From: Acinetobacter wuhouensis
Lineage (GTDB): Bacteria; Pseudomonadota; Gammaproteobacteria; Pseudomonadales; Moraxellaceae
Length of the DNA stretch: 64,000 nt
NCBI RefSeq assembly: GCF_001696605.3
Contig: NZ_CP031716.1
Coordinates: 434,001-498,000, forward strand
Direction of reading: 5' to 3'
This document shows positions 1 to 64,000 of the stretch, piece after piece. The translations under genes were made by a program, and so were the position numbers. Every line of letters starts with the position of its first letter. Position 1 is the stretch's first letter. The notes beneath the pieces were generated by a model. The model had not been told where the DNA came from. It ran no database searches and saw only the letters and a list, made by a program, of their open reading frames with translations.

Positions 1-54
1 CGTACTGCAGAAATGTTTGCAGAACGTCTGATCGCTAACCAAGTAGAAGCATAA
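1..54 (+). CDS. mhpF: Acetaldehyde dehydrogenase (acylating), C-terminal end only
   Basis: The window opens inside a reading frame that gives 17 residues ending NQVEA and then TAA at 52-54. The stop sits 11 bases before the aldolase start, and the aldolase ribosome site AAGGAG overlaps it. In meta-cleavage pathways the acylating acetaldehyde dehydrogenase (MhpF/DmpF) lies directly upstream of 4-hydroxy-2-oxovalerate aldolase and channels acetaldehyde with it, and the tail is compatible with that family. The assignment rests mainly on position because only the tail is visible. Confidence 0.6.
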
Positions 55-65
55 GGAGCATCTTC

Positions 66-1085
66 ATGTCTAAGATTATTATTAATGATATGACTTTACG
101 TGATGGTATGCACCCGATGCGCCATCAAACTACCCCTGAGCAAATGGTTGCGATTGCAATTGCACTCGATGATGCGGGTGTCCCGTTAATCGAAGTGACG
201 CATGGTGATGGTTTAGGTGGTAACTCGGTTAACTACGGTTTTGCTGCTGCAACTGATGAAGAATACTTAAAAGCCGTTATTCCGAATTTAAAACAAGCTA
301 AAGTATCAGCTTTACTGTTACCTGGAATCGGTACGGTTGACCATCTGAAAATGGCACATGATGTGGGTGTCGCAACGATTCGTGTGGCAACGCATTCAAC
401 TGAAGCCGATGTTTCTGAACAGCATATTACTGCTGCACGTAAACTTGGTATGGACACCGTGGGCTTCTTGATGATGGCACACATGGCTACTCCTGAGAAA
501 TTACTCGAAGAAGCACAGAAAATGGTGTCTTACGGTGCAAACTGTATTTACGTGACTGACTCAGCAGGTTATATGCTTCCACAGGATGTGACTGATCGTG
601 TCGGTATCTTACGTGCTAATCTTGCTTCTGATATCGAAATCGGTTTCCACGGTCACCATAACTTAGGCATGGGCGTAGCGAACTCTGTGGCTGCAGTTGA
701 TGCAGGTGCAAAACGTGTCGATTTAGCATCTGCAGGTTTAGGTGCAGGTGCGGGTAATACACCACTTGAACTGTTTGTTGCTGTGGCGAACCGTATGCAG
801 ATGGAAACAGGTGTGGATCTGTTCAAAGTACAGGATATTGCTGAAGAGTTGATTGTACCGATGATGCAACAACCGATTCGTGCGGATCGTGATGCAGCGA
901 CTTTAGGTTATGCAGGCGTGTATTCTTCATTCCTGTTGTTTGCTAAACGTGCTGAAGCAAAATATGGTGTATCAGCTCGTGAAATTCTGCTTGAACTGGG
1001 TCGCCGTGGTACGGTGGGTGGTCAGGAAGATATGATCGAAGATCTTGCATTGACTATGTCTAAAGCTAAAGAGGCGAATGCTTAA
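66..1085 (+). CDS. mhpE: 4-hydroxy-2-oxovalerate aldolase
   Basis: The enzyme splits 4-hydroxy-2-oxovalerate into pyruvate and acetaldehyde at the end of the aromatic meta-cleavage pathway; acetaldehyde passes to the partner dehydrogenase. The 339-residue length is normal for MhpE/DmpG. It has an HMGL-like TIM barrel: the N-terminal TLRDGMH (R12, D13, H16) supplies catalytic and metal residues, and GFHGHHNLG (H195, H197) completes the Mn2+ site. The C-terminal helical communication domain is present. AAGGAG at 53-58 fixes the ATG. It is the last gene of a transcript entering from the left and is followed by an intrinsic terminator. The pathway partners (mhpB, mhpC, hca genes) lie 5-14 kb to the right. 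Confidence 0.93.
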
Positions 1086-1115
1086 AACGCTGATGAGCAA
1101 TATTGTTTAAGAAAG

Positions 1116-1146
1116 AAAAAGTACAGGATTGATCCTGTACTTTTTT
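1116..1146 (+). terminator. Intrinsic terminator after mhpE
   Basis: Nine-base stem GTACAGGAT/ATCCTGTAC with a 2-base centre, extended by an A-run on the left and a T-run on the right. It can also serve the minus-strand porin gene that ends at 1205. Confidence 0.9.
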
Positions 1147-1204
1147 ATGGATTGGAAAATTTAACACTAATTATCAGGTCAAGTACCAAATCAAGTCTTA
1201 ACGA

Positions 1205-2389
1205 TTAGAAAAAATATCCAATTGAAAAAGCAAACATTTTATTGGTGTCCTGATTGTCACCTTGAGCAAGTGAAGTGCTACTACCACCGACAGCAGGGTC
1301 ATTTTTACTGATGATATATTCTGCTTGAACACCAATGTCTTTATAGAAGAAATATACACCCGCATTGATTCGTTCTGAATCTAGATATCCTTGTTGATCC
1401 TTATAGTATTTTCCATAAGACAGATAAGGCTTAATTTCAGGAACATTTTCAAAAGGTTGTTTAATTGAGTAATTGATTTCACTCAACATAAACTTTCCAT
1501 CATTTGCAACTTGATAAGAGTAATCTCGAGCACCTAAGGTCGAATCATTTGGACGTAATGCATCTGCATTATCTACTTTTTGTTGCCCTGCGATAATCAA
1601 CCACTGCCAGTTTTGATAATCCGTTGTTGCAAATGCATTCCAAGAGTCTCGTTTACCCGTTTCACCACTGATTCGATTGTCTAAGTCAGAGTGCAAATAT
1701 GAAGCACCAACTTCAGTTTTAAAGTTTTTTTCTGAATCTATGTTAAATGTTTTGGCAAAGCGTGTAGCCCATATATTTTCTTCCTCAATATGTGTGCCAT
1801 TTTCAATGTCATCCGCCTCCACATAACTCACACCATAACGGCTTGAATCTTTACTGACACCTTTAAAATTTCCACCATCTTTTGGATAAAATCCGAGTGT
1901 AAACGCATAATCATTTTGATTTAACTTGTACTTAACACCGACGTTTTCTACACCTTCAAAGCCCATTGATGAAAAGAGCGAACCATAGTTGGTATTCCCC
2001 CAATATCGACCAAAACCAAACTCAACATCTTGTTGTCCAGCTGAAATACGGCTATGTTCATTGAGTTTATAGCCAAGCCAAGCATCACGGACAAAGATCG
2101 CATCACATAAACGATCATATTGGTAGCAACGCGCTTCAAAAGAGGCAAGCCAATTGGGATTTTCATAATTTAACATCAGCTTGATATCAAGAAATTTGAA
2201 TTGCCCATTGGTTGAGCCTTCACTCACATCATCGGCAAAATCTTTGTAAACATAAGCACCACGAACAGCACCTCCAATATTTAAGCCGCCTAAATCCGTT
2301 TTTGAATCACCAATATTGATTGTTCCTGCATATACAGAACTTGTAGCAATGAGTGTAGAAAGCGCAAGTAGAGTGAAAATTTTATTCAT
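1205..2389 (-). CDS. Outer-membrane beta-barrel porin, substrate unknown
   Basis: A 394-residue protein with a clean signal peptide (MNKIFTLLALSTLIATSSVYA, cleavage before G) and a C-terminal aromatic residue (IGYFF) typical of BamA-recognised barrels. Alternating polar/hydrophobic strands with many Tyr/Trp girdle residues run throughout. The general pattern resembles the OprP/OprO-like porin superfamily, but I cannot name a substrate. It follows the M20 amidohydrolase gene on the same strand with a 141-base gap, inside an aromatic catabolic island, so uptake of an aromatic acid or conjugate is a reasonable inference. AAGGAC precedes the ATG. Confidence 0.75.
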   Translation of the reverse strand: MNKIFTLLALSTLIATSSVYAGTINIGDSKTDLGGLNIGGAVRGAYVYKDFADDVSEGSTNGQFKFLDIKLMLNYENPNWLASFEARCYQYDRLCDAIFVRDAWLGYKLNEHSRISAGQQDVEFGFGRYWGNTNYGSLFSSMGFEGVENVGVKYKLNQNDYAFTLGFYPKDGGNFKGVSKDSSRYGVSYVEADDIENGTHIEEENIWATRFAKTFNIDSEKNFKTEVGASYLHSDLDNRISGETGKRDSWNAFATTDYQNWQWLIIAGQQKVDNADALRPNDSTLGARDYSYQVANDGKFMLSEINYSIKQPFENVPEIKPYLSYGKYYKDQQGYLDSERINAGVYFFYKDIGVQAEYIISKNDPAVGGSSTSLAQGDNQDTNKMFAFSIGYFF

Positions 2390-2530
2390 CTTAATAAGTC
2401 CTTTGTTAAGATGTTTTGAAATAAATTACCTAAAAATAGGCAAAGTTAATCCACTCAATTTCATTTTGAAATTGAGTGTTCATGCAGTTAATGAGCGAAA
2501 GTTAGATGTGAAAAGCTTTGAATAAAGAGC

Positions 2531-3871
2531 TTATTGTGCTTTCCATGAAGCTTGAACTTGCTTGGCAATAGATGGGTAATTCAAAATAAAACGGACATGT
2601 GTTTCTACCCCAGTTTTTAGGGTTGCATCATCGACAACAAATTCTGAACTATGGTTAGGTGCTGCTTTTGCCATATCTTGGTCAGCAGGTGTTGCGCCAA
2701 GGAAAACAAAAAGTGATGGCATTAATTTCCCATAATAGGCAAAGTCTTCGCTTGGACTCGCATTATTATCCAAGAGGTGTAATTGAGATTTGCCAACCGC
2801 AGTTTCGAGCGCTGGTGCTGTAAGTTCAGTCAAAGTTTTATCATTTGTGGTCACAGGTGCATAAGATGAAATGTCTACATTGGCTTTCACATTATTTGCT
2901 AGTGCCGTAAATTTCACCATTTCTGGGAGTTTTTTCAAAATATTCTGACGGATAGCTTCGTTATTTGTACGAATTGTTCCCGCCATTGAAACTTCTTCGG
3001 GAATAACATTGCTCACAGTTCCGCCAGAAATTTGTCCAACACTCACAACACCCATGCCTTTGGTTAGATCAGACTGGCGACTGATGAGTGTTTGTAAATT
3101 GGTAATCACCTGAGCAGAAGTCACGATTGGATCCGTTCCAGCCCATGGCATAGATGCATGAACTTGTTGACCTGTTAATTTAATGCGGAATTCATCTGCG
3201 CTATTTAAAATTGCACCACTTTTATAGAACAGGTTGCCAGTTGGCATGCCTGAAATCACATGAATGCCAAAAATAACTTCGGGTTTGTTCTGCTTAAAAG
3301 CACCATCAGCGATCATTTTACGAGAACCAATTTGGTCACCTTGGGTAAAATTATCAATGTCTGCTGCGCCTTCTTCAGCAGGTTGGAAAACAAAAACGAC
3401 AGTACCCACAAGTTTATCCTTATTTTCAGCGAGAACTTTGGCAGCACTCAGTAACATTGCGGTATGTGTGTCATGTCCACAAGCATGCATCACTGATTCT
3501 TGCTTTCCTTGATAGAGCGCCTTAACTTTACTGGCAAAACTTAAACCAGTTTTTTCCTCAACAGGTAAGGCATCCATATCTGCGCGTAAAGCCATCACTG
3601 GTCCAGGTAAAGCACCTTTGAGAACACCGACTACCCCAGTTTTTGCATATCCAGTTTTAACTTCAATCCCGTATGATTTGAGTTCTTTTTGAACTAATTT
3701 AGAAGTATTAAACTCCATGTTGCCAAGTTCAGGATGTTGATGAATTTGATGGCGTAATTGAATGGTTTGAGGTTCTGTTTTAATGACAGCGTCTTTGACC
3801 CAATCCGCAGAACTGATTTGAGATAAAATCAATAAAGGTGTTGCAAGTAATGCTGCCTGAATTCTTTTCAT
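2531..3871 (-). CDS. Secreted M20D-family amidohydrolase (hippurate hydrolase/aminoacylase-like)
   Basis: Metal-dependent amidohydrolases of this family cleave N-acyl amino acids such as hippurate. The 446 residues include family motifs LRHQIHQHPELG near residue 39, MRADMDALPVEEKTG, and the metal-binding HACGHDTHTAML; the PSEDFAYY segment near the C terminus carries another ligand region. Unlike most cytoplasmic members it begins with a signal peptide (MKRIQAALLATPLLILSQISS-ADW), so it should act in the periplasm. It sits divergently from an OprD porin and upstream of a second porin. The inferred role is releasing aromatic acids from amino-acid conjugates for the island's enzymes. The exact substrate is not visible. 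Confidence 0.85.
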   Translation of the reverse strand: MKRIQAALLATPLLILSQISSADWVKDAVIKTEPQTIQLRHQIHQHPELGNMEFNTSKLVQKELKSYGIEVKTGYAKTGVVGVLKGALPGPVMALRADMDALPVEEKTGLSFASKVKALYQGKQESVMHACGHDTHTAMLLSAAKVLAENKDKLVGTVVFVFQPAEEGAADIDNFTQGDQIGSRKMIADGAFKQNKPEVIFGIHVISGMPTGNLFYKSGAILNSADEFRIKLTGQQVHASMPWAGTDPIVTSAQVITNLQTLISRQSDLTKGMGVVSVGQISGGTVSNVIPEEVSMAGTIRTNNEAIRQNILKKLPEMVKFTALANNVKANVDISSYAPVTTNDKTLTELTAPALETAVGKSQLHLLDNNASPSEDFAYYGKLMPSLFVFLGATPADQDMAKAAPNHSSEFVVDDATLKTGVETHVRFILNYPSIAKQVQASWKAQ

Positions 3872-4371
3872 AAGGTTTTACATCCTGTAAGTAGTTGTGA
3901 AAAGCGCAACTCAATTTACTGAGGTCTGCTTTTTGATTCAAATACTTTGTGGGTATAAAAATATGATATTTATGATGTGTTTAGCTTGTCGTTATTTCGA
4001 TGTGAGGGTGGGCTGTAAAATAAATTGCTATAGAAAATTCCTTTGACTTAAACGCTATTTCTTATAAATAAAAAAATTAAAAATGCAAAATTAAAAATAT
4101 TTTTAAACTTAAAAACGCTAAAAGATTTCATAATGTAATAATTATTCTGTTTATTCATTCAAAAAACCTATCATTTTACAATAATAAAATCCTAAACTGA
4201 AATAATGGTTAAAAAAGACTTATTGTTTAAATATATTAAAAATAAATTAAAAAAGATCATACTGCGACGAATGGTTAAAACATAGATAAAACTTAATACT
4301 GTGGTCTGATTTTATCAAAAACTAGAGTTCCGCATGATGTCCGCTTAGATTTTGTTTTATGGAAAGCAACG
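3872..4371. promoter_or_regulatory. AT-rich 500-base divergent promoter region
   Basis: This gap separates the divergent amidohydrolase and OprD-porin genes. It is very AT-rich, with A/T runs around 4060-4260, and holds no convincing ORF. Both promoters must lie here; I could not pick reliable -35/-10 pairs. The porin ATG at 4372 is preceded by GGAAAG. Confidence 0.5.
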
Positions 4372-5664
4372 ATGCGCCGTCAATCATTATGGATAGCAAT
4401 GTGTACTGCAACAGCAGTTTTAGGGACAACGGCAACGCATGCAGTGTTTGTAGAAGACAGTCAAGTCCAACTCAAATTTCGCAACTTTTTCTTAGATCGT
4501 CAGCTCGATCAACCTGATAAAACTAAACCTCAAGATTTCGGCAGCTGGTCACAGGCAGTAACATTGGATGCTAAATCTGGTTATGCAGAACTTGGTCCTG
4601 TGCAAGTGGGTGTGGATGTTTTGGCACAATATGCTCTACGTTTAAGTGGAGATCGTGGTGATAATGACTATGTCATGCCATACGATTACAACAGCAAAGA
4701 GCAAGCCCGTGATAATGCAAAATTGGGTGCGACTTTAAAAGCGAAAATCAGCCAAACAGAACTGAAAGTGGGTGAAATTTTACCGATGTCACCTGTGGTG
4801 CATTTTGACCCATCACGCCAATTACTCACCACATTTGAAGGTGCTTGGTTAGAATCTAAAGACCTTAAAAATACCAAACTCACTTTGGGTTATTTAGATG
4901 GTGTGAATTCACGTTATGAAAATCAGGTGCATGATTTTGGACTGTGGCCCAATGAATTAAATACGGATAAAGGTAAAGTTCGTGAAGGCGATAGCGAAAA
5001 TATGCTCATCGCAGGTGTGGACTATCAAGTCACACCTGAGTTGGCAGCAAGCTATTTCTATGCGGATGTAGATAATATTTACCGCCAAAATTATCTTGGT
5101 TTGGCTTTTAATAAAAAGCTTGATGGGCACAATAAAATCGCCACACATATCCGTTATTTCGATAACCAAGATTCAGGTGATGCGATTTATGGTGCAATTG
5201 ATAACCAAGCACTTTCACTTCGTGGCGCGTGGATACATGACAACCATACGGTCGATGCAGGCTATCAACAGATTTTTGGTGATACGGGTAATGTGAATGC
5301 GATGTTCCCGACACTTTCAGGTTGGGTGCCACAGCCGTATTTGGTGAATTGGTCAGTGGCGAGCTTTATTCGTAAAGATGAGCGTTCTTGGAGTTTAGGT
5401 TATACCTATGATTTTAAAGATACGATTGCCAAAGGTTTGACTGTGACTGCACGTCATTATGATGGTTCAAATATTAAAAATAACAATGGTACACGTGGTA
5501 AGGAACAGGAAGATAATTTGATTGTAAATTATGTAATTCCTGAGGGTAAGCTTAAAGGTCTTGGTTTTCAATGGATGTATATCAATGTGAATTATGCCAA
5601 TGTGCCAGGATTTGTGGATTTAACAGAGAATCGTATTGCGACGACGTATACCTATCGTTTTTAA
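4372..5664 (+). CDS. OprD-family outer-membrane porin
   Basis: A 430-residue OprD/OpdK-type specific channel. These 18-stranded barrels pass small carboxylates, including benzoate and vanillate types. Signal peptide MRRQSLWIAMCTATAVLGTTATHA is followed by the family's N-terminal pattern (FVEDSQVQLKFRNFFLDR) and GELGPVQVG-like strands; the last residue is F. The family call is secure; the substrate is inferred to be an aromatic acid from the location among phenylpropionate-type genes. It probably forms its own transcription unit, since 437 bases with a repeat element follow before mhpC. Confidence 0.9.
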   Translation: MRRQSLWIAMCTATAVLGTTATHAVFVEDSQVQLKFRNFFLDRQLDQPDKTKPQDFGSWSQAVTLDAKSGYAELGPVQVGVDVLAQYALRLSGDRGDNDYVMPYDYNSKEQARDNAKLGATLKAKISQTELKVGEILPMSPVVHFDPSRQLLTTFEGAWLESKDLKNTKLTLGYLDGVNSRYENQVHDFGLWPNELNTDKGKVREGDSENMLIAGVDYQVTPELAASYFYADVDNIYRQNYLGLAFNKKLDGHNKIATHIRYFDNQDSGDAIYGAIDNQALSLRGAWIHDNHTVDAGYQQIFGDTGNVNAMFPTLSGWVPQPYLVNWSVASFIRKDERSWSLGYTYDFKDTIAKGLTVTARHYDGSNIKNNNGTRGKEQEDNLIVNYVIPEGKLKGLGFQWMYINVNYANVPGFVDLTENRIATTYTYRF

Positions 5665-5738
5665 CTTAAATTTGTATGTAATTACTCGGAGGAGTCTTAC
5701 ATCAAAAGTTTTAATTTTAGGATAAGCCTTCGGCTCGA

Positions 5739-5871
5739 CCTACTTTTCTTTCGGGAAAAGTAGGCAAAACCATTGTCATTCGCAAAACTCGACAGCAACC
5801 ATCTTTTGACTGATTCTTCGCAAAAACATTAACTAATTTATGTAGTCCTGCCTCGAACAGTTGCGAATGAC
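5739..5871. repeat. REP/BIME-like palindromic intergenic element
   Basis: Two nested inverted repeats lie in the 437-base gap between the OprD porin and mhpC. The first is a 10-base stem, CCTACTTTTC at 5739-5748 with GAAAAGTAGG at 5755-5764, loop TTTCGG. The second is GTCATTCGCAA at 5775-5785 with TTGCGAATGAC at 5861-5871. The GC-richer sequence differs from the AT-rich flanks and looks like a dispersed extragenic palindrome. The remainder of the gap (5881-6101) carries only the mhpC promoter region and no ORF. Confidence 0.7.
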
Positions 5872-6101
5872 GGTTTCGCGTATCTATTTGTAGAATAGGA
5901 TATAAATGTTATATTTTTCAAAATTTAATCGTTTTAAAACAATGGTTTAAATTATCGTTTTTTTGTAGTTTGTCATCGTTATTAAGTATCAATTTCACTC
6001 AAATTCACAGGTACTATGAAGCTGTAAATTAGTCAGTTTGAATCCATATTGATGCGTTTTCAAATGGATTCAACCCATAGATAGGCTGTAAAGGAATAGG
6101 T

Positions 6102-6959
6102 ATGAGTACTGTACAAATCCCAGATTATAAAACTGATGCATTCTTCGGCTTAGAAGATAAATGGATTGAAACTGCTGAAGGCGAACTCACCCATTATCAT
6201 GAAATAGGTGAGGGTACACCGATTCTGTTTTTACATGGTTCAGGTACAGGTGTTTCTGCAGCTGCAAACTGGTGGTTAAACTTGCCACAAATTGGTGAGC
6301 AAGCACGTTGTATCGCGATTGATACTATTGGTTATGGTCAAACTGTGGTAGCACCAAATACTGCTTATGGTATTCGTGCATGGGTTGATCATGCAGTACG
6401 TACTTTGGATGCTTTAGGCATTGAAAAAACTTGGTTGGTGGGTAACTCACTTGGTGGTTGGTTAGCTTTCCAATTGGCAATGGATTATCCAGATCGTGTA
6501 CTCGGTATTGTATCTATGGGTACAGGTGGTGCAAAACAAACAGCAGCACTGAAAGCGCATGCAAATCCTGTATTGACAGAAGAAGGCATCAAAAAAACCT
6601 TGTCGATGTTTGTGGTAAACAAAGACTTGATTACAGATGAATTGGTGAAAGTACGTTTTGCTTCTGCGGCAAATGACTATGCATCAAATCGTTTAATGGA
6701 TGTGGTTGGGGCACGTGATCGTGACCGTTTTGAATTTCCACTCGATTTTGACAAAATGAAAGACATTACCGTACCTGTACTGTTGATTCATGGTGTACAA
6801 GATGTGGTGATTCCAGTATCACGCTCATGGGATATTCTAAATACTGTACCACATGCCGATGCGCACATTTTCAGTCAGTGTGGTCACTGGTCACAAGTGG
6901 AAAAAGCTGAAGAATTTAATACGGTAATTAAAGATTATTTAACTGCACGTGGTGTGTAA
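6102..6959 (+). CDS. mhpC: Alpha/beta hydrolase, MhpC-like meta-cleavage product hydrolase
   Basis: This enzyme hydrolyses the C-C bond of the ring-cleavage product made by MhpB, giving 2-hydroxypenta-2,4-dienoate and a short acid (succinate or fumarate). The 285 residues show an alpha/beta hydrolase fold: oxyanion region FLHGSGTG near residue 44, nucleophile elbow GNSLGG (S116), acid in HGVQDVVIP (D234), and catalytic His in CGHWSQVE (H262), matching the E. coli MhpC layout. It stands apart from mhpB, flanked by a repeat element and a terminator, so it is probably monocistronic. BphD-type hydrolases are close relatives; the MhpC call leans on the MhpB/Hca context. Confidence 0.82.
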   Translation: MSTVQIPDYKTDAFFGLEDKWIETAEGELTHYHEIGEGTPILFLHGSGTGVSAAANWWLNLPQIGEQARCIAIDTIGYGQTVVAPNTAYGIRAWVDHAVRTLDALGIEKTWLVGNSLGGWLAFQLAMDYPDRVLGIVSMGTGGAKQTAALKAHANPVLTEEGIKKTLSMFVVNKDLITDELVKVRFASAANDYASNRLMDVVGARDRDRFEFPLDFDKMKDITVPVLLIHGVQDVVIPVSRSWDILNTVPHADAHIFSQCGHWSQVEKAEEFNTVIKDYLTARGV

Positions 6960-6983
6960 ATTTTCTATATCAAGGTAAACAAG

Positions 6984-7008
6984 AGGATGGCGAAAGCTGT
7001 CCTTTTTT
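6984..7008 (+). terminator. Intrinsic terminator after mhpC
   Basis: Stem AGGATGGC/GCTGTCCT (two G-U pairs) around loop GAAA, followed by TTTTTT. Confidence 0.82.
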
Positions 7009-7032
7009 AGCCCTTTGAGTAGAGTTGTAATG

Positions 7033-7056
7033 AAAGCATGGATTAGCTCATGCTTT
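7033..7056. terminator. Hairpin at the end of the toxin gene
   Basis: Eight-base stem AAAGCATG/CATGCTTT with an 8-base loop, abutting the yoeB stop codon. The T-tract is short on both strands, so this is a probable bidirectional terminator. Confidence 0.6.
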
Positions 7057-7319
7057 TATTCATAGTGATAACGGCAGGAAATTACGGTGATTGCTGTATC
7101 TGTGACTTCATAGACCAGTCGATTCTTTTCATCTATACGTCTGCTCCACAATCCAGATAAATCACCGAGTAAAGCTTCAGGCTTCCCAATACCTTCAAAG
7201 GGTGTACGTTGACATTCTTTGATTAAAGTATTGATTCTTTTGAGCGTCTTTCTATCTTGGCTTTGCCAATAAATATAAGTTTCCCAAGCTGTAGGCGTGA
7301 AACTAGTCAGTCGTGTCAT
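7056..7319 (-). CDS. yoeB: YoeB/Txe-family ribosome-dependent mRNA interferase toxin
   Basis: YoeB toxins bind the ribosomal A site and cut mRNA. The 87 residues closely follow E. coli YoeB: W12xxYxYW18, the GKPEAL segment with E48, SGLWSRRIDEKNRLVYEV with R67, and the C-terminal CRYHYE with H85-Y86. These four positions match the catalytic set described for YoeB, so the toxin looks intact. The start overlaps the end of the antitoxin gene by 17 bases, the usual coupling. The pair lies within the aromatic catabolic island, between mhpC and the HcaR-like regulator. Confidence 0.93.
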   Translation of the reverse strand: MTRLTSFTPTAWETYIYWQSQDRKTLKRINTLIKECQRTPFEGIGKPEALLGDLSGLWSRRIDEKNRLVYEVTDTAITVISCRYHYE

Positions 7320-7566
7320 CTAAAAGTTCTCTTTCGACTGCTTTCGATGCGCGTAATTCAGCAATTGATTTTGCTAAATGGGCAGCATTACTTGGAGAAG
7401 ATAACAGGTGTAATGTTTCCATAATGCTATTGTAATAATCTTGTCCCATGACAACGGCATGTTGTCCTTCTTTACGAGTAATTACAGCGACATCGGCATC
7501 ATCTATCACTTTATCTAAAACAGTTTTTAGATTGTTACGTGCATCTGTATATGTAAATACGTGCAT
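7303..7566 (-). CDS. yefM: YefM/Phd-family antitoxin
   Basis: An 87-residue antitoxin that should neutralise the downstream YoeB and repress its own promoter. The N-terminal Phd/YefM fold is visible (TYTDARNNLKTVLDKV, then VVMGQDYYNSIMETLHLL), followed by a charged flexible C-terminal tail for toxin binding (ELRASKAVERELLDD). The order antitoxin-toxin and the 17-base overlap are typical. An operator with two TGTACA cores lies 75-92 bases upstream of its start. Confidence 0.93.
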   Translation of the reverse strand: MHVFTYTDARNNLKTVLDKVIDDADVAVITRKEGQHAVVMGQDYYNSIMETLHLLSSPSNAAHLAKSIAELRASKAVERELLDDTTD

Positions 7567-7640
7567 TTAAATACCTCGATCATCTATATGGGCGATGAAT
7601 AAGTAATCTAAACCATCTACACGATGGAGTATAAAATAAA

Positions 7641-7658
7641 TGTACAATATTCTGTACA
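7641..7658. promoter_or_regulatory. YefM-YoeB type operator (paired TGTACA cores)
   Basis: Two perfect TGTACA hexamers at 7641-7646 and 7653-7658 are separated by six bases, a 12-base centre-to-centre spacing. The E. coli yefM-yoeB operator is known to use TGTACA cores with the same spacing. The position upstream of yefM fits autoregulation. Confidence 0.8.
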
Positions 7659-7732
7659 TGTTGTAAAGGTATAAGGTCGTGACGTCAAAGTAGCACTTAT
7701 AATGGGAAGTAAATGAAAGAGTATTTTGTTGC

Positions 7733-8419
7733 TCAGCTCATAATAAAACTCGCAGCAACATTGATACAGATCGCCAAAATTGTGGTGTTAAATCCATACA
7801 CCAAAAGGATATGTAAAATATTCAGTGTACGCATTGAACTTGAGGTTAAAGAAACATCAGCAGTTTGTGCAGAAGTGCCAATTACATAACTAAAATATAT
7901 AAATTCTGGATAAGTGGGTTCAGGTGTTTTAGGAAAATCTAAGCCACCATCTTGATGTTTTGCGACTGCTAAATAAAAGTCATGCGCATAGTGAATCGCA
8001 AAAATGGTGTGCATAAATAACCATGCGAAAATGATGGTGACCATTGCTAAAATCAAATGCCCTAATTTGACCATATGATCATTTGGCAAATGTGTTAATT
8101 CAATAATAATCGCGATAAAACACATGATTAGGCTTAAAATGACTAAAAATAGGATGATCCATTTACTGGCATCTTGTTGCTGTGCTCGTTTTAAAATATG
8201 CGCTCGATTGGTTGTCCATAATGTTTTCATGGTCAAAATAAGATAGACAAAAATAGCAATATTCCAACTGAATAATAGATTTGTAGACCAATTCCAATTT
8301 GTTGAAAAAGCGATCATTACATAGAGTAGGGCTGTGATGATAAAGCTTATAAAAAAGTAAGGACGAGATTGCACTCCTGACTTGAAGCGGTGAAACGTAT
8401 GTATTGTCCTCATCAACAT
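7733..8419 (-). CDS. DUF1345-family membrane protein
   Basis: About 228 residues with five likely membrane segments. The C-terminal half carries the DUF1345 signature: HYAHDFY, then GGLDFPKTPEPTYPEFIYFSYVIGTSAQTADVSLTSSSMR, and FNTTILAICINV. The function is unknown. The start is uncertain: GTG 8422, ATG 8419 and ATG 8413 are all in frame, and GGGTG sits six bases before 8413. The gene is alone between the antitoxin promoter and the 284-base gap (8423-8706), which has no ORF. Confidence 0.8.
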   Translation of the reverse strand: MLMRTIHTFHRFKSGVQSRPYFFISFIITALLYVMIAFSTNWNWSTNLLFSWNIAIFVYLILTMKTLWTTNRAHILKRAQQQDASKWIILFLVILSLIMCFIAIIIELTHLPNDHMVKLGHLILAMVTIIFAWLFMHTIFAIHYAHDFYLAVAKHQDGGLDFPKTPEPTYPEFIYFSYVIGTSAQTADVSLTSSSMRTLNILHILLVYGFNTTILAICINVAASFIMS

Positions 8420-8646
8420 CACCCAAACTTAAAATTGTTATGTTTTATGTATAAATATCTTAGCTGAATTTGTGGGAGGTGATTAGACTTAAGTTGTAGT
8501 CAATATCAAAGTTAATGAGAAAGACTGACAATACTGATGCGTATAAAAAAAGATGAAGTGTTTAGATTCATTTGTAAAAAATAAAAGCAGACTTATTCAT
8601 TTATACTTATTGTTGGAAAGTGTGAATAGGTTCTCTGTGATTCAGC

Positions 8647-8675
8647 CACCATTATTTTAAAAATAAATAATGGTG
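8647..8675. terminator. Hairpin downstream of the LysR gene
   Basis: Eleven-base stem CACCATTATTT/AAATAATGGTG with a 7-base loop, 32-60 bases beyond the end of the LysR gene. No T-tract follows on the minus strand, so termination is uncertain. Confidence 0.45.
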
Positions 8676-8706
8676 CAAAAAGCAAGATGTATGAGGTGGT
8701 TAAAAA

Positions 8707-9612
8707 TTAACGATCTGAGCGATTGATATCGAGATAAAATACCTTTGTTAAGAGTTCCATAAATTTTTGTACAGCGACAGAATCCATATTTTTACGGTAG
8801 CTGACATACAAATCTAAATACGGAAGCTCTACATCGAGTGGGCGAATGACCGTGTTGCTCATGGTGAGTGGTGCAATATAACCAGGTAGGATTGTGCAAC
8901 CTAGCCCCATACCAATCGAGTTGATATTAAACAAAATATTATCGGCTTTTTGCACGATATTAAATTCAATATTATTCTGTTTGGCAAAGTCTAAAATAGC
9001 GTTGTGCAACGTACCTGATTGCTCTTCGGCAGGAATAATAAAATCAATACCATTCAATGCTTTAACAGGAATACGTTCATACTTCGCCAAAGGGTGATCT
9101 TTGGGTAAAATAAAAATCAAAGGCTCACGTAGGACAAACTTACTTTCAATTTCATCATTGTGAAAGTTATGTCGGGTAAAGCTGACATCCAATTCACCTT
9201 TCTTAATCGCACGCATTTGCTCAAGGTTGTTTAAGCTTAATAATTCGATTTTAAGATCAGGATTTTGTACCCTTAAATTAGGCAGTACATAAGGAAAAAC
9301 CTTCATTTCTGCAACAGGAACGAAGCCTATACGAAGTAACTGTTGTTTGGCTTTGGAGACTTGGCGTGCCATGGCAACAGCCTTGTCCGCTTGTGCCAAA
9401 GTTAAGCGTGCTTGTTCTAGAAAAACAGCACCTTCTTCGGTCAGTTCAACTTTACGTTTAGTACGATTCAGTAGTCTGACACCGACATCTTCTTCTAGGT
9501 CTTTGATTTGCTGACTGAGAGAAGGTTGTGCGGTATAAAGTTTCAATGCTGCTTTACTGAAGTTGAGTTCTTCAGCCACAGTAATGAAGTATCTTAGATG
9601 TCGTAATTCCAT
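8707..9612 (-). CDS. hcaR: LysR-family regulator, HcaR-like
   Basis: A 301-residue LysR-type regulator divergent from the dioxygenase operon. The winged-helix N terminus (MELRHLRYFITVAEELNFSK, then QPSLSQQIKDLE) and the effector domain (LRIGFVPVAEMKVFPYVLP, later IGMGLGCTILPGYIAP) follow E. coli HcaR position by position, as in the CatM/BenM group. It should activate hcaE expression in response to phenylpropionate/cinnamate-like acids. The 282-base divergent gap holds candidate operator repeats. The inducer is inferred. Confidence 0.85.
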   Translation of the reverse strand: MELRHLRYFITVAEELNFSKAALKLYTAQPSLSQQIKDLEEDVGVRLLNRTKRKVELTEEGAVFLEQARLTLAQADKAVAMARQVSKAKQQLLRIGFVPVAEMKVFPYVLPNLRVQNPDLKIELLSLNNLEQMRAIKKGELDVSFTRHNFHNDEIESKFVLREPLIFILPKDHPLAKYERIPVKALNGIDFIIPAEEQSGTLHNAILDFAKQNNIEFNIVQKADNILFNINSIGMGLGCTILPGYIAPLTMSNTVIRPLDVELPYLDLYVSYRKNMDSVAVQKFMELLTKVFYLDINRSDR

Positions 9613-9894
9613 ATAACTCGTCCAAAGAGTAATCCAAAAAATGTCTTACTAATAAGCTGTGAGAGTATAATCTATAAACAACTATGGCGTGAAGATGATT
9701 ATGCCATTTAGAAAATAAATGAAGTCTGCAAAAGCATTGCCATTCTAATATAGAAAATAACGCTGCTAATAATTCAAAAAAGGTATTAATTAAAACAAAA
9801 TAAATATTTCCCTAAAACTCGTCTCAAAAGCGATGATTTGTGCAAAGTTGAGTCAATTTGTTTGTGACCCCACGTTTGTCGCAGGAGAGCTTTC
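9613..9894. promoter_or_regulatory. hcaR-hcaE divergent control region
   Basis: A 282-base intergenic region between divergent hcaR and hcaE. It contains an imperfect palindrome ATGGC at 9684-9688 with GCCAT at 9703-9707, and a second GCCATT at 9739-9744, 36 bases from the first GCCATT at 9703. LysR regulators usually bind two such phased sites between divergent genes. AGGAGA seven bases before 9895 is the hcaE ribosome site. Confidence 0.45.
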
Positions 9895-11262
9895 ATGAGT
9901 GGAAAAATTGATGTACGTGAAATCGACGCTTTGGTCGATGCACAAAATGGACGTATCTCGCCATCTATTTATACAGATCCAGATTTGTATGAGTTGGAAT
10001 TAGAGCGAGTTTTCGGTCGTACTTGGTTATTCCTTTGCCATGAAAGCCAAATTCCAAAAGCAGGTGATTTTTTTAACACCTATATGGGTGAAGATCCAAT
10101 CATTGTGGTGCGTCAAAAAGATGGCTCAATCAAAGCATTATTGAACCAATGCCGTCACCGTTCGATGCGTGTCAGTTTTGCAGACTGTGGTAATACCCGT
10201 GCATTCACCTGTCCATATCACGGTTGGTCATACGGTGTTGATGGTTCACTGAAAGATATTCCACTGGAAGATCGTGCATTTCCACAAGGTGCATGTAAAG
10301 AAAAATGGGGCTTGATCGAAGTTAACCGTGTCAAATCTTATAAGGGCTTAATTTTCGGTTGTTGGGATGAAAGCACACCTGATCTTGAAGAATACATGGG
10401 TGATATTGCTTGGTATTTGGATGGTGTATTAGACCGTCGTCCGGGTGGTACAGAAATCATCGGGGGTGTACATAAGTGGGAAATCGAGTGTAACTGGAAA
10501 TTTGCAGCAGAACAGTTTGCATCTGACCAATACCATGCATTGTTCTCACATGCTTCTGCGATTCAAGTCTTAGGTGCAAAACCTGATGATGAAGGCTCTA
10601 AAAAATTAGGTGCTGCCCAAACCGCTCGTCCTGTTTGGGAAACAGCCAAAGATGCAATTCAATATGGTTCACGTGGTCATGGTTCAGGCTTTTTCTTTAC
10701 AGAGAAACCTGATGCAAACGTCTGGGTGGATGGTGAAGTTGCCAACTATTTCCGTGAAACATTCGATGAAGTCAAAGAACGTTTGGGTGAAGTCCGTGCT
10801 TTACGTCTTGCAGGTCATAACACCATGTTCCCAACATTGTCATGGTTGAATGGTACGGCAACACTTCGTGTATGGCATCCACGTGGTCCAAACAAAACAG
10901 AAGTGTGGGCATTCTGTATCGCCGATGCAGAAGCATCACAAGAAGTGAAAGAAGCTTTTGAACGTTCTGCGACCCGTGCCTTTGGTCCTGCGGGTTTCTT
11001 GGAACAAGATGACTCTGAGAACTGGATTGAGATTCAAAAAGTACTTCGTGGTTATAAAGCACGTAAAAACCAACTCATTATGGAAATGGGTTTAGGTAAT
11101 GAAAAAGTCCGTGAAGATGGTATTCCTGGGATTACCAACTACATTTTCTCTGAAACAGCCGCACGTGGTATGTATCGTCGTTGGGCAGATTTACTGATTC
11201 ATGAAAAATGGGAAGACGTAGAGGCTGCGGCAGAAGCGTATGAGCAGGAGCTTGTGAAATGA
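9895..11262 (+). CDS. hcaE: Ring-hydroxylating dioxygenase large (alpha) subunit, HcaE-like
   Basis: The catalytic subunit of a three-component Rieske dioxygenase, predicted to convert 3-phenylpropionate or cinnamate to the cis-dihydrodiol. The 455 residues are the length of E. coli HcaE (453). Rieske [2Fe-2S] ligands are C86-x-H88 and C106-x2-H109. Mononuclear iron ligands H214 and H219 lie in [13 protein letters not shown], with bridging D211. Long stretches such as [23 protein letters not shown]-like and NWxEIQKxLRGYKA parallel HcaE. It overlaps hcaF by four bases. Related enzymes act on benzene or biphenyl; the MhpB-type downstream enzyme favours a phenylpropanoid substrate. Confidence 0.88.
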
Positions 11263-11777
11263 GTTTAGTCAGCTTAGAACTTCAGCATCAGATCAGCCAA
11301 TTTTTATATCGTGAAGCAAAATTACTCGATGACTGGAAATTCCGTGAATGGTTAGATGTCTTCGCAGAAGATATTTCTTATACGCTTCGCACCACACCAA
11401 ATGCACAAACCCGTGACCGCCGTCGTTCTGTTGAGCCACCAACGACGTGGGTTTTTAATGACAATAAGCATTTGCTGGAACGCCGTGTTGCGCGTCTTGA
11501 AACAGGTATGGCTTGGGCGGAAGAACCTCCGTCACGTACCACGCACATGGTTTCAAACGTGATTGTTGAAGCGACCGAAGTTGATGGTGAATACGATGTT
11601 TACGTCACCTATTTACTTTACCGTACACAGAAAGAGAAAGATGTGACGATTTACTGCGGTAAACGTCATGACAAACTTCGCCAAGTTGAAGGCGGCTTAG
11701 GATGGCAGATTTTCAACCGTAAAATTACCCTAGACCAAGTGACTTACAACTCACACAACTTGAGCGTGTTCTTCTGA
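11259..11777 (+). CDS. hcaF: Ring-hydroxylating dioxygenase small (beta) subunit, HcaF-like
   Basis: The 172-residue beta subunit stabilises the alpha3beta3 oxygenase. Typical features are the SNTF2-like fold pattern, [29 protein letters not shown] at the start, TTHMVSNV in the middle, and the C-terminal NRKITLDQ followed by a hydrophobic SVFF end. The start ATGA overlaps the hcaE stop and its stop TGATG overlaps the hcaC start, so the three are translationally coupled. Confidence 0.9.
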
Positions 11778-12103
11778 TGAATAAAATTTTTGTTTGCCAA
11801 ATTGATGAGTTAGATGAAGGCGAAGCACTGAAAGTTGAGTGTGGTGTAAATGGCATCGAAGCACTTGCTGTGTTTAATAACAACGGTGAATTCTTTGCCA
11901 TGAATGACCGTTGTTCACATGGTAATGCCTCTATGTCTGAAGGTTATCTGGAAGATGATGGTACGGTGGAATGTCCATTACATTCTGCACGTTTTTGTCT
12001 AAAAACAGGTGAAGCATTGTGTCTACCTGCAACTGATCCAATCAAAACATTCCCTGTGATTGTGGAAGATGGTCAATTGTTTGTAGAAATGGCAGGAGAA
12101 TAA
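11777..12103 (+). CDS. hcaC: Rieske-type ferredoxin, HcaC-like
   Basis: A 108-residue ferredoxin carrying electrons from the reductase to the oxygenase. The Rieske cluster motifs are CSHGNASMSEG (C-x-H) and CPLHSARF (C-x2-H). The start overlaps the hcaF stop by one base and hcaB follows after two bases. The length and the GDLFxxNDRCSHG-like environment fit BphF/HcaC. Confidence 0.93.
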   Translation: MNKIFVCQIDELDEGEALKVECGVNGIEALAVFNNNGEFFAMNDRCSHGNASMSEGYLEDDGTVECPLHSARFCLKTGEALCLPATDPIKTFPVIVEDGQLFVEMAGE

Positions 12104-12105
12104 GC

Positions 12106-12921
12106 ATGGGTTGGCTACAAGGCGAAGTTGCACTGATTACTGGTGGTGGTTCAGGTTTAGGTTGGGCATTGGTTGAGCGTTTTATTGAAGAGGGTGCACA
12201 AGTTGCAGTGCTTCAGCGTTCTAAAGCCAAAGTGGATGCTTTAAATGAACATTTTGGTGGTCAAGTCTTAGCAATTGAGGGCGATGTAGCCAACTATGCA
12301 GACAATGTCCGTGCGGTAAATGCCACCGTTGAACGCTTTGGTAAACTTGATTGCTTCGTGGGTAATGCAGGAATTTGGGATCATTACGCAGATATCGTCA
12401 ATACTTCAGGTGAACAACTTGAGAAAGCATTTGATGAAATTATGGGCATCAATACCAAGTCTTTAATCCTTGGAGCGAAAGCTGCACTTGATGCATTGAT
12501 CGCTTCTGAAGGGGCTATCATATTTACTTTGTCTAATTCAGCCTTGTACTCAGCAGGCGGAGGCCCTGTATATACAGCGTCTAAGCATGCAGGGGTTGGA
12601 ATTATGAAAGAATTGGCCTATGAGCTTGCGCCTAAAGTACGAGTGAATGCCGTTGCGCCCTCAGGTATGAATGTCAATATCAAAGGTGCGGCATCTTTAG
12701 GTCAGGAAAATGTAGGCTTATTGGATGCACGTGATCCTGAGAAAATTGCCCGTGGTATGCCATTGAACTTCCTCCCTGAACCTGAAGAAATGACTGGTTC
12801 ATACGTACTGCTTGCATCTCGTCAAAACAATCGCCCACTGACAGGTGTATTGATCAATGCGGAATGTGGTTTAGGGATTCGTGGATTACGCCAACCACGT
12901 GCAGGTTTCTTTGATGAGTGA
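12106..12921 (+). CDS. hcaB: cis-dihydrodiol dehydrogenase, HcaB-like SDR
   Basis: A 271-residue short-chain dehydrogenase, the length of E. coli HcaB (270). It oxidises the cis-dihydrodiol to the catechol with NAD+. Visible are the nucleotide motif TGGGSGLG near residue 12, the acidic NAD-binding region, NAGIWD, and the catalytic YTASKHAG (Y-x3-K) with an upstream Ser in TLSNSALYS. The C terminus follows the BphB/HcaB type (PLTGVLINAECGLGIRG). It is tightly packed behind hcaC; a repeat-bearing 180-base gap separates it from mhpB. Confidence 0.9.
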   Translation: MGWLQGEVALITGGGSGLGWALVERFIEEGAQVAVLQRSKAKVDALNEHFGGQVLAIEGDVANYADNVRAVNATVERFGKLDCFVGNAGIWDHYADIVNTSGEQLEKAFDEIMGINTKSLILGAKAALDALIASEGAIIFTLSNSALYSAGGGPVYTASKHAGVGIMKELAYELAPKVRVNAVAPSGMNVNIKGAASLGQENVGLLDARDPEKIARGMPLNFLPEPEEMTGSYVLLASRQNNRPLTGVLINAECGLGIRGLRQPRAGFFDE

Positions 12922-12950
12922 TTGATTCACTTAACCATTCATAGATTAAA

Positions 12951-13060
12951 TCCTCCCCTTGCGGAGCATGCTCCTCACCTTTTCCAAAGGAGGGAGTATC
13001 TCGAATTTAAATGGTTTTTATATTCGAAAGTTCCCCTCTTTTCAAAGAGGGGTTAGGGGA
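12951..13060. repeat. Palindromic intergenic repeat between hcaB and mhpB
   Basis: The gap holds a 12-base perfect palindrome GGAGCATGCTCC at 12963-12974 inside an imperfect TCCTCCCCTT/AAAGGAGGGA arm pair. It also holds a second hairpin, CCCCTCTT (13033-13040) with AAGAGGGG (13045-13052), loop TTCA. The CCTCCC/GGGAGG theme recurs at 42640-42700, suggesting a dispersed element. It splits the operon and might attenuate or process the transcript. Confidence 0.65.
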
Positions 13061-13101
13061 GATTAAGAAGTATAGCTATTACTTCTATTTCGGAGTCCAA
13101 C

Positions 13102-14064
13102 ATGCCTGTTAAGCTCATTTGTGCATCGCACAGTCCATTGATGGAGTTTGCATCACCGCAACAACAATACAAAGAACAAAAAGTGCGTGACACTTTTGCT
13201 CAACTTGCCAAAGTAGTTGAAGCATACAATCCGACTTTAATTATCACATTCGGTCCTGACCACTTTAATGGTTTCTTCTATGACTTGATGCCAAGTTTTT
13301 GCGTGGGGATTCGTGCTACAGCGGCAGGCGATTGGGACTATGGCAAAATTGACAATAAAATTGATGTACCTGAAGAAACAGCGATTGATTTAGTACGCCG
13401 TGTTTTAGATGAAGGTGTCGATGTTGCCTATTCATACCGTATGCAAGCCGATCATGGTGTAACACAGCCCTTACATTTTTTATGCGGTGGAAAACTAGAT
13501 CGCTACCCAACCATTCCGATTTTTATCAATGGTGCTGCTGCACCGATGCCCACCACCAAACGTACAGTGGCTTTAGGTCGTGCAGTCGGTCAGTTTGTTA
13601 AATCATTGAACCTTGAAAATGAACGTGTTTTGATTTTAGGAACAGGTGGCTTATCACACGATCCACCAACACCACAAATGGGTTCAGTACAGCCTGAAGT
13701 GGAAGAATTCTTGATTTGTGGACGTAATCCAAGTGAAGAATCACGCAATACACGTCAGGGCAAAATCATTGCTGTAGGACAAAAATTGGCAGCAGGTGAT
13801 ACCTCTGTGGCTGTACCACTGAATCCTGAATGGGATCGTGCCTTACTTGAGACTTTTGCCAAAGCTGACTTTGCCACAATTGAAGCGATGACTGAAGCTG
13901 AAATCCGTAAAGATGGCGGACGTGGCGGTCAGGAAGTCCGTTCTTGGATGGCAGCCTTTGCTGCGATGCATGAAGTGGGTGAATACGACATGACCACACA
14001 TTGCTACGAAGATATTAGTGAGTGGATTGCGGGCTTTGGCATCGTATCTGCTGAATTGAAATAA
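13102..14064 (+). CDS. mhpB: 2,3-dihydroxyphenylpropionate 1,2-dioxygenase (class III extradiol), MhpB
   Basis: The ring-cleavage enzyme for 2,3-dihydroxyphenylpropionate or 2,3-dihydroxycinnamate. The 320 residues align along E. coli MhpB (314): ASHSPLM at the N terminus (H10), FGPDHFNGFFYDLMPSFCVG, the DHGVTQPLHFL segment with H118, and GTGGLSHDPPTP with H186, the two histidines known to be essential, ending in EWIAGFG. It uses Fe2+. This call is the strongest evidence that the island degrades phenylpropanoid acids rather than simple benzene derivatives. Confidence 0.94.
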   Translation: MPVKLICASHSPLMEFASPQQQYKEQKVRDTFAQLAKVVEAYNPTLIITFGPDHFNGFFYDLMPSFCVGIRATAAGDWDYGKIDNKIDVPEETAIDLVRRVLDEGVDVAYSYRMQADHGVTQPLHFLCGGKLDRYPTIPIFINGAAAPMPTTKRTVALGRAVGQFVKSLNLENERVLILGTGGLSHDPPTPQMGSVQPEVEEFLICGRNPSEESRNTRQGKIIAVGQKLAAGDTSVAVPLNPEWDRALLETFAKADFATIEAMTEAEIRKDGGRGGQEVRSWMAAFAAMHEVGEYDMTTHCYEDISEWIAGFGIVSAELK

Positions 14065-14080
14065 ATAAAGGAAATCTCCC

Positions 14081-15328
14081 ATGAGCCAAAATGAGACGAA
14101 AACCATTGTAATTGTTGGTGCAGGTCAAGCAGGTGCGAGCGCCATTTTAGAACTTCGTGCCAACAAATATGAAGGCAAGATCATTTTGGTGGGAGATGAA
14201 ACACATCTACCATACGAACGTCCACCTTTGTCTAAAGATGTGATTTTAAAACCTGATGAAACCAAAATTGAGATTTTGTCAGAACAGAAATTAGCAGATT
14301 TGGGCGTTGAACATATTCGTGGCAATGGTGTGGTGAAAATCAACGCTGAGGCAAAAACAGTTGAACTTAAACATGGTGAAAGCATTGCCTTTGATAAGTT
14401 ACTGCTTGCCACAGGTGGCGCAGCACGTCGTTTGCCAAACTTCGATGCATTAGGTAAACACGTATATACCTTACGTAACCTTGAAGATTCTCAAGCCCTT
14501 GTTCCTGTACTACAAGCTGGTCGTCGTATTGTTTTAATCGGTGGTGGCGTGATTGGTCTAGAACTTGCTTCTTCTGCACGTTTTAAAGATTGCCAAGTGA
14601 CAGTCATTGAAATGGGCAACATGGTGATGGGACGTTCATCGCCACGGATCTTGAGTGAATTTCTTTTAGCGCAACAACGCCTTGCAGGTGTCGATGTACG
14701 TCTTGAAACCAAGATTGCGGATTGTCGTCTTGAGCAAAATCAGGATGGTGAAGAAGTAGTGATTACCATTGAAGGTGGTGAAGAACTTCGTGCAGATGCC
14801 GTCATTTACGGCATCGGGATTATCCCAAATGCACAGTTGGCTGTGGATGCAGGCTTGAACGTAGACTTTGCCATTCAGGTCAATGAAAACTGTCAAACAT
14901 CACATCCTGATATTTATGCAGCAGGCGATGTGGCAACGCAATTACGTGGCAATGGTCAATATGGTCGTGTCGAAACTTGGGAAAATGCCAATTTACAAGC
15001 AGGAATTTTTGCGCGTCATGTGATGGGTGTTGAGCATCCAATGCCAAATCCTGCATGGTTCTGGACAGATCAACTGAATATTAATTATCAATTTGTCGGT
15101 GATATGGCAGCAGCTGAATGGCACATTCGTGGTGAAATGGATGCTGCTAAAGGTGCTGAATCATCATTCATCCTATTTGGTATAACGGATGGTGTGATTG
15201 TGGGCGGTATTACCGTCAATGCTGCTAAAGAGATGCGTCTTTTGAAAAAACTCATCAGCAAACAAGCTAATTTTGAAGCAGATAAGCATTTGGATATGAG
15301 CCAAGAACTACGTAAGTTAGTTAAATAA
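14081..15328 (+). CDS. hcaD: Dioxygenase ferredoxin reductase subunit, HcaD-like
   Basis: A 415-residue FAD-dependent NADH:ferredoxin reductase feeding electrons to HcaC. The N-terminal FAD motif is VIVGAGQAGASA; YERPPLSKDVIL is characteristic of BphA4-type reductases; the NAD motif is LIGGGVIGLELA near residue 150; the second FAD motif is IYAAGDVAT. It starts 16 bases after mhpB and ends the operon, with a terminator 20 bases on. hcaD placed after mhpB rather than after hcaB differs from the E. coli order. Confidence 0.9.
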   Translation: MSQNETKTIVIVGAGQAGASAILELRANKYEGKIILVGDETHLPYERPPLSKDVILKPDETKIEILSEQKLADLGVEHIRGNGVVKINAEAKTVELKHGESIAFDKLLLATGGAARRLPNFDALGKHVYTLRNLEDSQALVPVLQAGRRIVLIGGGVIGLELASSARFKDCQVTVIEMGNMVMGRSSPRILSEFLLAQQRLAGVDVRLETKIADCRLEQNQDGEEVVITIEGGEELRADAVIYGIGIIPNAQLAVDAGLNVDFAIQVNENCQTSHPDIYAAGDVATQLRGNGQYGRVETWENANLQAGIFARHVMGVEHPMPNPAWFWTDQLNINYQFVGDMAAAEWHIRGEMDAAKGAESSFILFGITDGVIVGGITVNAAKEMRLLKKLISKQANFEADKHLDMSQELRKLVK

Positions 15329-15348
15329 TCTCGGTTTCTTGTCATTTT

Positions 15349-15375
15349 AAACCTGAGTGATTTTACTCAGGTTTT
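15349..15375 (+). terminator. Intrinsic terminator after hcaD
   Basis: Ten-base stem AAACCTGAGT/ACTCAGGTTT with loop GATTTT, followed by T and AT-rich sequence. It probably also serves the convergent GNAT gene. Confidence 0.85.
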
Positions 15376-15412
15376 ATACTCAGTTTTTTTATGTTCCGAT
15401 TTTCAAATGAAT

Positions 15413-15868
15413 TTAACAATGGTTTGGAAAACGTAGATGTAGAATAGGAAATGGTCGACCTTCTGAGTCTAATTCAGAACGCGCAATTTGTTTAAAACCA
15501 TGTTTAAGATAGAAATTCAAAGCACGTTGATTTTGTTCATTGACATCAATTTCATGTGCTCCCAATTCAAAAGCTTTTTTGATCAGGATAGAACCAATGC
15601 CTTGGTCGAAAAACTGTGGATCGACAAATAACATTTCAACTTTCTGATATGCCAAACCCATAAATCCCGCGATTTTTCCATCTCGTTCCACATGAAACAA
15701 TTGTACGTGATCAAAATAATGATGCTGAATGATCGACTCTTTAATTTGTACAATATGTTGTTCATTTAAAAAATCATGTGTCGCGCGAACAGAATCTTCC
15801 CAGATTTTTAAGAGTTGCGGATGATCTTTTGATGATGTGTCCAGAATATGGTTCAGGTCTATTTCCAT
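15413..15868 (-). CDS. GNAT-family N-acetyltransferase, YjaB-like
   Basis: A small acetyltransferase (about 151 residues from the ATG at 15868; a TTG lies five codons earlier). It resembles E. coli YjaB: SVRATHDFLNEQ near the N terminus, MLFVDPQFFDQGIGSILI as the acetyl-CoA pyrophosphate-binding motif A, then DVNEQNQRALNFYLKHGFKQIARSELD. The acceptor is unknown. It is convergent with hcaD. Confidence 0.83.
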   Translation of the reverse strand: MEIDLNHILDTSSKDHPQLLKIWEDSVRATHDFLNEQHIVQIKESIIQHHYFDHVQLFHVERDGKIAGFMGLAYQKVEMLFVDPQFFDQGIGSILIKKAFELGAHEIDVNEQNQRALNFYLKHGFKQIARSELDSEGRPFPILHLRFPNHC

Positions 15869-15995
15869 AAAACATTCACTCAAGTGTGAAAAGAAACAAA
15901 AAATAAAGAAAAATCACATGTTGTTTCGCTAATATGAATGAATATCGGTATAAAAATCAAATCGATGTATTTGATGAAAAAAAACAGGACAATAA

Positions 15996-16934
15996 ATGTC
16001 AGATTCTAACAAAATTGTTGTATATGCAGCACTTTTTGGTAATTTAGCCATCGCATTGGTTAAGTTTGTTGCAGCGTATATTACAAATAGTTCTGCAATG
16101 TTAAGTGAAGCTGTACATTCTGTTGTGGATACACTGAATGAAATATTGTTGCTATATGGTTTAAAGAAATCGCAACAAACTGCCGATTACCAACATCCAT
16201 TTGGCTATGGTCGAGAGTTATACTTTTGGGCCTTTATTGTTGCTTTATTGGTTTTTGCTTTGGGCTCAGTGGTGTCTATCTTTCAAGGTATTCAACACAT
16301 ACGTCATCCTGAAGTGATTGAATCTCCAATGGTGAATTACGCCGTGTTAGGGTTCGCGATTCTTTGTGAAGGAACGTCTTGGTTTATTGCCCTAAAAACC
16401 TTTAAAAAGACCAAGGGTTCAATGGGATATTTCGAGGCATTTCGACGTAGTAAAGATCCGACGACATTTACCGTTTTATTTGAAGATTCAGCAGCATTGA
16501 TTGGTTTATTGATTGCTTTGGTTGGAATTTTTTGTGCACATCAATTTAATTTACCTGTTTTAGATGGTGTGGCTTCGGTATTGATTGGTGTCGTTTTAGC
16601 CATTTCAGCTTTACTTTTGGCGAGAGAAACGAAAGGATTGTTGATGGGGGAAACAGCAGATCCCAAATTGCGACATAATGTGTTGCAGGTCGCGCAAGAA
16701 GATCAAGCTGTATATTCTGCCAATGGTGTACTGACAGAACAAATGGGAGCTCATCAAGTAATCGCTTCTTTAAGTTTAGAATTTAAAGATGGGCTTACTT
16801 CAGATGAGATTGAAACCTGCGTGAACAGAATTGAAGCAAAGATTAAGAGTATTCATCCTGAAATCGTGGCATTATTCGTGAAGCCACAAACTAAACAAGT
16901 TTGGCTTGAAAGAATGAAAGGGCGTTTAGAGTAA
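15996..16934 (+). CDS. Cation diffusion facilitator transporter
   Basis: A 312-residue inner-membrane cation/proton antiporter of the CDF family (Zn2+/Mn2+/Co2+ class, specificity not visible). Six membrane helices are predicted. TM2 carries the H-x3-D metal site in SEAVHSVVDTLNEI, followed by HPFGYGRELYFW; a second acidic site lies in FEDSAALIGLLIA (TM5). The C-terminal cytoplasmic domain (about residue 210 on) follows. The stop is two bases before the next start, so the two genes are cotranscribed. Confidence 0.9.
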   Translation: MSDSNKIVVYAALFGNLAIALVKFVAAYITNSSAMLSEAVHSVVDTLNEILLLYGLKKSQQTADYQHPFGYGRELYFWAFIVALLVFALGSVVSIFQGIQHIRHPEVIESPMVNYAVLGFAILCEGTSWFIALKTFKKTKGSMGYFEAFRRSKDPTTFTVLFEDSAALIGLLIALVGIFCAHQFNLPVLDGVASVLIGVVLAISALLLARETKGLLMGETADPKLRHNVLQVAQEDQAVYSANGVLTEQMGAHQVIASLSLEFKDGLTSDEIETCVNRIEAKIKSIHPEIVALFVKPQTKQVWLERMKGRLE

Positions 16935-16936
16935 TC

Positions 16937-18097
16937 ATGTCGAAACAAGAGCCAATTGTCCGTTTTGAAGAAAAAACGAAACAAGATGAGACGATTTTAG
17001 ATAAGAAGAACCATGAGAATAAGGTTCAATCTGCTGTAGTTCCATCTGAAAATGTTCAGCAATTACATTATCGAATTGATACTGAAAACTGTTTATCGCA
17101 TACATGGGCGAAACCGTTATTTAAAGTGATTGGTTCGAATTATCACAATGGGGAACGTTTTTTTAATCAACAACGTCGACCTGAAGGGCGTAGTCGTTGG
17201 GATTTGATGAAATGGTTAGGCACACGTAAGTCTTATACATGGAATGTCGATTCAGCCAAAGAAGCCGCTGAATTCTATGCAACTAAACGAACATTACCGC
17301 AAAACCGTCCAGATGCTGATGACAATGATTGGCAAGTCTGGTTTGTTAGTCATGCAACGGTCTTGGTACAAATAGGACCGTACAACTTTTTAACCGATCC
17401 AGTTTGGGCAGATTACGTCAGTCCTAAACAAGGGCGAGGACCTAAACGGGTGATTCCATCGGGAATTGCCTTGGAACAACTTCCAGAGATTCATGCCGTT
17501 TTATTGAGTCATAATCACTATGATCACATGGATTTGGCATCTTTAAGATGGCTACACAATAAATTCGGTATGCCGATTTATACAGGTTTAGGCAATGGAT
17601 CATATCTGCCTAAAGCATTTCATGTGATTGAAATGGACTGGTGGCAATCGGCTTTATTTAAAAATTTGAAAATTATTTATACCCCCGCACAACATGGTTC
17701 TGGTCGTGGCTTACGTGATCAGAATATTGCATTGTGGGGCGGTTTCTCCATTATTTCTGAACATGGTCATTTCTTCTTTGCGGGAGATACAGGCTATTCA
17801 CCACATTTCAAAGAAATTCAAAAGCGTTTAGGAACACCACGCATTGCTTTGTTGCCGATCGGGGCGTATGAACCTAGAGCATTGATGCAATATATGCATA
17901 TGAATCCGCAAGATGCTTTTCAAGCGCATTTGGATTTACAAGCCAAGCGTTCTTTGGCTATACATTACCGTACATTCCAACTGACCGATGAAGCACGTGA
18001 TCAGCCTGAACAAGATTTGCAAAAAGCCATGAAACATTCGTCGAAAATGGTCAATCCGTTTTATTGTATCCGTGAAGGGCGTAAGTTAGTGGTCTAA
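16937..18097 (+). CDS. Metallo-beta-lactamase-fold hydrolase, NAPE-PLD-like
   Basis: A 386-residue protein with the metal motif LLSHNHYDHMDLASL (HxHxDH-type), FAGDTGYSPHF, and a late LAIHYRTFQLTDE histidine, all typical of the NAPE-PLD/UlaG-like branch. PYNFLTDPVWADYVSP is also diagnostic of that branch. About 80 N-terminal residues are charged and variable. Relatives hydrolyse phospholipid-derived phosphodiesters, but the bacterial substrate is generally not known. It is coupled to the upstream CDF transporter gene. Confidence 0.85.
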   Translation: MSKQEPIVRFEEKTKQDETILDKKNHENKVQSAVVPSENVQQLHYRIDTENCLSHTWAKPLFKVIGSNYHNGERFFNQQRRPEGRSRWDLMKWLGTRKSYTWNVDSAKEAAEFYATKRTLPQNRPDADDNDWQVWFVSHATVLVQIGPYNFLTDPVWADYVSPKQGRGPKRVIPSGIALEQLPEIHAVLLSHNHYDHMDLASLRWLHNKFGMPIYTGLGNGSYLPKAFHVIEMDWWQSALFKNLKIIYTPAQHGSGRGLRDQNIALWGGFSIISEHGHFFFAGDTGYSPHFKEIQKRLGTPRIALLPIGAYEPRALMQYMHMNPQDAFQAHLDLQAKRSLAIHYRTFQLTDEARDQPEQDLQKAMKHSSKMVNPFYCIREGRKLVV

Positions 18098-18123
18098 TAT
18101 AAAAATGAACAAGGATGTTGAAT

Positions 18124-18699
18124 ATGAAAAAAATGAGTTTACGATTTTTGGTATTACCTTTTCTCATCTTGTCTTTTGATGTTGCTCATGCAAAATCAAA
18201 GCATGTAGACCATGATCAAACCGCTGATGCGGATCTAGTCGATTATGCTGGTGATAAGCCTGCTGATGTTGTTGATGCTGTTGCAGATCGACATGATGTT
18301 GTACCCAACTATGCTGCAAAGCCGATAGAAGAAAAATATAGCTTTGATGGTATGGAAGGTTCAAATGATTGGAGATTGATTTATCAGGATAAGCAAACAC
18401 AATATTTTCAAAATGATTTGACTGTGAATGATGGGATTCAGTTGGTTGAGGCGTGGATTAAGAAGATTGAACCTACTAAGAAAACATCTGTGGTCAATTA
18501 CTATCAGGTTCTATGTAAAGATCAGACCTTTAAAGTGCTTGAACAATACCAAAGTAAGGATGATCAAAATTATAAATTAGTGAAAAAAGTAGATTTATAT
18601 CGTCAGACCCAAACCTTGAGCCAAGCCGGTGAGAAGTTGCCTGTGTTTAAAAGATTATGTAAGGAAAGAGAGGACTTTGCTAAAGCTTGGGGGCTTTAA
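18124..18699 (+). CDS. Secreted protein of unknown function
   Basis: I do not recognise a characterised homologue. The ATG at 18124 is chosen because AAGGA lies eight bases before it and abuts the earlier in-frame ATG at 18115. A signal peptide (MKKMSLRFLVLPFLILSFDVAHA) is followed by a His/Asp/Ala-rich linker to about residue 60. A folded domain then begins at SNDWRLIYQDKQTQYF and has two conserved-looking cysteines (VLCKDQTFKVLEQY, FKRLCKERE). The W...YF...C..C pattern is reminiscent of small surface-adhesin E-like periplasmic domains, but that is weak. It likely follows the MBL-fold gene in one transcript. Confidence 0.75.
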   Translation: MKKMSLRFLVLPFLILSFDVAHAKSKHVDHDQTADADLVDYAGDKPADVVDAVADRHDVVPNYAAKPIEEKYSFDGMEGSNDWRLIYQDKQTQYFQNDLTVNDGIQLVEAWIKKIEPTKKTSVVNYYQVLCKDQTFKVLEQYQSKDDQNYKLVKKVDLYRQTQTLSQAGEKLPVFKRLCKEREDFAKAWGL

Positions 18700-18774
18700 A
18701 ACGAGGCTTTGAGTAGGTAAAATGACGCTTTTTATTCAGTGAGATGTTGTTTAATCAATAAAAAGAGAAAAATA

Positions 18775-19425
18775 ATGAAAATATTCAAACCTTTGATGTT
18801 GATTTTACTAATGCTTGGTACAGTTGCTGTACAGGCAAAACCTCTTAATATAAACCAACATCATTTTGAAATTAGAACTACGCAGGGTGAAACCGAAGAG
18901 GGGTTTGAACAAGACAATCTTGAATTATATCGTGGCGATAAAAAGCTGCTGACCCATACTCAACGTTTAAGTACGGGAGATTGCAGTATTCTCACCATAG
19001 AGTTAGGTGACTACGAGGTTAAAAATAATCAAGTCATTTTCTATAGTTATTGGGCGGCAGGGGATCGACAGGGTTTGTGGACATTTCCTTATGGCGTGCG
19101 TAAGCAGGTTTATTCAGTCGATTCAAAAGGGATGGTCAAATTAATCAGTGCTGTGGTTTATGTGGAGGATACTATTAGCAATCCATTGGAGACAAATCCA
19201 GATCAGGATTATCTACAGTTTTTAACAACACAACCAAAAACTCAAAAAGATAAATTTGCATTAAATAACTATATTCAGCAAATGCAAACACGTTATAAAG
19301 CGCGGTTTGTACATGGACAGGAACGTACACAACTTCTCAAAGAAGTGAAAAGTAAATTGGCTTCACAGATTGCAGTAGAAACAAAGGGTTGGAAAGAAGA
19401 TTTCGGTCAAAATGTCAGGTTGTAA
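18775..19425 (+). CDS. Secreted hypothetical protein
   Basis: From the ATG at 18775 the product is 216 residues with signal peptide MKIFKPLMLILLMLGTVAVQA. I recognise no domain; the mature part is rich in beta-type segments with one Cys (TGDCSILTIELGDYEV). An upstream in-frame ATG at 18739 would add a poor, charged N terminus. The last 11 bases overlap the end of the convergent DoxX-like gene. Confidence 0.72.
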   Translation: MKIFKPLMLILLMLGTVAVQAKPLNINQHHFEIRTTQGETEEGFEQDNLELYRGDKKLLTHTQRLSTGDCSILTIELGDYEVKNNQVIFYSYWAAGDRQGLWTFPYGVRKQVYSVDSKGMVKLISAVVYVEDTISNPLETNPDQDYLQFLTTQPKTQKDKFALNNYIQQMQTRYKARFVHGQERTQLLKEVKSKLASQIAVETKGWKEDFGQNVRL

Positions 19426-19819
19426 CGTTTTGACTATGTTGAATATTGATCAGTTGAATCGCAACGACAGATAAAGTAGCCATCGCAACATTCATTGCAA
19501 AAGGGTTAAAGCCAGCAGTGAAATATTGTGGATAAATGACCGCAACTGTGACTACTAAACCAACTAAGCCAAAAATATTGAGATAATGAAGTAACTTAGA
19601 TTGTCGAAATACTAAAAATAAACAGCCATAAATGATCTCGATCACACCTGAAAGTGTAATAAACAGCATCATGCTCGATTGATCAATCTCTAGAAATTCC
19701 CAAAACTTTCGTTCTTCTGCTGCTTTAAAGATAATTTTCGGCACGATACCTTGATAAATCCATAAGATCGCTAAGCTGATATTTATTGTGAGTAATGCCT
19801 TTTGAATAGACTTATCCAT
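19415..19819 (-). CDS. DoxX-like family membrane protein
   Basis: About 134 residues starting MDKSIQKALL, with four membrane helices. LAILWIYQGIVPKIIF followed by a Glu pair is the typical opening of the DoxX-like (DoxX_3) family. The start ATGGATAA overlaps the stop of the upstream DCC gene, so the pair is translationally coupled; an alternative ATG lies nine bases earlier. DoxX-like and DCC (DUF393) proteins often sit together, suggesting a shared membrane redox role, which is inference. Confidence 0.82.
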   Translation of the reverse strand: MDKSIQKALLTINISLAILWIYQGIVPKIIFKAAEERKFWEFLEIDQSSMMLFITLSGVIEIIYGCLFLVFRQSKLLHYLNIFGLVGLVVTVAVIYPQYFTAGFNPFAMNVAMATLSVVAIQLINIQHSQNVTT

Positions 19820-20288
19820 TAATGACATTTTCCAAAAAATGCTGTTTATTTTCAGCAGAAGGAAGGGTGCAATGCTGCATTTTTCCAAATAAGCGATAAC
19901 GATTGAAAGCCACTCGGCGGTAGAGAAAATCTCGGAGCAATTTCGGCATGACATAACCGACTTTTAAACTTGAAAAAGGTTGCCCCAAGTCTTCGATCAC
20001 TTTTAAAAATGCAGTAGATTCGGTGTACATTTGCCCATTTTTAATCACTAACATGGTGTCAAAATGGTCTGTTGGCATTTGATAAAATTTTAAAATGGCT
20101 TGTCCTAAATCAGACTGAACTGAGGCGAGTTTAAATCGAGCACCTATATCGTATTTGATCAGAAATTCTGTCCAAGCATTGCATAACACACAAATCGCAT
20201 CAAATAACACAATGTCATGTTGTTGAATGATCTGTTCAATGCTGTCCTTAGTCAGGACAATATGATTTTCAGTGCTTATTTTTGACAT
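19812..20288 (-). CDS. DCC (DUF393) thiol-disulfide oxidoreductase family protein
   Basis: A 158-residue protein with the family's N-terminal motif FDAICVLCN (D30-x2-C33-x2-C36), giving a thioredoxin-like CxxC-type site. RFKLASVQSD, a YTESTAFLKVIEDLG stretch and a C-terminal FAYRRVAxNRY-like segment (FLYRRVAFNRYRLFGK) complete the DUF393 pattern. The redox partner is unknown. The gene leads a two-gene operon with the DoxX-like gene and is divergent from katG across 340 bases. Confidence 0.87.
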   Translation of the reverse strand: MSKISTENHIVLTKDSIEQIIQQHDIVLFDAICVLCNAWTEFLIKYDIGARFKLASVQSDLGQAILKFYQMPTDHFDTMLVIKNGQMYTESTAFLKVIEDLGQPFSSLKVGYVMPKLLRDFLYRRVAFNRYRLFGKMQHCTLPSAENKQHFLENVING

Positions 20289-22818
<2,530 letters not shown>

Positions 22819-22836
22819 GTCATTTAAGATGTAAGA

Positions 22837-22860
22837 AAACCGCCTGAGGGCGGTTTTTTT
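22837..22860 (+). terminator. Intrinsic terminator after katG
   Basis: Stem AAACCGCC/GGCGGTTT with loop TGAG and seven or more T residues. Confidence 0.95.
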
Positions 22861-22960
22861 GTGGAACTGAACGGTTTATTGAAAAGTCTGACTTTGTACG
22901 ATATTCAGATTATTATTGGAAATTAATCATCTCTATAAATAGTAAGAATGGATTTTTGCT

Positions 22961-23983
22961 ATGGTCAAGGAATTTTTTAGTGTCCATAAGTATGTTGTTC
23001 AGAATAACAGAATGGGGTTTTATTCATGGGCAATGGAAAATGGTTATGCTCATATTTATGACTTAGTTTCAAAGGAATGGGTAAATTTAGACAATTACAA
23101 CAATGATCGAGTTCCTTTAGAAATTGTCAGCCAAGAATATAACCAAATCGCAAGCTTCATTGATGAACCCAATTTAGGGCTTAAAGTTGTTCAAAATTAT
23201 AATTTACAACGTTCTCCTTTTTATTATGTGATGAAATTTAGTCTAGAACCTATTTTATCGAGAAATATTGAATTACCTGAAATTTTAGTTTTAAGAATGG
23301 CAAGTCATTACTATGGCATGATGACTGAGGTTGTTGCTATGCATTGTGAGGAATACAATCACAAAATCGTGGTTGATTTTAACCCCAATCTTCCTGAGTT
23401 AGTGTCTAAACATCAGATAGAAGGCATGATGTTTGCTTTTTCCAGACTGGTGCATAATTTTATTGATAAGAGACCTATTGGTGTGCAATTTACACATCAG
23501 CAGGAAGTGGTCAATAGTAAGTTATATCATCAGACTTTTTACTGTCAGCCTACTTTTTCGCATGATATGAATAAGTTGATTTATCAAACTTCTGGGATCA
23601 CACATGAAAGTGATTATCCATTATTAATTAACCCAATTATTCATGCGATAAAAATGCAGTTCCCCCAAATGCTTTTTAATGAAATGGTCAGAATTATCTT
23701 GCAGGTGACATTGGGGTTCATTTCACCAACACGTGAAAATATAGCCAGAACATTGAGTATGAGTATTCGGACTATGCAGCGTAGACTGAAAGAGGAGGGG
23801 ATGAATTTTAATGATATTTTACTGGAAGTCAGAAAAAATAGAATTCACCATTATTTGAACTATTCTCAGCTTACATTGGATAAAATCAGTCTACTCTTGG
23901 GCTATAAAGCGACCAGCCAGTTTCATAAGGCATTTCGTTCATGGTTTGGGCTGACACCAAAAGAATATAGGGCAAAAATCTAA
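22961..23983 (+). CDS. AraC-family transcriptional regulator
   Basis: A 340-residue regulator of the OruR/ArgR-like AraC branch. The N-terminal ligand-binding domain (about 20-200) is followed by a double helix-turn-helix: ENIARTLSMSIRTMQRRLKEEGMNFNDIL, then KISLLLGYKATSQFHKAFRSWFGLTPKEYR. The stop codon lies inside a bidirectional terminator shared with the convergent lipoprotein gene. No target is visible, though the adjacent lipoprotein is a candidate. The ribosome site is weak. Confidence 0.88.
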   Translation: MVKEFFSVHKYVVQNNRMGFYSWAMENGYAHIYDLVSKEWVNLDNYNNDRVPLEIVSQEYNQIASFIDEPNLGLKVVQNYNLQRSPFYYVMKFSLEPILSRNIELPEILVLRMASHYYGMMTEVVAMHCEEYNHKIVVDFNPNLPELVSKHQIEGMMFAFSRLVHNFIDKRPIGVQFTHQQEVVNSKLYHQTFYCQPTFSHDMNKLIYQTSGITHESDYPLLINPIIHAIKMQFPQMLFNEMVRIILQVTLGFISPTRENIARTLSMSIRTMQRRLKEEGMNFNDILLEVRKNRIHHYLNYSQLTLDKISLLLGYKATSQFHKAFRSWFGLTPKEYRAKI

Positions 23984-23999
23984 ATTTTTCACCCTATAT
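23965..23999. terminator. Bidirectional terminator overlapping the AraC stop
   Basis: Long stem ATATAGGG-c-AAAAAT / ATTTTT-ca-CCCTATAT with loop CTAA. The TAA of the AraC gene (23981-23983) forms part of the loop. Confidence 0.75.
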
Positions 24000-24010
24000 C
24001 AGCTTGAATT

Positions 24011-25345
24011 TTATGAAGGATTACATCCTAAAGCTTCAAACTCCTGTTTGGTATAATATTCAGCCTTAGGTAAATACTCTCCAAGTACCTGAGCTTCATC
24101 GCCTGGTTTTTGAGTGTTCTGAATGGCATTGTAAAAATTACCAGTAGGAAGCATATTGCGAATAATTAATCGCCCATCCGTTTTATGATCTTCACGCCCT
24201 TTTACAATAGAAAAACCATCACCCTGATCTGACCATTTCAGATAACCTACACCACATTCTTTAGTCGCATTTTTTGGACGATCTTCTGGCAGACTGGTCA
24301 CAATGGTAAATTCACCTTTGGCATCGGTATCAATTTGTTCATCGAACAGGCAGGAAGTGACTTTCTGCGAGTAAAATTCATTCTGACAAATGGACCAGTA
24401 TCTTAGCTGAGAGTTTTTAGTGTTAAAAATTTGTTCAGCATTATAGGTTTTCGGTACGGATGGAATTTTTCCTCGAATCACTACAATTGGTTTTATATTT
24501 CGGTCTACAAATGTCGATATATACTGGTTATCCAGATTGGCATAATAGCCCACGCTACGTACTGGGTCAGTATCGCAGACACCATAAAAATCACACTGTA
24601 CGCTGTGTAACATACTATAAGAAGCCCGCCATACAGGAACTGGTTGCGCAGGGTTATTCAGTCGGGCTTTGGCATAGGTATCTGCTGAAAGGAGTGGAAT
24701 ACTGACGATTTCGTTAGATGCTTTAAGGGCAGAGCAGGCGGCTTCACCTGTAAGTACTTCACCTTGTCGGGTGGTTAGTTCGACCTGAGGAAGTTTGACA
24801 CCTCCCATTAAGCTTTTACCTTTATCTGCAACATAAACACGATAAACCAATAAAGCAGGATTCCCTGATTTAGTCGCATCATAAATGGTATTTGCTGTAC
24901 CTCCCATTTCAGGCGCTTCACCTGCTGTAATATTTAAGCTATAAGCTCGATTGGGATTATTTCTCGCATTACCATCGATAAAGGGGTTGATATTATTCTG
25001 ATCGGGAATGATTTTACTATCGCTGATGGTATAAGCAGGGGTTGTATCTTCTCTATAGCTGTTAATGGACATATATCTTGCGTAAGGGAAATCTCCTTTT
25101 AATCTTAAATTTGCACCTTCGGGTAAGGTGTATTTTGCACTCCAGTAGGTACTTCCAGTGTCAGGAAATGCAAAGTTGGTTCTGGGATTGTCGATGACAT
25201 AAGGACCTTGCCAGAAACAGTCACTTGTAGGTTCTGAAGTGGGTGGAGTGATTGAAACAGTCTGATTATTATCATTGTCTCCACAAGCACTGAGCCCTAT
25301 AACAAGGAGACACACACTTGCCATCACATTAATTACCTTATACAT
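24011..25345 (-). CDS. Conserved lipoprotein of unknown function
   Basis: A 444-residue lipoprotein: signal MYKVINVMASVCLLVIGLSAC with lipobox (cysteine about residue 21), then an Asn/Asp/Ser/Thr linker and a large extracytoplasmic domain rich in aromatic residues and several cysteines. The ATG at 25345 is fixed by GGAGG five bases upstream. The pattern of YWSAKY, GDFPYARYMSINSY and WRASYS recalls secreted DUF1214-like beta domains, but I cannot assign a family. It lies between AraC and TetR regulators. Confidence 0.75.
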   Translation of the reverse strand: MYKVINVMASVCLLVIGLSACGDNDNNQTVSITPPTSEPTSDCFWQGPYVIDNPRTNFAFPDTGSTYWSAKYTLPEGANLRLKGDFPYARYMSINSYREDTTPAYTISDSKIIPDQNNINPFIDGNARNNPNRAYSLNITAGEAPEMGGTANTIYDATKSGNPALLVYRVYVADKGKSLMGGVKLPQVELTTRQGEVLTGEAACSALKASNEIVSIPLLSADTYAKARLNNPAQPVPVWRASYSMLHSVQCDFYGVCDTDPVRSVGYYANLDNQYISTFVDRNIKPIVVIRGKIPSVPKTYNAEQIFNTKNSQLRYWSICQNEFYSQKVTSCLFDEQIDTDAKGEFTIVTSLPEDRPKNATKECGVGYLKWSDQGDGFSIVKGREDHKTDGRLIIRNMLPTGNFYNAIQNTQKPGDEAQVLGEYLPKAEYYTKQEFEALGCNPS

Positions 25346-25468
25346 ATGTCCTCCTGACATTATTTATATTTGCACCTGTCATCTTAGGTGAAATAAAAAA
25401 ATGGATAAGTCGTAATTCGGGACAGTTTTAAAGTCGGAGATTCCAAATATGATTATGGTAGTGTAAAA

Positions 25469-26089
25469 CTATATCTCCATTAAACTTTTTATAAAACCAA
25501 GCACATCACTCTCCAAAGCATCCCACTCCCCAAACTCAGGCTCAATCAATAAAGTTTGAGAAATCACACCATAGCAAACCCGTTGCACATTTAAACTGAT
25601 CCGATTCAATTGCTCATGATCCTGAATAAAAGGTATGAGAATGCTTTGCCACATTTGCACCATCATGTCATAACTTTTACGATAAATTTCAATACTCGAA
25701 ATTTGCCGTTCTAACAAAAAAGTCTGCGCCCATAAAAACTGTTGTGCCTGAATTTCCTGTAACTGAAAATGAATGACTTGCTGTAAATATGCTGAAAAAT
25801 CAAAATTTGTGGATAACTCGATCAGACTTTGTGCATAACTTTTTAAAGCTTCAGCATTACTTTTCACATGTTGATGAATAGTCAAAGCAATCAAATCTTC
25901 TTTCTTGGAAAAATACTCATAAAAAGTTCCCAAGCCGACACCTGCAACATCGGTGATTTCCCGAATGGTAATTTCACTGGCAGGGCGTTCATGCAAAAGC
26001 CGAACAAAACTTTCCATCAAGGCTTCTTGAGTGATACGAGCCCTTGATTGGCGAGGTTTACGACGCACATTGATTGCAGGCAAAACCAT
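25469..26089 (-). CDS. TetR-family transcriptional regulator
   Basis: A 206-residue regulator from the ATG MVLPAINVRRKPRQSRARI. The helix-turn-helix is canonical: ITQEALMESFVRLLHERPASEITIREITDVAGVGLGTFYEYFSKKEDL. The C-terminal ligand domain is all helical and unassigned. The gene is divergent from the AidB-like dehydrogenase with 80 bases between starts, so that gene is the likely target. Longer starts at 26110 or 26155 lack ribosome sites. Confidence 0.87.
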   Translation of the reverse strand: MVLPAINVRRKPRQSRARITQEALMESFVRLLHERPASEITIREITDVAGVGLGTFYEYFSKKEDLIALTIHQHVKSNAEALKSYAQSLIELSTNFDFSAYLQQVIHFQLQEIQAQQFLWAQTFLLERQISSIEIYRKSYDMMVQMWQSILIPFIQDHEQLNRISLNVQRVCYGVISQTLLIEPEFGEWDALESDVLGFIKSLMEI

Positions 26090-26169
26090 AAAAATAACCC
26101 GAACATCCATCCACAGATTTTCATCTATACTGAATGTAATTAGACAAAACAACAAGACAGGATTTCAGC

Positions 26170-27858
26170 ATGAACACAGCACAACTTGGAACAACTACAG
26201 CATGGAAAACCCATGAGATCAGCAACCAATTTGATGAATTGCAAAACTATAATTTATTCAGCACTGATCAAGTCCTACAAGAAATATTACAACGCTATGG
26301 CAGTCAAGATCAGCAGACTTTAGCTGAGTTTGGAGAGATTGTCGGTTCAGCAGAATATTATCAATATGCAGACCTAGCCAATCGTCATACACCTGAATTA
26401 CATAGTTTTGATGCACGTGGTCGCCGTAAAGATTTTCTGGAATTTCACCCTGCATGGCATAAATGGATGGGCTTGAATCGTCAGTTCCATACCCATGCTT
26501 ATCCATTTAGTGATGCACAAAATCAGTCACAATCGACCTCAAAATGGGTGGATTGGGCAGCACGCTTCTTCTTAAGTGGACAGGTCGAATGTGGCAATTT
26601 ATGTCCAAACTCAATGACTTTAGGTAGTATTCCACTGATTCAGAATGAACCTGAGCTTTGGGCAAAAATCGGTGAAAAATTACTGTCCAATGAATATGAT
26701 GAACGTGACATTCCTATTGCTCAAAAAAAATCCATCTGGATGGGCATGGGCATGACGGAAAAGCAGGGCGGTTCAGATGTCCGTGCCAATGAAACTGTTG
26801 CAGTTCCTGTGGCGGAATCAGGTCGTGGCAAAGCCTATTTGCTGACAGGGCATAAATGGTTTTTCTCTGCGCCAATGTGTGATGCACATTTGGTGGTGGC
26901 GAAAACTGAACAAGATGGTTTGGCGTGTTTCTTTGTACCGCGTTGGCTGGAAGATGGCACGAAAAACAATATTCACGTGCAACGTCTAAAAGACAAAGTT
27001 GGCAATCGCAGTAACTCAAGTTCAGAAGTCGAATTTAAAAATGCGTGGGGCATTATGATCGGTGAGGCAGGGCGTGGTATTCCGACCATTATTGAAATGG
27101 CGAATTACACCCGTTTGACTTGCTCGGTGGGTTCAAGTGCGATGCTACGTCAGGCATTGGTGCAGTGCGTTGCCTATACCCGTCAGCGTAAAGCTTTCGG
27201 AAAGCATTTAGCTGAACAACCTTTAATGCAAGGGGTACTCGCGGATTTAGCATTGGAAACCGAAGCAGCAATGCAACTGAGTTTTCATCTCGCACATTGT
27301 TATGAGCAAGATGATGAAATGTCGTTGGCATGGAAACGCATCATGACCCCTGCATCTAAATTTTGGGTATGTAAACGTGCTGTGGAACTGACGGGCGAAA
27401 TGATGGAAGTCTTCGGTGGTAATGGTTATGTGGACACAGGCATCATGGCTCGCATTTTTAAAGAAGCGCCTGTAAACACCATTTGGGAAGGTTCGGGCAA
27501 TGTCATGTGTTTAGATGTATTACGTGCGATTCAACGTGATCGTGAGTCCATCGAAGTCCTGTTCCAATCATTCGCCAAAGTGGCTTCAAGTGATGCTGTT
27601 TTACAGAATGAATTGCAGTCTTTGTTTAAATTATTCAGCAGTTTACAAGCCGATGAAATGCAGTTTATGGCACGTAGTCTGGTGAGTCGTTTGGTGATTT
27701 TGGCACAAGCGATTTTACTGAAACAGTATGCACCTGATTTTGTCTCTGATGCATTTATCGCAACACGTTATAGTGAATTCCATGGACGGGTCGTGGGAAT
27801 GGTGGATGCAAAAGCAGTGGATGTGGAACGACTGTTGCAAAGGGCTTTGGCGAGTTGA
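26170..27858 (+). CDS. aidB: AidB-like acyl-CoA dehydrogenase
   Basis: A 562-residue flavoprotein of the AidB branch of acyl-CoA dehydrogenases. Parallels with E. coli AidB include FHPAWHKWM, GMGMTEKQGGSDVRANET (FAD/substrate loop), GHKWFFSAPMCDAHLV, RLKDKVGNRSNSSSEVEF, ASKFWVCKRAVE, and EAPVNTIWEGSGNVMCLDVLRA with the catalytic Glu in the last motif. In E. coli AidB belongs to the Ada alkylation response and has weak isovaleryl-CoA dehydrogenase activity. Here control by the divergent TetR suggests acyl-CoA or hydrophobic-ligand regulation instead. The substrate is unknown. Confidence 0.85.
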   Translation: MNTAQLGTTTAWKTHEISNQFDELQNYNLFSTDQVLQEILQRYGSQDQQTLAEFGEIVGSAEYYQYADLANRHTPELHSFDARGRRKDFLEFHPAWHKWMGLNRQFHTHAYPFSDAQNQSQSTSKWVDWAARFFLSGQVECGNLCPNSMTLGSIPLIQNEPELWAKIGEKLLSNEYDERDIPIAQKKSIWMGMGMTEKQGGSDVRANETVAVPVAESGRGKAYLLTGHKWFFSAPMCDAHLVVAKTEQDGLACFFVPRWLEDGTKNNIHVQRLKDKVGNRSNSSSEVEFKNAWGIMIGEAGRGIPTIIEMANYTRLTCSVGSSAMLRQALVQCVAYTRQRKAFGKHLAEQPLMQGVLADLALETEAAMQLSFHLAHCYEQDDEMSLAWKRIMTPASKFWVCKRAVELTGEMMEVFGGNGYVDTGIMARIFKEAPVNTIWEGSGNVMCLDVLRAIQRDRESIEVLFQSFAKVASSDAVLQNELQSLFKLFSSLQADEMQFMARSLVSRLVILAQAILLKQYAPDFVSDAFIATRYSEFHGRVVGMVDAKAVDVERLLQRALAS

Positions 27859-27885
27859 AATAATTTTTTAAATGCCCAAATCAGC

Positions 27886-27910
27886 GAAGGTCATCATGAT
27901 GATGACCTTC
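27886..27910. terminator. Hairpin after the AidB-like gene
   Basis: Ten-base stem GAAGGTCATC/GATGACCTTC with a 5-base loop. No T-tract follows, so its terminator role is uncertain. Confidence 0.5.
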
Positions 27911-27968
27911 ATACGCTTAAATCAGGTTTGATTTGAAGCTGATACTTTTAACACGTAATTATTGAAAA

Positions 27969-28085
27969 TTACTTTTGTTTTTTAAGCTTTTTTTGGAGCT
28001 TTTTCAATTTACCTTCGTGCTTTGAAATTTTGTCCAAACGCGCTTTGATTTGTTTCTTTAAAGATTTAACTTGCTTTGACATCAT
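27969..28085 (-). CDS. Lysine-rich 38-residue peptide
   Basis: A micro-ORF of 38 residues starting ATGATG at 28085, preceded by AAGGAG five to eight bases upstream. The product is strongly basic and helical-looking, with Lys repeats (KSLKKQIKARLDK, then KLKKLQKKLKKQK), and resembles a short amphipathic coiled coil. It starts one base after the stop of the ribbon-helix-helix-like gene, so it is almost certainly translated with it. The function is unknown; RNA or DNA binding is a guess from charge. Confidence 0.65.
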   Translation of the reverse strand: MMSKQVKSLKKQIKARLDKISKHEGKLKKLQKKLKKQK

Positions 28086-28086
28086 G

Positions 28087-28281
28087 TTACTCCTTTGTTT
28101 TGCTATCCGTTGGCTGATGCTTTTTGATAAAACTACGGATAAATTTTCTTAACTCACGTGCTGCACTGGTATCAAGACTTTCACACAATTGTAAAAACTC
28201 ATCCCGTTCAGCACTGTTAATGCGAATTAAGAGCTGACCATCTTTTTTATTCACCTTTGTCTTTTTGGGTAATTCAGCCAT
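28087..28281 (-). CDS. Small ribbon-helix-helix-like protein
   Basis: A 64-residue basic protein starting MAELPKKTKVNKKDG, with GGGGA about ten bases upstream. QLLIRINSAERDEFLQLCESLDTSAARELRKFIRSFI has the strand-helix-helix arrangement of Arc/MetJ-type DNA-binding proteins, including the hydrophobic alternation LLIRI. It is followed at once by the lysine-rich micro-ORF. An AT palindrome 34-52 bases upstream may be its operator. It could be a stand-alone regulator or a relic antitoxin; no toxin is adjacent. Confidence 0.65.
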   Translation of the reverse strand: MAELPKKTKVNKKDGQLLIRINSAERDEFLQLCESLDTSAARELRKFIRSFIKKHQPTDSKTKE

Positions 28282-28314
28282 CACGTATTTATCCCCAAAG
28301 GTGAAAATCAAAAT

Positions 28315-28333
28315 GTATATACAATATATATAC
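28315..28333. promoter_or_regulatory. AT palindrome upstream of the RHH-like gene
   Basis: Perfect 7-base arms GTATATA (28315-28321) and TATATAC (28327-28333) around CAATA, just upstream of the RHH-like gene. This is a candidate autoregulatory operator that would also overlap the promoter. Confidence 0.4.
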
Positions 28334-28611
28334 GTTTTAAAAATAAAGCAAATTTAACTTGTTGAAAATATTTGATTATTTTGTATTTTAATGAAACTTA
28401 ATGTAAGACTGTGTTTTTTCAGGCTATAACTGATTGTTATCATGGTCTTTATTTTAAGCGGTGAAAATATTTGTTCTGTCATTCGACTATTCTGCTGAAA
28501 AAATAGTTTTATATAGGCTTTAAGGTGTTGTGAATATATCTATTCCCCTACATGATAGTGCGTTTATGAGGTCGGTAATTTTCAGACCTCCTAATAATAA
28601 GTGAGTTCAAT
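28334..28611. other. AT-rich intergenic stretch with one hairpin
   Basis: No ORF of note. A 6-base stem GAGGTC (28568-28573)/GACCTC (28585-28590) lies just upstream of the interrupted gene, and AGTGAG eight bases before 28612 may be its ribosome site. Confidence 0.4.
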
Positions 28612-29049
28612 ATGAGTTGTAGAATAGAGCAATACCCAACAAAAATATACCTTCAAGATATTGAATTTAATGAAGATACTCGGTTTATAGATATTGAGAA
28701 GCATTTTCCGAAAAAATCATTTGTTTCAAATAGACCGTAGGGTGAGGTTACTGTGGATTATATTGATTACACTTTTTTTGAAAATGGAAGTGAAATCAAT
28801 ATTTCTGTCTATTTTGTAGATCATCAGATTGAGAAAGTGACCATCAGGATTCCTGCAATTAATGATGATTATGATCACACAGATGGTATGGATTTTTATC
28901 GACAAAGAGACCAACGTGAAAAAAAGTATCAAAAATGGTTGGATCGCGTGTTAATACAAAAAAATTCAGAAGTAGATCACTCTCGTATCATGGTCGGTTC
29001 TGATAAGAGTGAAAACACGTTTATTGTTATTGGTTGGGATGCTGAATAA
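28612..29049 (+). pseudogene. Hypothetical gene interrupted by an in-frame TAG
   Basis: Codons from ATG 28612 run open for 42 residues (MSCRIEQYPTKIY...), hit TAG at 28738-28740, and continue in the same frame for 103 more codons (…DYIDYTFFENGSEINISVYFV…) to TAA at 29047-29049. The two halves have the same acidic, beta-rich character, so a single 145-residue ancestral gene with one nonsense change is the simplest reading. Alternatively the second half is expressed separately from GTG at 28753, with GGTGAGG upstream. I do not recognise the family; small acidic proteins of this type often include immunity proteins. Confidence 0.55.
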
Positions 29050-29082
29050 TGCCTGACAAATTTGCATGCTTTAAAATAGCGC

Positions 29083-29112
29083 TTGAAATAAAATCCGCTT
29101 GTATTCTATACA
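29083..29112 (+). promoter_or_regulatory. Candidate promoter of the ArfA-like gene
   Basis: TTGAAA at 29083-29088 and TATACA at 29107-29112 with 18-base spacing. A 5-prime UTR hairpin (CACCGCA 29135-29141 with TGCGGTG 29152-29158) lies between it and the start codon. Confidence 0.5.
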
Positions 29113-29184
29113 AAAAGGCGTAATATCAGCCTTGCACCGCATCACCAATTCTGCGGTGAACATACAGTCTAAAAGGTAAATAAA

Positions 29185-29373
29185 ATGGCGAAGAAAAAAG
29201 CTGCGCCTGAAGTTGTAATTCACAACTTTGTGGCAAAACACATGAACGATTTTAACAAGAGCCAAACTTTTGTAGATCGAAAAAAGAATGCAAAACGAGG
29301 CTATGCAAAACACAAAAAAGGGGGATACTCAAATGATTATCTCCCTTTTTTAATGCTTCAAATTTGTGCTTAA
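29185..29373 (+). CDS. Small basic ArfA-like protein; ORF runs through its own terminator
   Basis: A 62-codon ORF with AAGGT before the ATG. The product is basic: MAKKKAAPEVVIHNFVAKHM, then FNKSQTFVDRKKNAKRGYAKHKKGG. The core FxxRxKxxKxGY...K is reminiscent of the ribosome-binding part of the alternative rescue factor ArfA, but similarity is weak. The striking point is that a strong terminator hairpin (29314-29351) lies inside the reading frame, with the stop codon only at 29371-29373. Transcripts ending at the T-run would lack a stop. Known proteobacterial arfA genes yield functional, truncated protein from such non-stop mRNAs. Family identity is uncertain; gene reality is well supported. 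Confidence 0.65.
   Translation: MAKKKAAPEVVIHNFVAKHMNDFNKSQTFVDRKKNAKRGYAKHKKGGYSNDYLPFLMLQICA
29314..29351 (+). terminator. Terminator hairpin embedded in the ArfA-like ORF
   Basis: A 14-base stem, AAAAAAGGGGGATA (29314-29327) with TATCTCCCTTTTTT (29338-29351), one G-U pair and a 10-base loop. The T-run is part of the stem. It ends 20 bases before the ORF's stop codon. Confidence 0.88.
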
Positions 29374-29425
29374 TACATTGAAATATTAACAATAAAAATA
29401 TTTAACTTAAAAATAAACCTTCAAA

Positions 29426-31720
29426 TTAAACATTCACCAAACGATTCGATTTCACCATATCTGCTAAACCATGATGACGGAAGAAGTATTCCATCCAACT
29501 TTTCACCATCAATGGGTTATTCATCGCCACGACTTCTTCCAAAAGCTTTTGAGCATCTGTCATCGATACATGGCAAATTGCTTTGCGCACACGAAGAATA
29601 TTACTTGAACTCATCGACAGTGTATTGAAACCCATAGCCATAAGTAAAATTGCAGACAATGGATCCCCTGCCATTTCACCACAGATACTGATCGGTTTGT
29701 CATACTTATGACATTCCTGAACCAAACGCGTTAAGGCACGTAGTACAGAAGGGTGGAAGTGAGAATACACACTCGACACACGGGGGTTATTACGGTCAAC
29801 TGCAAGTAAATATTGAATCAAGTCATTCGAACCGACTGAGAAGAAATCCACCAGTTCAGCAAACTCACCAATCTGTAAAAGCACACTCGGTACTTCGACC
29901 ATGATGCCGATTTTAGGTTTGGTGATTTTAACTTGTTCCTCTTCCTGAACCGCCATCCAGTCACGTTCAAGCAGATAAAGTGCTTCTTCAACTTCACTGA
30001 CACTGGTCACCATCGGCAGTAAAATATGCAGATTATTCAGACCGATACTGGCTTTGAGCATGGCACGAATTTGTGAAGAAAAAATCTCAGGATGATCGAG
30101 TGTGAAACGAATCCCACGCCATCCCAAAGCTGAGTTTTCTTCTTCAATTTGGAAATAAGGCAAGTCTTTATCTGCACCAATATCCAGGGTACGCATCACC
30201 ACAGGCTTATTGGCAAAGTGACTGAGCTGTTGACGATAAATCGCACGTTGTTCTTCTTCACCTGGAAAGCGTTCACGGAGCATGAACGGAATTTCTGAAC
30301 GATATAAGCCAACACCTTTGGCACCACGTTGTACACCACGAACCACATCAATCATTAAGCCTGTATTGACGTACAACTTGACCGCAACACCATCGGGCGT
30401 GATTGAATCTTTAGTTTCGTATTGCTTTAAATCTTTGGCAATTTGTTCTTCTTCTTTTTGAATCTCTTTATAACGAGTACGCAAACGCCGTGGTGGATTT
30501 ACAAACACACGACCTTGATAAGCATCGACGATCATTTCAACATCATCGAGGGTATTTACAGGTAATTCAGTCACGCCAACGACTGTCGGAATACCGAGCG
30601 CACGCGCCACGATCACCATGTGTGAATTGGCAGCGCCTTCAGACGTGACAATGGCTGCAATTTTATCAACAGGTAATTCAACCAATGCTGCAGTACTGAT
30701 TTCTTCACCGATTAAAATACTTTCAGACGTGATTTCTTTATGACTGGTATCGCCTTCTTGCAAAGCTGCTAAGATGCGTCGTCCAAGATCTTTTAAATCA
30801 GACACACGTTCACGTAAGTAGTCATCTTCCATTTGCGCAAACAATGCGACATGACGGTCGATGACATGCTTTACTGCACCTTGTGCCCAACTACCATCAC
30901 GGATGATTTCTTTAATCTCACTCGGTAAAGCATTTTCATCTAACATGCGTAAGAACACGCTAAATAGCGCTCGTTCTTCAGCCATGAGTGAATCTTGCAT
31001 TTTATCGTCGAGGGATTGGATCTCAGTGCGAACATCAGAAATTGCACGATCTAAAAGTTCAAGCTCTTCACTAATATCATCAGCATCACGATCTGGCACA
31101 GCCGCCAAATCCGCAGGTGGGTAGAGAATAATGGCGCGCCCTAAAGCAATACCACCTGCACCAGAAGAACCTTGGAAGGTTTTATAGTTAGATGAACTGC
31201 TTGGTTTACGGAAAACATCAATATTCCCGACAGCATGTGCATGTGCGATGACACCCGAAAGTTGCGCGCATAATGTGACGAGGAAGGATTCAGCGGCTTC
31301 ACTGAAATCTTGAGATTCTTTATTTTGAACCACCATCACGCCCATCACTTTACGACGGTACATGACTGGAACACCAAGGAAAGAGTTATAGACTTCTTCC
31401 CCTGTTTCAGGGAAATAGGCAAAGCGCTCATGTTTAAAGGCATTGTCTAAGTTGACAATTTCTTCACGTTGACCGACTAAGCCGACCAAGCCTTCACCGA
31501 GTTGCAATGAAACATTGCCTACAGATTCTGGGTTTAAACCTTTAGTTGCCATCAACACATAACGTTGATTTCGTTCATCTAAAAGATAAATCGAGCATAC
31601 ATCGACATGCATTGCTTCAGAAACTTGGCTGACCATAATTTCTAAAGACTCATGCAAACTGACGGACGCATTGATTTCTTGCACAATGCGTCTTAGGGTG
31701 TCCAGTTGCATGTTCGACAT
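29426..31720 (-). CDS. ptsP: PEP-protein phosphotransferase PtsP (EI-Ntr)
   Basis: Enzyme I of the nitrogen PTS, which takes phosphate from PEP and passes it to NPr (PtsO). The 764 residues comprise an N-terminal GAF domain (about 1-160), the EI N-terminal HPr-binding domain (about 180-310), the swivelling phosphohistidine domain with TSEGAANSHMVIVARALGIPTV (active His), and the PEP-binding TIM barrel (RTLDIGADKDLPYF, GVGLYRSEIPFM, SICGEMAGDP). It lies 81 bases behind rppH on the same strand, as in Pseudomonas. It is likely involved in regulatory phosphorylation rather than sugar uptake. Confidence 0.96.
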   Translation of the reverse strand: MSNMQLDTLRRIVQEINASVSLHESLEIMVSQVSEAMHVDVCSIYLLDERNQRYVLMATKGLNPESVGNVSLQLGEGLVGLVGQREEIVNLDNAFKHERFAYFPETGEEVYNSFLGVPVMYRRKVMGVMVVQNKESQDFSEAAESFLVTLCAQLSGVIAHAHAVGNIDVFRKPSSSSNYKTFQGSSGAGGIALGRAIILYPPADLAAVPDRDADDISEELELLDRAISDVRTEIQSLDDKMQDSLMAEERALFSVFLRMLDENALPSEIKEIIRDGSWAQGAVKHVIDRHVALFAQMEDDYLRERVSDLKDLGRRILAALQEGDTSHKEITSESILIGEEISTAALVELPVDKIAAIVTSEGAANSHMVIVARALGIPTVVGVTELPVNTLDDVEMIVDAYQGRVFVNPPRRLRTRYKEIQKEEEQIAKDLKQYETKDSITPDGVAVKLYVNTGLMIDVVRGVQRGAKGVGLYRSEIPFMLRERFPGEEEQRAIYRQQLSHFANKPVVMRTLDIGADKDLPYFQIEEENSALGWRGIRFTLDHPEIFSSQIRAMLKASIGLNNLHILLPMVTSVSEVEEALYLLERDWMAVQEEEQVKITKPKIGIMVEVPSVLLQIGEFAELVDFFSVGSNDLIQYLLAVDRNNPRVSSVYSHFHPSVLRALTRLVQECHKYDKPISICGEMAGDPLSAILLMAMGFNTLSMSSSNILRVRKAICHVSMTDAQKLLEEVVAMNNPLMVKSWMEYFFRHHGLADMVKSNRLVNV

Positions 31721-31801
31721 GAAGGTATGCTCCTTATTTATGTTCGGTTTAACGCGATTTCATTTGCAATTATTTATAACAGCACTGTTTTGAAAAATCA
31801 T

Positions 31802-32302
31802 TCAAATTTTTGAAGAAATTTCAGCACCATGCTGTGGCATCTGCATGCATAACTCCATCATCGCTTTACGATAAACATCACGTTTAAAATTCACCACTTG
31901 ACCAAGCGGGTACCAGTAACTCACCCATTGCCATTGGTCAAATTCTGGCGGGTCAGACAAATTCAACTGAATATGTTTCGTTGAAGCTGTCAGTTTGAGT
32001 AAAAACCATTTCTGTTTTTGTCCAATACAAATCGGATCGGAATCCGAGCGAATGTATCGAAGCGGCAAACGATAATGCAACCAGTCATCTGTCTGGGCGA
32101 TTATTTGGACGTGCTCGGGTAGGAGCCCAACTTCTTCTCGTAGTTCTCTATAAAGAGCTTGCTCAGGAGTTTCTCCAAACTGGATCCCCCCTTGAGGAAA
32201 TTGCCATGCATTGTGACCAATGCGTTTTGCCCATAACACTTGTCCAATATCATTTGCCAAAATGATCCCGACGTTAGGTCGGAAACCTTCTGAGTCGATC
32301 AT
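31802..32302 (-). CDS. rppH: RNA pyrophosphohydrolase RppH
   Basis: A Nudix hydrolase that removes pyrophosphate from mRNA 5-prime ends to start decay. The 166 residues begin [17 protein letters not shown] and include [12 protein letters not shown]. The Nudix box G-x5-E-x7-REUxEExGU occupies residues 38-60 (G38, E44, R52-E53, E56-E57, G59). Length and N-terminal motif are diagnostic of RppH. It is the first gene of the rppH-ptsP unit and divergent from the HAD phosphatase. Confidence 0.95.
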
Positions 32303-32329
32303 TTGGCTACCTAAAAATTGTTAATTTCA

Positions 32330-32383
32330 TTTGACTTTATATATGGGGACACACACTCTTTTGTCCAACTCGATAAAGTCAAA
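32330..32383. repeat. Widely spaced inverted repeat between rppH and the HAD gene
   Basis: Eleven-base arms TTTGACTTTAT (32330-32340) and ATAAAGTCAAA (32373-32383) flank an inner GGAC/GTCC pair. Each arm contains TTGACT reading inward. Downstream, TGCTATGAT (32402-32410) is a good extended -10 for the HAD gene. Confidence 0.5.
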
Positions 32384-32486
32384 GTAATAATGTTGTAAAA
32401 TTGCTATGATCTTACCGAATTTCTATCGACTAGCGGTGATAGATTTACAATTTTTTTCTTAAATTTCAGTTTGAACGAGTATTTTC

Positions 32487-33137
32487 ATGAAATTGGCGTT
32501 GTTTGACCTAGATCACACCTTATTAAATACCGACTCTGACCATTCTTGGGGCGAGTTTTTAGTCAATGAAGGCTTGGTTGATCCAGTCCATCACCGTGCC
32601 ATGAATGACAAGTTCTATGAAGATTACAAAGCAGGGCAACTTGACCCGATTGCGTATAATGAATTTGTATTTGAATTTTTAACTCAGCATGACAATGAAT
32701 ACTTAACTGAACTACATCAGTTATTTATGCAAAAAGTGATTCGTCCGCAGATGCGCCCTAAAGGTTTTGCGGCGATTCAACGCCATAAAGATGCAGGACA
32801 TGAATTGGTTGGGATTACTGCAACATCAGACTTTATTACTGCACCGATTTTTCGTGAATTTGGTATTACAGAAATCATTGCCACCAATGCTGAAGTCAAA
32901 GATGGTAAATACACAGGCAAAGTGACCAATATTCCATGTTATCAAAAAGGTAAATTGGCGCGTTTGGATCAATGGCTTGAGGGGCGTGATGTGACTGAGT
33001 CATGGGCTTATTCTGATTCAATCAATGACCGTTTCTTGTTGGAATATGCAGATCATGCTTTTGCGATTAATCCAGATGATCGTTTAGAAGCTTTGGCAAA
33101 AGAGCAGGCTTGGGAAATTCAAGATTGGTCGATTTGA
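32487..33137 (+). CDS. HAD-IB family phosphatase, probable histidinol-phosphatase
   Basis: A 216-residue HAD hydrolase of the SerB-like IB subfamily: motif I FDLDHTLLNTDSD (D7 nucleophile, D9), motif II GITATSDF, motif III lysine near YQKGKLARL, and motif IV SDSINDRFLLE. The same trio (HAD gene, rppH, ptsP) occurs in Pseudomonas aeruginosa, where the HAD protein PA0335 has been reported as a histidinol-phosphate phosphatase. By synteny and type this may be the missing histidine-pathway phosphatase; the substrate cannot be read from sequence alone. Confidence 0.8.
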   Translation: MKLALFDLDHTLLNTDSDHSWGEFLVNEGLVDPVHHRAMNDKFYEDYKAGQLDPIAYNEFVFEFLTQHDNEYLTELHQLFMQKVIRPQMRPKGFAAIQRHKDAGHELVGITATSDFITAPIFREFGITEIIATNAEVKDGKYTGKVTNIPCYQKGKLARLDQWLEGRDVTESWAYSDSINDRFLLEYADHAFAINPDDRLEALAKEQAWEIQDWSI

Positions 33138-33168
33138 TTGATTGTGTTATTGATGAAGTAGATGAATG

Positions 33169-33191
33169 ACAGCACTGAGGTGCTGTTTTTT
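33169..33191 (+). terminator. Intrinsic terminator after the HAD gene
   Basis: Stem ACAGCAC/GTGCTGT with loop TGAG followed by TTTTTA. Confidence 0.88.
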
Positions 33192-33315
33192 ATTTTCAAA
33201 ATTTAAATTCTGAGATTTGTAATTATTTTTATAAATAAAGGTTTTGTGCTTCATTTTAAAAATAAAAATGCTATGTTGGTTTTAGAATTTTTTAGAAACT
33301 GCTGGAGAAAATAAA

Positions 33316-33558
33316 ATGAGCCAAACACGTCCAAGAATGACTAATTTATTTGAACAACTGGGTTTGGATTCAAGTGAAGCGGGAATTGCAAAATTTATCG
33401 AAACCCATCAGTTAGATGCAGATACAACCATTGTCCAAGCCAATATCTGGTCAGAATCACAACGCCAATTTTTAGCTGAAAAGATTAAGTCAGATGGTGA
33501 GTGGGCACTTGTTGTAGATCAACTGAATGAGTCATTACATGAAGATTCAGTGAAATAA
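33316..33558 (+). CDS. DUF2789-family protein
   Basis: An 80-residue cytoplasmic protein with the DUF2789 pattern: MTNLFEQLGLDSSEAGIAKFIETHQL, then FWSxxQxxFL-like IWSESQRQFLAEKIKSDGEWALVVDQLNESL. The function is unknown. It is monocistronic, with its own terminator 24 bases on. Confidence 0.88.
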   Translation: MSQTRPRMTNLFEQLGLDSSEAGIAKFIETHQLDADTTIVQANIWSESQRQFLAEKIKSDGEWALVVDQLNESLHEDSVK

Positions 33559-33581
33559 AATATTGAGATTCTGATGATTCA

Positions 33582-33611
33582 AAAACCGCATTTCTAGAGA
33601 AGTGCGGTTTT
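33582..33611. terminator. Terminator after the DUF2789 gene
   Basis: AAAACCGCA (33582-33590) pairs with TGCGGTTTT (33603-33611); the loop can add a further short TTCT/AGAG pairing. A-rich and T-rich flanks make it usable from both sides. Confidence 0.85.
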
Positions 33612-33670
33612 ATTTGTATGGATGATATGCCGAGCAGTTTAAAGATTGCTCGGCTTTTAAGTATTTAAAA

Positions 33671-34528
33671 TTACTTCATCATTTCAATCAGTTCTTGCAC
33701 CGCACGTGATTGTGTACGCGCAGGGTGCCAGACCATGCCCAATTGACGATTCATTTCAAAAGGAATGCCGAGCTGATGTAAGTCTTGATTGAGCAAAGTC
33801 TTAGGTAAAACAGACCAGCCTAGCCCAATCGAAACCAACATGCGAATCGACTCAAGTGGGTTGTTGCTCATGGTGATTTTCGGTTTTAAGCCTTGCTTTT
33901 CAAATTCAGCCAAGGTGATTTGGCTAGTATAGGTTTGTGCTGCTGGAAGCAGACTTGGATATTCAATTAAGTCTTCTAATTTGAGATTCTTCTTTTGTGC
34001 AAGTGGATGAAATGGTGCAACCACAAAAACCAAAGGATCATTCCAAATGGTGATATAGCTGAGGCGTTCATCACCTTGCGGAGGTAAGGTTAAGAAAGCT
34101 AATTCTAAATCACCCGCAAGTACTTGTTCATGCGCCTGTTCCGAATCTACAAAATGCACATCCAATTTCACTTCAGGAAATTGTTGAACGTATTTTTTTA
34201 AATGCTGTGGTAAATGGTGTAGACCAATATGGTGACTGGTACCAATCTTTAATTTTCCACGGACTTCGCCTTGTTCATGGCTTAGTGTATGGTGAATGTC
34301 ACCTAATTCATTTAACCAACTTTTAACTTTAGGCAATAGTGAATGAGCCGCATGCGTTGCTTGCACACCACGTCCCGCAGACTCAAAAAGTTTGACGCCA
34401 AAATACTCTTCTAAACTATGTATTCGTTTGGTCACAGCAGGTTGGGTAATAAACAGATGTTCTGCTGCCATGGAAATAGATCCTGTTTCCATTACTTTTA
34501 CGAAAGCTTCAAAGGCTGCTAAATTCAT
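33671..34528 (-). CDS. LysR-family transcriptional regulator
   Basis: A 285-residue LysR protein: HTH MNLAAFEAFVKVMETGSISMAAEHLFITQPAVTKRIHSLEEYFGVKLF, then an effector domain starting GKLKIGTSHHIGLHHLP. An orthologous LysR gene lies next to leuC in other gammaproteobacteria, so it is probably part of the same neighbourhood, although 1.6 kb separates them here. The target is unknown. The signature IGLGWSVLPKTLL is normal for the family. Confidence 0.88.
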   Translation of the reverse strand: MNLAAFEAFVKVMETGSISMAAEHLFITQPAVTKRIHSLEEYFGVKLFESAGRGVQATHAAHSLLPKVKSWLNELGDIHHTLSHEQGEVRGKLKIGTSHHIGLHHLPQHLKKYVQQFPEVKLDVHFVDSEQAHEQVLAGDLELAFLTLPPQGDERLSYITIWNDPLVFVVAPFHPLAQKKNLKLEDLIEYPSLLPAAQTYTSQITLAEFEKQGLKPKITMSNNPLESIRMLVSIGLGWSVLPKTLLNQDLHQLGIPFEMNRQLGMVWHPARTQSRAVQELIEMMK

Positions 34529-34736
34529 TGTCTATCCATCCATAAAGAAATTTTATGCGTAATTTATTATTTAGAAATTTTAAGAATAAATCAAAGTAAA
34601 TTTTAAGTTTTTTTCATTGATTGGTTTTACAGCTTGTTTTTAGAATTTATGAAAAGTTTATATACAAGTTTTTGCTATATGATTTGGTCTCATTTCATTT
34701 ATAGTCAGTCTATAAAAAGAACAAAAGGAAAACTAT

Positions 34737-35042
34737 TTGAATAGAACAGTTCTAAATCCACCAACAATGACATCGATTCATTATTTTAAACAGCTTTCAA
34801 GAAGCACTTATACTGCATCATGGCTGAGATTTTTTACCACACTTATTATTCTAAATAGCATAGGCTTTGGCTTGTTGTATTTTTTTAAGTGGTATATCCC
34901 TATCATTATTATGGAAGTTATTACATTGTTTTGGTTAAGAGCTAGATTCAATCGAATAACTAAAATGAAAGAATTAGAAAGTTTTCAAACCCTGATTATA
35001 TCTGGACAGCATTTAGAAAAAGACATCCAAATATCAGTGTGA
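34737..35042 (+). CDS. Small membrane protein, unknown function
   Basis: A 101-residue protein from a TTG start with AAGGAAA eight bases upstream; an ATG start at 34770 is possible. Two hydrophobic segments (about residues 30-50 and 54-72) are followed by a cytoplasmic-looking charged tail. I recognise no family. It overlaps the next gene by four bases (GTGA), so the pair forms one translational unit. Confidence 0.7.
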   Translation: MNRTVLNPPTMTSIHYFKQLSRSTYTASWLRFFTTLIILNSIGFGLLYFFKWYIPIIIMEVITLFWLRARFNRITKMKELESFQTLIISGQHLEKDIQISV

Positions 35043-35626
35043 CATCGTATAAACATATCGAGGATGGATTTAAAGATTATTTGGCATTACATATTTGGAT
35101 CAAGCAAGCCTATGCGATGCCTTCTCATTCTGTGGATGCGTTATGGCATTTACTGATTGAGGAATATGATAGTTTTTATCGTGTCATGTGTGAAACTTTT
35201 TTAGGTTATCACTTAATTCACAAACCTCATGAGCAAGCTCCAACAGATTCACAGAAAATCAGTCAGCGACAACAACTGGCAAATACATGGCAGGCTGCAT
35301 GTCATATACATGGATTAGATCCACAAAAAACGCATATTTTGCCACGAATATTTCAAGTCGATGCGCACATTCGTTGGGAACAGGGTTTGATTTGCAGTTT
35401 ACCTTTTCTGATTGCATTGTATGCACAAATGAGTGCGACCTCGGCGATTCCCAATGATCAAGCCATGTCTTCTTGTTCATCAAATTCGACAACAGCATGC
35501 TCTTCAATGACTACTTTATGCACAAGTTCGGGGTCATCTCATGACTCAAATCATTCTTCTAATAGTTCAGATTCTTCGTCTTCTTGTAGCAGTTGCAGTA
35601 GTTGTGGAGGAGGCGGTGGTGATTGA
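35039..35626 (+). CDS. GRDP-like protein with Ser/Cys/Gly-rich tail
   Basis: From GTG at 35039, 195 residues. Residues about 1-135 contain FKDYLALHIWIKQAYAMPS, VDALWHLLIEEYDSFYRVMC and FLGYHLIHKP, matching the VDxxWH...Y...C...G..LHH.P pattern of plant-like glycine-rich domain proteins (GRDP, DUF1399). The last 55 residues are low complexity: Ser/Thr/Cys/Asn with SSCSSCSSCGGGGGD at the end. Bacterial proteins ending in Cys/Gly-rich tails (TIGR04222-like) are known next to small membrane proteins. No signal peptide is visible; the role is unknown. Confidence 0.7.
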   Translation: MTSYKHIEDGFKDYLALHIWIKQAYAMPSHSVDALWHLLIEEYDSFYRVMCETFLGYHLIHKPHEQAPTDSQKISQRQQLANTWQAACHIHGLDPQKTHILPRIFQVDAHIRWEQGLICSLPFLIALYAQMSATSAIPNDQAMSSCSSNSTTACSSMTTLCTSSGSSHDSNHSSNSSDSSSSCSSCSSCGGGGGD

Positions 35627-35645
35627 CACCTCCTCATTTATTTTG
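35607..35645 (+). terminator. Terminator overlapping the end of the GRDP-like gene
   Basis: GAGGAGG (35607-35613) pairs with CCTCCTC (35629-35635); the stop codon TGA (35624-35626) lies in the loop and ATTTATTTTG follows. The stem encodes part of the poly-Gly tail. Confidence 0.7.
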
Positions 35646-35646
35646 T

Positions 35647-35889
35647 TTAAGCGTTGACTTCAGTCGCTTGCGCCAACTTTTGATCTTTTTTATTCCAAAT
35701 TTTCTCATGGAAGAAGAATGCGACAGCTTGTACAGTTGGCTCAACTAAACTTAAAGTGATAGCCATCCATAGATTTCCTGTAATAACATAAGCCACCATC
35801 ATTGCGACAGTGATGTGCATGATGTAATAACTTAAGGTTTTTTTGAAAATTCGTTGATTGGTTTGAACAAAATTTTGAATACGTGCCAT
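35647..35889 (-). CDS. DUF2061-family membrane protein
   Basis: About 80 residues from MARIQNF. KKTLSYYIMHITVAMMVAYVITGNLWMAITLSLVEPTVQAVAFFFHEKIW is the DUF2061 signature: two membrane helices and a HExxW end. The function is unknown. A Fur-box-like sequence sits 28-46 bases upstream of its start, so iron control is likely. Confidence 0.87.
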   Translation of the reverse strand: MARIQNFVQTNQRIFKKTLSYYIMHITVAMMVAYVITGNLWMAITLSLVEPTVQAVAFFFHEKIWNKKDQKLAQATEVNA

Positions 35890-35916
35890 GATCATCACCA
35901 CAAGATTAGAAGTTAA

Positions 35917-35935
35917 TTAAATAATAATCATTATC
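35917..35935. promoter_or_regulatory. Fur-box-like site
   Basis: The 19-mer TTAAATAATAATCATTATC matches the consensus GATAATGATAATCATTATC at 15 of 19 positions, with the whole right half exact. It lies upstream of the DUF2061 gene and about 150 bases before the leuC promoter. Confidence 0.65.
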
Positions 35936-36058
35936 ATTTAAAATGTAAAAGAGAATTTTAAATTGGTGATGATTGGATTTGTGAATTAAGTTGATATTTA
36001 GAATATTTAAAAACACAAAGTGATTCCAAAAAGTTTTTAAATTAATAAAAATGATAAA

Positions 36059-36087
36059 TTAGATTTATGTAAAAACACGGTTATAAT
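36059..36087 (+). promoter_or_regulatory. Candidate leuC promoter
   Basis: A perfect -10 TATAAT at 36082-36087 with TTAGAT at 36059-36064, 17 bases apart. It would start transcription about 35-40 bases before the leuC ATG, leaving no room for a leucine attenuation leader. Confidence 0.6.
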
Positions 36088-36130
36088 CGACTTAATGAAA
36101 GAATTACCCAGTCCAGTGGAGCGCATCGAC

Positions 36131-37579
36131 ATGGCAGGCGAAAACCAAAAAGCAAAAACTGAAAATACAAAAACGTTGTATGACAAATTGTGGGATGACC
36201 ACTTAGTAAAACAACGCGATGACGGCTCTGCATTGCTCTATATCGACCGTCACTTATTGCATGAAGTAACGTCTCCACAAGCTTTTGAAGGTTTGCAATT
36301 GGCAGGTCGTACACCTTGGCGTTTAAGTGCTAACGTAGCAACACCTGACCATAACGTTCCAACGTCGACCAAAGAGCGTTCAGAAGGGATTGCAGGGATC
36401 GAAGATGATACTTCACGTATCCAAGTACAAACTTTAGATGACAACTGTAAAACTTTTAATGTGGTTCAATTCGACATTAATGATGTACGTCAGGGTATTG
36501 CACATGTGGTTGGTCCTGAGCAAGGCTTAACTTTGCCAGGTATGACCGTGGTTTGTGGTGACTCACATACAGCAACACATGGTGCATTTGGTTGTTTGGC
36601 GCATGGGATCGGAACATCAGAAGTTGAACATGTATTGGCAACCCAATGCTTAGTTCAAAAGAAAATGAAAAACATGTTGGTACGTGTTGACGGTAAATTA
36701 GGTCAAGGCGTAACGCCAAAAGATGTGGTATTAGCCATTATCGGTAAAATCGGCACTGCTGGTGGTACAGGTCATGCGATTGAATTCGGTGGTCAAGTGT
36801 TCCGTGATATGTCGATCGAAGGTCGTATGACTGTGTGTAATATGGCAATCGAAGGTGGTGCTCGTGTGGGTATGGTGGCTGTTGATGACAAAACCATTGA
36901 ATACGTAAAAGATCGTCCATACGCACCTAAAGGTGAACAGTGGGATGCTGCTGTGGCGTATTGGAATACTTTAGTTTCTGATGAAGGCGCACATTTCGAT
37001 ACAGTTGTGGTCTTACAAGGTGAAGAGATTGAACCGCAAGTGTCGTGGGGAACGTCTCCTGAAATGGTGATTCCTGTGTCACAAGCTGTTCCTACCTTGG
37101 AACAGGCGAAAGATGATGTACAGCGTAATGACTGGACACGTGCTTATCAGTACATGGGATTGAATGGCGGTCAGGCATTGGCAGATATTCAATTAGACCG
37201 CGTATTTATCGGTTCATGTACTAACTCACGTATTGAAGACATTCGTGCAGCAGCAGAAGTTGCGAAAGGCAAAAAAGTTGCTTCAACAATTAAGCAAGCG
37301 ATGGTTGTTCCGGGTTCTGGTTTAGTTAAAGCACAAGCAGAAGCAGAAGGTTTGGATAAAATTTTGGTTGAAGCTGGTTTTGAATGGCGTGAACCAGGTT
37401 GTTCAATGTGTTTAGCCATGAATGCTGATAAATTACAGCCTGGTGAGCATTGTGCATCAACCTCTAACCGTAACTTTGAGGGTCGTCAGGGTAATGGCGG
37501 TCGTACACATTTGGTGAGTCCAGCCATGGCAGCTGCGGCGGCGATTGCAGGTCATTTTGTTGATGTGCGTACATTCTAA
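36131..37579 (+). CDS. leuC: 3-isopropylmalate dehydratase large subunit
   Basis: With LeuD this [4Fe-4S] enzyme isomerises 2-isopropylmalate to 3-isopropylmalate in leucine synthesis. From ATG 36131 (GGAG ten bases upstream) it is 482 residues. Visible are [34 protein letters not shown], and cluster cysteines in [11 protein letters not shown] and [11 protein letters not shown]. Longer in-frame starts at 36095 would overlap the promoter transcription start. leuD follows after 14 bases. Confidence 0.96.
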
Positions 37580-37593
37580 TAGGAGCATGGATC

Positions 37594-38244
37594 ATGAAAA
37601 AATATACCGTTGAACAAGGTATCGTTGCACCTTTAGACCGTGCCAATGTTGATACAGATTTAATTATTCCAAAACAGTTTTTGAAATCAATCAAACGTAC
37701 AGGTTTTGGCGAAAACTTATTTGATGAATTGCGTTATTTGGATGAAGGCTTTTTAGGTCAGGACAATTCAAAACGTCCTAAAAATCCTGATTTCACCTTG
37801 AACCAACCACGTTATCAAGGTGCTTCTATCTTGATTTCACGTGCGAACTTCGGTTGTGGTTCAAGCCGTGAGCATGCGCCGTGGGCATTGGAAGAATACG
37901 GTTTCCGTACCGTGATTGCGCCAAGTTATGCCGACATTTTCTTCAATAACAGCTTTAAAAACGGCATGTTGCCGGTGATCTTGTCTGAAGAGATTGTGGA
38001 TCAGTTATTTAAAGAATGTTTTGCCAATGAAGGCTATCAGTTGACTATTGATTTGGAAGCGCAAGAAGTACGCACACCAAATGGCGAAGCATTCAAATTT
38101 GAAGTGGATCCATTCCGTAAACATTGTTTATTGAATGGTTTGGATGATATTGGTTTAACTTTGCAAGCTGCGGATGATATTCGAGCTTATGAAGAAAAAA
38201 CCAAAGCGGCTCGCCCTTGGGTTTTTGCTGAAATTCAAGGCTAA
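37594..38244 (+). CDS. leuD: 3-isopropylmalate dehydratase small subunit
   Basis: The 216-residue swivel subunit of isopropylmalate isomerase. [12 protein letters not shown] near the N terminus and [16 protein letters not shown] are diagnostic, with the length expected for the LeuD that pairs with a separate LeuC. AGGAG precedes the ATG. A gap of 124 bases leads to a lipoprotein gene before leuB. Confidence 0.96.
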
Positions 38245-38368
38245 ATTTTGAATTGAATTTTAAGTTATTGATAAACATTTATGCATAGCGTGAATGCCTA
38301 ACTCTTGCTAACATGCGAAACATAACAAAAGATATGTTGATGTGGTGCGCAAGGGTTGGGACTGAATA

Positions 38369-38941
38369 ATGACAAAGTTTTTAGGCAGTAGTGTTTTAAT
38401 TGCAATATTGAGCCTGTTGTTAAGTGCGTGTCAGTCAAGTCAAATGATTGATAAGGTCAGAATCAACAAAGCTGGTTTGAAGCATCAAAGCCTAAATACT
38501 GTAACCGTTTATTGTTCAGGTGCAGAACATTGTGAATTTGCCAGATTAAATGATTTGATCATTACAGAAGAACATGGGCAGCGTGCGAATCGTAAGGCGA
38601 TTAACAAAGGTTATTTGAAACTGACAGGTGAACCTTTAGATCGTAATGGTGTTTATCTGACGATTCCACCACAGCAATATGAAATGGTGATTCGGTTTTA
38701 TCCCATTACCAAACAACATGCTGAAGTGTTCCATGTGATTCATGATTTTAAAGCGAATCAACAATATACATTCAAAATGTATCGCCAAAGAACACGTCAA
38801 GGTTCAGGCAGTTTGCTGAATGTTTCTGCGCCGACACCTTTGTGTGTCGATATGATTCAAGAAAAACGAACGATTCGCCGTTTCTGTCGCCCACATAATG
38901 CGGTGACAGGTGTGAGCGAATTTATTGAACAAAAGATTTAA
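38369..38941 (+). CDS. Lipoprotein inserted in the leu operon
   Basis: A 190-residue lipoprotein with signal MTKFLGSSVLIAILSLLLSAC (Cys about residue 21). The mature part is beta-rich and basic, with cysteines in VYCSGAEHCEF and a pair in PLCVDMIQEKRTIRRFCRPHN that could form disulfides. I recognise no family. It lies between leuD and leuB on the same strand with short gaps and is probably cotranscribed, though no link to leucine synthesis is evident. Confidence 0.8.
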   Translation: MTKFLGSSVLIAILSLLLSACQSSQMIDKVRINKAGLKHQSLNTVTVYCSGAEHCEFARLNDLIITEEHGQRANRKAINKGYLKLTGEPLDRNGVYLTIPPQQYEMVIRFYPITKQHAEVFHVIHDFKANQQYTFKMYRQRTRQGSGSLLNVSAPTPLCVDMIQEKRTIRRFCRPHNAVTGVSEFIEQKI

Positions 38942-38981
38942 TCTCACATCAGCACTATGCTGAATACAAATGGAACTACAA

Positions 38982-40061
38982 ATGTCTAAACAAATTTTGA
39001 TTTTGGCAGGTGATGGTATCGGTCCAGAGATCGTTGCCGCTGCTGAAAAAGTACTTACACGTGTCAATGAAAAATTTAATTTAGGTTTGACGTGGGAACA
39101 TGGTTTATTGGGTGGTGCTGCGATTGATGCACATGGTTCACCTTATCCAGAGGTAACTTCTGAACAAGCGAAAAAAGCGGATGCGATTCTTTTAGGTGCT
39201 GTCGGTGGTCCTAAATGGGATACGATTGAGCGTTCAATCCGCCCAGAACGTGGTTTATTGAAAATCCGTAGTGAATTAAATCTATTCGCAAACTTACGTC
39301 CTGCGATTCTTTATCCGCAATTGGCAGATGCTTCAAGTTTAAAGCCTGAGATTGTATCTGGTTTAGATATTTTGATCGTTCGTGAATTGACTGGTGGTAT
39401 TTACTTCGGTCAACCACGTGGTATTCGTGAACTTGAAAACGGTGAAAAACAGGGTTATAACACCGACGTTTATGCCGAATCTGAAATCAAACGTATTGCT
39501 AAAGTTGCTTTTGAAATGGCAAATCTGCGCGGTGGAAAAGTCTGTTCAGTGGACAAAGCCAACGTTCTTGAAGTGACAGAGCTGTGGAAGCAGACAGTGA
39601 CTGATCTGAAAGAAGCACAGTATCCAGATATCAACCTGTCACACATGTATGTAGACAATGCGGCAATGCAGCTGGTTCGTGCGCCAAAACAGTTTGACGT
39701 GATCGTGACAGGTAACCTGTTTGGTGACATCCTTTCTGATGAAGCGGCAATGCTGACCGGTTCAATCGGTATGTTGCCATCTGCATCTTTAGATGAAAAC
39801 GGTAAAGGAATGTATGAGCCATGTCATGGTTCAGCACCGGATATTGCAGGTCAAAACGTGGCGAATCCACTTGCAACGATTCTTTCTGTTGCGATGATGC
39901 TTCGTTATACCTTCCGTGAAGAAACTGCGGCAAAAGCGATTGAAGATGCTGTAGGCAATGTTTTAGATCAAGGTTTACGTACAGGCGATATCATGTCTGA
40001 AGGCATGAGCAAAGTTGGTACGGTTGAAATGGGCGAAGCTGTTGTTGCAGCTATTGCTTAA
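38982..40061 (+). CDS. leuB: 3-isopropylmalate dehydrogenase
   Basis: Oxidises 3-isopropylmalate to the keto acid precursor of leucine. From ATG 38982 (GGAAC eight bases before) it is 359 residues: [14 protein letters not shown], the [11 protein letters not shown] loop, [19 protein letters not shown] with substrate arginines, [13 protein letters not shown], and the metal-binding [25 protein letters not shown]. Ends with a terminator 15 bases on. The ATG four codons earlier lacks room for a ribosome site. Confidence 0.96.
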
Positions 40062-40075
40062 TTTTTAATGGTTCC

Positions 40076-40104
40076 AAAAAACGCAGCTTAGGGCTGCGTT
40101 TTTT
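40076..40104 (+). terminator. Intrinsic terminator after leuB
   Basis: Stem AACGCAGC/GCTGCGTT with loop TTAGG, A-run upstream and T-run downstream, so it may also serve the convergent lipoprotein gene. Confidence 0.92.
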
Positions 40105-40147
40105 ATGGTTTAATTTTCAATTTTGCTTATTGTGCTATGGTTTAGGT

Positions 40148-40555
40148 TTAGCAAGCCCGACCACTATATTGTATAGACTCTGCAATATGTTGTTTAAGCT
40201 TAAATGTGACTGTGCAATTAAAATTAACATCATAATTTGGTGTAGCAGTTGTATCATAGCGAATCACAGGTGCTCCCATTGCATTTGACCCGACTGTCGC
40301 ATTTCCTCCAGACACGGGGATGCTTAATGGTTGAAGAATGGTATAACTCAGCTCATCATCCGTGGTTTTTACAGTTTGGCTGACTTTATATCCTAATGCG
40401 CTGAAGTCTAAACTCTTTTGAATATCAGTACTATTTTGCCCAATAAACTGTTGCAGATAAGCATTTAAATCCGCAGGGCGCGTATCCAGACTTTGGCATC
40501 CAGTGATTAAACCGATACCGATGAGAGTGATCAGATAATGTAGAGGTAATTGCAT
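40148..40555 (-). CDS. Small lipoprotein, unknown function
   Basis: A 135-residue lipoprotein from MQLPLHYLITLIGIGLITGCQS (lipobox ITGC), with AAGGTG upstream. The mature part has a helical opening (DLNAYLQQFIGQNSTDIQKSLDF) recalling outer-membrane assembly-type small lipoproteins, then a beta-rich segment and two late cysteines (FNCTVTF, SGRAC). No family recognised. Convergent with leuB. Confidence 0.75.
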   Translation of the reverse strand: MQLPLHYLITLIGIGLITGCQSLDTRPADLNAYLQQFIGQNSTDIQKSLDFSALGYKVSQTVKTTDDELSYTILQPLSIPVSGGNATVGSNAMGAPVIRYDTTATPNYDVNFNCTVTFKLKQHIAESIQYSGRAC

Positions 40556-40715
40556 GATGGTCACCTTTACGGAGTTTGATTAAAAAACATTGCTTTATTT
40601 ATATAAAGTGTCATCTTAGTGTAATAAATAAGCAAAAAGTCTGTAGATGTTTACCAATCATATTAAAGACAATTGATTGATGAATTGTAAAAGAAATGTT
40701 CAAAGGATTTGAATC

Positions 40716-41084
40716 ATGAAGAAGTTTGTACTGATTGGATGTAGTTATTTTCTGCTCTCTTTTTTGCCTGCAACAGGTTTTGCGCAGGTATGCGATGCTC
40801 AAAATCTAGAGTGTGGTAAAAAGCAATTTACAATATTACAGAATGAAGTAAAGCAGAAATACCAACAACTCAGAGCAAAATTAACAACGAATCAGAAAAA
40901 GAATTTACAGTATTCTCAATTGACTTGGATGAATCAGCGTGATGTGATTTGCGGGCGTGAGATTGATAAATCGAACGCAGTTGGCTGCCATTTAAATGCT
41001 TTGCAAACACGGAATACTTGGCTAGATACACAGATTTCAATGTGTAAAGAACAGACTTGCCAAACAATCGCTTTAGATCGTTGA
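40716..41084 (+). CDS. LprI/DUF1311-family periplasmic protein
   Basis: A 122-residue secreted protein: signal MKKFVLIGCSYFLLSFLPATGFA, then a helical domain with KQKYQQLRAKLTTNQKKNLQYSQLTWMNQRDVIC, the Q...W...R...C pattern of DUF1311 (LprI-like lysozyme inhibitors), followed by paired cysteines (VGCHLNALQTRNTWL, MCKEQTC). Lysozyme inhibition is known for some members only. Ends before a bidirectional terminator. Confidence 0.8.
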   Translation: MKKFVLIGCSYFLLSFLPATGFAQVCDAQNLECGKKQFTILQNEVKQKYQQLRAKLTTNQKKNLQYSQLTWMNQRDVICGREIDKSNAVGCHLNALQTRNTWLDTQISMCKEQTCQTIALDR

Positions 41085-41122
41085 GCATAGGATTGGGTAC
41101 GAGAACGGAAGTTTGATAATGA

Positions 41123-41146
41123 AAAAGCCACTTAAATGTGGCTTTT
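41123..41146. terminator. Bidirectional terminator between DUF1311 gene and infA
   Basis: Nine-base stem AAAAGCCAC/GTGGCTTTT with a 6-base loop. Confidence 0.9.
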
Positions 41147-41160
41147 GCTTACACTAAAAC

Positions 41161-41382
41161 TTAGCGTGCGCGATAAGTAATGCGACCTTTTGTTAAATCA
41201 TAAGGTGTCATTTCAACTTTTACATTATCGCCAGTTAAAATACGAATGTAATGTTTACGCATTTTACCAGAAATGTGAGCAATCACTTCGTGACCGTTTT
41301 CTAAACGCACACGGAACATAGTATTAGGAAGCGTTTCGGTGACAACGCCTTCGAACTCGATAAGTTCCTCTTTATTGGCCAT
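41161..41382 (-). CDS. infA: Translation initiation factor IF-1
   Basis: A 73-residue OB-fold factor binding the ribosomal A site during initiation. The sequence [60 protein letters not shown] follows E. coli IF-1 nearly residue for residue. Monocistronic here. Confidence 0.98.
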
Positions 41383-41610
41383 AGCCTACCTGATGATCAA
41401 ATTGGAAAGGCGCAAATTATAGGCAATTTTTTATAGAAAAACAAGATTATTCGGTATTTCAAGGTGGCAGATGACTTGAAAATAGGCGAACATATTGTTA
41501 AACAATTTCTACAAAAAAAAGCGGATAAATATTGTCAGTTTGGTCAATCGACGGTAATCTAAATCAAAGGTTTTAAGTATAAATGAATAACATACAAGGA
41601 AGGGCACTAC

Positions 41611-42621
41611 GTGAGTCAGCTAACTGATGCTTCGGTTGTTTTACGATTAGGCTATCAAGCGATCCGTCGTGCAGGATTGCCGACAGAAGAAATATTATCA
41701 AAAGCAGGCGTAGCTTTGGGTCAAGTCGATCAGAATGCACGTACACCATTGAATGCACAGTTTGCATTTTGGGTGGCTGCTGAGGAAGTCAGCAATGATC
41801 CTGACATTGGATTGCACCTTGGTGAGCATTTGCCATTATACCGAGGGCAGGTCATCGAGCACCTATTCATTTCCAGTGAAAACTTTGGTGAAGGACTAAA
41901 GCGTGCATTAGCTTATCAGCGTCTGATCAGTGATGCTTTTCACGCTAAATTGATTGTTGATGATGAAGGGCGTTGTTATCTGACCAATGGTGAACAACCT
42001 TGGGGTGAAAATATTGTCAATCGTCATTTTTCAGAATGTGCTATTTCTGGAATTTTACGTTTTTTTAAGTTCATCACTGAGGGAAGATTTGAACCGATTT
42101 ATATCGATTTTAATTTTACGCAAGGTGCATCTGATGGTGAGTATTATCGTGTGTATGGCTGCCCTGTGAGTTTGGGACAAAAAGAAACGCGCTTGTATTT
42201 TGATCCATCGATTCTTGATTATCCATTGTGGCAGGCTGAACCTGAACTATTGCAGTTACATGAGCAATTGGCGATTGAGAAGCTGCAAGAACTTGCACGT
42301 TATGATTTGGTTGGTGAGGTACGCCGTGCGATTGGTTCAACGCTTGAAAGCGGTGAAACGACGCTTGAAACGGTTGCAGCACAGCTCAGTATTACACCGC
42401 GTCGCTTACGTACTCAGCTTTCGGAAGCCAATACCAGTTTTCAACAGATTCTTTCGGACTATCGTTGTCGTCTTGCGAAGAAGTTATTGGCAAATACCAA
42501 TGAGAGTGTGGAGCGGATTGTGTATCTAACAGGTTTCTCTGAGCCAAGTACATTCTATCGGGCATTTAAGCGTTGGACGAATGAGACGCCTGTGGAATAT
42601 AGAAAACGTAAACAGCGTTAA
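41611..42621 (+). CDS. AraC-family transcriptional regulator
   Basis: From GTG 41611 (GGAAGG eight bases upstream), 336 residues. An N-terminal ligand domain of the OruR/ArgR-like type (LRLGYQAIRRAGLPTEEILSKAG, then IGLHLGEHLPLYRGQVIEHLF) is followed by a helix-turn-helix pair: TLETVAAQLSITPRRLRTQLSEANTSFQQIL, then VERIVYLTGFSEPSTFYRAFKRWTNETPVEYRK. The target is unknown. It is convergent with truA across a palindrome-rich gap. Confidence 0.88.
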   Translation: MSQLTDASVVLRLGYQAIRRAGLPTEEILSKAGVALGQVDQNARTPLNAQFAFWVAAEEVSNDPDIGLHLGEHLPLYRGQVIEHLFISSENFGEGLKRALAYQRLISDAFHAKLIVDDEGRCYLTNGEQPWGENIVNRHFSECAISGILRFFKFITEGRFEPIYIDFNFTQGASDGEYYRVYGCPVSLGQKETRLYFDPSILDYPLWQAEPELLQLHEQLAIEKLQELARYDLVGEVRRAIGSTLESGETTLETVAAQLSITPRRLRTQLSEANTSFQQILSDYRCRLAKKLLANTNESVERIVYLTGFSEPSTFYRAFKRWTNETPVEYRKRKQR

Positions 42622-42639
42622 ATCTCTTTATTCTAGATA

Positions 42640-42700
42640 CCCTCCCTTAATCCCTCCCACAGGGAGGGAGACTTTCATTGTGCATTTAATGCACAATGAA
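42640..42700. repeat. Palindrome pair between AraC gene and truA
   Basis: CCCTCCC (42652-42658)/GGGAGGG (42662-42668) forms a tight hairpin, next to a perfect 27-base palindrome with 13-base arms, TTCATTGTGCATT (42674-42686) and AATGCACAATGAA (42688-42700). It probably terminates both convergent genes. The CCTCCC/GGGAGG theme also appears at 12950-13060. Confidence 0.75.
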
Positions 42701-42721
42701 ATACTCATTCTTCTTCAAATA

Positions 42722-43519
42722 TTATTCAGGCATATTGAGCCAATGTGGCCCTAAAGGCATTTTCGGTAATTCAAACTGTTCTGGATAATCGGCATGGATG
42801 AAATAAAGCCCATCAGGTGGGGCTGTGATTCCTGCTGCTTTGCGATCTTCGGCAGCAAAAATTTCATCAATATGGTCAATTTCATACAAGCCTTGACCGA
42901 CTTCAAGCAAGCACCCCATGATATTGCGTACCATATGATGTAAAAAACCATCGGCTTGAATATCCAGCACTAAATAATTGCCATGACGAATCAAACGGCA
43001 ATGCTTCACATGACGCACAGGTTGATTGGACTGACAAGCTGCTGCACGGAAACTTTCAAAGTTATGTGTACCTTCAAATTTTTGTGCTGCTTCAATCATT
43101 TTGTCTATATCTAGAGGATAGTAGGCATGTGTGACTTGTTTATGTAGTAAGGCTGGACGATTTGCCGACTGATAAACGACATAGCGATAACGACGTGCTT
43201 TGGCTTTAAAACGGGCATGAAAGTCCATGTCCATTTCTTTAATCCACTGGATAGAAATATCCTTTGGTAATTGACTGTTTGAACCCATGAGCCAACCACG
43301 TATTGGGCGAATCGCATTAGTATCGAAATGTGCCACCATATTGGTCGCATGTACGCCTGCATCAGTACGTCCTGCACCATGTAGAATGATTGGTTCATCA
43401 GCAATCTTACTGAGCACTTTTTCCATGGTTTCTTGGATACTACGCACGCCAGCCTGTTGAGTCTGCCAACCTTTATACCGCATACCACAAAACTCAATAC
43501 CAATTGCAAAGCGTTGCAT
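42722..43519 (-). CDS. truA: tRNA pseudouridine(38-40) synthase TruA
   Basis: A 265-residue pseudouridine synthase modifying positions 38-40 of the tRNA anticodon arm. Diagnostic are IEFCGMRYKGWQTQ at the start, the catalytic GAGRTDAGVHATNMVAHF (Asp in RTDAG), MDFHARFKAKARRYRYVV, and FLHHMVRNIMG. Starts nine bases after the ansA stop, so the genes are cotranscribed. Confidence 0.97.
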   Translation of the reverse strand: MQRFAIGIEFCGMRYKGWQTQQAGVRSIQETMEKVLSKIADEPIILHGAGRTDAGVHATNMVAHFDTNAIRPIRGWLMGSNSQLPKDISIQWIKEMDMDFHARFKAKARRYRYVVYQSANRPALLHKQVTHAYYPLDIDKMIEAAQKFEGTHNFESFRAAACQSNQPVRHVKHCRLIRHGNYLVLDIQADGFLHHMVRNIMGCLLEVGQGLYEIDHIDEIFAAEDRKAAGITAPPDGLYFIHADYPEQFELPKMPLGPHWLNMPE

Positions 43520-43527
43520 AATTTCCT

Positions 43528-44514
43528 CTATTCAGGCTGATGGTCTAAATGATCATACCAATGATCGTGCCATTGTTCAGAAGTCGGGTATTGTAAATAA
43601 ATTTTCAAAATTTTGGCATAAAGATCTGCCTGACTGAGTGCATCACTGACTAAAATTTTAGAATCTTGAATCCATTGACTGATCGCATAGCGTTGATCCA
43701 TACCACCAAATGGCACTTGAGTAGACAAGATAATTTGGCAACCGTTATCTTGTAGTGACTTAAAATGTTGGATAATACGTTCATTTACAGCAAGATTTCC
43801 AACTCCATACGCTTGAATAATCAAGAAATGTGGTGCTTGTTGCATCAGTGCTTCAAGATTATTTTCGAATTGTTGTAATTCAGTTGGGGTCATCATCCAA
43901 TTGAGAATATTTAAGGTCTTGGCTTTTTCAAGATGAGAAAGTTGAACATTCACAACATTTTGATTTGTTCTTAGGCTCTGATCTGCCTTTTGTCCTCTAA
44001 AAGCATCTAAGGCTGTGCTATGGGCTTTTAAAGCTGTTCGTGCATGGATAACTTGGTGGAAGAAAACCAGATAAACACCGACGGGGAGCTTTGTTACAGC
44101 ATCTAAAGCAGTATTTAAATTATCCATCGCATCGGTAAATTCACGGGTATTATCTCCCTGAATATTCAGCAAGGGGTATTGACTACCTGTGAGCACAACA
44201 TGGCATGAATCGCCTAAGAAGCGTGATAGGGTGGCACTTGCATAACTTAATGTATCTGTGCCATGAATTACCACAAAATGCTCGAAATTTTGTAATTGCA
44301 AGCTTTGAATCTGTTGAATCAGTTTGAGCCAATCCATAGCAGTACAGGCACTACTGTCTTTAATACCAGGTGCTTTAAAACATTCGATTTTAAGGTGAGG
44401 AGGGAGAACACGTTTAAGTTGAGGAATAAACTCTGTCTCTGGCATGGGTGCTAATGGTTCACCAATGCATCCAAAAGTTCCACCCATGTAAATTAGCGCA
44501 ATTTTCTTATTCAT
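43528..44514 (-). CDS. ansA: Type I-like L-asparaginase
   Basis: Hydrolyses asparagine to aspartate and ammonia. From ATG 44514 the product is 328 residues with no signal peptide, so cytoplasmic. The first catalytic Thr is in LIYMGGTFGC and the second in VIHGTDTLSYASATL; the triad Lys region (ALKAHSTALDAF-like) follows. Residue F after the first GGT replaces the common I. A longer start at 44562 is rejected because it would read through the terminator of the upstream gene. Lies between the fimV locus and truA. Confidence 0.87.
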   Translation of the reverse strand: MNKKIALIYMGGTFGCIGEPLAPMPETEFIPQLKRVLPPHLKIECFKAPGIKDSSACTAMDWLKLIQQIQSLQLQNFEHFVVIHGTDTLSYASATLSRFLGDSCHVVLTGSQYPLLNIQGDNTREFTDAMDNLNTALDAVTKLPVGVYLVFFHQVIHARTALKAHSTALDAFRGQKADQSLRTNQNVVNVQLSHLEKAKTLNILNWMMTPTELQQFENNLEALMQQAPHFLIIQAYGVGNLAVNERIIQHFKSLQDNGCQIILSTQVPFGGMDQRYAISQWIQDSKILVSDALSQADLYAKILKIYLQYPTSEQWHDHWYDHLDHQPE

Positions 44515-44544
44515 GATTCTCTGGCTCGTAATTTTCCATATCCA

Positions 44545-44577
44545 CAATAAAAAAGCAGCCATAAATGACTGCTTTAT
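44545..44577 (-). terminator. Terminator after the FimV C-terminal gene
   Basis: On the minus strand AAAGCAG-T-CATTTATGG-CTGCTTT is followed by TTTATT. It lies between the fimV C-terminal gene and the ansA start. Confidence 0.78.
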
Positions 44578-44593
44578 CTTAAATCAAATTGGT

Positions 44594-45889
44594 TTATGAC
44601 GCGATTTGATTGAGTAAAGTTTGTGATTGTTGTCGTTGTTGAGGTGTATATGCTGTTTCATCTTGGGTGAGTAACTCTCGAGCAGAAGCATATGCACCTA
44701 AGTGAATATATTGTTGAGCAAGATCTAAGTTCAACTGGATTTCATTCACTTCTGCAAGTTCAGGGAATGATTTGACCAATGGATCATTTACTTCGGCTGA
44801 TATAGCTACAGTCGCAGGGCCTGATGTATCTAAATTGAATGTAGGTGCAACAGGTACTTCTTGTTCAATAGTTTCAGTTTTTTGTTCTAGATCAAAGCTG
44901 AAACTCGGTTGAGTTTCGGTTTCACTTGGTGTGAGTTTGAATTCAGCCTCATGAGATGGCTTTAATTCTTCTAATACTGGTTCTTCAACAACAGGAGTGA
45001 GTGTAGCCTCTGCAAAATCAAGCTTAAACTCAGGCGCAATTTCAGTTGGCTTTTCAATTGATGGCTCTACCTGATTCGGTGTAAAGCTAAATTCGAGCGG
45101 TACCACTGTTTCAGCTTTAACTTCTTCTACAGGTTGCTTCGCTTCAAAAGCAGGTGCTGTAGTTGCGGTCTCCGCTGGTTCTTGCGTTGTAGGGGTTAGC
45201 GTAAACTCTAAGGGTTGAATCGGTTCAGGAGATTTTTCTGTTGCTGGTGCAGTGATTGTCGGAGCACTAAACTCAAGTGATTCAATCTTATTCTCAGTAG
45301 GTTCAGGTACAGGTTGTGCTGTTTCTGATACGGAATTAGTTTCAATTAGTGCATCAAAGGCAGTTGTATCTTTAGTTGCAGGTGCTGTTGAAACAAAAGC
45401 AATTGATTCAATTGGTTTTGTCGTTTGTGTTGTTTGGCGACGCTCTTCCGCTTGTATAACAATATCATCCAAGCCTAATGAACGAATATGCTTAATGAGT
45501 TGGTTGACTGCAAACTCATCTTTTTGAGCTAAATGAACATCGAGTAAATACAAATAAAGCTCATGCTGAGAGTTATCTTGGTTTAATGCTTGGTTTATTT
45601 TTGCTTCAGCAGATGAGTAGCTCTTATCTTTGATTAACTTTTCAATGCTTTGTTTAAGATCTACACTTAAAGATTTAGCTTCTTGCTTAACAACAATAGG
45701 AACTTCTACAACTGGGCTTTGTGTTCGTTGTGTTGTACGTGCAGTTCGGGCAACATTTTTCTTTGCTGATTTTTTATTGTTGGCTCTACTAGTACTCGTA
45801 CTATTATTTTCTTTATTGGCATCTTCGCGTTTCTTTAAAACGATAGCGACAACCAAAAGTAGAACAAATGGAATCACATACAACAACAT
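44594..45889 (-). CDS. fimV: FimV C-terminal half as a separate membrane protein
   Basis: A 431-residue protein with a good ribosome site (GGGG seven bases before ATG). It starts with one membrane helix (MLLYVIPFVLLLVVAIVLKKRED), then a basic linker, a TPR-like region (about 70-150), a long Pro/Glu/Thr-rich acidic stretch (about 170-370), and a final domain ELAEVNEIQLNLDLAQQYIHLGAYASARELL. The last part is the conserved FimV C-terminal motif that in Pseudomonas binds cytoplasmic twitching and cAMP-signalling partners. It is encoded 50 bases after the FimV N-terminal gene, which lacks these parts. Confidence 0.8.
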   Translation of the reverse strand: MLLYVIPFVLLLVVAIVLKKREDANKENNSTSTSRANNKKSAKKNVARTARTTQRTQSPVVEVPIVVKQEAKSLSVDLKQSIEKLIKDKSYSSAEAKINQALNQDNSQHELYLYLLDVHLAQKDEFAVNQLIKHIRSLGLDDIVIQAEERRQTTQTTKPIESIAFVSTAPATKDTTAFDALIETNSVSETAQPVPEPTENKIESLEFSAPTITAPATEKSPEPIQPLEFTLTPTTQEPAETATTAPAFEAKQPVEEVKAETVVPLEFSFTPNQVEPSIEKPTEIAPEFKLDFAEATLTPVVEEPVLEELKPSHEAEFKLTPSETETQPSFSFDLEQKTETIEQEVPVAPTFNLDTSGPATVAISAEVNDPLVKSFPELAEVNEIQLNLDLAQQYIHLGAYASARELLTQDETAYTPQQRQQSQTLLNQIAS

Positions 45890-45939
45890 TTTATTTCCCC
45901 TTCATTGAGTACAATGAATTAATATCCTTTAATGCAACT

Positions 45940-47460
45940 CTAACTGTTTGGTTTGTTTGCACTTTTGTCTTTTAATTGCTGTTGCAATTGAGCTAATCGT
46001 GCATTTAATAATTGAATTCGTTGATTCTTTTGCTGTAAAGCTGAAGCAAGTTGAGTCACATTCTTCTGTAATTTAACTGTTTTTTCACGAGATGTCATAA
46101 CTTTTGTAGAAAGTTCAGCATTTGTTTGATTTATCTGAGTATTTTTATTTGCAGAACCTTGTGCTGAATTTTGTTCATTGTCCGCAACTAAGCTCATTTC
46201 TGCCTGATCTAAGCGATATTTTGCAGCTCCTGACTGTTTTTGAGTAACAACTGGTGCCTGTGTTGGGGCTTTGTATTTTGTCGTTGGTCCTTGTTGGTAG
46301 CTTGCTGCTAAATTCAGAGCTGCTCCACGACGAATACGATTGACATCGCCTTGAATGAAAGCATTCTGATTATTCTCTTTGATTTGGCGCATCACATCAG
46401 GGATACTTTGATGGGTTTCTGCGGCTATACGTGACGCAATTGCCCATAGCGATTCATTTGCTTGGACAATATGCTGAGGATTTTGATTATTGCCTTGATT
46501 GGTCTCGACTTTTTTACTTTCGTTTTTCCTATTTTCATTTTTCTTGTTATCGCTTTTTTGAGCTTTATGAGTTTCAGGCTTTGCAGTCTGCGATTTGGCT
46601 TGCTGTGCTGGAGTTGTTTTTTGAGGTGATTGAGTCTCTATCGTTTGAACTGTATCTGTTTGAGTTTTTTCAGATTGAATTTGCTCTGGTGGACGAGGGG
46701 CTTGAGCAATAGCCGGTGTTGCTGTCTCTTTTTGTGTTTCTGTTTTGGCTACTTCATTTTTAATAGCCGAGTTATTGTTGACTGGCACTACTGTTGTAGT
46801 TTGTATCGTTGTTTCTATCTTTGAAGTTGGTGCACTTAAAGAAGGTGTGTTTAAAGTAGGTGGAGCAATAACGCTGATTGTGAGCGGGCGTTGAGCGTTG
46901 GTTATAGAGGATGTGTCAACTTGAGTATTTGCTGTTGACGGTGCTTGAGGCACATTGCTTTTATATTGAGTGCTCGTCGGTAAATTCAGTGCAATATCTT
47001 TTTCACTCACAATCACTTGAGGCATAAGCGGTTTTTCATTTGCCGCAGTTTTCAGCATAGGTGCTGGAACATTATTCCGACCACGAGTCAATGGTGTTTT
47101 AATCTGCTTTAAATGCGTTGCATTGCCTTCTTTGATTTTTACTAAAATATTGAGTTCTGAATCAATTAATGGGCGTGAGGAAGTAATGACAATAACACCA
47201 CTGCCATCATTTGAACGGCGTGTGTAGAAGTTTAAATGCCCTGGAGTTTGCGTTGCCATACCAATATTTTGAATATCATCAGCACTTGCTAGACCTGCTT
47301 CGATTTTGTCACTCGGATTGGAATTGCTAAACTTCATTTCTGCATAAAGTAGTTCCCCAGCTCCTGATTGAACTTGAATCGGATCAATCGTGATCGCATT
47401 TACAGTTTGCGAAGTCATAATGGCTAAAATGGCAATTTTTAATTTGTTATATCCGGTCAT
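45940..47460 (-). CDS. fimV: FimV N-terminal half, periplasmic LysM protein
   Basis: A 506-residue protein from MTGYNKLKIAILAIMTSQTVNA (signal peptide). It opens with the FimV N-terminal domain (ITIDPIQVQSGAGELLYAEMKF, then SSRPLIDSELNILVKI), followed by a Gln/Thr/Pro/Lys-rich linker and a LysM domain (HIVQANESLWAIASRIAAETHQSIPDVMRQI). A coiled coil (ALQQKNQRIQLLNARLAQLQQQL) ends it. It stops without the transmembrane helix that follows in one-piece FimV. The locus position between asd and truA matches Pseudomonas fimV. FimV supports type IV pilus function. Confidence 0.82.
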   Translation of the reverse strand: MTGYNKLKIAILAIMTSQTVNAITIDPIQVQSGAGELLYAEMKFSNSNPSDKIEAGLASADDIQNIGMATQTPGHLNFYTRRSNDGSGVIVITSSRPLIDSELNILVKIKEGNATHLKQIKTPLTRGRNNVPAPMLKTAANEKPLMPQVIVSEKDIALNLPTSTQYKSNVPQAPSTANTQVDTSSITNAQRPLTISVIAPPTLNTPSLSAPTSKIETTIQTTTVVPVNNNSAIKNEVAKTETQKETATPAIAQAPRPPEQIQSEKTQTDTVQTIETQSPQKTTPAQQAKSQTAKPETHKAQKSDNKKNENRKNESKKVETNQGNNQNPQHIVQANESLWAIASRIAAETHQSIPDVMRQIKENNQNAFIQGDVNRIRRGAALNLAASYQQGPTTKYKAPTQAPVVTQKQSGAAKYRLDQAEMSLVADNEQNSAQGSANKNTQINQTNAELSTKVMTSREKTVKLQKNVTQLASALQQKNQRIQLLNARLAQLQQQLKDKSANKPNS

Positions 47461-47566
47461 CTCTGTCCATTGCTCTGACGAAGTACGCGCATTTAAATTA
47501 TACAATATCTAAATGTAATCTAGATGCAAATTATTAACACAAGAGTTACATAAATATAGTTACATA

Positions 47567-47596
47567 AAAAAGCCGATCAAGATAGATCGGCTTTTT
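47567..47596 (-). terminator. Terminator after asd
   Basis: AAAAAGCCGATC/GATCGGCTTTTT, 12-base stem with a 6-base loop, directly after the asd stop on the minus strand. Confidence 0.92.
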
Positions 47597-47621
47597 CAAT
47601 GTTTAATACTTTTTTGTGAAA

Positions 47622-48740
47622 TTACGCATTCTTATAATCGATTAAGATACGTAACATACGGCGTAAAGGTTCTGCAGCACCCCAAAGAAGTTGGTCACCA
47701 ACAGTAAATGCACCTAAATATTCTTTACCCATGTTCAATTTGCGTAAACGACCTACAGGAACAGAAAGTGTGCCAGTTACTGCTACTGGTGTTAAATCCG
47801 TCATCGATGCTTCACGGGTATTTGGAACTACTTTAGCCCATTGATTAGACTGACGAATCATATCTTCGATTTCATCAAGCGGGACATCTTTTTTCAATTT
47901 CAATGTTAAAGCTTGAGAATGGCAACGCATTGCACCAATACGAACACAGTGACCATCAATTGGTACGATCTGTTGATTACCCAAAATCTTGTTGGTTTCA
48001 ACTTGACCTTTCCATTCTTCTTTGGATTGACCGCTTTCGAGCTGTTTGTCGATATATGGAATCAATGAGCCTGCAAGTGGTACACCGAAGTTTGCAGAAG
48101 GGAAGCCTTCACCACGTTGTAAATCAGCAATTTTAGAGTCGATGTCTAAGATTGCAGAACGAGGATCGTCCAATAAATCTTTGGTATTGTTGTATAAATA
48201 ACCCATGCCTGTGATGAGCTCACGCATGTTTTGCGCGCCAGCACCTGAAGCTGCTTGATAGGTCATCGCAGTCATCCATTCCACCAAGTTCTGTTGGAAT
48301 AATGAACCCATACCCATCAACATCAATGAAACGGTACAGTTACCACCAACGAATGTTTTAGTGCCTTTGACTAAACCATCTTTGATGACATTCAAGTTCA
48401 CTGGATCAAGTACGATAATCGCTTCATCATCCATACGTAATGTAGATGCAGCATCAATCCAATAACCGTTCCAACCTTCAGCTTTCAGCTTTGGAAAAAC
48501 TTCAGACGTATAATCGCCACCTTGACAGGTAATAATGACATCCATTTGCTTCAGACTGGTAATGTCCGTCGCTTCCATAAGTGCTGGAGCAGTTTTACCA
48601 CCAAAAGCAGGGGCTTCACCACCTGCGTTACTGGTAGAGAAATAGAATGGCTCAAAATGAGCAAAATCATTCTCTTCAACCATACGTTGCATAAGGACGG
48701 AACCAACCATCCCGCGCCAACCGACCAGACCTACTTTCAT
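47622..48740 (-). CDS. asd: Aspartate-semialdehyde dehydrogenase
   Basis: Reduces aspartyl phosphate to the semialdehyde for lysine, threonine, methionine and diaminopimelate synthesis. The 372 residues start [20 protein letters not shown] (NADP site). The catalytic Cys is C135 in [13 protein letters not shown], the same number as in E. coli, and [22 protein letters not shown] carries the active-site His and Arg. It is monocistronic, terminated before fimV. Confidence 0.97.
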
Positions 48741-48929
48741 GTCACTTTGCCTCGGTGCGTTAATAAAAAATAAAAAGGGGGCTTGAGTGTATCAAAAGAG
48801 TGTGTAACTGCAATAGCGTACACAATGAAAACACAATTATATTGTGCAATATATCTTGTTTATGATACATGCAAAATTGATATTAATTTATGAATCATTC
48901 AAAAATTAAGAATATAAGAGTGACAAAAT

Positions 48930-50069
48930 ATGATTTGGATAGAAATATTGTCTGCAATCGTGATTTGGCTGAGTTTTTGGTCATTGATCCCACGTGATGA
49001 ATGGTGGTTCAGGGGTGCAGATTTCCCACGCTTACAGATTTTGTTTGTCGGGATCATTGCTTTCTTTTTACTGCTGTTTTGGCAAGGAGAATGGGATTTA
49101 AAACGAGAAATTATTTTTGTGCTGTTGATTGCCGCTTTAGCATTTCAATTGAAAATGGTTTTGCCTTATACCTTTCTATGGAAAAAACAAGTTGCTCAAG
49201 TTCGATCTGAACAACTTGATTCGAGTAAACAGATTTCTGTGCTTGTTTCGAATGTACTCACGCCGAATGATCAATATCAACTTTTGATTGAGCACATCCA
49301 AAAGTTTCAACCTGATTTAGTGTTGACCTTAGAAACCGATCAAACGTGGCAAAATCATTTAAAAGTGATTGAGCAAGATTATCCCTATCGAGTTCCTGTG
49401 CCATTAGATAATTTGTATGGCATGCATTTGTATAGCAAATTAAAATTGGTGGATACCGATGTCAAATTCATTCTGAGTGATGAAATTCCTTCGATTCATA
49501 CCACTGCGATTCTGCCATCAGGGCAAGCCGTTAAACTGTATTGTTTACACCCTAAACCACCGAGCCCAACGGAAGCCAAAGATTCAACTTTAAGAGATGC
49601 TGAATTACTGATTGTCGGTGACCAAATTAAAGATTTGGATGAAAGTTGTATCGTGATGGGGGATTTAAACGATGTGGCTTGGTCTCGGACGACACGGCTA
49701 TTTCAACGGATTAGTGGCTTACTCGATCCACGAGTAGGGCGTAAATATGTCAATACTTTTCATGCAGATTATAAGTTTTTAAGATGGTCGCTCGATCATT
49801 TATTTCATAGTACAGACTTTGCTTTAGTGCAGATGCAACGATTGCCACATATTGGATCAGACCATTTCCCTATTTTTGTTACGCTGCAAACGGGTCGTGT
49901 TTTTGAGCAGATTCAAGAAGAACTGGAACAGTCGGATGCGGATGAGCAAGAGGCTCAGGACGCGATTCAAGAGGGCATCGAAAAAGCAGAGAAAGAAGAA
50001 AAAATTGTCACTGATGAAATTGCACAGGATTATAAATGTGAAAATAAATTGTCAGACAATAAAGGCTGA
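48930..50069 (+). CDS. Membrane-anchored endonuclease/exonuclease/phosphatase-fold protein
   Basis: A 379-residue protein with three N-terminal membrane helices (residues 1-82), an EEP domain (about 100-320), and an acidic coiled-coil tail (about 325-370). EEP motifs include VLTLETDQTW, YCLHPKPPSPTEAKDSTLRDAELL, VMGDLNDVAWSRTT (metal Asp/Asn) and HIGSDHFPIFVTL (catalytic Asp-His). Members hydrolyse phosphodiester or phospholipid bonds; the substrate is not visible. The catalytic part probably faces the periplasm. Confidence 0.85.
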   Translation: MIWIEILSAIVIWLSFWSLIPRDEWWFRGADFPRLQILFVGIIAFFLLLFWQGEWDLKREIIFVLLIAALAFQLKMVLPYTFLWKKQVAQVRSEQLDSSKQISVLVSNVLTPNDQYQLLIEHIQKFQPDLVLTLETDQTWQNHLKVIEQDYPYRVPVPLDNLYGMHLYSKLKLVDTDVKFILSDEIPSIHTTAILPSGQAVKLYCLHPKPPSPTEAKDSTLRDAELLIVGDQIKDLDESCIVMGDLNDVAWSRTTRLFQRISGLLDPRVGRKYVNTFHADYKFLRWSLDHLFHSTDFALVQMQRLPHIGSDHFPIFVTLQTGRVFEQIQEELEQSDADEQEAQDAIQEGIEKAEKEEKIVTDEIAQDYKCENKLSDNKG

Positions 50070-50083
50070 ATTTGGTTGATTTT

Positions 50084-50101
50084 TGTAAGTTATTTCGTAC
50101 A
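50084..50101 (+). promoter_or_regulatory. GacA-box-like palindrome
   Basis: TGTAAG-TTATTT-CGTACA matches the GacA upstream activating sequence TGTAAG-N6-CTTACA at 11 of 12 defined positions. It lies about 60 bases before the predicted 5-prime end of the GGA-rich RNA, the spacing known for rsmY/rsmZ promoters. Confidence 0.7.
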
Positions 50102-50156
50102 AGGATTGTGTCTCTAAACGGATGGTATGAAATCTGTATTCGCTTTAATCTTTAAT

Positions 50157-50330
50157 CATCGACAAACGGAATGGGAAAGGAAATGTCCCGCTAAGGAAGA
50201 CGAAGTCGATGGATGAATCATCATGGATTTGATGTTGGAATGGATAACCAAATAGAATAAAAATAATGATTGAAAGCACAACCTCATAGACCCGAGTTTT
50301 GCAGGACGCAGAACTCGGGTTAGCTTTATT
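50157..50330 (+). ncRNA. Candidate Rsm/Csr-type regulatory RNA (GGA-rich, TwoAYGGAY-like)
   Basis: No ORF lies here, yet structure is dense. An outer stem ATCGAC (50158-50163)/GTCGAT (50205-50210) encloses hairpin GGGA/TCCC with AAGGA in its loop. Then CATC (50219-50222)/GATG (50231-50234) presents ATGGAT, and TTGG (50235-50238)/CCAA (50248-50251) presents ATGGAT again. The terminator ACCCGAGTT (50290-50298)/AACTCGGGT (50312-50320) carries AGGA in its loop and is followed by a T-rich tail. At least eight GGA triplets precede the terminator. GGA in hairpin loops is the CsrA/RsmA binding signature. A GacA-like box lies upstream and TTTAAT (50144-50149) is a possible -10. Confidence 0.72.
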
Positions 50331-50332
50331 TA
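50290..50332 (+). terminator. Terminator of the candidate Rsm-like RNA
   Basis: Nine-base stem ACCCGAGTT/AACTCGGGT extended inside by TGC/GCA, followed by TTAGCTTTATTT. Confidence 0.82.
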
Positions 50333-50380
50333 TGGTATATAATTTATCCGATTTAGAGTCGAAAATAAAAATGAGTGATT

Positions 50381-50698
50381 ATGTATTTATCTAAATTTCA
50401 AGAATTCAAAATTTATATTGTCAATTTCACAGACTTAGCACGTGATGCACTGCATATTTACGCAGGTCTAGCTGTTTTCTTTATTGTTGCCCTGATACAT
50501 AAGCGTCAATTGAAATCGACTTGGGCGATTATAACCGTTATTTGTGTCGCAGTAGGATGTGAACTTTTCGATGCTCGGGATGATTTGATTAATCATGGGT
50601 ATTGGCGAGTAGGCGCAAGTATGCATGACATTATCAATACTTGTTTTTGGCCAGTTATGATTTGGCTTATGGCACGTTTTCGAGTCTGGAAAGGCTGA
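50381..50698 (+). CDS. Small VanZ-like membrane protein
   Basis: A 105-residue protein from ATG 50381. It has two hydrophobic helices (HIYAGLAVFFIVALI and TWAIITVICVAVGCELFDARDD) and a hydrophobic C-terminal part (ASMHDIINTCFWPVMIWLMARF). The arrangement of acidic residues around GCELFDARDD...HDIINT recalls VanZ-like/DUF2238-type small proteins, but the match is weak. It follows the regulatory RNA terminator by about 60 bases. Function unknown. Confidence 0.72.
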   Translation: MYLSKFQEFKIYIVNFTDLARDALHIYAGLAVFFIVALIHKRQLKSTWAIITVICVAVGCELFDARDDLINHGYWRVGASMHDIINTCFWPVMIWLMARFRVWKG

Positions 50699-50821
50699 TG
50701 TTTTCCATCATCCAAGCTTGAAAAGTATGAATGATTTAGATTGTGAAAGATTGAAAATGGTTTTTAAGGGGATCTAAATCAAGCCAGCGACATGAGTTTG
50801 AGTTTCATGTCGCAAATATTA

Positions 50822-51343
50822 TCAAGGATATTGTTTATTTAAAGCATCTAATTCGGCTCTTGCCATTTCTCTCATGTTTTGTAATTGTTTAAAACGCTTT
50901 TTGTATCCTTCATCAGGAGCAGTAATATCAAAGTTAGATTTTTGAGTGAGTTTAGATAATCGTTCACTCAAAAAAACAGATTCAATCATTTGTCTTCGAA
51001 TATTTTGCACTTCGGAACTTTTTAAATTAAGTTGCATCATTTTTTGTTGCATATCTTTTTGTAATTTATCAAATTCAATGAGGACTTGTTCAAATTTTTC
51101 AGGGTCCGTTGCTGTTATTATGAGCTGATTTGCTAATTCATTTGTCTTTGTATCAACTGATTTAATAATTGGATTTAATTGTGCTAAATCAGTTTTAATG
51201 TATTGAGGATTCGCTTGAGAAAGCTCTGATGCTTTGATTTCCCAATTGCCTGAAATTTGTTTTGTAGTCGTTTCAGTGCAGGATGACAATATTAAACTTA
51301 TGCTTATAAAAAAGCAGTAGGCAATACGAGCTAGATTTTTCAT
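50822..51343 (-). CDS. Lipoprotein, tandem paralogue B
   Basis: A 173-residue lipoprotein from ATG MKNLARIAYCFFISISLILSSC (a TTG start four codons earlier is possible). The mature protein is helical: GNWEIKASELSQANPQYIKTDLAQLNPI, LKSSEVQNIRRQMIESVFLSERL, FDITAPDEGYKKRFKQL, ARAELDALNKQY. The same motifs in the same order occur in the next gene upstream, so the two arose by tandem duplication. Function unknown. Confidence 0.8.
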   Translation of the reverse strand: MKNLARIAYCFFISISLILSSCTETTTKQISGNWEIKASELSQANPQYIKTDLAQLNPIIKSVDTKTNELANQLIITATDPEKFEQVLIEFDKLQKDMQQKMMQLNLKSSEVQNIRRQMIESVFLSERLSKLTQKSNFDITAPDEGYKKRFKQLQNMREMARAELDALNKQYP

Positions 51344-51409
51344 ATTTTTATTCAACTTTTTAATAGGGGCTTATGATTTGGTAGCCTTAATATCTTTGTA
51401 AATTTGTGA

Positions 51410-51970
51410 TTAAGAATATTGCTGGTTTAAAGCATCTAATTCAGCACCTACTTTTTGTTGAATCGCAATGGTGCGCATACTGAGTTGTTTAAATTCCTCA
51501 CTTGGTGCTTTCATATCAAAATTCGGCGCAGTTGAAAGTTCATATAATTTTTGGCTGGTAAGGAGGTTATCAATCATTTGAGTACGAATATTTTGTACTT
51601 CACTACTTTTTAATTGAAGTCCCATCAACTTTTGTTGAAATTCTTTTTGTATATCATTGGAATGGCTTAGAAGTTCTTTGAGTTTTTGTGGATCAGAAGC
51701 TGCTGATTGCGCTTGTTCTCTAAGTCGCAAGGCTTGAGAGTTGGACTGATTGGTGATTTGATTTAACTGTGCTAAATCTGACTTGATGTCCGTTGCATTT
51801 GCACTACTCAGTTCTGAAGCTTTAGCTTGCCAATTTCCTGTAGATGATGTTGAACTGCTTTCTTTTACTTGCTGATTTTGTTCTGTATTTGCTTTTTTAT
51901 CTGCACAGCCAATGAGTAAGATGCTTGAACTCATCATTGATATAAAAAGAATTTTATTAAAAATATGCAT
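51410..51970 (-). CDS. Lipoprotein, tandem paralogue A
   Basis: A 186-residue lipoprotein (lipobox ILLIGC) with GAAGGAAA before the ATG. After a Ser/Gln-rich linker come GNWQAKASELSSANATDIKSDLAQLNQI, LKSSEVQNIRTQMIDNLLTSQKL, FDMKAPSEEFKQL and VGAELDALNQQY, each matched in paralogue B. Predominantly helical, possibly a coiled-coil hairpin at the periplasmic face of the outer membrane. Function unknown. Confidence 0.82.
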   Translation of the reverse strand: MHIFNKILFISMMSSSILLIGCADKKANTEQNQQVKESSSTSSTGNWQAKASELSSANATDIKSDLAQLNQITNQSNSQALRLREQAQSAASDPQKLKELLSHSNDIQKEFQQKLMGLQLKSSEVQNIRTQMIDNLLTSQKLYELSTAPNFDMKAPSEEFKQLSMRTIAIQQKVGAELDALNQQYS

Positions 51971-52091
51971 AGTCTTATATTTCCTTCATGTTTTTAAGTT
52001 TTAGTGTTTTCTACGCTGACGATCTTAGCGAATTTTATGTTGTGACTACAGTACGCTTTTGTACGTTTGGAATGGACACTAATCCAAAAAT

Positions 52092-52117
52092 AAAAAAGGA
52101 GATCTTAATGATCTCCT
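52092..52117 (-). terminator. Terminator after the LpxL-like gene
   Basis: AGGAGATC/GATCTCCT stem with a 5-base loop, followed on the minus strand by a T-run. Confidence 0.88.
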
Positions 52118-52159
52118 AATTTTGAATATAAATGCTTTCAACTCTAAACAATAATCAAC

Positions 52160-53095
52160 TCAATAAATTTTGTCATAACCCTCAGGGCGTGTTTTAAAAC
52201 GACGGTGGAACCACATATATTGAGTCGGTGCGATACGAAGCTGATTTTCAATGATTTTATTGACACGAATTGCATCAGTCAATTCATCCTCGCTCGGCAT
52301 TGGTTCAACAGCAGGTTCAATCAATACATGATATTTTGGATTACGAATATCGCCATGACGATAAAAATACAGTGGAATCGCAACTGCTTTGGATATTTTC
52401 AATAAACGACGATGTGCAGTAACCGTTGCAGCCTCCACACCAAAAAAGGGTGCCATCACACCTTGTTTTAAACCGAAGTCTTGATCTGGACTGTACCAAA
52501 TCGCATCCCCATCTTTAAGATGACGAATTAAACCACGCATATCATCATGATCAATTTGTGCTTTATAAATGGTTGCACGACAACGGTAGATTAGCATATC
52601 TAATAGAGGATTATTCTGAGGGCGATAAACCACGTCAGGCTCAAAGAATTGCGCACAAAGATAACCACCCGCATCCAACATGGTGCTGTGAGTACCTAAA
52701 AGCAACATGCCTTTGCCTTCTGCCTTAGCTTGGTGAATGTGTTCTAAACCTTCAATCGTTACACGATTTTTAAACCATTGTGGTGAATACCAAGCATTGA
52801 GTGTTTCAAATACACCCACCATTTGATCTACAAAAACTTGTTTAGAATTTTCTAAAACTTGTTCCGAAGACCATTCAGGAAAACACACTTCTAAATTACG
52901 AATGGTGGTTTCACGACGTGACTTCAGCCCATTAAATGCGAGATGACCAAGTAAAGTAGCTAAGCGATGTTGAATCGCCCATGGCAAAATTGCCAGAATC
53001 ATTAAAAATACAATCGCGATCCAAATTCCCCAATATTTTGGATGCAAAAATGCCCAGTAAAACTTTCCAGACTCGTATTGATGCTTTTTACTCAT
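52160..53095 (-). CDS. lpxL: Lipid A acyltransferase, LpxL-like
   Basis: Transfers a secondary acyl chain onto lipid A at the inner membrane. The 311 residues have one N-terminal membrane helix, the HX4D catalytic motif in LLLGTHSTMLDAGGYL, DAIWYSPDQDFGLKQGVMAPFFG, and a C terminus MWFHRRFKTRPEGYDKIY that matches E. coli LpxL closely. LpxL, LpxM and LpxP are hard to separate by eye, so the exact position and chain are inferred. Confidence 0.86.
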   Translation of the reverse strand: MSKKHQYESGKFYWAFLHPKYWGIWIAIVFLMILAILPWAIQHRLATLLGHLAFNGLKSRRETTIRNLEVCFPEWSSEQVLENSKQVFVDQMVGVFETLNAWYSPQWFKNRVTIEGLEHIHQAKAEGKGMLLLGTHSTMLDAGGYLCAQFFEPDVVYRPQNNPLLDMLIYRCRATIYKAQIDHDDMRGLIRHLKDGDAIWYSPDQDFGLKQGVMAPFFGVEAATVTAHRRLLKISKAVAIPLYFYRHGDIRNPKYHVLIEPAVEPMPSEDELTDAIRVNKIIENQLRIAPTQYMWFHRRFKTRPEGYDKIY

Positions 53096-53208
53096 AGCAG
53101 TTTTGTAAATATGGGGGTGATTGAAACTGAAAGAAGTGTAGCATGAAGCGGTTTAAAGTAGAAAATACTCAAAGTCAGAAAGAAAATTGAACGTGCTAGG
53201 GATGGGGA

Positions 53209-53760
53209 ATGAAAATAATACGGTTAATTCAGGGTGATATTACCATTCAAAAGGTAGATGCAATTGTCAATGCTGCCAATACCTCGCTACTTGGCGGAGG
53301 TGGTGTGGATGGGGCAATTCATCGTAAAGGGGGCTCTGCTATTTTAGAAGACTGCCAAAAGATTCGTGCAAAGCAGGGCAGTTGTGCAGTTGGTGAAGCC
53401 GTCATCACTACAGCAGGTTTATTGCCCAGTAATTATGTAATCCACACGGTTGGACCCACTTGGCAAGACGGACAACATGGTGAGCAAGAATTACTTCAAC
53501 ACGCTTATTTAAATAGCTTAAAACTTGCAGAACAACATCAGCTGAAAACAATTGCCTTTCCTAATATTTCCACAGGGATTTATCATTTCCCAAAAGTCAG
53601 TGCTGCGAGTATTGTGATTAAAACCATTGTTGATTTTTTTAAATATGCTGAATCCGTCGAAGAAATAAATTTTGTTTGTTTTGATCTTGAAAACTTTAAA
53701 ATTTATCGACAGTTACTGGCGGAAATTGATCAGAACCACTTTCAAGTTCTCGGTATATAA
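53209..53760 (+). CDS. Macro-domain ADP-ribose-binding protein, YmdB-like
   Basis: A 183-residue single macro domain, predicted to deacetylate O-acetyl-ADP-ribose or remove ADP-ribose from proteins. Motifs: [37 protein letters not shown], then VIHTVGPTW and [13 protein letters not shown]. The Asn in NAAN and Asp in GVDGAIH are the known catalytic/binding positions. It is 26 bases ahead of an acyltransferase gene. The slightly extended C terminus is unremarkable. Confidence 0.92.
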
Positions 53761-53786
53761 TCCAATTTATTTAGACAGAAATCGCC

Positions 53787-54764
53787 ATGAGAGATTCGTA
53801 TTTAGACAGTTGTAAAGCAACGTTGATATTTCTCGTGGTTTTAGGACATTTCCTCGAACGAATGATAGGTTGGAAAGACCCAATCGCACATACTTTATTA
53901 GGCACAATTTATTTTATTCATATGCCTGCTTTTATTCTCGTTTCAGGCATTTTATTTAAAGATAAAAACTGGCTCAAAAATATTTTTTTCTTTGTATCTC
54001 TATATTTACCATTCCAATTTCTATTCCCAGCTTTTGATGCAATTTGGTCGGGGCAGTTCAAATTCAACTGGAATATTTTTGAAAGACCGTATTGGATTTT
54101 ATGGTATTTGCAAGGCATGATGCTTTGGACATTACTGGCGCATCTGTTCATCAAAATTAAATTTCCAGTCATTATTTCACTTATTCTTGCGCTGTGTATA
54201 GGTTTAAGCCCTTGGAATAATTATCAATATTCAATCGGGCGAATTTTTACTTTCTTCCCATTTTTTATGATCGGTGTGGTTTACGGCAAGAGTATTCTAC
54301 AAAAGATACAACAATTTAAATTCGCAACTGTTTTAGGTGGGCAGATTATTTTGGGTATTGTGAGTTATGTGTATTTCTCACAAATCAACCCATACTGGCT
54401 TTATGGAAGTTTGAACTATGCACAACTCAAGGTCAGTTCATGGGATGGTACGTGGATCAGAGCAAGTTTATTACTGACTTCGAGTCTTGGTATTTTTGCT
54501 ATTTTTGCATGGGTTAAACTCTTAAATCCTCGGTTTATTCAACTTGGGAAAAATACTTTACCTGTTTATTTACTTCATGGTTTTGTGGTGATATTGATTG
54601 CTCGCTATTGGCAGTTAGATTTTAATATTTTTGTCGAGATTGGAATTTGTATAGTTTTATCTATTCTGACCTGTTGGATTTTACAACAGCAATTTTTTGA
54701 TCAACTATTGAGAAAATTGTCGCTTTGGCTCATGAAGCCCATTGCTTGGTTGGGAATTAAGTAG
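53787..54764 (+). CDS. Acyltransferase 3-family membrane protein
   Basis: A 325-residue protein with about ten membrane helices. The opening YLDSCKATLIFLVVLGHFLERM and FIHMPAFILVSGILFKDKNW are typical of acyltransferase-3/OafA-like and fucose 4-O-acetylase-type O-acetyltransferases of surface sugars. FQLGKNTLPVYLLHGFVV (here IQLGKNTLPVYLLHGF) near the end is also common. The acceptor is unknown. Convergent with uup across a shared terminator. Confidence 0.86.
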   Translation: MRDSYLDSCKATLIFLVVLGHFLERMIGWKDPIAHTLLGTIYFIHMPAFILVSGILFKDKNWLKNIFFFVSLYLPFQFLFPAFDAIWSGQFKFNWNIFERPYWILWYLQGMMLWTLLAHLFIKIKFPVIISLILALCIGLSPWNNYQYSIGRIFTFFPFFMIGVVYGKSILQKIQQFKFATVLGGQIILGIVSYVYFSQINPYWLYGSLNYAQLKVSSWDGTWIRASLLLTSSLGIFAIFAWVKLLNPRFIQLGKNTLPVYLLHGFVVILIARYWQLDFNIFVEIGICIVLSILTCWILQQQFFDQLLRKLSLWLMKPIAWLGIK

Positions 54765-54819
54765 CTATTTACAAAAGTATTTTTATGGATTGATTGATTA
54801 ATTTAAAATGAGAAAGATA

Positions 54820-54845
54820 AAAACTCCGCGCGGTGGCGGAGTTTT
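54820..54845. terminator. Bidirectional terminator between acyltransferase gene and uup
   Basis: AAAACTCCGC/GCGGAGTTTT, 10-base stem, loop GCGGTG. Confidence 0.92.
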
Positions 54846-54866
54846 ATCTAAATTGGAAATGTAGAA

Positions 54867-56774
54867 TTAACCTTTGGTCATTTCTTCTAGCTCTTCCCAA
54901 CGCTCTAATTTTTCTAGCAACAAATCATCAATTTCAGCCAAACGCGTAGAAAGTTTCATGGCTTGTGCATTGTCAGAAACAAAGAGCGAACCATCTGCAA
55001 GTTTTGCATTGATCTCAGCTTGTTCTTTTTCCAAAGCTTCCATTTCAAGTGGAAGTTGTTCTAAAGCACGTTGATCTTTATAGCTTAATTTAACTTTCTT
55101 TGGTGCAGCTTGAACAGGTGCAGCAGCAGCTTCCGCTTTGGCAATCGCTTTTTTCACCGCACTTTTCTGGTCTACAGCCGTTTGGTCAGGACGTTGTTCT
55201 AGGTAATCTTGATAACCACCGATGTATTCGTCGATATTGCCTTTACCATCAAAGACCCAAGTTGATGTCACGACATTGTCCATAAAGGCACGGTCATGCG
55301 AGATGAGAAGCAATGTACCTTTATAACCACCGAGCATTTCTTCAAGCAACTCTAAAGTCACCATATCCAAATCATTGGTTGGCTCATCCATTACAATGAG
55401 GTTTGATGGTTTGAGTAGAAGTTTTGCTAAAAGAATACGGTTACGTTCACCGCCTGAAAGTGCTTTTACAGGTGTGCGTGCGCGCTCTGGTGAGAATAAA
55501 AAGTCTTGTAAATAGCTGTAGATATGACGACGGCTACCATTTACATCGACATGGTCAGAACCTTCTGAAACGTTATCTTTGACTGATTTTTCAAGATCAA
55601 GCGCATTACGTAATTGGTCAAAATAAGCCACTTCAAGTTGTGTACCAGTTTTAACTGTACCTTTATGCTCTTGCTCACCTAAAATCGCTTTAATCAGTGT
55701 GGTTTTACCGACACCATTATCACCGACTAAGCCAATACGGTCGCCACGAAGTACCAATGCTGAGAAATCTTTGATAATCGGTGCATTGTCGCCAAAAGTG
55801 ACTTGAAGATTTTCAATCTCAAAGACTACTTTACCTGAACGATTGGCTTCTTGGGTTGCCATGCTCACTTTACCTTGTTGTGAGCGGCGTGCTTTCGATT
55901 CTTCACGTAAGGCTTTTAAGGCACGGACACGACCTTCATTACGGGTACGACGTGCTTTGATCCCTTGGCGAATCCAAACTTCTTCTTCCGCCAATTTTTT
56001 ATCAAATAAAGCATTTTGTTTTTCTTCAGCTTCCATTTGCTGTGCTTTCAGATCAAGATAACGTGAATAGTTACCTTCATAGCTACGCAATTGCCCACGA
56101 TCTAATTCGACAATACGCGTTGCAATACTATCTACAAATGCACGGTCATGCGAAATGAAAAGCAAAGTTAGATTATTTTGATCGAGTAAGAATTTTTCTA
56201 ACCATTCAATACTTTCAACGTCCAAATGGTTGGTTGGTTCGTCGAGTAATAGCACATCAGGTTGAGTGAGTAAGGCACGTGCTAGTAAGACACGACGCTT
56301 ACGACCACCAGATAAGTCCGCCAAATCCGCTTCAGGATCTAAGCCCATTTTACTGAGGATAGAGTTCACTTTGGTTTCGAGTGCCCAACCATCGAGTAAA
56401 TCGAGCTTATGTTGTAAATTCCCCATGCGGTCACAGGCATCCATGTCACCGAGTACACATGCATCGCTCGCTTCATGGTATTCTTTCAATACTTGAGCAG
56501 CTTCACCAGCACCTTCGGCAACAATGTCAGCAACTTTGCCAGAGTCCATAGGAACATCTTGGGCAAGCATGGAAATGGTGATGCCGTTTTGTAGGGCAAT
56601 TTCACCTTGATCAGGGAGTAAGCTTCCTTCAATTAGTTTGAGTAAAGTTGACTTACCTTCACCGTTACGACCAATCAAACAGACTCGTTCGCCACGTTCT
56701 AAATTGAAGTTTGCGCCGTCGAGTAGGGCAGGTCCACCAAACGCAAGTTGGACATCCCTTATAGTAATATAGGC
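54867..56774 (-). CDS. uup: ABC-F family ATPase Uup
   Basis: A soluble twin-ATPase of the ABC-F family acting on ribosomes; Uup loss raises precise transposon excision in E. coli. From ATG 56774 (AGGA six bases upstream), 635 residues: Walker A GRNGEGKSTL and GDNGVGKTTL, signatures LSGGRKRRV and LSGGERNRI, Walker B VLLLDEPTNHLD and LIVMDEPTNDLD, linker with KARRTRNEGRVRALKALREE, and the C-terminal coiled coil LPLEMEALEKEQAEINAKL typical of Uup. It is divergent from slyX with only 39 bases between starts. Confidence 0.95.
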   Translation of the reverse strand, partial: AYITIRDVQLAFGGPALLDGANFNLERGERVCLIGRNGEGKSTLLKLIEGSLLPDQGEIALQNGITISMLAQDVPMDSGKVADIVAEGAGEAAQVLKEYHEASDACVLGDMDACDRMGNLQHKLDLLDGWALETKVNSILSKMGLDPEADLADLSGGRKRRVLLARALLTQPDVLLLDEPTNHLDVESIEWLEKFLLDQNNLTLLFISHDRAFVDSIATRIVELDRGQLRSYEGNYSRYLDLKAQQMEAEEKQNALFDKKLAEEEVWIRQGIKARRTRNEGRVRALKALREESKARRSQQGKVSMATQEANRSGKVVFEIENLQVTFGDNAPIIKDFSALVLRGDRIGLVGDNGVGKTTLIKAILGEQEHKGTVKTGTQLEVAYFDQLRNALDLEKSVKDNVSEGSDHVDVNGSRRHIYSYLQDFLFSPERARTPVKALSGGERNRILLAKLLLKPSNLIVMDEPTNDLDMVTLELLEEMLGGYKGTLLLISHDRAFMDNVVTSTWVFDGKGNIDEYIGGYQDYLEQRPDQTAVDQKSAVKKAIAKAEAAAAPVQAAPKKVKLSYKDQRALEQLPLEMEALEKEQAEINAKLADGSLFVSDNAQAMKLSTRLAEIDDLLLEKLERWEELEEMTKG

Positions 56775-56813
56775 CATACGGTTTCCTAAACATCCCACAG
56801 TGAGGACTAAAAA

Positions 56814-57059
56814 ATGACTAAACAGAAAAATCTTGATGATCAGGCGTCATTTTCCGCACCCATAGAAGATTTGCAAGTCCGAATTGCATTTTTAGATGAT
56901 TTAGTCGAACAATTAAATGATCAGGTTGCACAACAGAGCTTAGAAATTGCTGATTTAAAAAAACAAATGCAGTTGTTGTATCAACGTGTGGAATCTTCGG
57001 ATTTGTCAGAAGGTATTGCAGCATTTGATCCGATGACCAATCGCCCTCCGCATTATTAA
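56814..57059 (+). CDS. slyX: SlyX family protein
   Basis: An 81-residue coiled-coil protein. LQVRIAFLDDLVEQLNDQVAQQSLEIADLKKQMQLLYQRV and the C-terminal PPHY are the SlyX signature. Its role is unknown. The promoters of slyX and uup must overlap in the 39-base divergent gap. Confidence 0.92.
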   Translation: MTKQKNLDDQASFSAPIEDLQVRIAFLDDLVEQLNDQVAQQSLEIADLKKQMQLLYQRVESSDLSEGIAAFDPMTNRPPHY

Positions 57060-57173
57060 TGATTCAGCTGTGTGAGGGCTATTCGGATAGGAGTCATTAG
57101 AAATTCATTTTTTATTTGACCTTTTGTCTAAACCTCGTTGTAATGCTTTCTTTTTCAAAATTGATCATTTTTT

Positions 57174-58205
57174 ATGATGCACGATAAAGTTGTACTCCTT
57201 GACCTTGAAAATAATATGCCATCAGCAAAATTGCTGAGAAATATGGTCGAGCATTATCCAACTTTATACTTATTTAATTGTGCAGGTCAGTTTCAGTATT
57301 CACTTGAAGATTTAACTGAATTTTCAAGTTGGGTCGTGAGTGGTCAAGTGGTGATTCTTGAAACACCTGAAGCGATAGAGAAAGAATTTGAATATGCTGT
57401 GGTGACAGGTCAATTGATGGCTTTGGTTGAGCCTGAAACACATATTGATGTAATTTCAGCCATGCCAAGTTGTGACATGTTGTTGGATATGATACGTAGT
57501 TCAGATTTGCATTGTAGCTTGATTCAAGTTGAAGCCGAAACATCAGCAACTACGCTTGTATTGCCAAGCATACAAACAATCCAAGAAAAACCGTATTTAC
57601 AGATGGTCAAAAAGTATTGTGACGCTTTGGGTAAAATGACAGGAAAGCCGAATACAGTTGAAAAACTTAGAAACTCTGTGGCTAATATTTTACAAATCGT
57701 TCCTGAAAAAGCACAGCATTTGGTAGGTATGTTGATCAATTTAAAAATAGTCAAACGTATCGATGAGCAAGTTGCCTACCGTAAAAAAGTATTGAAAGAA
57801 TGGACTGAGTTGGAATTAGGTCATCCTGTTGTTGAAACAGAAACAAAGGATACTGCAACTCCATCACGAATGAAGCTAGAGAAAATAGATCAAATTTTAG
57901 AAAAATTACGTGGGGATTCTCAACAAGTGCTGACTGAGATTGATCAGCAAGATTCAGTTGAAGCAGTGCAAAAGGTCCTATTTAAAAACTTTGATAAAAT
58001 TGATCCAGTACAAATTGAAGTGATTCAAAAGCTCAATGATTTAAAAACCAATAAACCCAAAGATATTTACGAATTACGTGATTTACTCGAACAGATGTTC
58101 CCTAAGTCAGATATTCGTTTATTGCTCAAAGAGTTGATTGAAAAGGGTTATATTTATTGGAATGGGCATGAAGTAGTGTATAGCCATGAGATGTATTTGA
58201 ACTAA
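57174..58205 (+). CDS. PIN-like domain protein of unknown function
   Basis: A 343-residue protein. The N-terminal part (VVLLDLENNMPSAKLLRNMVEHYPTLYLFNCAGQFQ) has the acidic LxDLEN motif and Rossmann-like pattern of PIN-like nucleases of the PIN/NYN superfamily, but the usual later acidic cluster is not obvious, so activity is doubtful. The middle and C-terminal parts are helical, ending in a winged-helix-like segment (DIRLLLKELIEKGYIYWNGHEVVY). The ATG is one of two in tandem and lacks a strong ribosome site. Confidence 0.7.
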   Translation: MMHDKVVLLDLENNMPSAKLLRNMVEHYPTLYLFNCAGQFQYSLEDLTEFSSWVVSGQVVILETPEAIEKEFEYAVVTGQLMALVEPETHIDVISAMPSCDMLLDMIRSSDLHCSLIQVEAETSATTLVLPSIQTIQEKPYLQMVKKYCDALGKMTGKPNTVEKLRNSVANILQIVPEKAQHLVGMLINLKIVKRIDEQVAYRKKVLKEWTELELGHPVVETETKDTATPSRMKLEKIDQILEKLRGDSQQVLTEIDQQDSVEAVQKVLFKNFDKIDPVQIEVIQKLNDLKTNKPKDIYELRDLLEQMFPKSDIRLLLKELIEKGYIYWNGHEVVYSHEMYLN

Positions 58206-58494
58206 GTTTTGAAGGATGTAAATATTCGCAAAAACAGTCTAAGAAACGTCAAATATGCGAGATATATTTGAGTCCGTGTAATGGTTGCAGTTATGACTTA
58301 GCGTAATTTTGTATAAAACATTAGAACATGCTGAAATTTAAAAATGTACTGTTTTATATAAAATGTTCATAAATTCAAACAAATGATTATGCTTTTTATG
58401 GTTCATTTCCGACATCATGCAAATTATTTATCAGACAAACTTGCGTTTTATATTCAGCTTATGCAACTCTAATATAGGAATTAAAAGGTGAACT

Positions 58495-58944
58495 ATGGAA
58501 CACACTGGTCTTTGGGTTGCGCTCATTATTATTGTTTTTGTATTGGGCTCAATTTTTGGCTTACGCGTAAGCCCTAGAGAAAAAGCATTAGGCTTAATGC
58601 GAGAAAAAGCGAGAAAGATGGGATTGCACCCCCGTTTAGTGGCTGCGCCAGATTGGACTAAAGTTCCCATGGCAACTGAATCTCGTGCGAGTATGGTGGC
58701 TTATTATAGTGTATTGATTCCAGATGCTCGTTTGCCTTTAATGCGCTTTCGTGTCGAAGATCAAAAGCTTCAAGTGATTCAAGGCGATGAGAAATTTAAA
58801 GATTTTCCCATTGCATTAAAAGGGATTTATGCTATTGATATGCAGGCGAATTGTGTAGGGCTGTATTGGGATGAAGCATCTGACCTTAGAGCAACCCAAC
58901 TTGAAGATATGAAAGCATATTTGCTGAAATTGGCTGAAATTTAA
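58495..58944 (+). CDS. Conserved single-span membrane protein upstream of topA
   Basis: A 149-residue protein with one N-terminal membrane helix (GLWVALIIIVFVLGSIFGLRVSP) and a cytoplasmic domain beginning REKALGLMREKARKMGLHPRLVAAPDW. A gene of this type sits near topA in related gammaproteobacteria as I recall. I cannot name a function. It ends 27 bases before topA. The preceding 289-base gap has no ORF. Confidence 0.78.
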   Translation: MEHTGLWVALIIIVFVLGSIFGLRVSPREKALGLMREKARKMGLHPRLVAAPDWTKVPMATESRASMVAYYSVLIPDARLPLMRFRVEDQKLQVIQGDEKFKDFPIALKGIYAIDMQANCVGLYWDEASDLRATQLEDMKAYLLKLAEI

Positions 58945-58971
58945 CTTTAATAATAGGAACAGTGGTTTATT

Positions 58972-61614
58972 ATGGCGAACGCTCCTCGATCTGCATCCAA
59001 AAGCACGGCAGCAACTTCTCCCGAAGCTGGAAAAAAACGTGCGCTCGTGATTGTGGAATCGCCTGCAAAAGCGAAAACGATTAATAAATATTTAGGCTCA
59101 GACTACATTGTAAAGTCGTCGGTAGGTCACGTTCGCGATTTGCCTACAGGTGGCTCAAGTAAAACAACAGAAAAAAAACCTGTTTCACGTGCCAAACTGA
59201 CGGATGAACAAAAAGCTGAAAAAGCACAAACCGCTTTGGTCAACCGAATGGGTGTCGATCCTGAGCATGGTTGGAAAGCCAAGTATGAAGTGCTTCCAGG
59301 CAAAGAAAATGTAGTTGCTGAACTCAAAAAACTTGCTAAAGATGCAGATGCTATCTACCTCGCAACGGATTTGGACCGTGAAGGGGAAGCGATTGCTTGG
59401 CACTTAAGAGAAGTGATTGGTGGTGATGATTCACGTTACCATCGTGTAGTGTTTAACGAAATTACCAAAAATGCAATTCAAGAAGCATTTAAACAGCCAA
59501 CACGCTTAGATATAGACCGTGTAAATGCACAACAAGCACGTCGTTTCTTAGACCGTGTTGTAGGCTTTATGGTATCGCCACTGCTTTGGGAAAAAATTGC
59601 CCGTGGCCTTTCAGCAGGGCGAGTACAGTCTGTTGCGGTCAAACTTGTGGTTGAGCGTGAACGTGAAATTCGTGCGTTTATTCCTGAAGAATATTGGCAA
59701 GTATTTGCAGATACCAAATCGAAAAAAGACGACATTCGCCTTGAAGCAGTGAAGCAAGGTGGTAAGACTTTAAAATTACAAAATAAAGCACAAACCGATG
59801 CATTATTGAAAATTTTAAATGATGCTGAATATAAGGTGTCAACACGTGAAGATAAACCGACCAAGGTCAATCCAAGTGCGCCATATATCACTTCGACTTT
59901 GCAACAGGCAGCGAGTACACGTCTCGGTTATTCTGTAAAGAAAACCATGATGCTTGCACAGCGTTTGTATGAAGCAGGTTTCATTACCTATATGCGTACC
60001 GACTCAACATTCTTGAGTGATGACGCAGTCAATATGGTGCGTAACCATATTGAAACAGAATTTGGTGCGAAATACTTACCTGCAAAGCCAAACCGTTATG
60101 GCAATAAAGCTGGCGCGCAAGAAGCCCATGAAGCAATCCGTCCATCGAATGTTTCATTCAAAGGCGATAGCTTGGCAGGTGTGGAGCGTGATGCACAACG
60201 CTTATATGACTTGATTTGGCGTCAATTTGTCGCATGCCAAATGACACCTGCGGAATATTTATCATCAACCATTCTTGTCGATGCCAATGGTGTAGAGCTT
60301 AAAGCCAAAGGTCGTACTTTAGTGTTTGATGGTTTTACCAAAGTTCGTGGTCAAAACAAATCGGATGATGATGTACTGCTTCCAGCAGTTAAAGTGGGTG
60401 AAGTACTTAAACTTGAGAAATTAGATCCATCACAACATTTTACTAAGCCACCTGCACGTTTTACCGAAGCATCATTGGTCAAAGAATTAGAGAAAAAAGG
60501 TATTGGTCGTCCTTCGACCTATGCTGCGATTATTTCGACCATTCAAGATCGTGGTTATGTGAAACTGGATAACCGTCGTCTTTATGCAGAAAAAATGGGC
60601 GAGATCGTCACCGACCGTTTAGATGAAAACTTCAATAACCTCATGAATTACGCATTTACTGCGGATTTAGAGGGGCAGTTGGATAAGGTTGCAGATGGTC
60701 AACGTAACTGGAAAGAGCTCTTAGACAGCTTCTATGGCGATTTTAAGCAACGTTTAACTACAGCTCAAGGCGAGAACGGCATGCGCCGTAATTTGCCTGT
60801 CGAAGTGGAAGCGGTTCACTGTAAAGAATGTGAACGTCCAATGCAGATTCGTACAGGAACAACAGGCGTATTCTTAGGGTGTTCAGGGTATAACTTGCCA
60901 CCAAAAGAACGTTGCAAAGGCACACTGAATTTAACGCCTGTTGAATCACTTGCCGCTTTGTCAGATGATGATGGCGCTGAAACCGCAGATTTGATGTCGA
61001 AAAAACGTTGTCCTGTCTGTGGTACGGCAATGGACAGTTATGTGATCGACGGTGGTCGTAAATTACATATTTGTGGTAATAATCCTGACTGTAATGGTTA
61101 TGAGCTTGAAGAAGGCGAGTTCAAAATCAAGGGTTATGATGGTCCAACCATTCCATGTGACAAATGTGATGGTGAAATGCAGTTAAAGACTGGTCGTTTC
61201 GGTCCTTATTTCGCATGTATGAGTTGTGACAATACCCGTAAAGTTCTGAAAAATGGTCAGCCTGCACCTCCACGTGTAGATCCAATCAAAATGGAACATT
61301 TACGTTCGACCAAACATGATGATTTCTTTGTACTTCGTGATGGTGCAGCAGGTTTATTCTTAGCGGCGAGTAAGTTCCCGAAAGTACGTGAAACACGTGC
61401 GCCAAAAGTTGCCGAATTACGTACTGTGGCAGATCAACTTGATCCGAAATATCAGTTTATATTGAAAGCACCAGATCAAGATCCAGAGGGTAACCCGACT
61501 TTAGTGAAATTCAGTCGTAAAAACCAAGCTCAGTATATTGGTTCTGAAACGCCTGAAGGTAAGCAAACCAAATGGTCGTTGGTTTATAACGATGGAAAAT
61601 GGGTTGAGGCTTAA
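58972..61614 (+). CDS. topA: DNA topoisomerase I
   Basis: Relaxes negative supercoils through single-strand passage. The 880 residues contain the TOPRIM start [19 protein letters not shown] and [17 protein letters not shown], the active-site [14 protein letters not shown] with Y340, and three C-terminal zinc-finger-like modules: [29 protein letters not shown] with paired later cysteines, and [22 protein letters not shown] 17-residue Ser/Ala-rich N-terminal extension precedes the TOPRIM domain. Confidence 0.97.
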
Positions 61615-61637
61615 GCTTTAAACTATTTGAAAATATA

Positions 61638-61666
61638 AAAAATGCTCACTTTGGTGGGCATTTTTT
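61638..61666 (+). terminator. Intrinsic terminator after topA
   Basis: AAAATGCTCAC/GTGGGCATTTT with one G-T pair and loop TTTG, followed by further T residues. Confidence 0.9.
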
Positions 61667-61801
61667 ATCTCACGTTGACATGTAAATATGTTTAATTATT
61701 AAGTAGGGTTTATATGGGAAATGAATACTAAGCAGTGATCTCAGCATCTATTGCACCATGATTATTGATACTTGATATCATCTTATTCAAAAGGGACTGA
61801 A

Positions 61802-62560
61802 ATGTGGAAAAAAATTAGAGTTGCCCTATTACTCATCATTCTCTTGATCGTCGGTATGAATGCGTGGCGAGACATGAATCAAGATTGGACAAAACCAATC
61901 GTGGTGTTATTACATCCGATCAATGTTGATGGTCAACCTGTAACGGAACATTATATTCAACAAATCTCTATCGATGATTTGGATGAAATGCGAAACTATT
62001 TACAGCTTCAGTCCAAAGAATTTAGAGGGTAACCGATTTCATTTTATTTTCGATTGGGGCGTGAGCTAAAAACATTACCACCCAAACCACCTGAAACAAG
62101 TAGTGCTTTAGATGCAATTTTATGGAGTTTGAAATTCCGTTTCTATGCGTGGAAACAACATGAGGGCGGTGATGGCTCGCCATCTGTCACACTTTATTTA
62201 AATTATCATGATCCTAAATTGCAAAATAGCCTAAAACATTCAACTGCTTTAGAGCGTGGTCGTATTGGCATGGTAAATTTATTCGCCTCAAAAAAGCAAA
62301 GTTCAAGCAATAAAGTAGTTTTAGTTCATGAGCTTTTACATATCTTTGGGGCAAAAGATAAATATGATTTTGCGACTGGACAACCGATCAATCCAACGGG
62401 TTATGCAAATCCAGAACAAAAACCTCTATATCCGCAAAGTCGTGCAGAAATTATGGGTGGATATATTCCATTATCACCAATAAAGAGTAAAACACCTGAT
62501 GGTCTAGAAGATACGATGATTAGTCGTTTAACTGCCCAAGAAATGGGATGGGTTAAATAA
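61802..62560 (+). pseudogene. Putative zinc metallopeptidase interrupted by an in-frame TAA
   Basis: From ATG 61802 (AGGG upstream) the frame opens with a membrane anchor (RVALLLIILLIVGMNAW), runs 76 codons to TAA at 62030-62032, and continues in the same frame to 62560. The text around the stop reads EFRG-stop-PISFYFRLGRELK; a CAA-to-TAA change (Gln) would restore one 252-residue protein. The second half has the zinc-type motif VLVHELLHIFGAKDKYD (HELLH). A separate start of the second half (TTG 62054) would lack the anchor. I cannot name a family; it looks like a recently disabled membrane-anchored peptidase. Confidence 0.68.
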
Positions 62561-62690
62561 GAAGTATTCATGATGCTCAGAACTGTGGATAAGATAGAAT
62601 CTATCCACATGTCAGATGCATATCTTATACAGACAAAAAATTGAATCGGATTAAAAATCAAATGAATCAATAACAACCAAGAGAACAAAT

Positions 62691-63254
62691 ATGCGTACTG
62701 TGGGAAATGATATAGTCCGTCATCAATTGCATGAAAATCGGAAATGGTATTTATTGTTGGGTGCGGTCTTGGTCATCTTTGGCTTGGTACTACTTGCCTC
62801 ATTGGGTATGGCAACATTAACAGTTGTCGTCTTGTTTGGTGTCCTGATGATGATCGGTGGAGTGATTCATTTAATTGCTGCTTTTAAAATCTTTGATGGC
62901 GGCTTTCGTTGGCTTTGGGCATTGTTCGGAATACTGTATTTGATCGCTGGTTATTATGCGTTTAAATCTCCGATTACTACGGCTGTGGTGTTGACCAATC
63001 TACTAGCGATTGCTTTATTAATTGGCGGTTTTATTCGAGTTTTTAATGCCTTTATGTTGAAACCGATGTCAGGTTGGGGGTGGACATTATTTTCAGGTTT
63101 ACTGACTTTGGCGACAGGTGCAATTATTTTAGCTTCGCCTGATGCTCCGTTTTGGGTTTTAGGATTATTTCTTGGTGTGGATATTTTATTTCAAGGAGTA
63201 AACTATCTGACTTTTGCTGCTGCAATTAAGCAGATACCACCAGCAAGTCATTGA
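62691..63254 (+). CDS. HdeD-family (DUF308) membrane protein
   Basis: A 187-residue inner-membrane protein with six helices in the HdeD arrangement: WYLLLGAVLVIFGLVLLASLGMATL, GVLMMIGGVIHLIAAFKIFDG, FRWLWALFGILYLIAGYYAFKSP, and repeated LxGFxRxFxAFxLKPMSGWGW. E. coli HdeD is linked to acid resistance at high density; the role here is not known. Its own terminator follows. Confidence 0.88.
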   Translation: MRTVGNDIVRHQLHENRKWYLLLGAVLVIFGLVLLASLGMATLTVVVLFGVLMMIGGVIHLIAAFKIFDGGFRWLWALFGILYLIAGYYAFKSPITTAVVLTNLLAIALLIGGFIRVFNAFMLKPMSGWGWTLFSGLLTLATGAIILASPDAPFWVLGLFLGVDILFQGVNYLTFAAAIKQIPPASH

Positions 63255-63271
63255 TTATTTTTTAAATGAAT

Positions 63272-63306
63272 AAAATGCCCAATCAATAAATATGTTGGGC
63301 ATTTTT
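63272..63306. terminator. Bidirectional terminator after the HdeD-like gene
   Basis: AAATGCCCAA/TTGGGCATTT with a 12-base loop, flanked by A- and T-rich ends; shared with the convergent AhpD-like gene. Confidence 0.88.
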
Positions 63307-63361
63307 GTTTTAGCTTTGAAAAATTTAAGTTTATTTAAAATTTAAGATTGTATTGTTTTGC

Positions 63362-63811
63362 TCAAGGCGCCACTTTATATTGACTTGAAATGGCAATACG
63401 ATTCCACGTATTAATGACAATCGCAATCCATTCAATCGCCGTAATTTCGTCATCATTCAATACTTCTTTCGCGGTTGCATAGGCTTCATCAGGGAAATGC
63501 TGTTGTGCAATCAATGTGATTTCTTCAATCAAAATTAAGGCAGCACGTTCTTTATCTGAAAAATACTGACTTTCTCGCCACGCACTGATCAAAGCAATTC
63601 GATCTACAGACTCACCTGCCTTGATTGCATCTTGTGTATGCATACGTACACAAAAAGAACATTGATTAATTTGCGAAGCACGTAATTTTAACAGATGTGA
63701 GAAACCAAGATCTAAACCTGCTTGTTTCACTTTTTGCACGGATAAATTTTCAAGTTCAAGCACTGTTTTATACAGTTCAGGTGCGGTTTTACCGAGATTG
63801 ACACGTGACAT
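63362..63811 (-). CDS. Carboxymuconolactone decarboxylase/AhpD-like protein
   Basis: A 149-residue helical protein with the AhpD-type redox motif CSFCVRMH (C51-x2-C54, H58) inside LLKLRASQINQCSFCVRMHTQDAIKAGE, followed by WRESQYFSDKERAALILIEEIT. Proteins of this type act as alkylhydroperoxidases, or are of unknown function. The CxxC plus His favours peroxide reduction over lactone decarboxylation. Confidence 0.88.
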   Translation of the reverse strand: MSRVNLGKTAPELYKTVLELENLSVQKVKQAGLDLGFSHLLKLRASQINQCSFCVRMHTQDAIKAGESVDRIALISAWRESQYFSDKERAALILIEEITLIAQQHFPDEAYATAKEVLNDDEITAIEWIAIVINTWNRIAISSQYKVAP

Positions 63812-63887
63812 GGGATTTACACTTTCATTATTGGTTATACTTTATTTTATCGCTAAAATTTTCAAACACTGTTTAGATTTTATAAAA

Positions 63888-64000
63888 ATGATGAATAAAG
63901 CTTATAAAATTTCATTTACGCTTACCGCGATTGGATCAGTTTTATATTTTATGATCAATGAGTTAAAAGCAGATGGAATTCAAATAGATTCAGGAATTGG
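63888..64000 (+). CDS. Start of a hypothetical secreted or membrane protein (partial)
   Basis: An open frame starts at ATGATG (63888/63891) and runs off the window. The visible 37 residues (MMNKAYKISFTLTAIGSVLYFMIN, then ELKADGIQIDSGIG) contain one hydrophobic segment resembling a signal anchor. No ribosome site is clear, so the gene is tentative. Confidence 0.45.
   Translation, partial: MMNKAYKISFTLTAIGSVLYFMINELKADGIQIDSGI

Follow-up and report, generated by a model that had tools for sequence, protein, structure and literature searches.

The small RNAs RsmX, RsmY and RsmZ of the Gac/Rsm system in Pseudomonas are encoded by free-standing genes that combine a GacA-type palindrome, hairpins exposing GGA in their loops and an intrinsic terminator. 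GacA recognises a box of the TGTAAG/CTTACA type, a consensus known from Pseudomonas. CsrB and CsrC of enterics and vibrios offer many GGA sites to CsrA. RsmX, RsmY, RsmZ and CsrB, together with the TwoAYGGAY motif, are all families of Rfam 15.

In A. baumannii, GacSA is reported to control hundreds of genes (PMC5295007), and growth on rich media reportedly requires CsrA (PMC12802169). The RNA link between the two is listed as uncharacterised, with RsmX/Y/Z bracketed for this species as found by genome inspection (PMC7366521). RNAs regulating RsmA/CsrA had been predicted earlier in A. baylyi ADP1, and a machine-learning study of 2017 lists two more (PMC5568370, in part). Papers citing Kulkarni et al. 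(2006) credit that work with predicting such RNAs in Acinetobacter, and the portion available of another article draws a CsrB-like RNA in A. baylyi with reference to 2006 (PMC12442408). The main texts, supplements excluded, of the available parts of PMC11472050, PMC12802169, PMC12646401, PMC12153292, PMC5538643 and PMC8567240 describe no CsrA-binding sRNA of Acinetobacter. An initial sequence-only reading of the locus described here had suspected a gap in this genus; this holds in so far as the RNAs are uncharacterised for A. baumannii, and not for A. baylyi ADP1, where predictions exist.

Positions 50084-50332 of our window (64,000 nucleotides of the Acinetobacter wuhouensis contig NZ_CP031716.1) very probably encode an Acinetobacter-wide sRNA, built to soak up CsrA when GacA switches it on. 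We call it type 1; its features are collected in Table 1. It would thus be an exact, genus-wide candidate for the link listed as uncharacterised (PMC7366521, in part). Type 1 resembles RsmX, RsmY and RsmZ in its GacA-type palindrome, GGA-loop hairpins, intrinsic terminator and free-standing gene, and differs from them in lacking an Rfam match, in a -10 hexamer placed at a nearly invariant 44 nt from the box, and in a block complementary to csrA. In its proposed action, through multiple GGA sites for CsrA, it is like CsrB and CsrC, although it is shorter, has fewer sites, and again has no Rfam match. Its loops are similar to the YGGAY-type loops of TwoAYGGAY (Weinberg 2010, PMC2864571, seen in part), a family to which the locus had tentatively been compared. 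However, an Rfam search at the gathering threshold and up to E 10 gave five chance-level matches to unrelated families, with neither TwoAYGGAY nor RsmX, RsmY, RsmZ or CsrB among them.

Table 1. Features of the type-1 locus (positions in the window) and of two type-2 copies outside it. The 5' end of the type-1 RNA is inferred from the -10 hexamer and the 3' end from the terminator.
Feature	Position	Strand	Basis
Upstream neighbour, 379 aa, endonuclease/exonuclease/phosphatase-like by eye	48930..50069	+	
GacA-type upstream activating palindrome TGTAAG-TTATTT-CGTACA (TGTAAG-N6-CGTACA)	50084..50101	+	sequence; one dyad base pair imperfect
-10 hexamer TAATCT, 44 nt past box	50146..50151	+	shared box-to--10 spacing
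Predicted CsrA-sequestering sRNA, type 1, ~168 nt	about 50157..50325	+	model R2 match C8:484153-484321
Outer stem CATCGAC (50157-50163) / GTCGATG (50205-50211) around hairpin 1	50157..50211	+	covariation and fold
Hairpin 1, loop AAGGAAATG, GGA in loop	50172..50190	+	fold and individual sequences
AAGGA, predicted single-stranded CsrA site, within TAAGGA conserved in the alignment	50193..50197	+	
Hairpin 2, CATCA/TGATG, loop TGGATT	50219..50234	+	99.5% of cells paired in alignment
Hairpin 3, TTGG/CCAA, AATGGATAA loop	50235..50251	+	fold; some relatives without hairpin 3
Conserved unpaired block GAAAGCACAACCTCAT, complementary to csrA mRNA 5' leader	50272..50287	+	alignment
Intrinsic terminator, 14-bp stem, loop AGGAC	50289..50321	+	terminator search and fold
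Downstream ORF, 107 aa, no assigned function	50375..50698	+	
Type-2 RNA with box and -10, plasmid or plasmid-sized contig	C4, L135:1323-1518		
Type-2 RNA with box and -10, plasmid or plasmid-sized contig	C2, L179:1493-1618		

The RNA occupies the non-coding stretch between the 379-aa gene and the 107-aa ORF. No ORF of at least 40 aa lies inside it on its own strand, the longest overlapping one (44 aa) being on the opposite strand. The elements picked out in the sequence-only reading are all there: the 18-base palindrome, the strong terminator with AGGA in its loop, and the predicted nine GGA triplets, six of which are ANGGA (counted over 50150-50330). Such a density is matched by few windows. 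Among 6382 sliding 181-nt windows of the 64 kb, counted on both strands and including the RNA's own overlapping windows, seven reach at least six ANGGA and five at least nine GGA; among 10000 mononucleotide shuffles the corresponding numbers are 6 and 20. Half of the ANGGA sites (3/6) lie in the loops of hairpins 1-3, and the other three are single-stranded or at a stem end. The three GGA-loop hairpins proposed from the sequence can all be drawn with GGA in each loop, but in the minimum-energy fold of 50157-50325 only hairpins 1 and 3 form, along with the terminator, and the bases of hairpin 2 find other partners. GGA positions have a mean probability of 0.73 of being unpaired, versus 0.49 over the whole RNA. 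Started at 50157, the RNA folds better than dinucleotide shuffles (z -3.4, 0/200 as good); started at 50140, one of 200 shuffles folds as well. The outer stem, the -10 hexamer and the conserved unpaired block had not been noticed in the sequence-only reading.

Type 1 is conserved throughout the genus. BLAST with 50070-50335 found it in 31 of 37 Acinetobacter genomes, our own included, and in none of 21 others. A search pattern spanning the 3' block as far as the terminator retrieved 104 stretches in named genomes (79 from Acinetobacter and one from a Moraxellaceae MAG among the 80 listed), and conservation of the 3' part in these is partly by construction because they were selected by a pattern there; 30 loci found by BLAST and eight found only by a covariance model are free of this selection. 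With that model, R2, 93 of 99 Acinetobacter genomes each give a single strong match (E about 1e-11 or better), and across 115 genomes of the order there are, besides our own copy, two matches, both marginal (E about 5e-4); low-scoring matches of R2, as of the type-2 model R1 described below, include reverse-strand matches to terminators. The eight divergent loci were hand-picked from the weaker R2 matches among the 93 and lie outside the pattern and BLAST sets. No type-1 match was found in the remaining six of the 99 genomes (G020, G026, G032, G067, G098, G119), and one further genome (G035) has only a weak copy, from which the hexamer is absent. All six genomes without type 1 are under 3 Mb, and each keeps a GacA homologue.

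We also considered whether type 1 might be plasmid-borne, a notion we rejected: its matches in a plasmid collection are four A. baumannii records of 1.0-4.1 Mb, and we therefore read it as chromosomal. Three A. baumannii "plasmid" records of 3.7-4.1 Mb (NZ_CP064203.1, NZ_CP077849.1, NZ_CP104448.1) are apparently chromosomes.

The GGA triplets are conserved in relatives as well, the 106 distinct type-1 RNAs carrying 6-11 GGA and 4-7 ANGGA each; hairpins were counted in these RNAs without a chance control. To follow the structure, we used an alignment (A1) of 49 type-1 sequences less than 90% alike, taken from the 104. Besides the outer stem and the terminator, the RNAalifold consensus has one GGA hairpin; hairpin 1 was misaligned by MAFFT and hence stands outside the pair counts. 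In its 22 consensus pairs, 99.3% of cells are paired, versus 24-42% (at most 41.5%) when partners are slid by 1-3 columns. The covariation anticipated from the sequence was borne out, since two-sided changes occur in nine pairs versus a mean of 3.6 in shuffles. In the outer stem, for example, columns 38-97 alternate between A-U, G-C and G-U, and columns 39-96 between G-C and A-U.

The promoter follows a strict geometry. In the 106 loci with enough upstream sequence (among 111 distinct loci), the palindrome agrees with the TGTAAG/CTTACA half-sites at 10-12 of 12 positions in every case, and a TANNNT hexamer lies exactly 44 nt past the box in 104. At other offsets between 36 and 53 nt, TANNNT is found in 41 loci at 49 nt and in at most two at any remaining offset. 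The eight divergent loci agree, with a box of 10-12/12 in all eight and the hexamer at 44 nt in seven. The fixed distance from box to -10 would place the centre of the box at about -65, a position suited to an activator. The type-1 promoter was missed by a generic sigma-70 scan. Genome-wide, the relaxed box TGTAMG-N6-CKTACA occurs nine times, against once for a reversed control pattern, and eight of the nine precede a GGA-rich terminated RNA, type 1 once and RNAs of a second type (type 2) seven times. The exact TGTAAG-N6-CTTACA occurs once, on contig C4, with a type-2 RNA behind it. This rule of box, 44 nt and -10 finds the siblings of type 1. The ninth box, at C8:387588, precedes a terminated GGA-poor stretch to which neither R1 nor R2 fits. 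This stretch (L142:1589-1815) has few GGA, with one AAGGA in a possible hairpin loop, and is perhaps a third RNA type or a decayed copy.

Candidates for the presumed partners are encoded in the same genome. CsrA is encoded once (118 bits, cut-off 73), and its first 57 residues are nearly identical to those of E. coli CsrA (1Y00), so a preference for ANGGA is expected. Assignment of the activator is less direct, and the box could be read by another LuxR/NarL-type regulator, the RNA then being a CsrA sponge outside the Gac pathway. There are six GerE-domain matches in the genome, five of them over cut-off, and the GacA candidate (C8:282888-283520) scores 270 bits with its best family, UvrY/SirA/GacA, just below the curated cut-off of 280. 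Moreover, homologues 69-93% identical to it occur in 20 other Acinetobacter genomes, hence in 21 of the 21 hand-picked for this test, including the six that lack type 1. On the other side, the box agrees at 10-12 of 12 positions with the Pseudomonas consensus for GacA, which the sequence-only reading also used, and among the three GerE proteins scanned the GacA candidate alone has UvrY/SirA/GacA as its best family. We consider control by another regulator improbable. A GacS/BarA-like hybrid kinase (C8:3226984-3229614) scores 566 bits against a cut-off of 890; for GacS, sCache_4 matched below threshold only. A scan of viral contigs for GacA yielded nothing informative.

A quite different view would be that there is no sRNA gene at all, and that the stretch is a long 3' UTR with the terminator of the upstream gene, its GGA triplets having arisen by chance. 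That gene is indeed on the same strand, its stop lies 87 nt before the inferred RNA start, and the arrangement is conserved: the same gene, in the same orientation, is found at 103 of the 104 type-1 loci with enough sequence. It also lies beside type 1 in A. baumannii X4-300 and in the type strain of A. baylyi, where a different gene, a transporter by eye, lies 3' of the RNA. Against this view stand the conserved box and -10 that the RNA has for itself, at a fixed distance, compensatory changes in its stems, a GGA density equalled by so few windows, and relatives of the same architecture in other gene contexts, and we regard it as very improbable indeed. The same conservation, covariation and promoter geometry, with the genome-wide link between boxes and GGA-rich RNAs, strongly support the original proposal of a GacA-box-driven CsrA-sequestering RNA. 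The points that stand against it are the sub-cut-off scores of GacA and GacS, the six genomes without type 1, the GGA-poor ninth box, and the absence of an Rfam or sigma-70 match. On balance, a free-standing sRNA gene, activated by GacA and sequestering CsrA, and the single-copy type-1 member of a larger box-driven set, is in our view highly likely. What we observed directly is the sequence, its conservation, structure and promoter geometry, and genes for CsrA and for a regulator of the GacA type.

Transcription, control by GacA, and the binding of CsrA with its effect may be pictured as follows. Phosphorylated GacA would bind the palindrome, centred at about -65, and activate a sigma-70-type promoter with its -10 at a fixed distance. 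The resulting transcript of ~168 nt would present six ANGGA sites and the GGA of the terminator loop, and may bind several CsrA dimers, a sequestration that would relieve CsrA-repressed mRNAs. Type 1 would be the single-copy, genus-wide member of the set, and type 2 its multi-copy counterpart on chromosome and plasmids.

This RNA had first been taken for the only CsrA-sequestering RNA of the organism, a view that has to be given up, as the same genome holds nine more, of type 2. These are GGA-rich, terminated RNAs of about 130-150 nt that share the box, the spacing and the GGA-loop architecture of type 1. A covariance model (R1) built from six copies of this genome added two further ones, at C8:3170122 and on contig C2, with boxes of 11 and 9 of 12. 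R1 has matches in 60 of 60 Acinetobacter genomes, with 1-15 per genome, totals that are upper values because reverse-strand terminator matches are included; a scan of 115 genomes of the order gives, apart from our own genome, one marginal match (E 2.7e-6). When 30 type-2 copies were taken, one per genome, the box was at the expected place in 28, of which 25 have TANNNT at 44 nt, and in the remaining two a box is present at a different locus offset. Two type-2 RNAs resemble RsmY across the full length of the model, at sub-threshold scores only (22.5 and 20.4 bits, cut-off 57). By these sequence tests, then, type 1 is a predicted genus-wide, GacA-box-driven CsrA-sponge RNA and one of a larger set. 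In A. baumannii X4-300, three type-2 RNAs lie within 1.8 kb (L199:6803-8599), and similar runs occur in other genomes.

Some of these RNAs may have been seen before. The position and orientation of the A. baylyi ADP1 RNA at 25035-24917, with gene order -><-<- (PMC5568370, in part), suggest that it corresponds to the type-2 copy at C8:29391-29527. Both genes flanking type 1 in the type strain of A. baylyi are on the strand of the RNA, an arrangement that fits neither of the two ADP1 loci given in the 2017 study. The sRNA catalogue of A. baumannii AB5075 contains a four-member Group 3 of 128-147 nt (PMC5320573, in part), a size that would fit type 2; tmRNA, sought as a landmark for mapping this group, was not found in the stretch of A. 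baumannii chromosome examined.

Type 2 also extends to plasmids. In our genome, two copies lie on small contigs, of 12 and 31 kb. The C4 copy with its promoter matches 241 records of the plasmid collection, all from Acinetobacter, and in 137 of them the match spans 80% or more of the query. A chromosomal type-2 copy matches 347, of which 327 are from Acinetobacter, and 52 reach that coverage. Both sets of counts are slightly inflated by a few chromosome-sized records in the collection. The other 20 records are Klebsiella/Raoultella/Enterobacter plasmids, and the one present among the matches listed covers 23% of the query, at the terminator end. Among the 30 matches listed for the C4 query, none has an annotated feature at the type-2 site. 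Seven Acinetobacter plasmids (L207-L213), hand-picked from the 30 matches listed for the chromosomal query, all match R1 and have a box of at least 10/12 with TATNNT at 44 nt. Small type II toxin-antitoxin genes are annotated near type 2 in all seven, and one of the records carries a carbapenemase gene. Plasmid-borne CsrA proteins such as RsmQ (PMC9928087, PMC7366521) provide a parallel, in the parts of these papers available, of mobile elements touching the host Csr network; unlike the RsmQ plasmids, those of Acinetobacter would carry an RNA antagonist and not a protein. Neither plasmid-encoded CsrA sponges nor sRNAs pairing with csrA mRNA are described in the available portions of PMC9928087 and PMC12442408.

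A phage-borne origin of type 2 was considered and rejected, as the one matching "phage" record examined has metabolic genes of a bacterial chromosome. This record, CAKLQF020000013.1 (L214; prpB/prpC, fabB), and its sister contig CAKLQF020000006.1 (L216; csrA, thrA, rnhB) are named "Acinetobacter phage MD-2021a", yet by their gene content both seem to be pieces of a bacterial chromosome misfiled under phage.

Of special interest is the unpaired block immediately 5' of the terminator. It is among the best conserved parts of type 1 and contains no GGA site. Its core, CACAACC, is kept in seven of the eight divergent relatives found only by the model and reads CACGACC in the eighth, while outside the core the block varies in these relatives (10-14 of 16 letters). 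With the stretch of the csrA leader about 49-61 nt upstream of the start codon, the block can form 13 contiguous pairs, including G-U, at -19.5 kcal/mol. Runs of 13 contiguous pairs are not rare by themselves (10 in 128 kb, one being the RNA itself); in energy, only one of 852 pieces of 150 nt from the window pairs as well with the block, and this one lies antisense to the RNA itself. In A. baumannii the csrA leader has largely diverged and the complement is kept, at -18.6 kcal/mol, with none of 652 pieces as good.

The comparison was extended to further csrA leaders. Three of these were taken as Acinetobacter because their CsrA is 92-100% identical; they give -15.4, -18.6 and -18.1 kcal/mol, the second value coming from a leader that differs by a single base from that of A. 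baumannii. The five Acinetobacter-type leaders then range from -15.4 to -19.5 kcal/mol, and shuffles as good number 0, 0, 3, 0 and 0 of 500; five leaders are few, two differ by one base in 150, and they are not independent because they are homologous to each other. Among 66 other csrA leaders the best value is -14.9 and the median -8.8 kcal/mol, although these control genes are on viral contigs, are on average richer in G+C (49% vs 30%) and exclude 11 of 77 dropped for length; the 22 controls whose G+C does not exceed 42% reach -12.9 at best. The pairing site is distant from the Shine-Dalgarno sequence and partly paired in the predicted fold of the leader, and the comparison of csrA with other targets covered window pieces and csrA leaders. 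For whole type-2 RNAs, duplex energies with the leader of csrA were uninformative.

Pairing with the csrA leader is a serious but unproven extension of the sponge reading. In addition to sequestering CsrA, type 1 may pair through 50272-50287 with the csrA leader and alter the translation or stability of csrA mRNA, a dual function that we hold to be possible, if somewhat short of probable. Together with the plasmid copies, this suggests two new twists, namely CsrA sponges with a GacA box carried by plasmids, and an sRNA directed against csrA mRNA in addition to the CsrA protein. Still more tentatively, Acinetobacter might have a doubled Csr antagonist: a near-universal RNA soaking up CsrA and pairing with csrA mRNA in a feed-forward loop, plus GacA-driven sponges spread over plasmids, by which mobile elements shift the host Csr balance by RNA and not by protein. 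The plasmid-borne siblings and the csrA-complementary block are the features most deserving of experiments. On the reverse strand of L139, which carries the csrA leader, we also noted a conserved CTGTT-GAAT-like stretch about 70-80 nt ahead of the csrA start and just before the complementary block; it looks like an extended -10 promoter of csrA.
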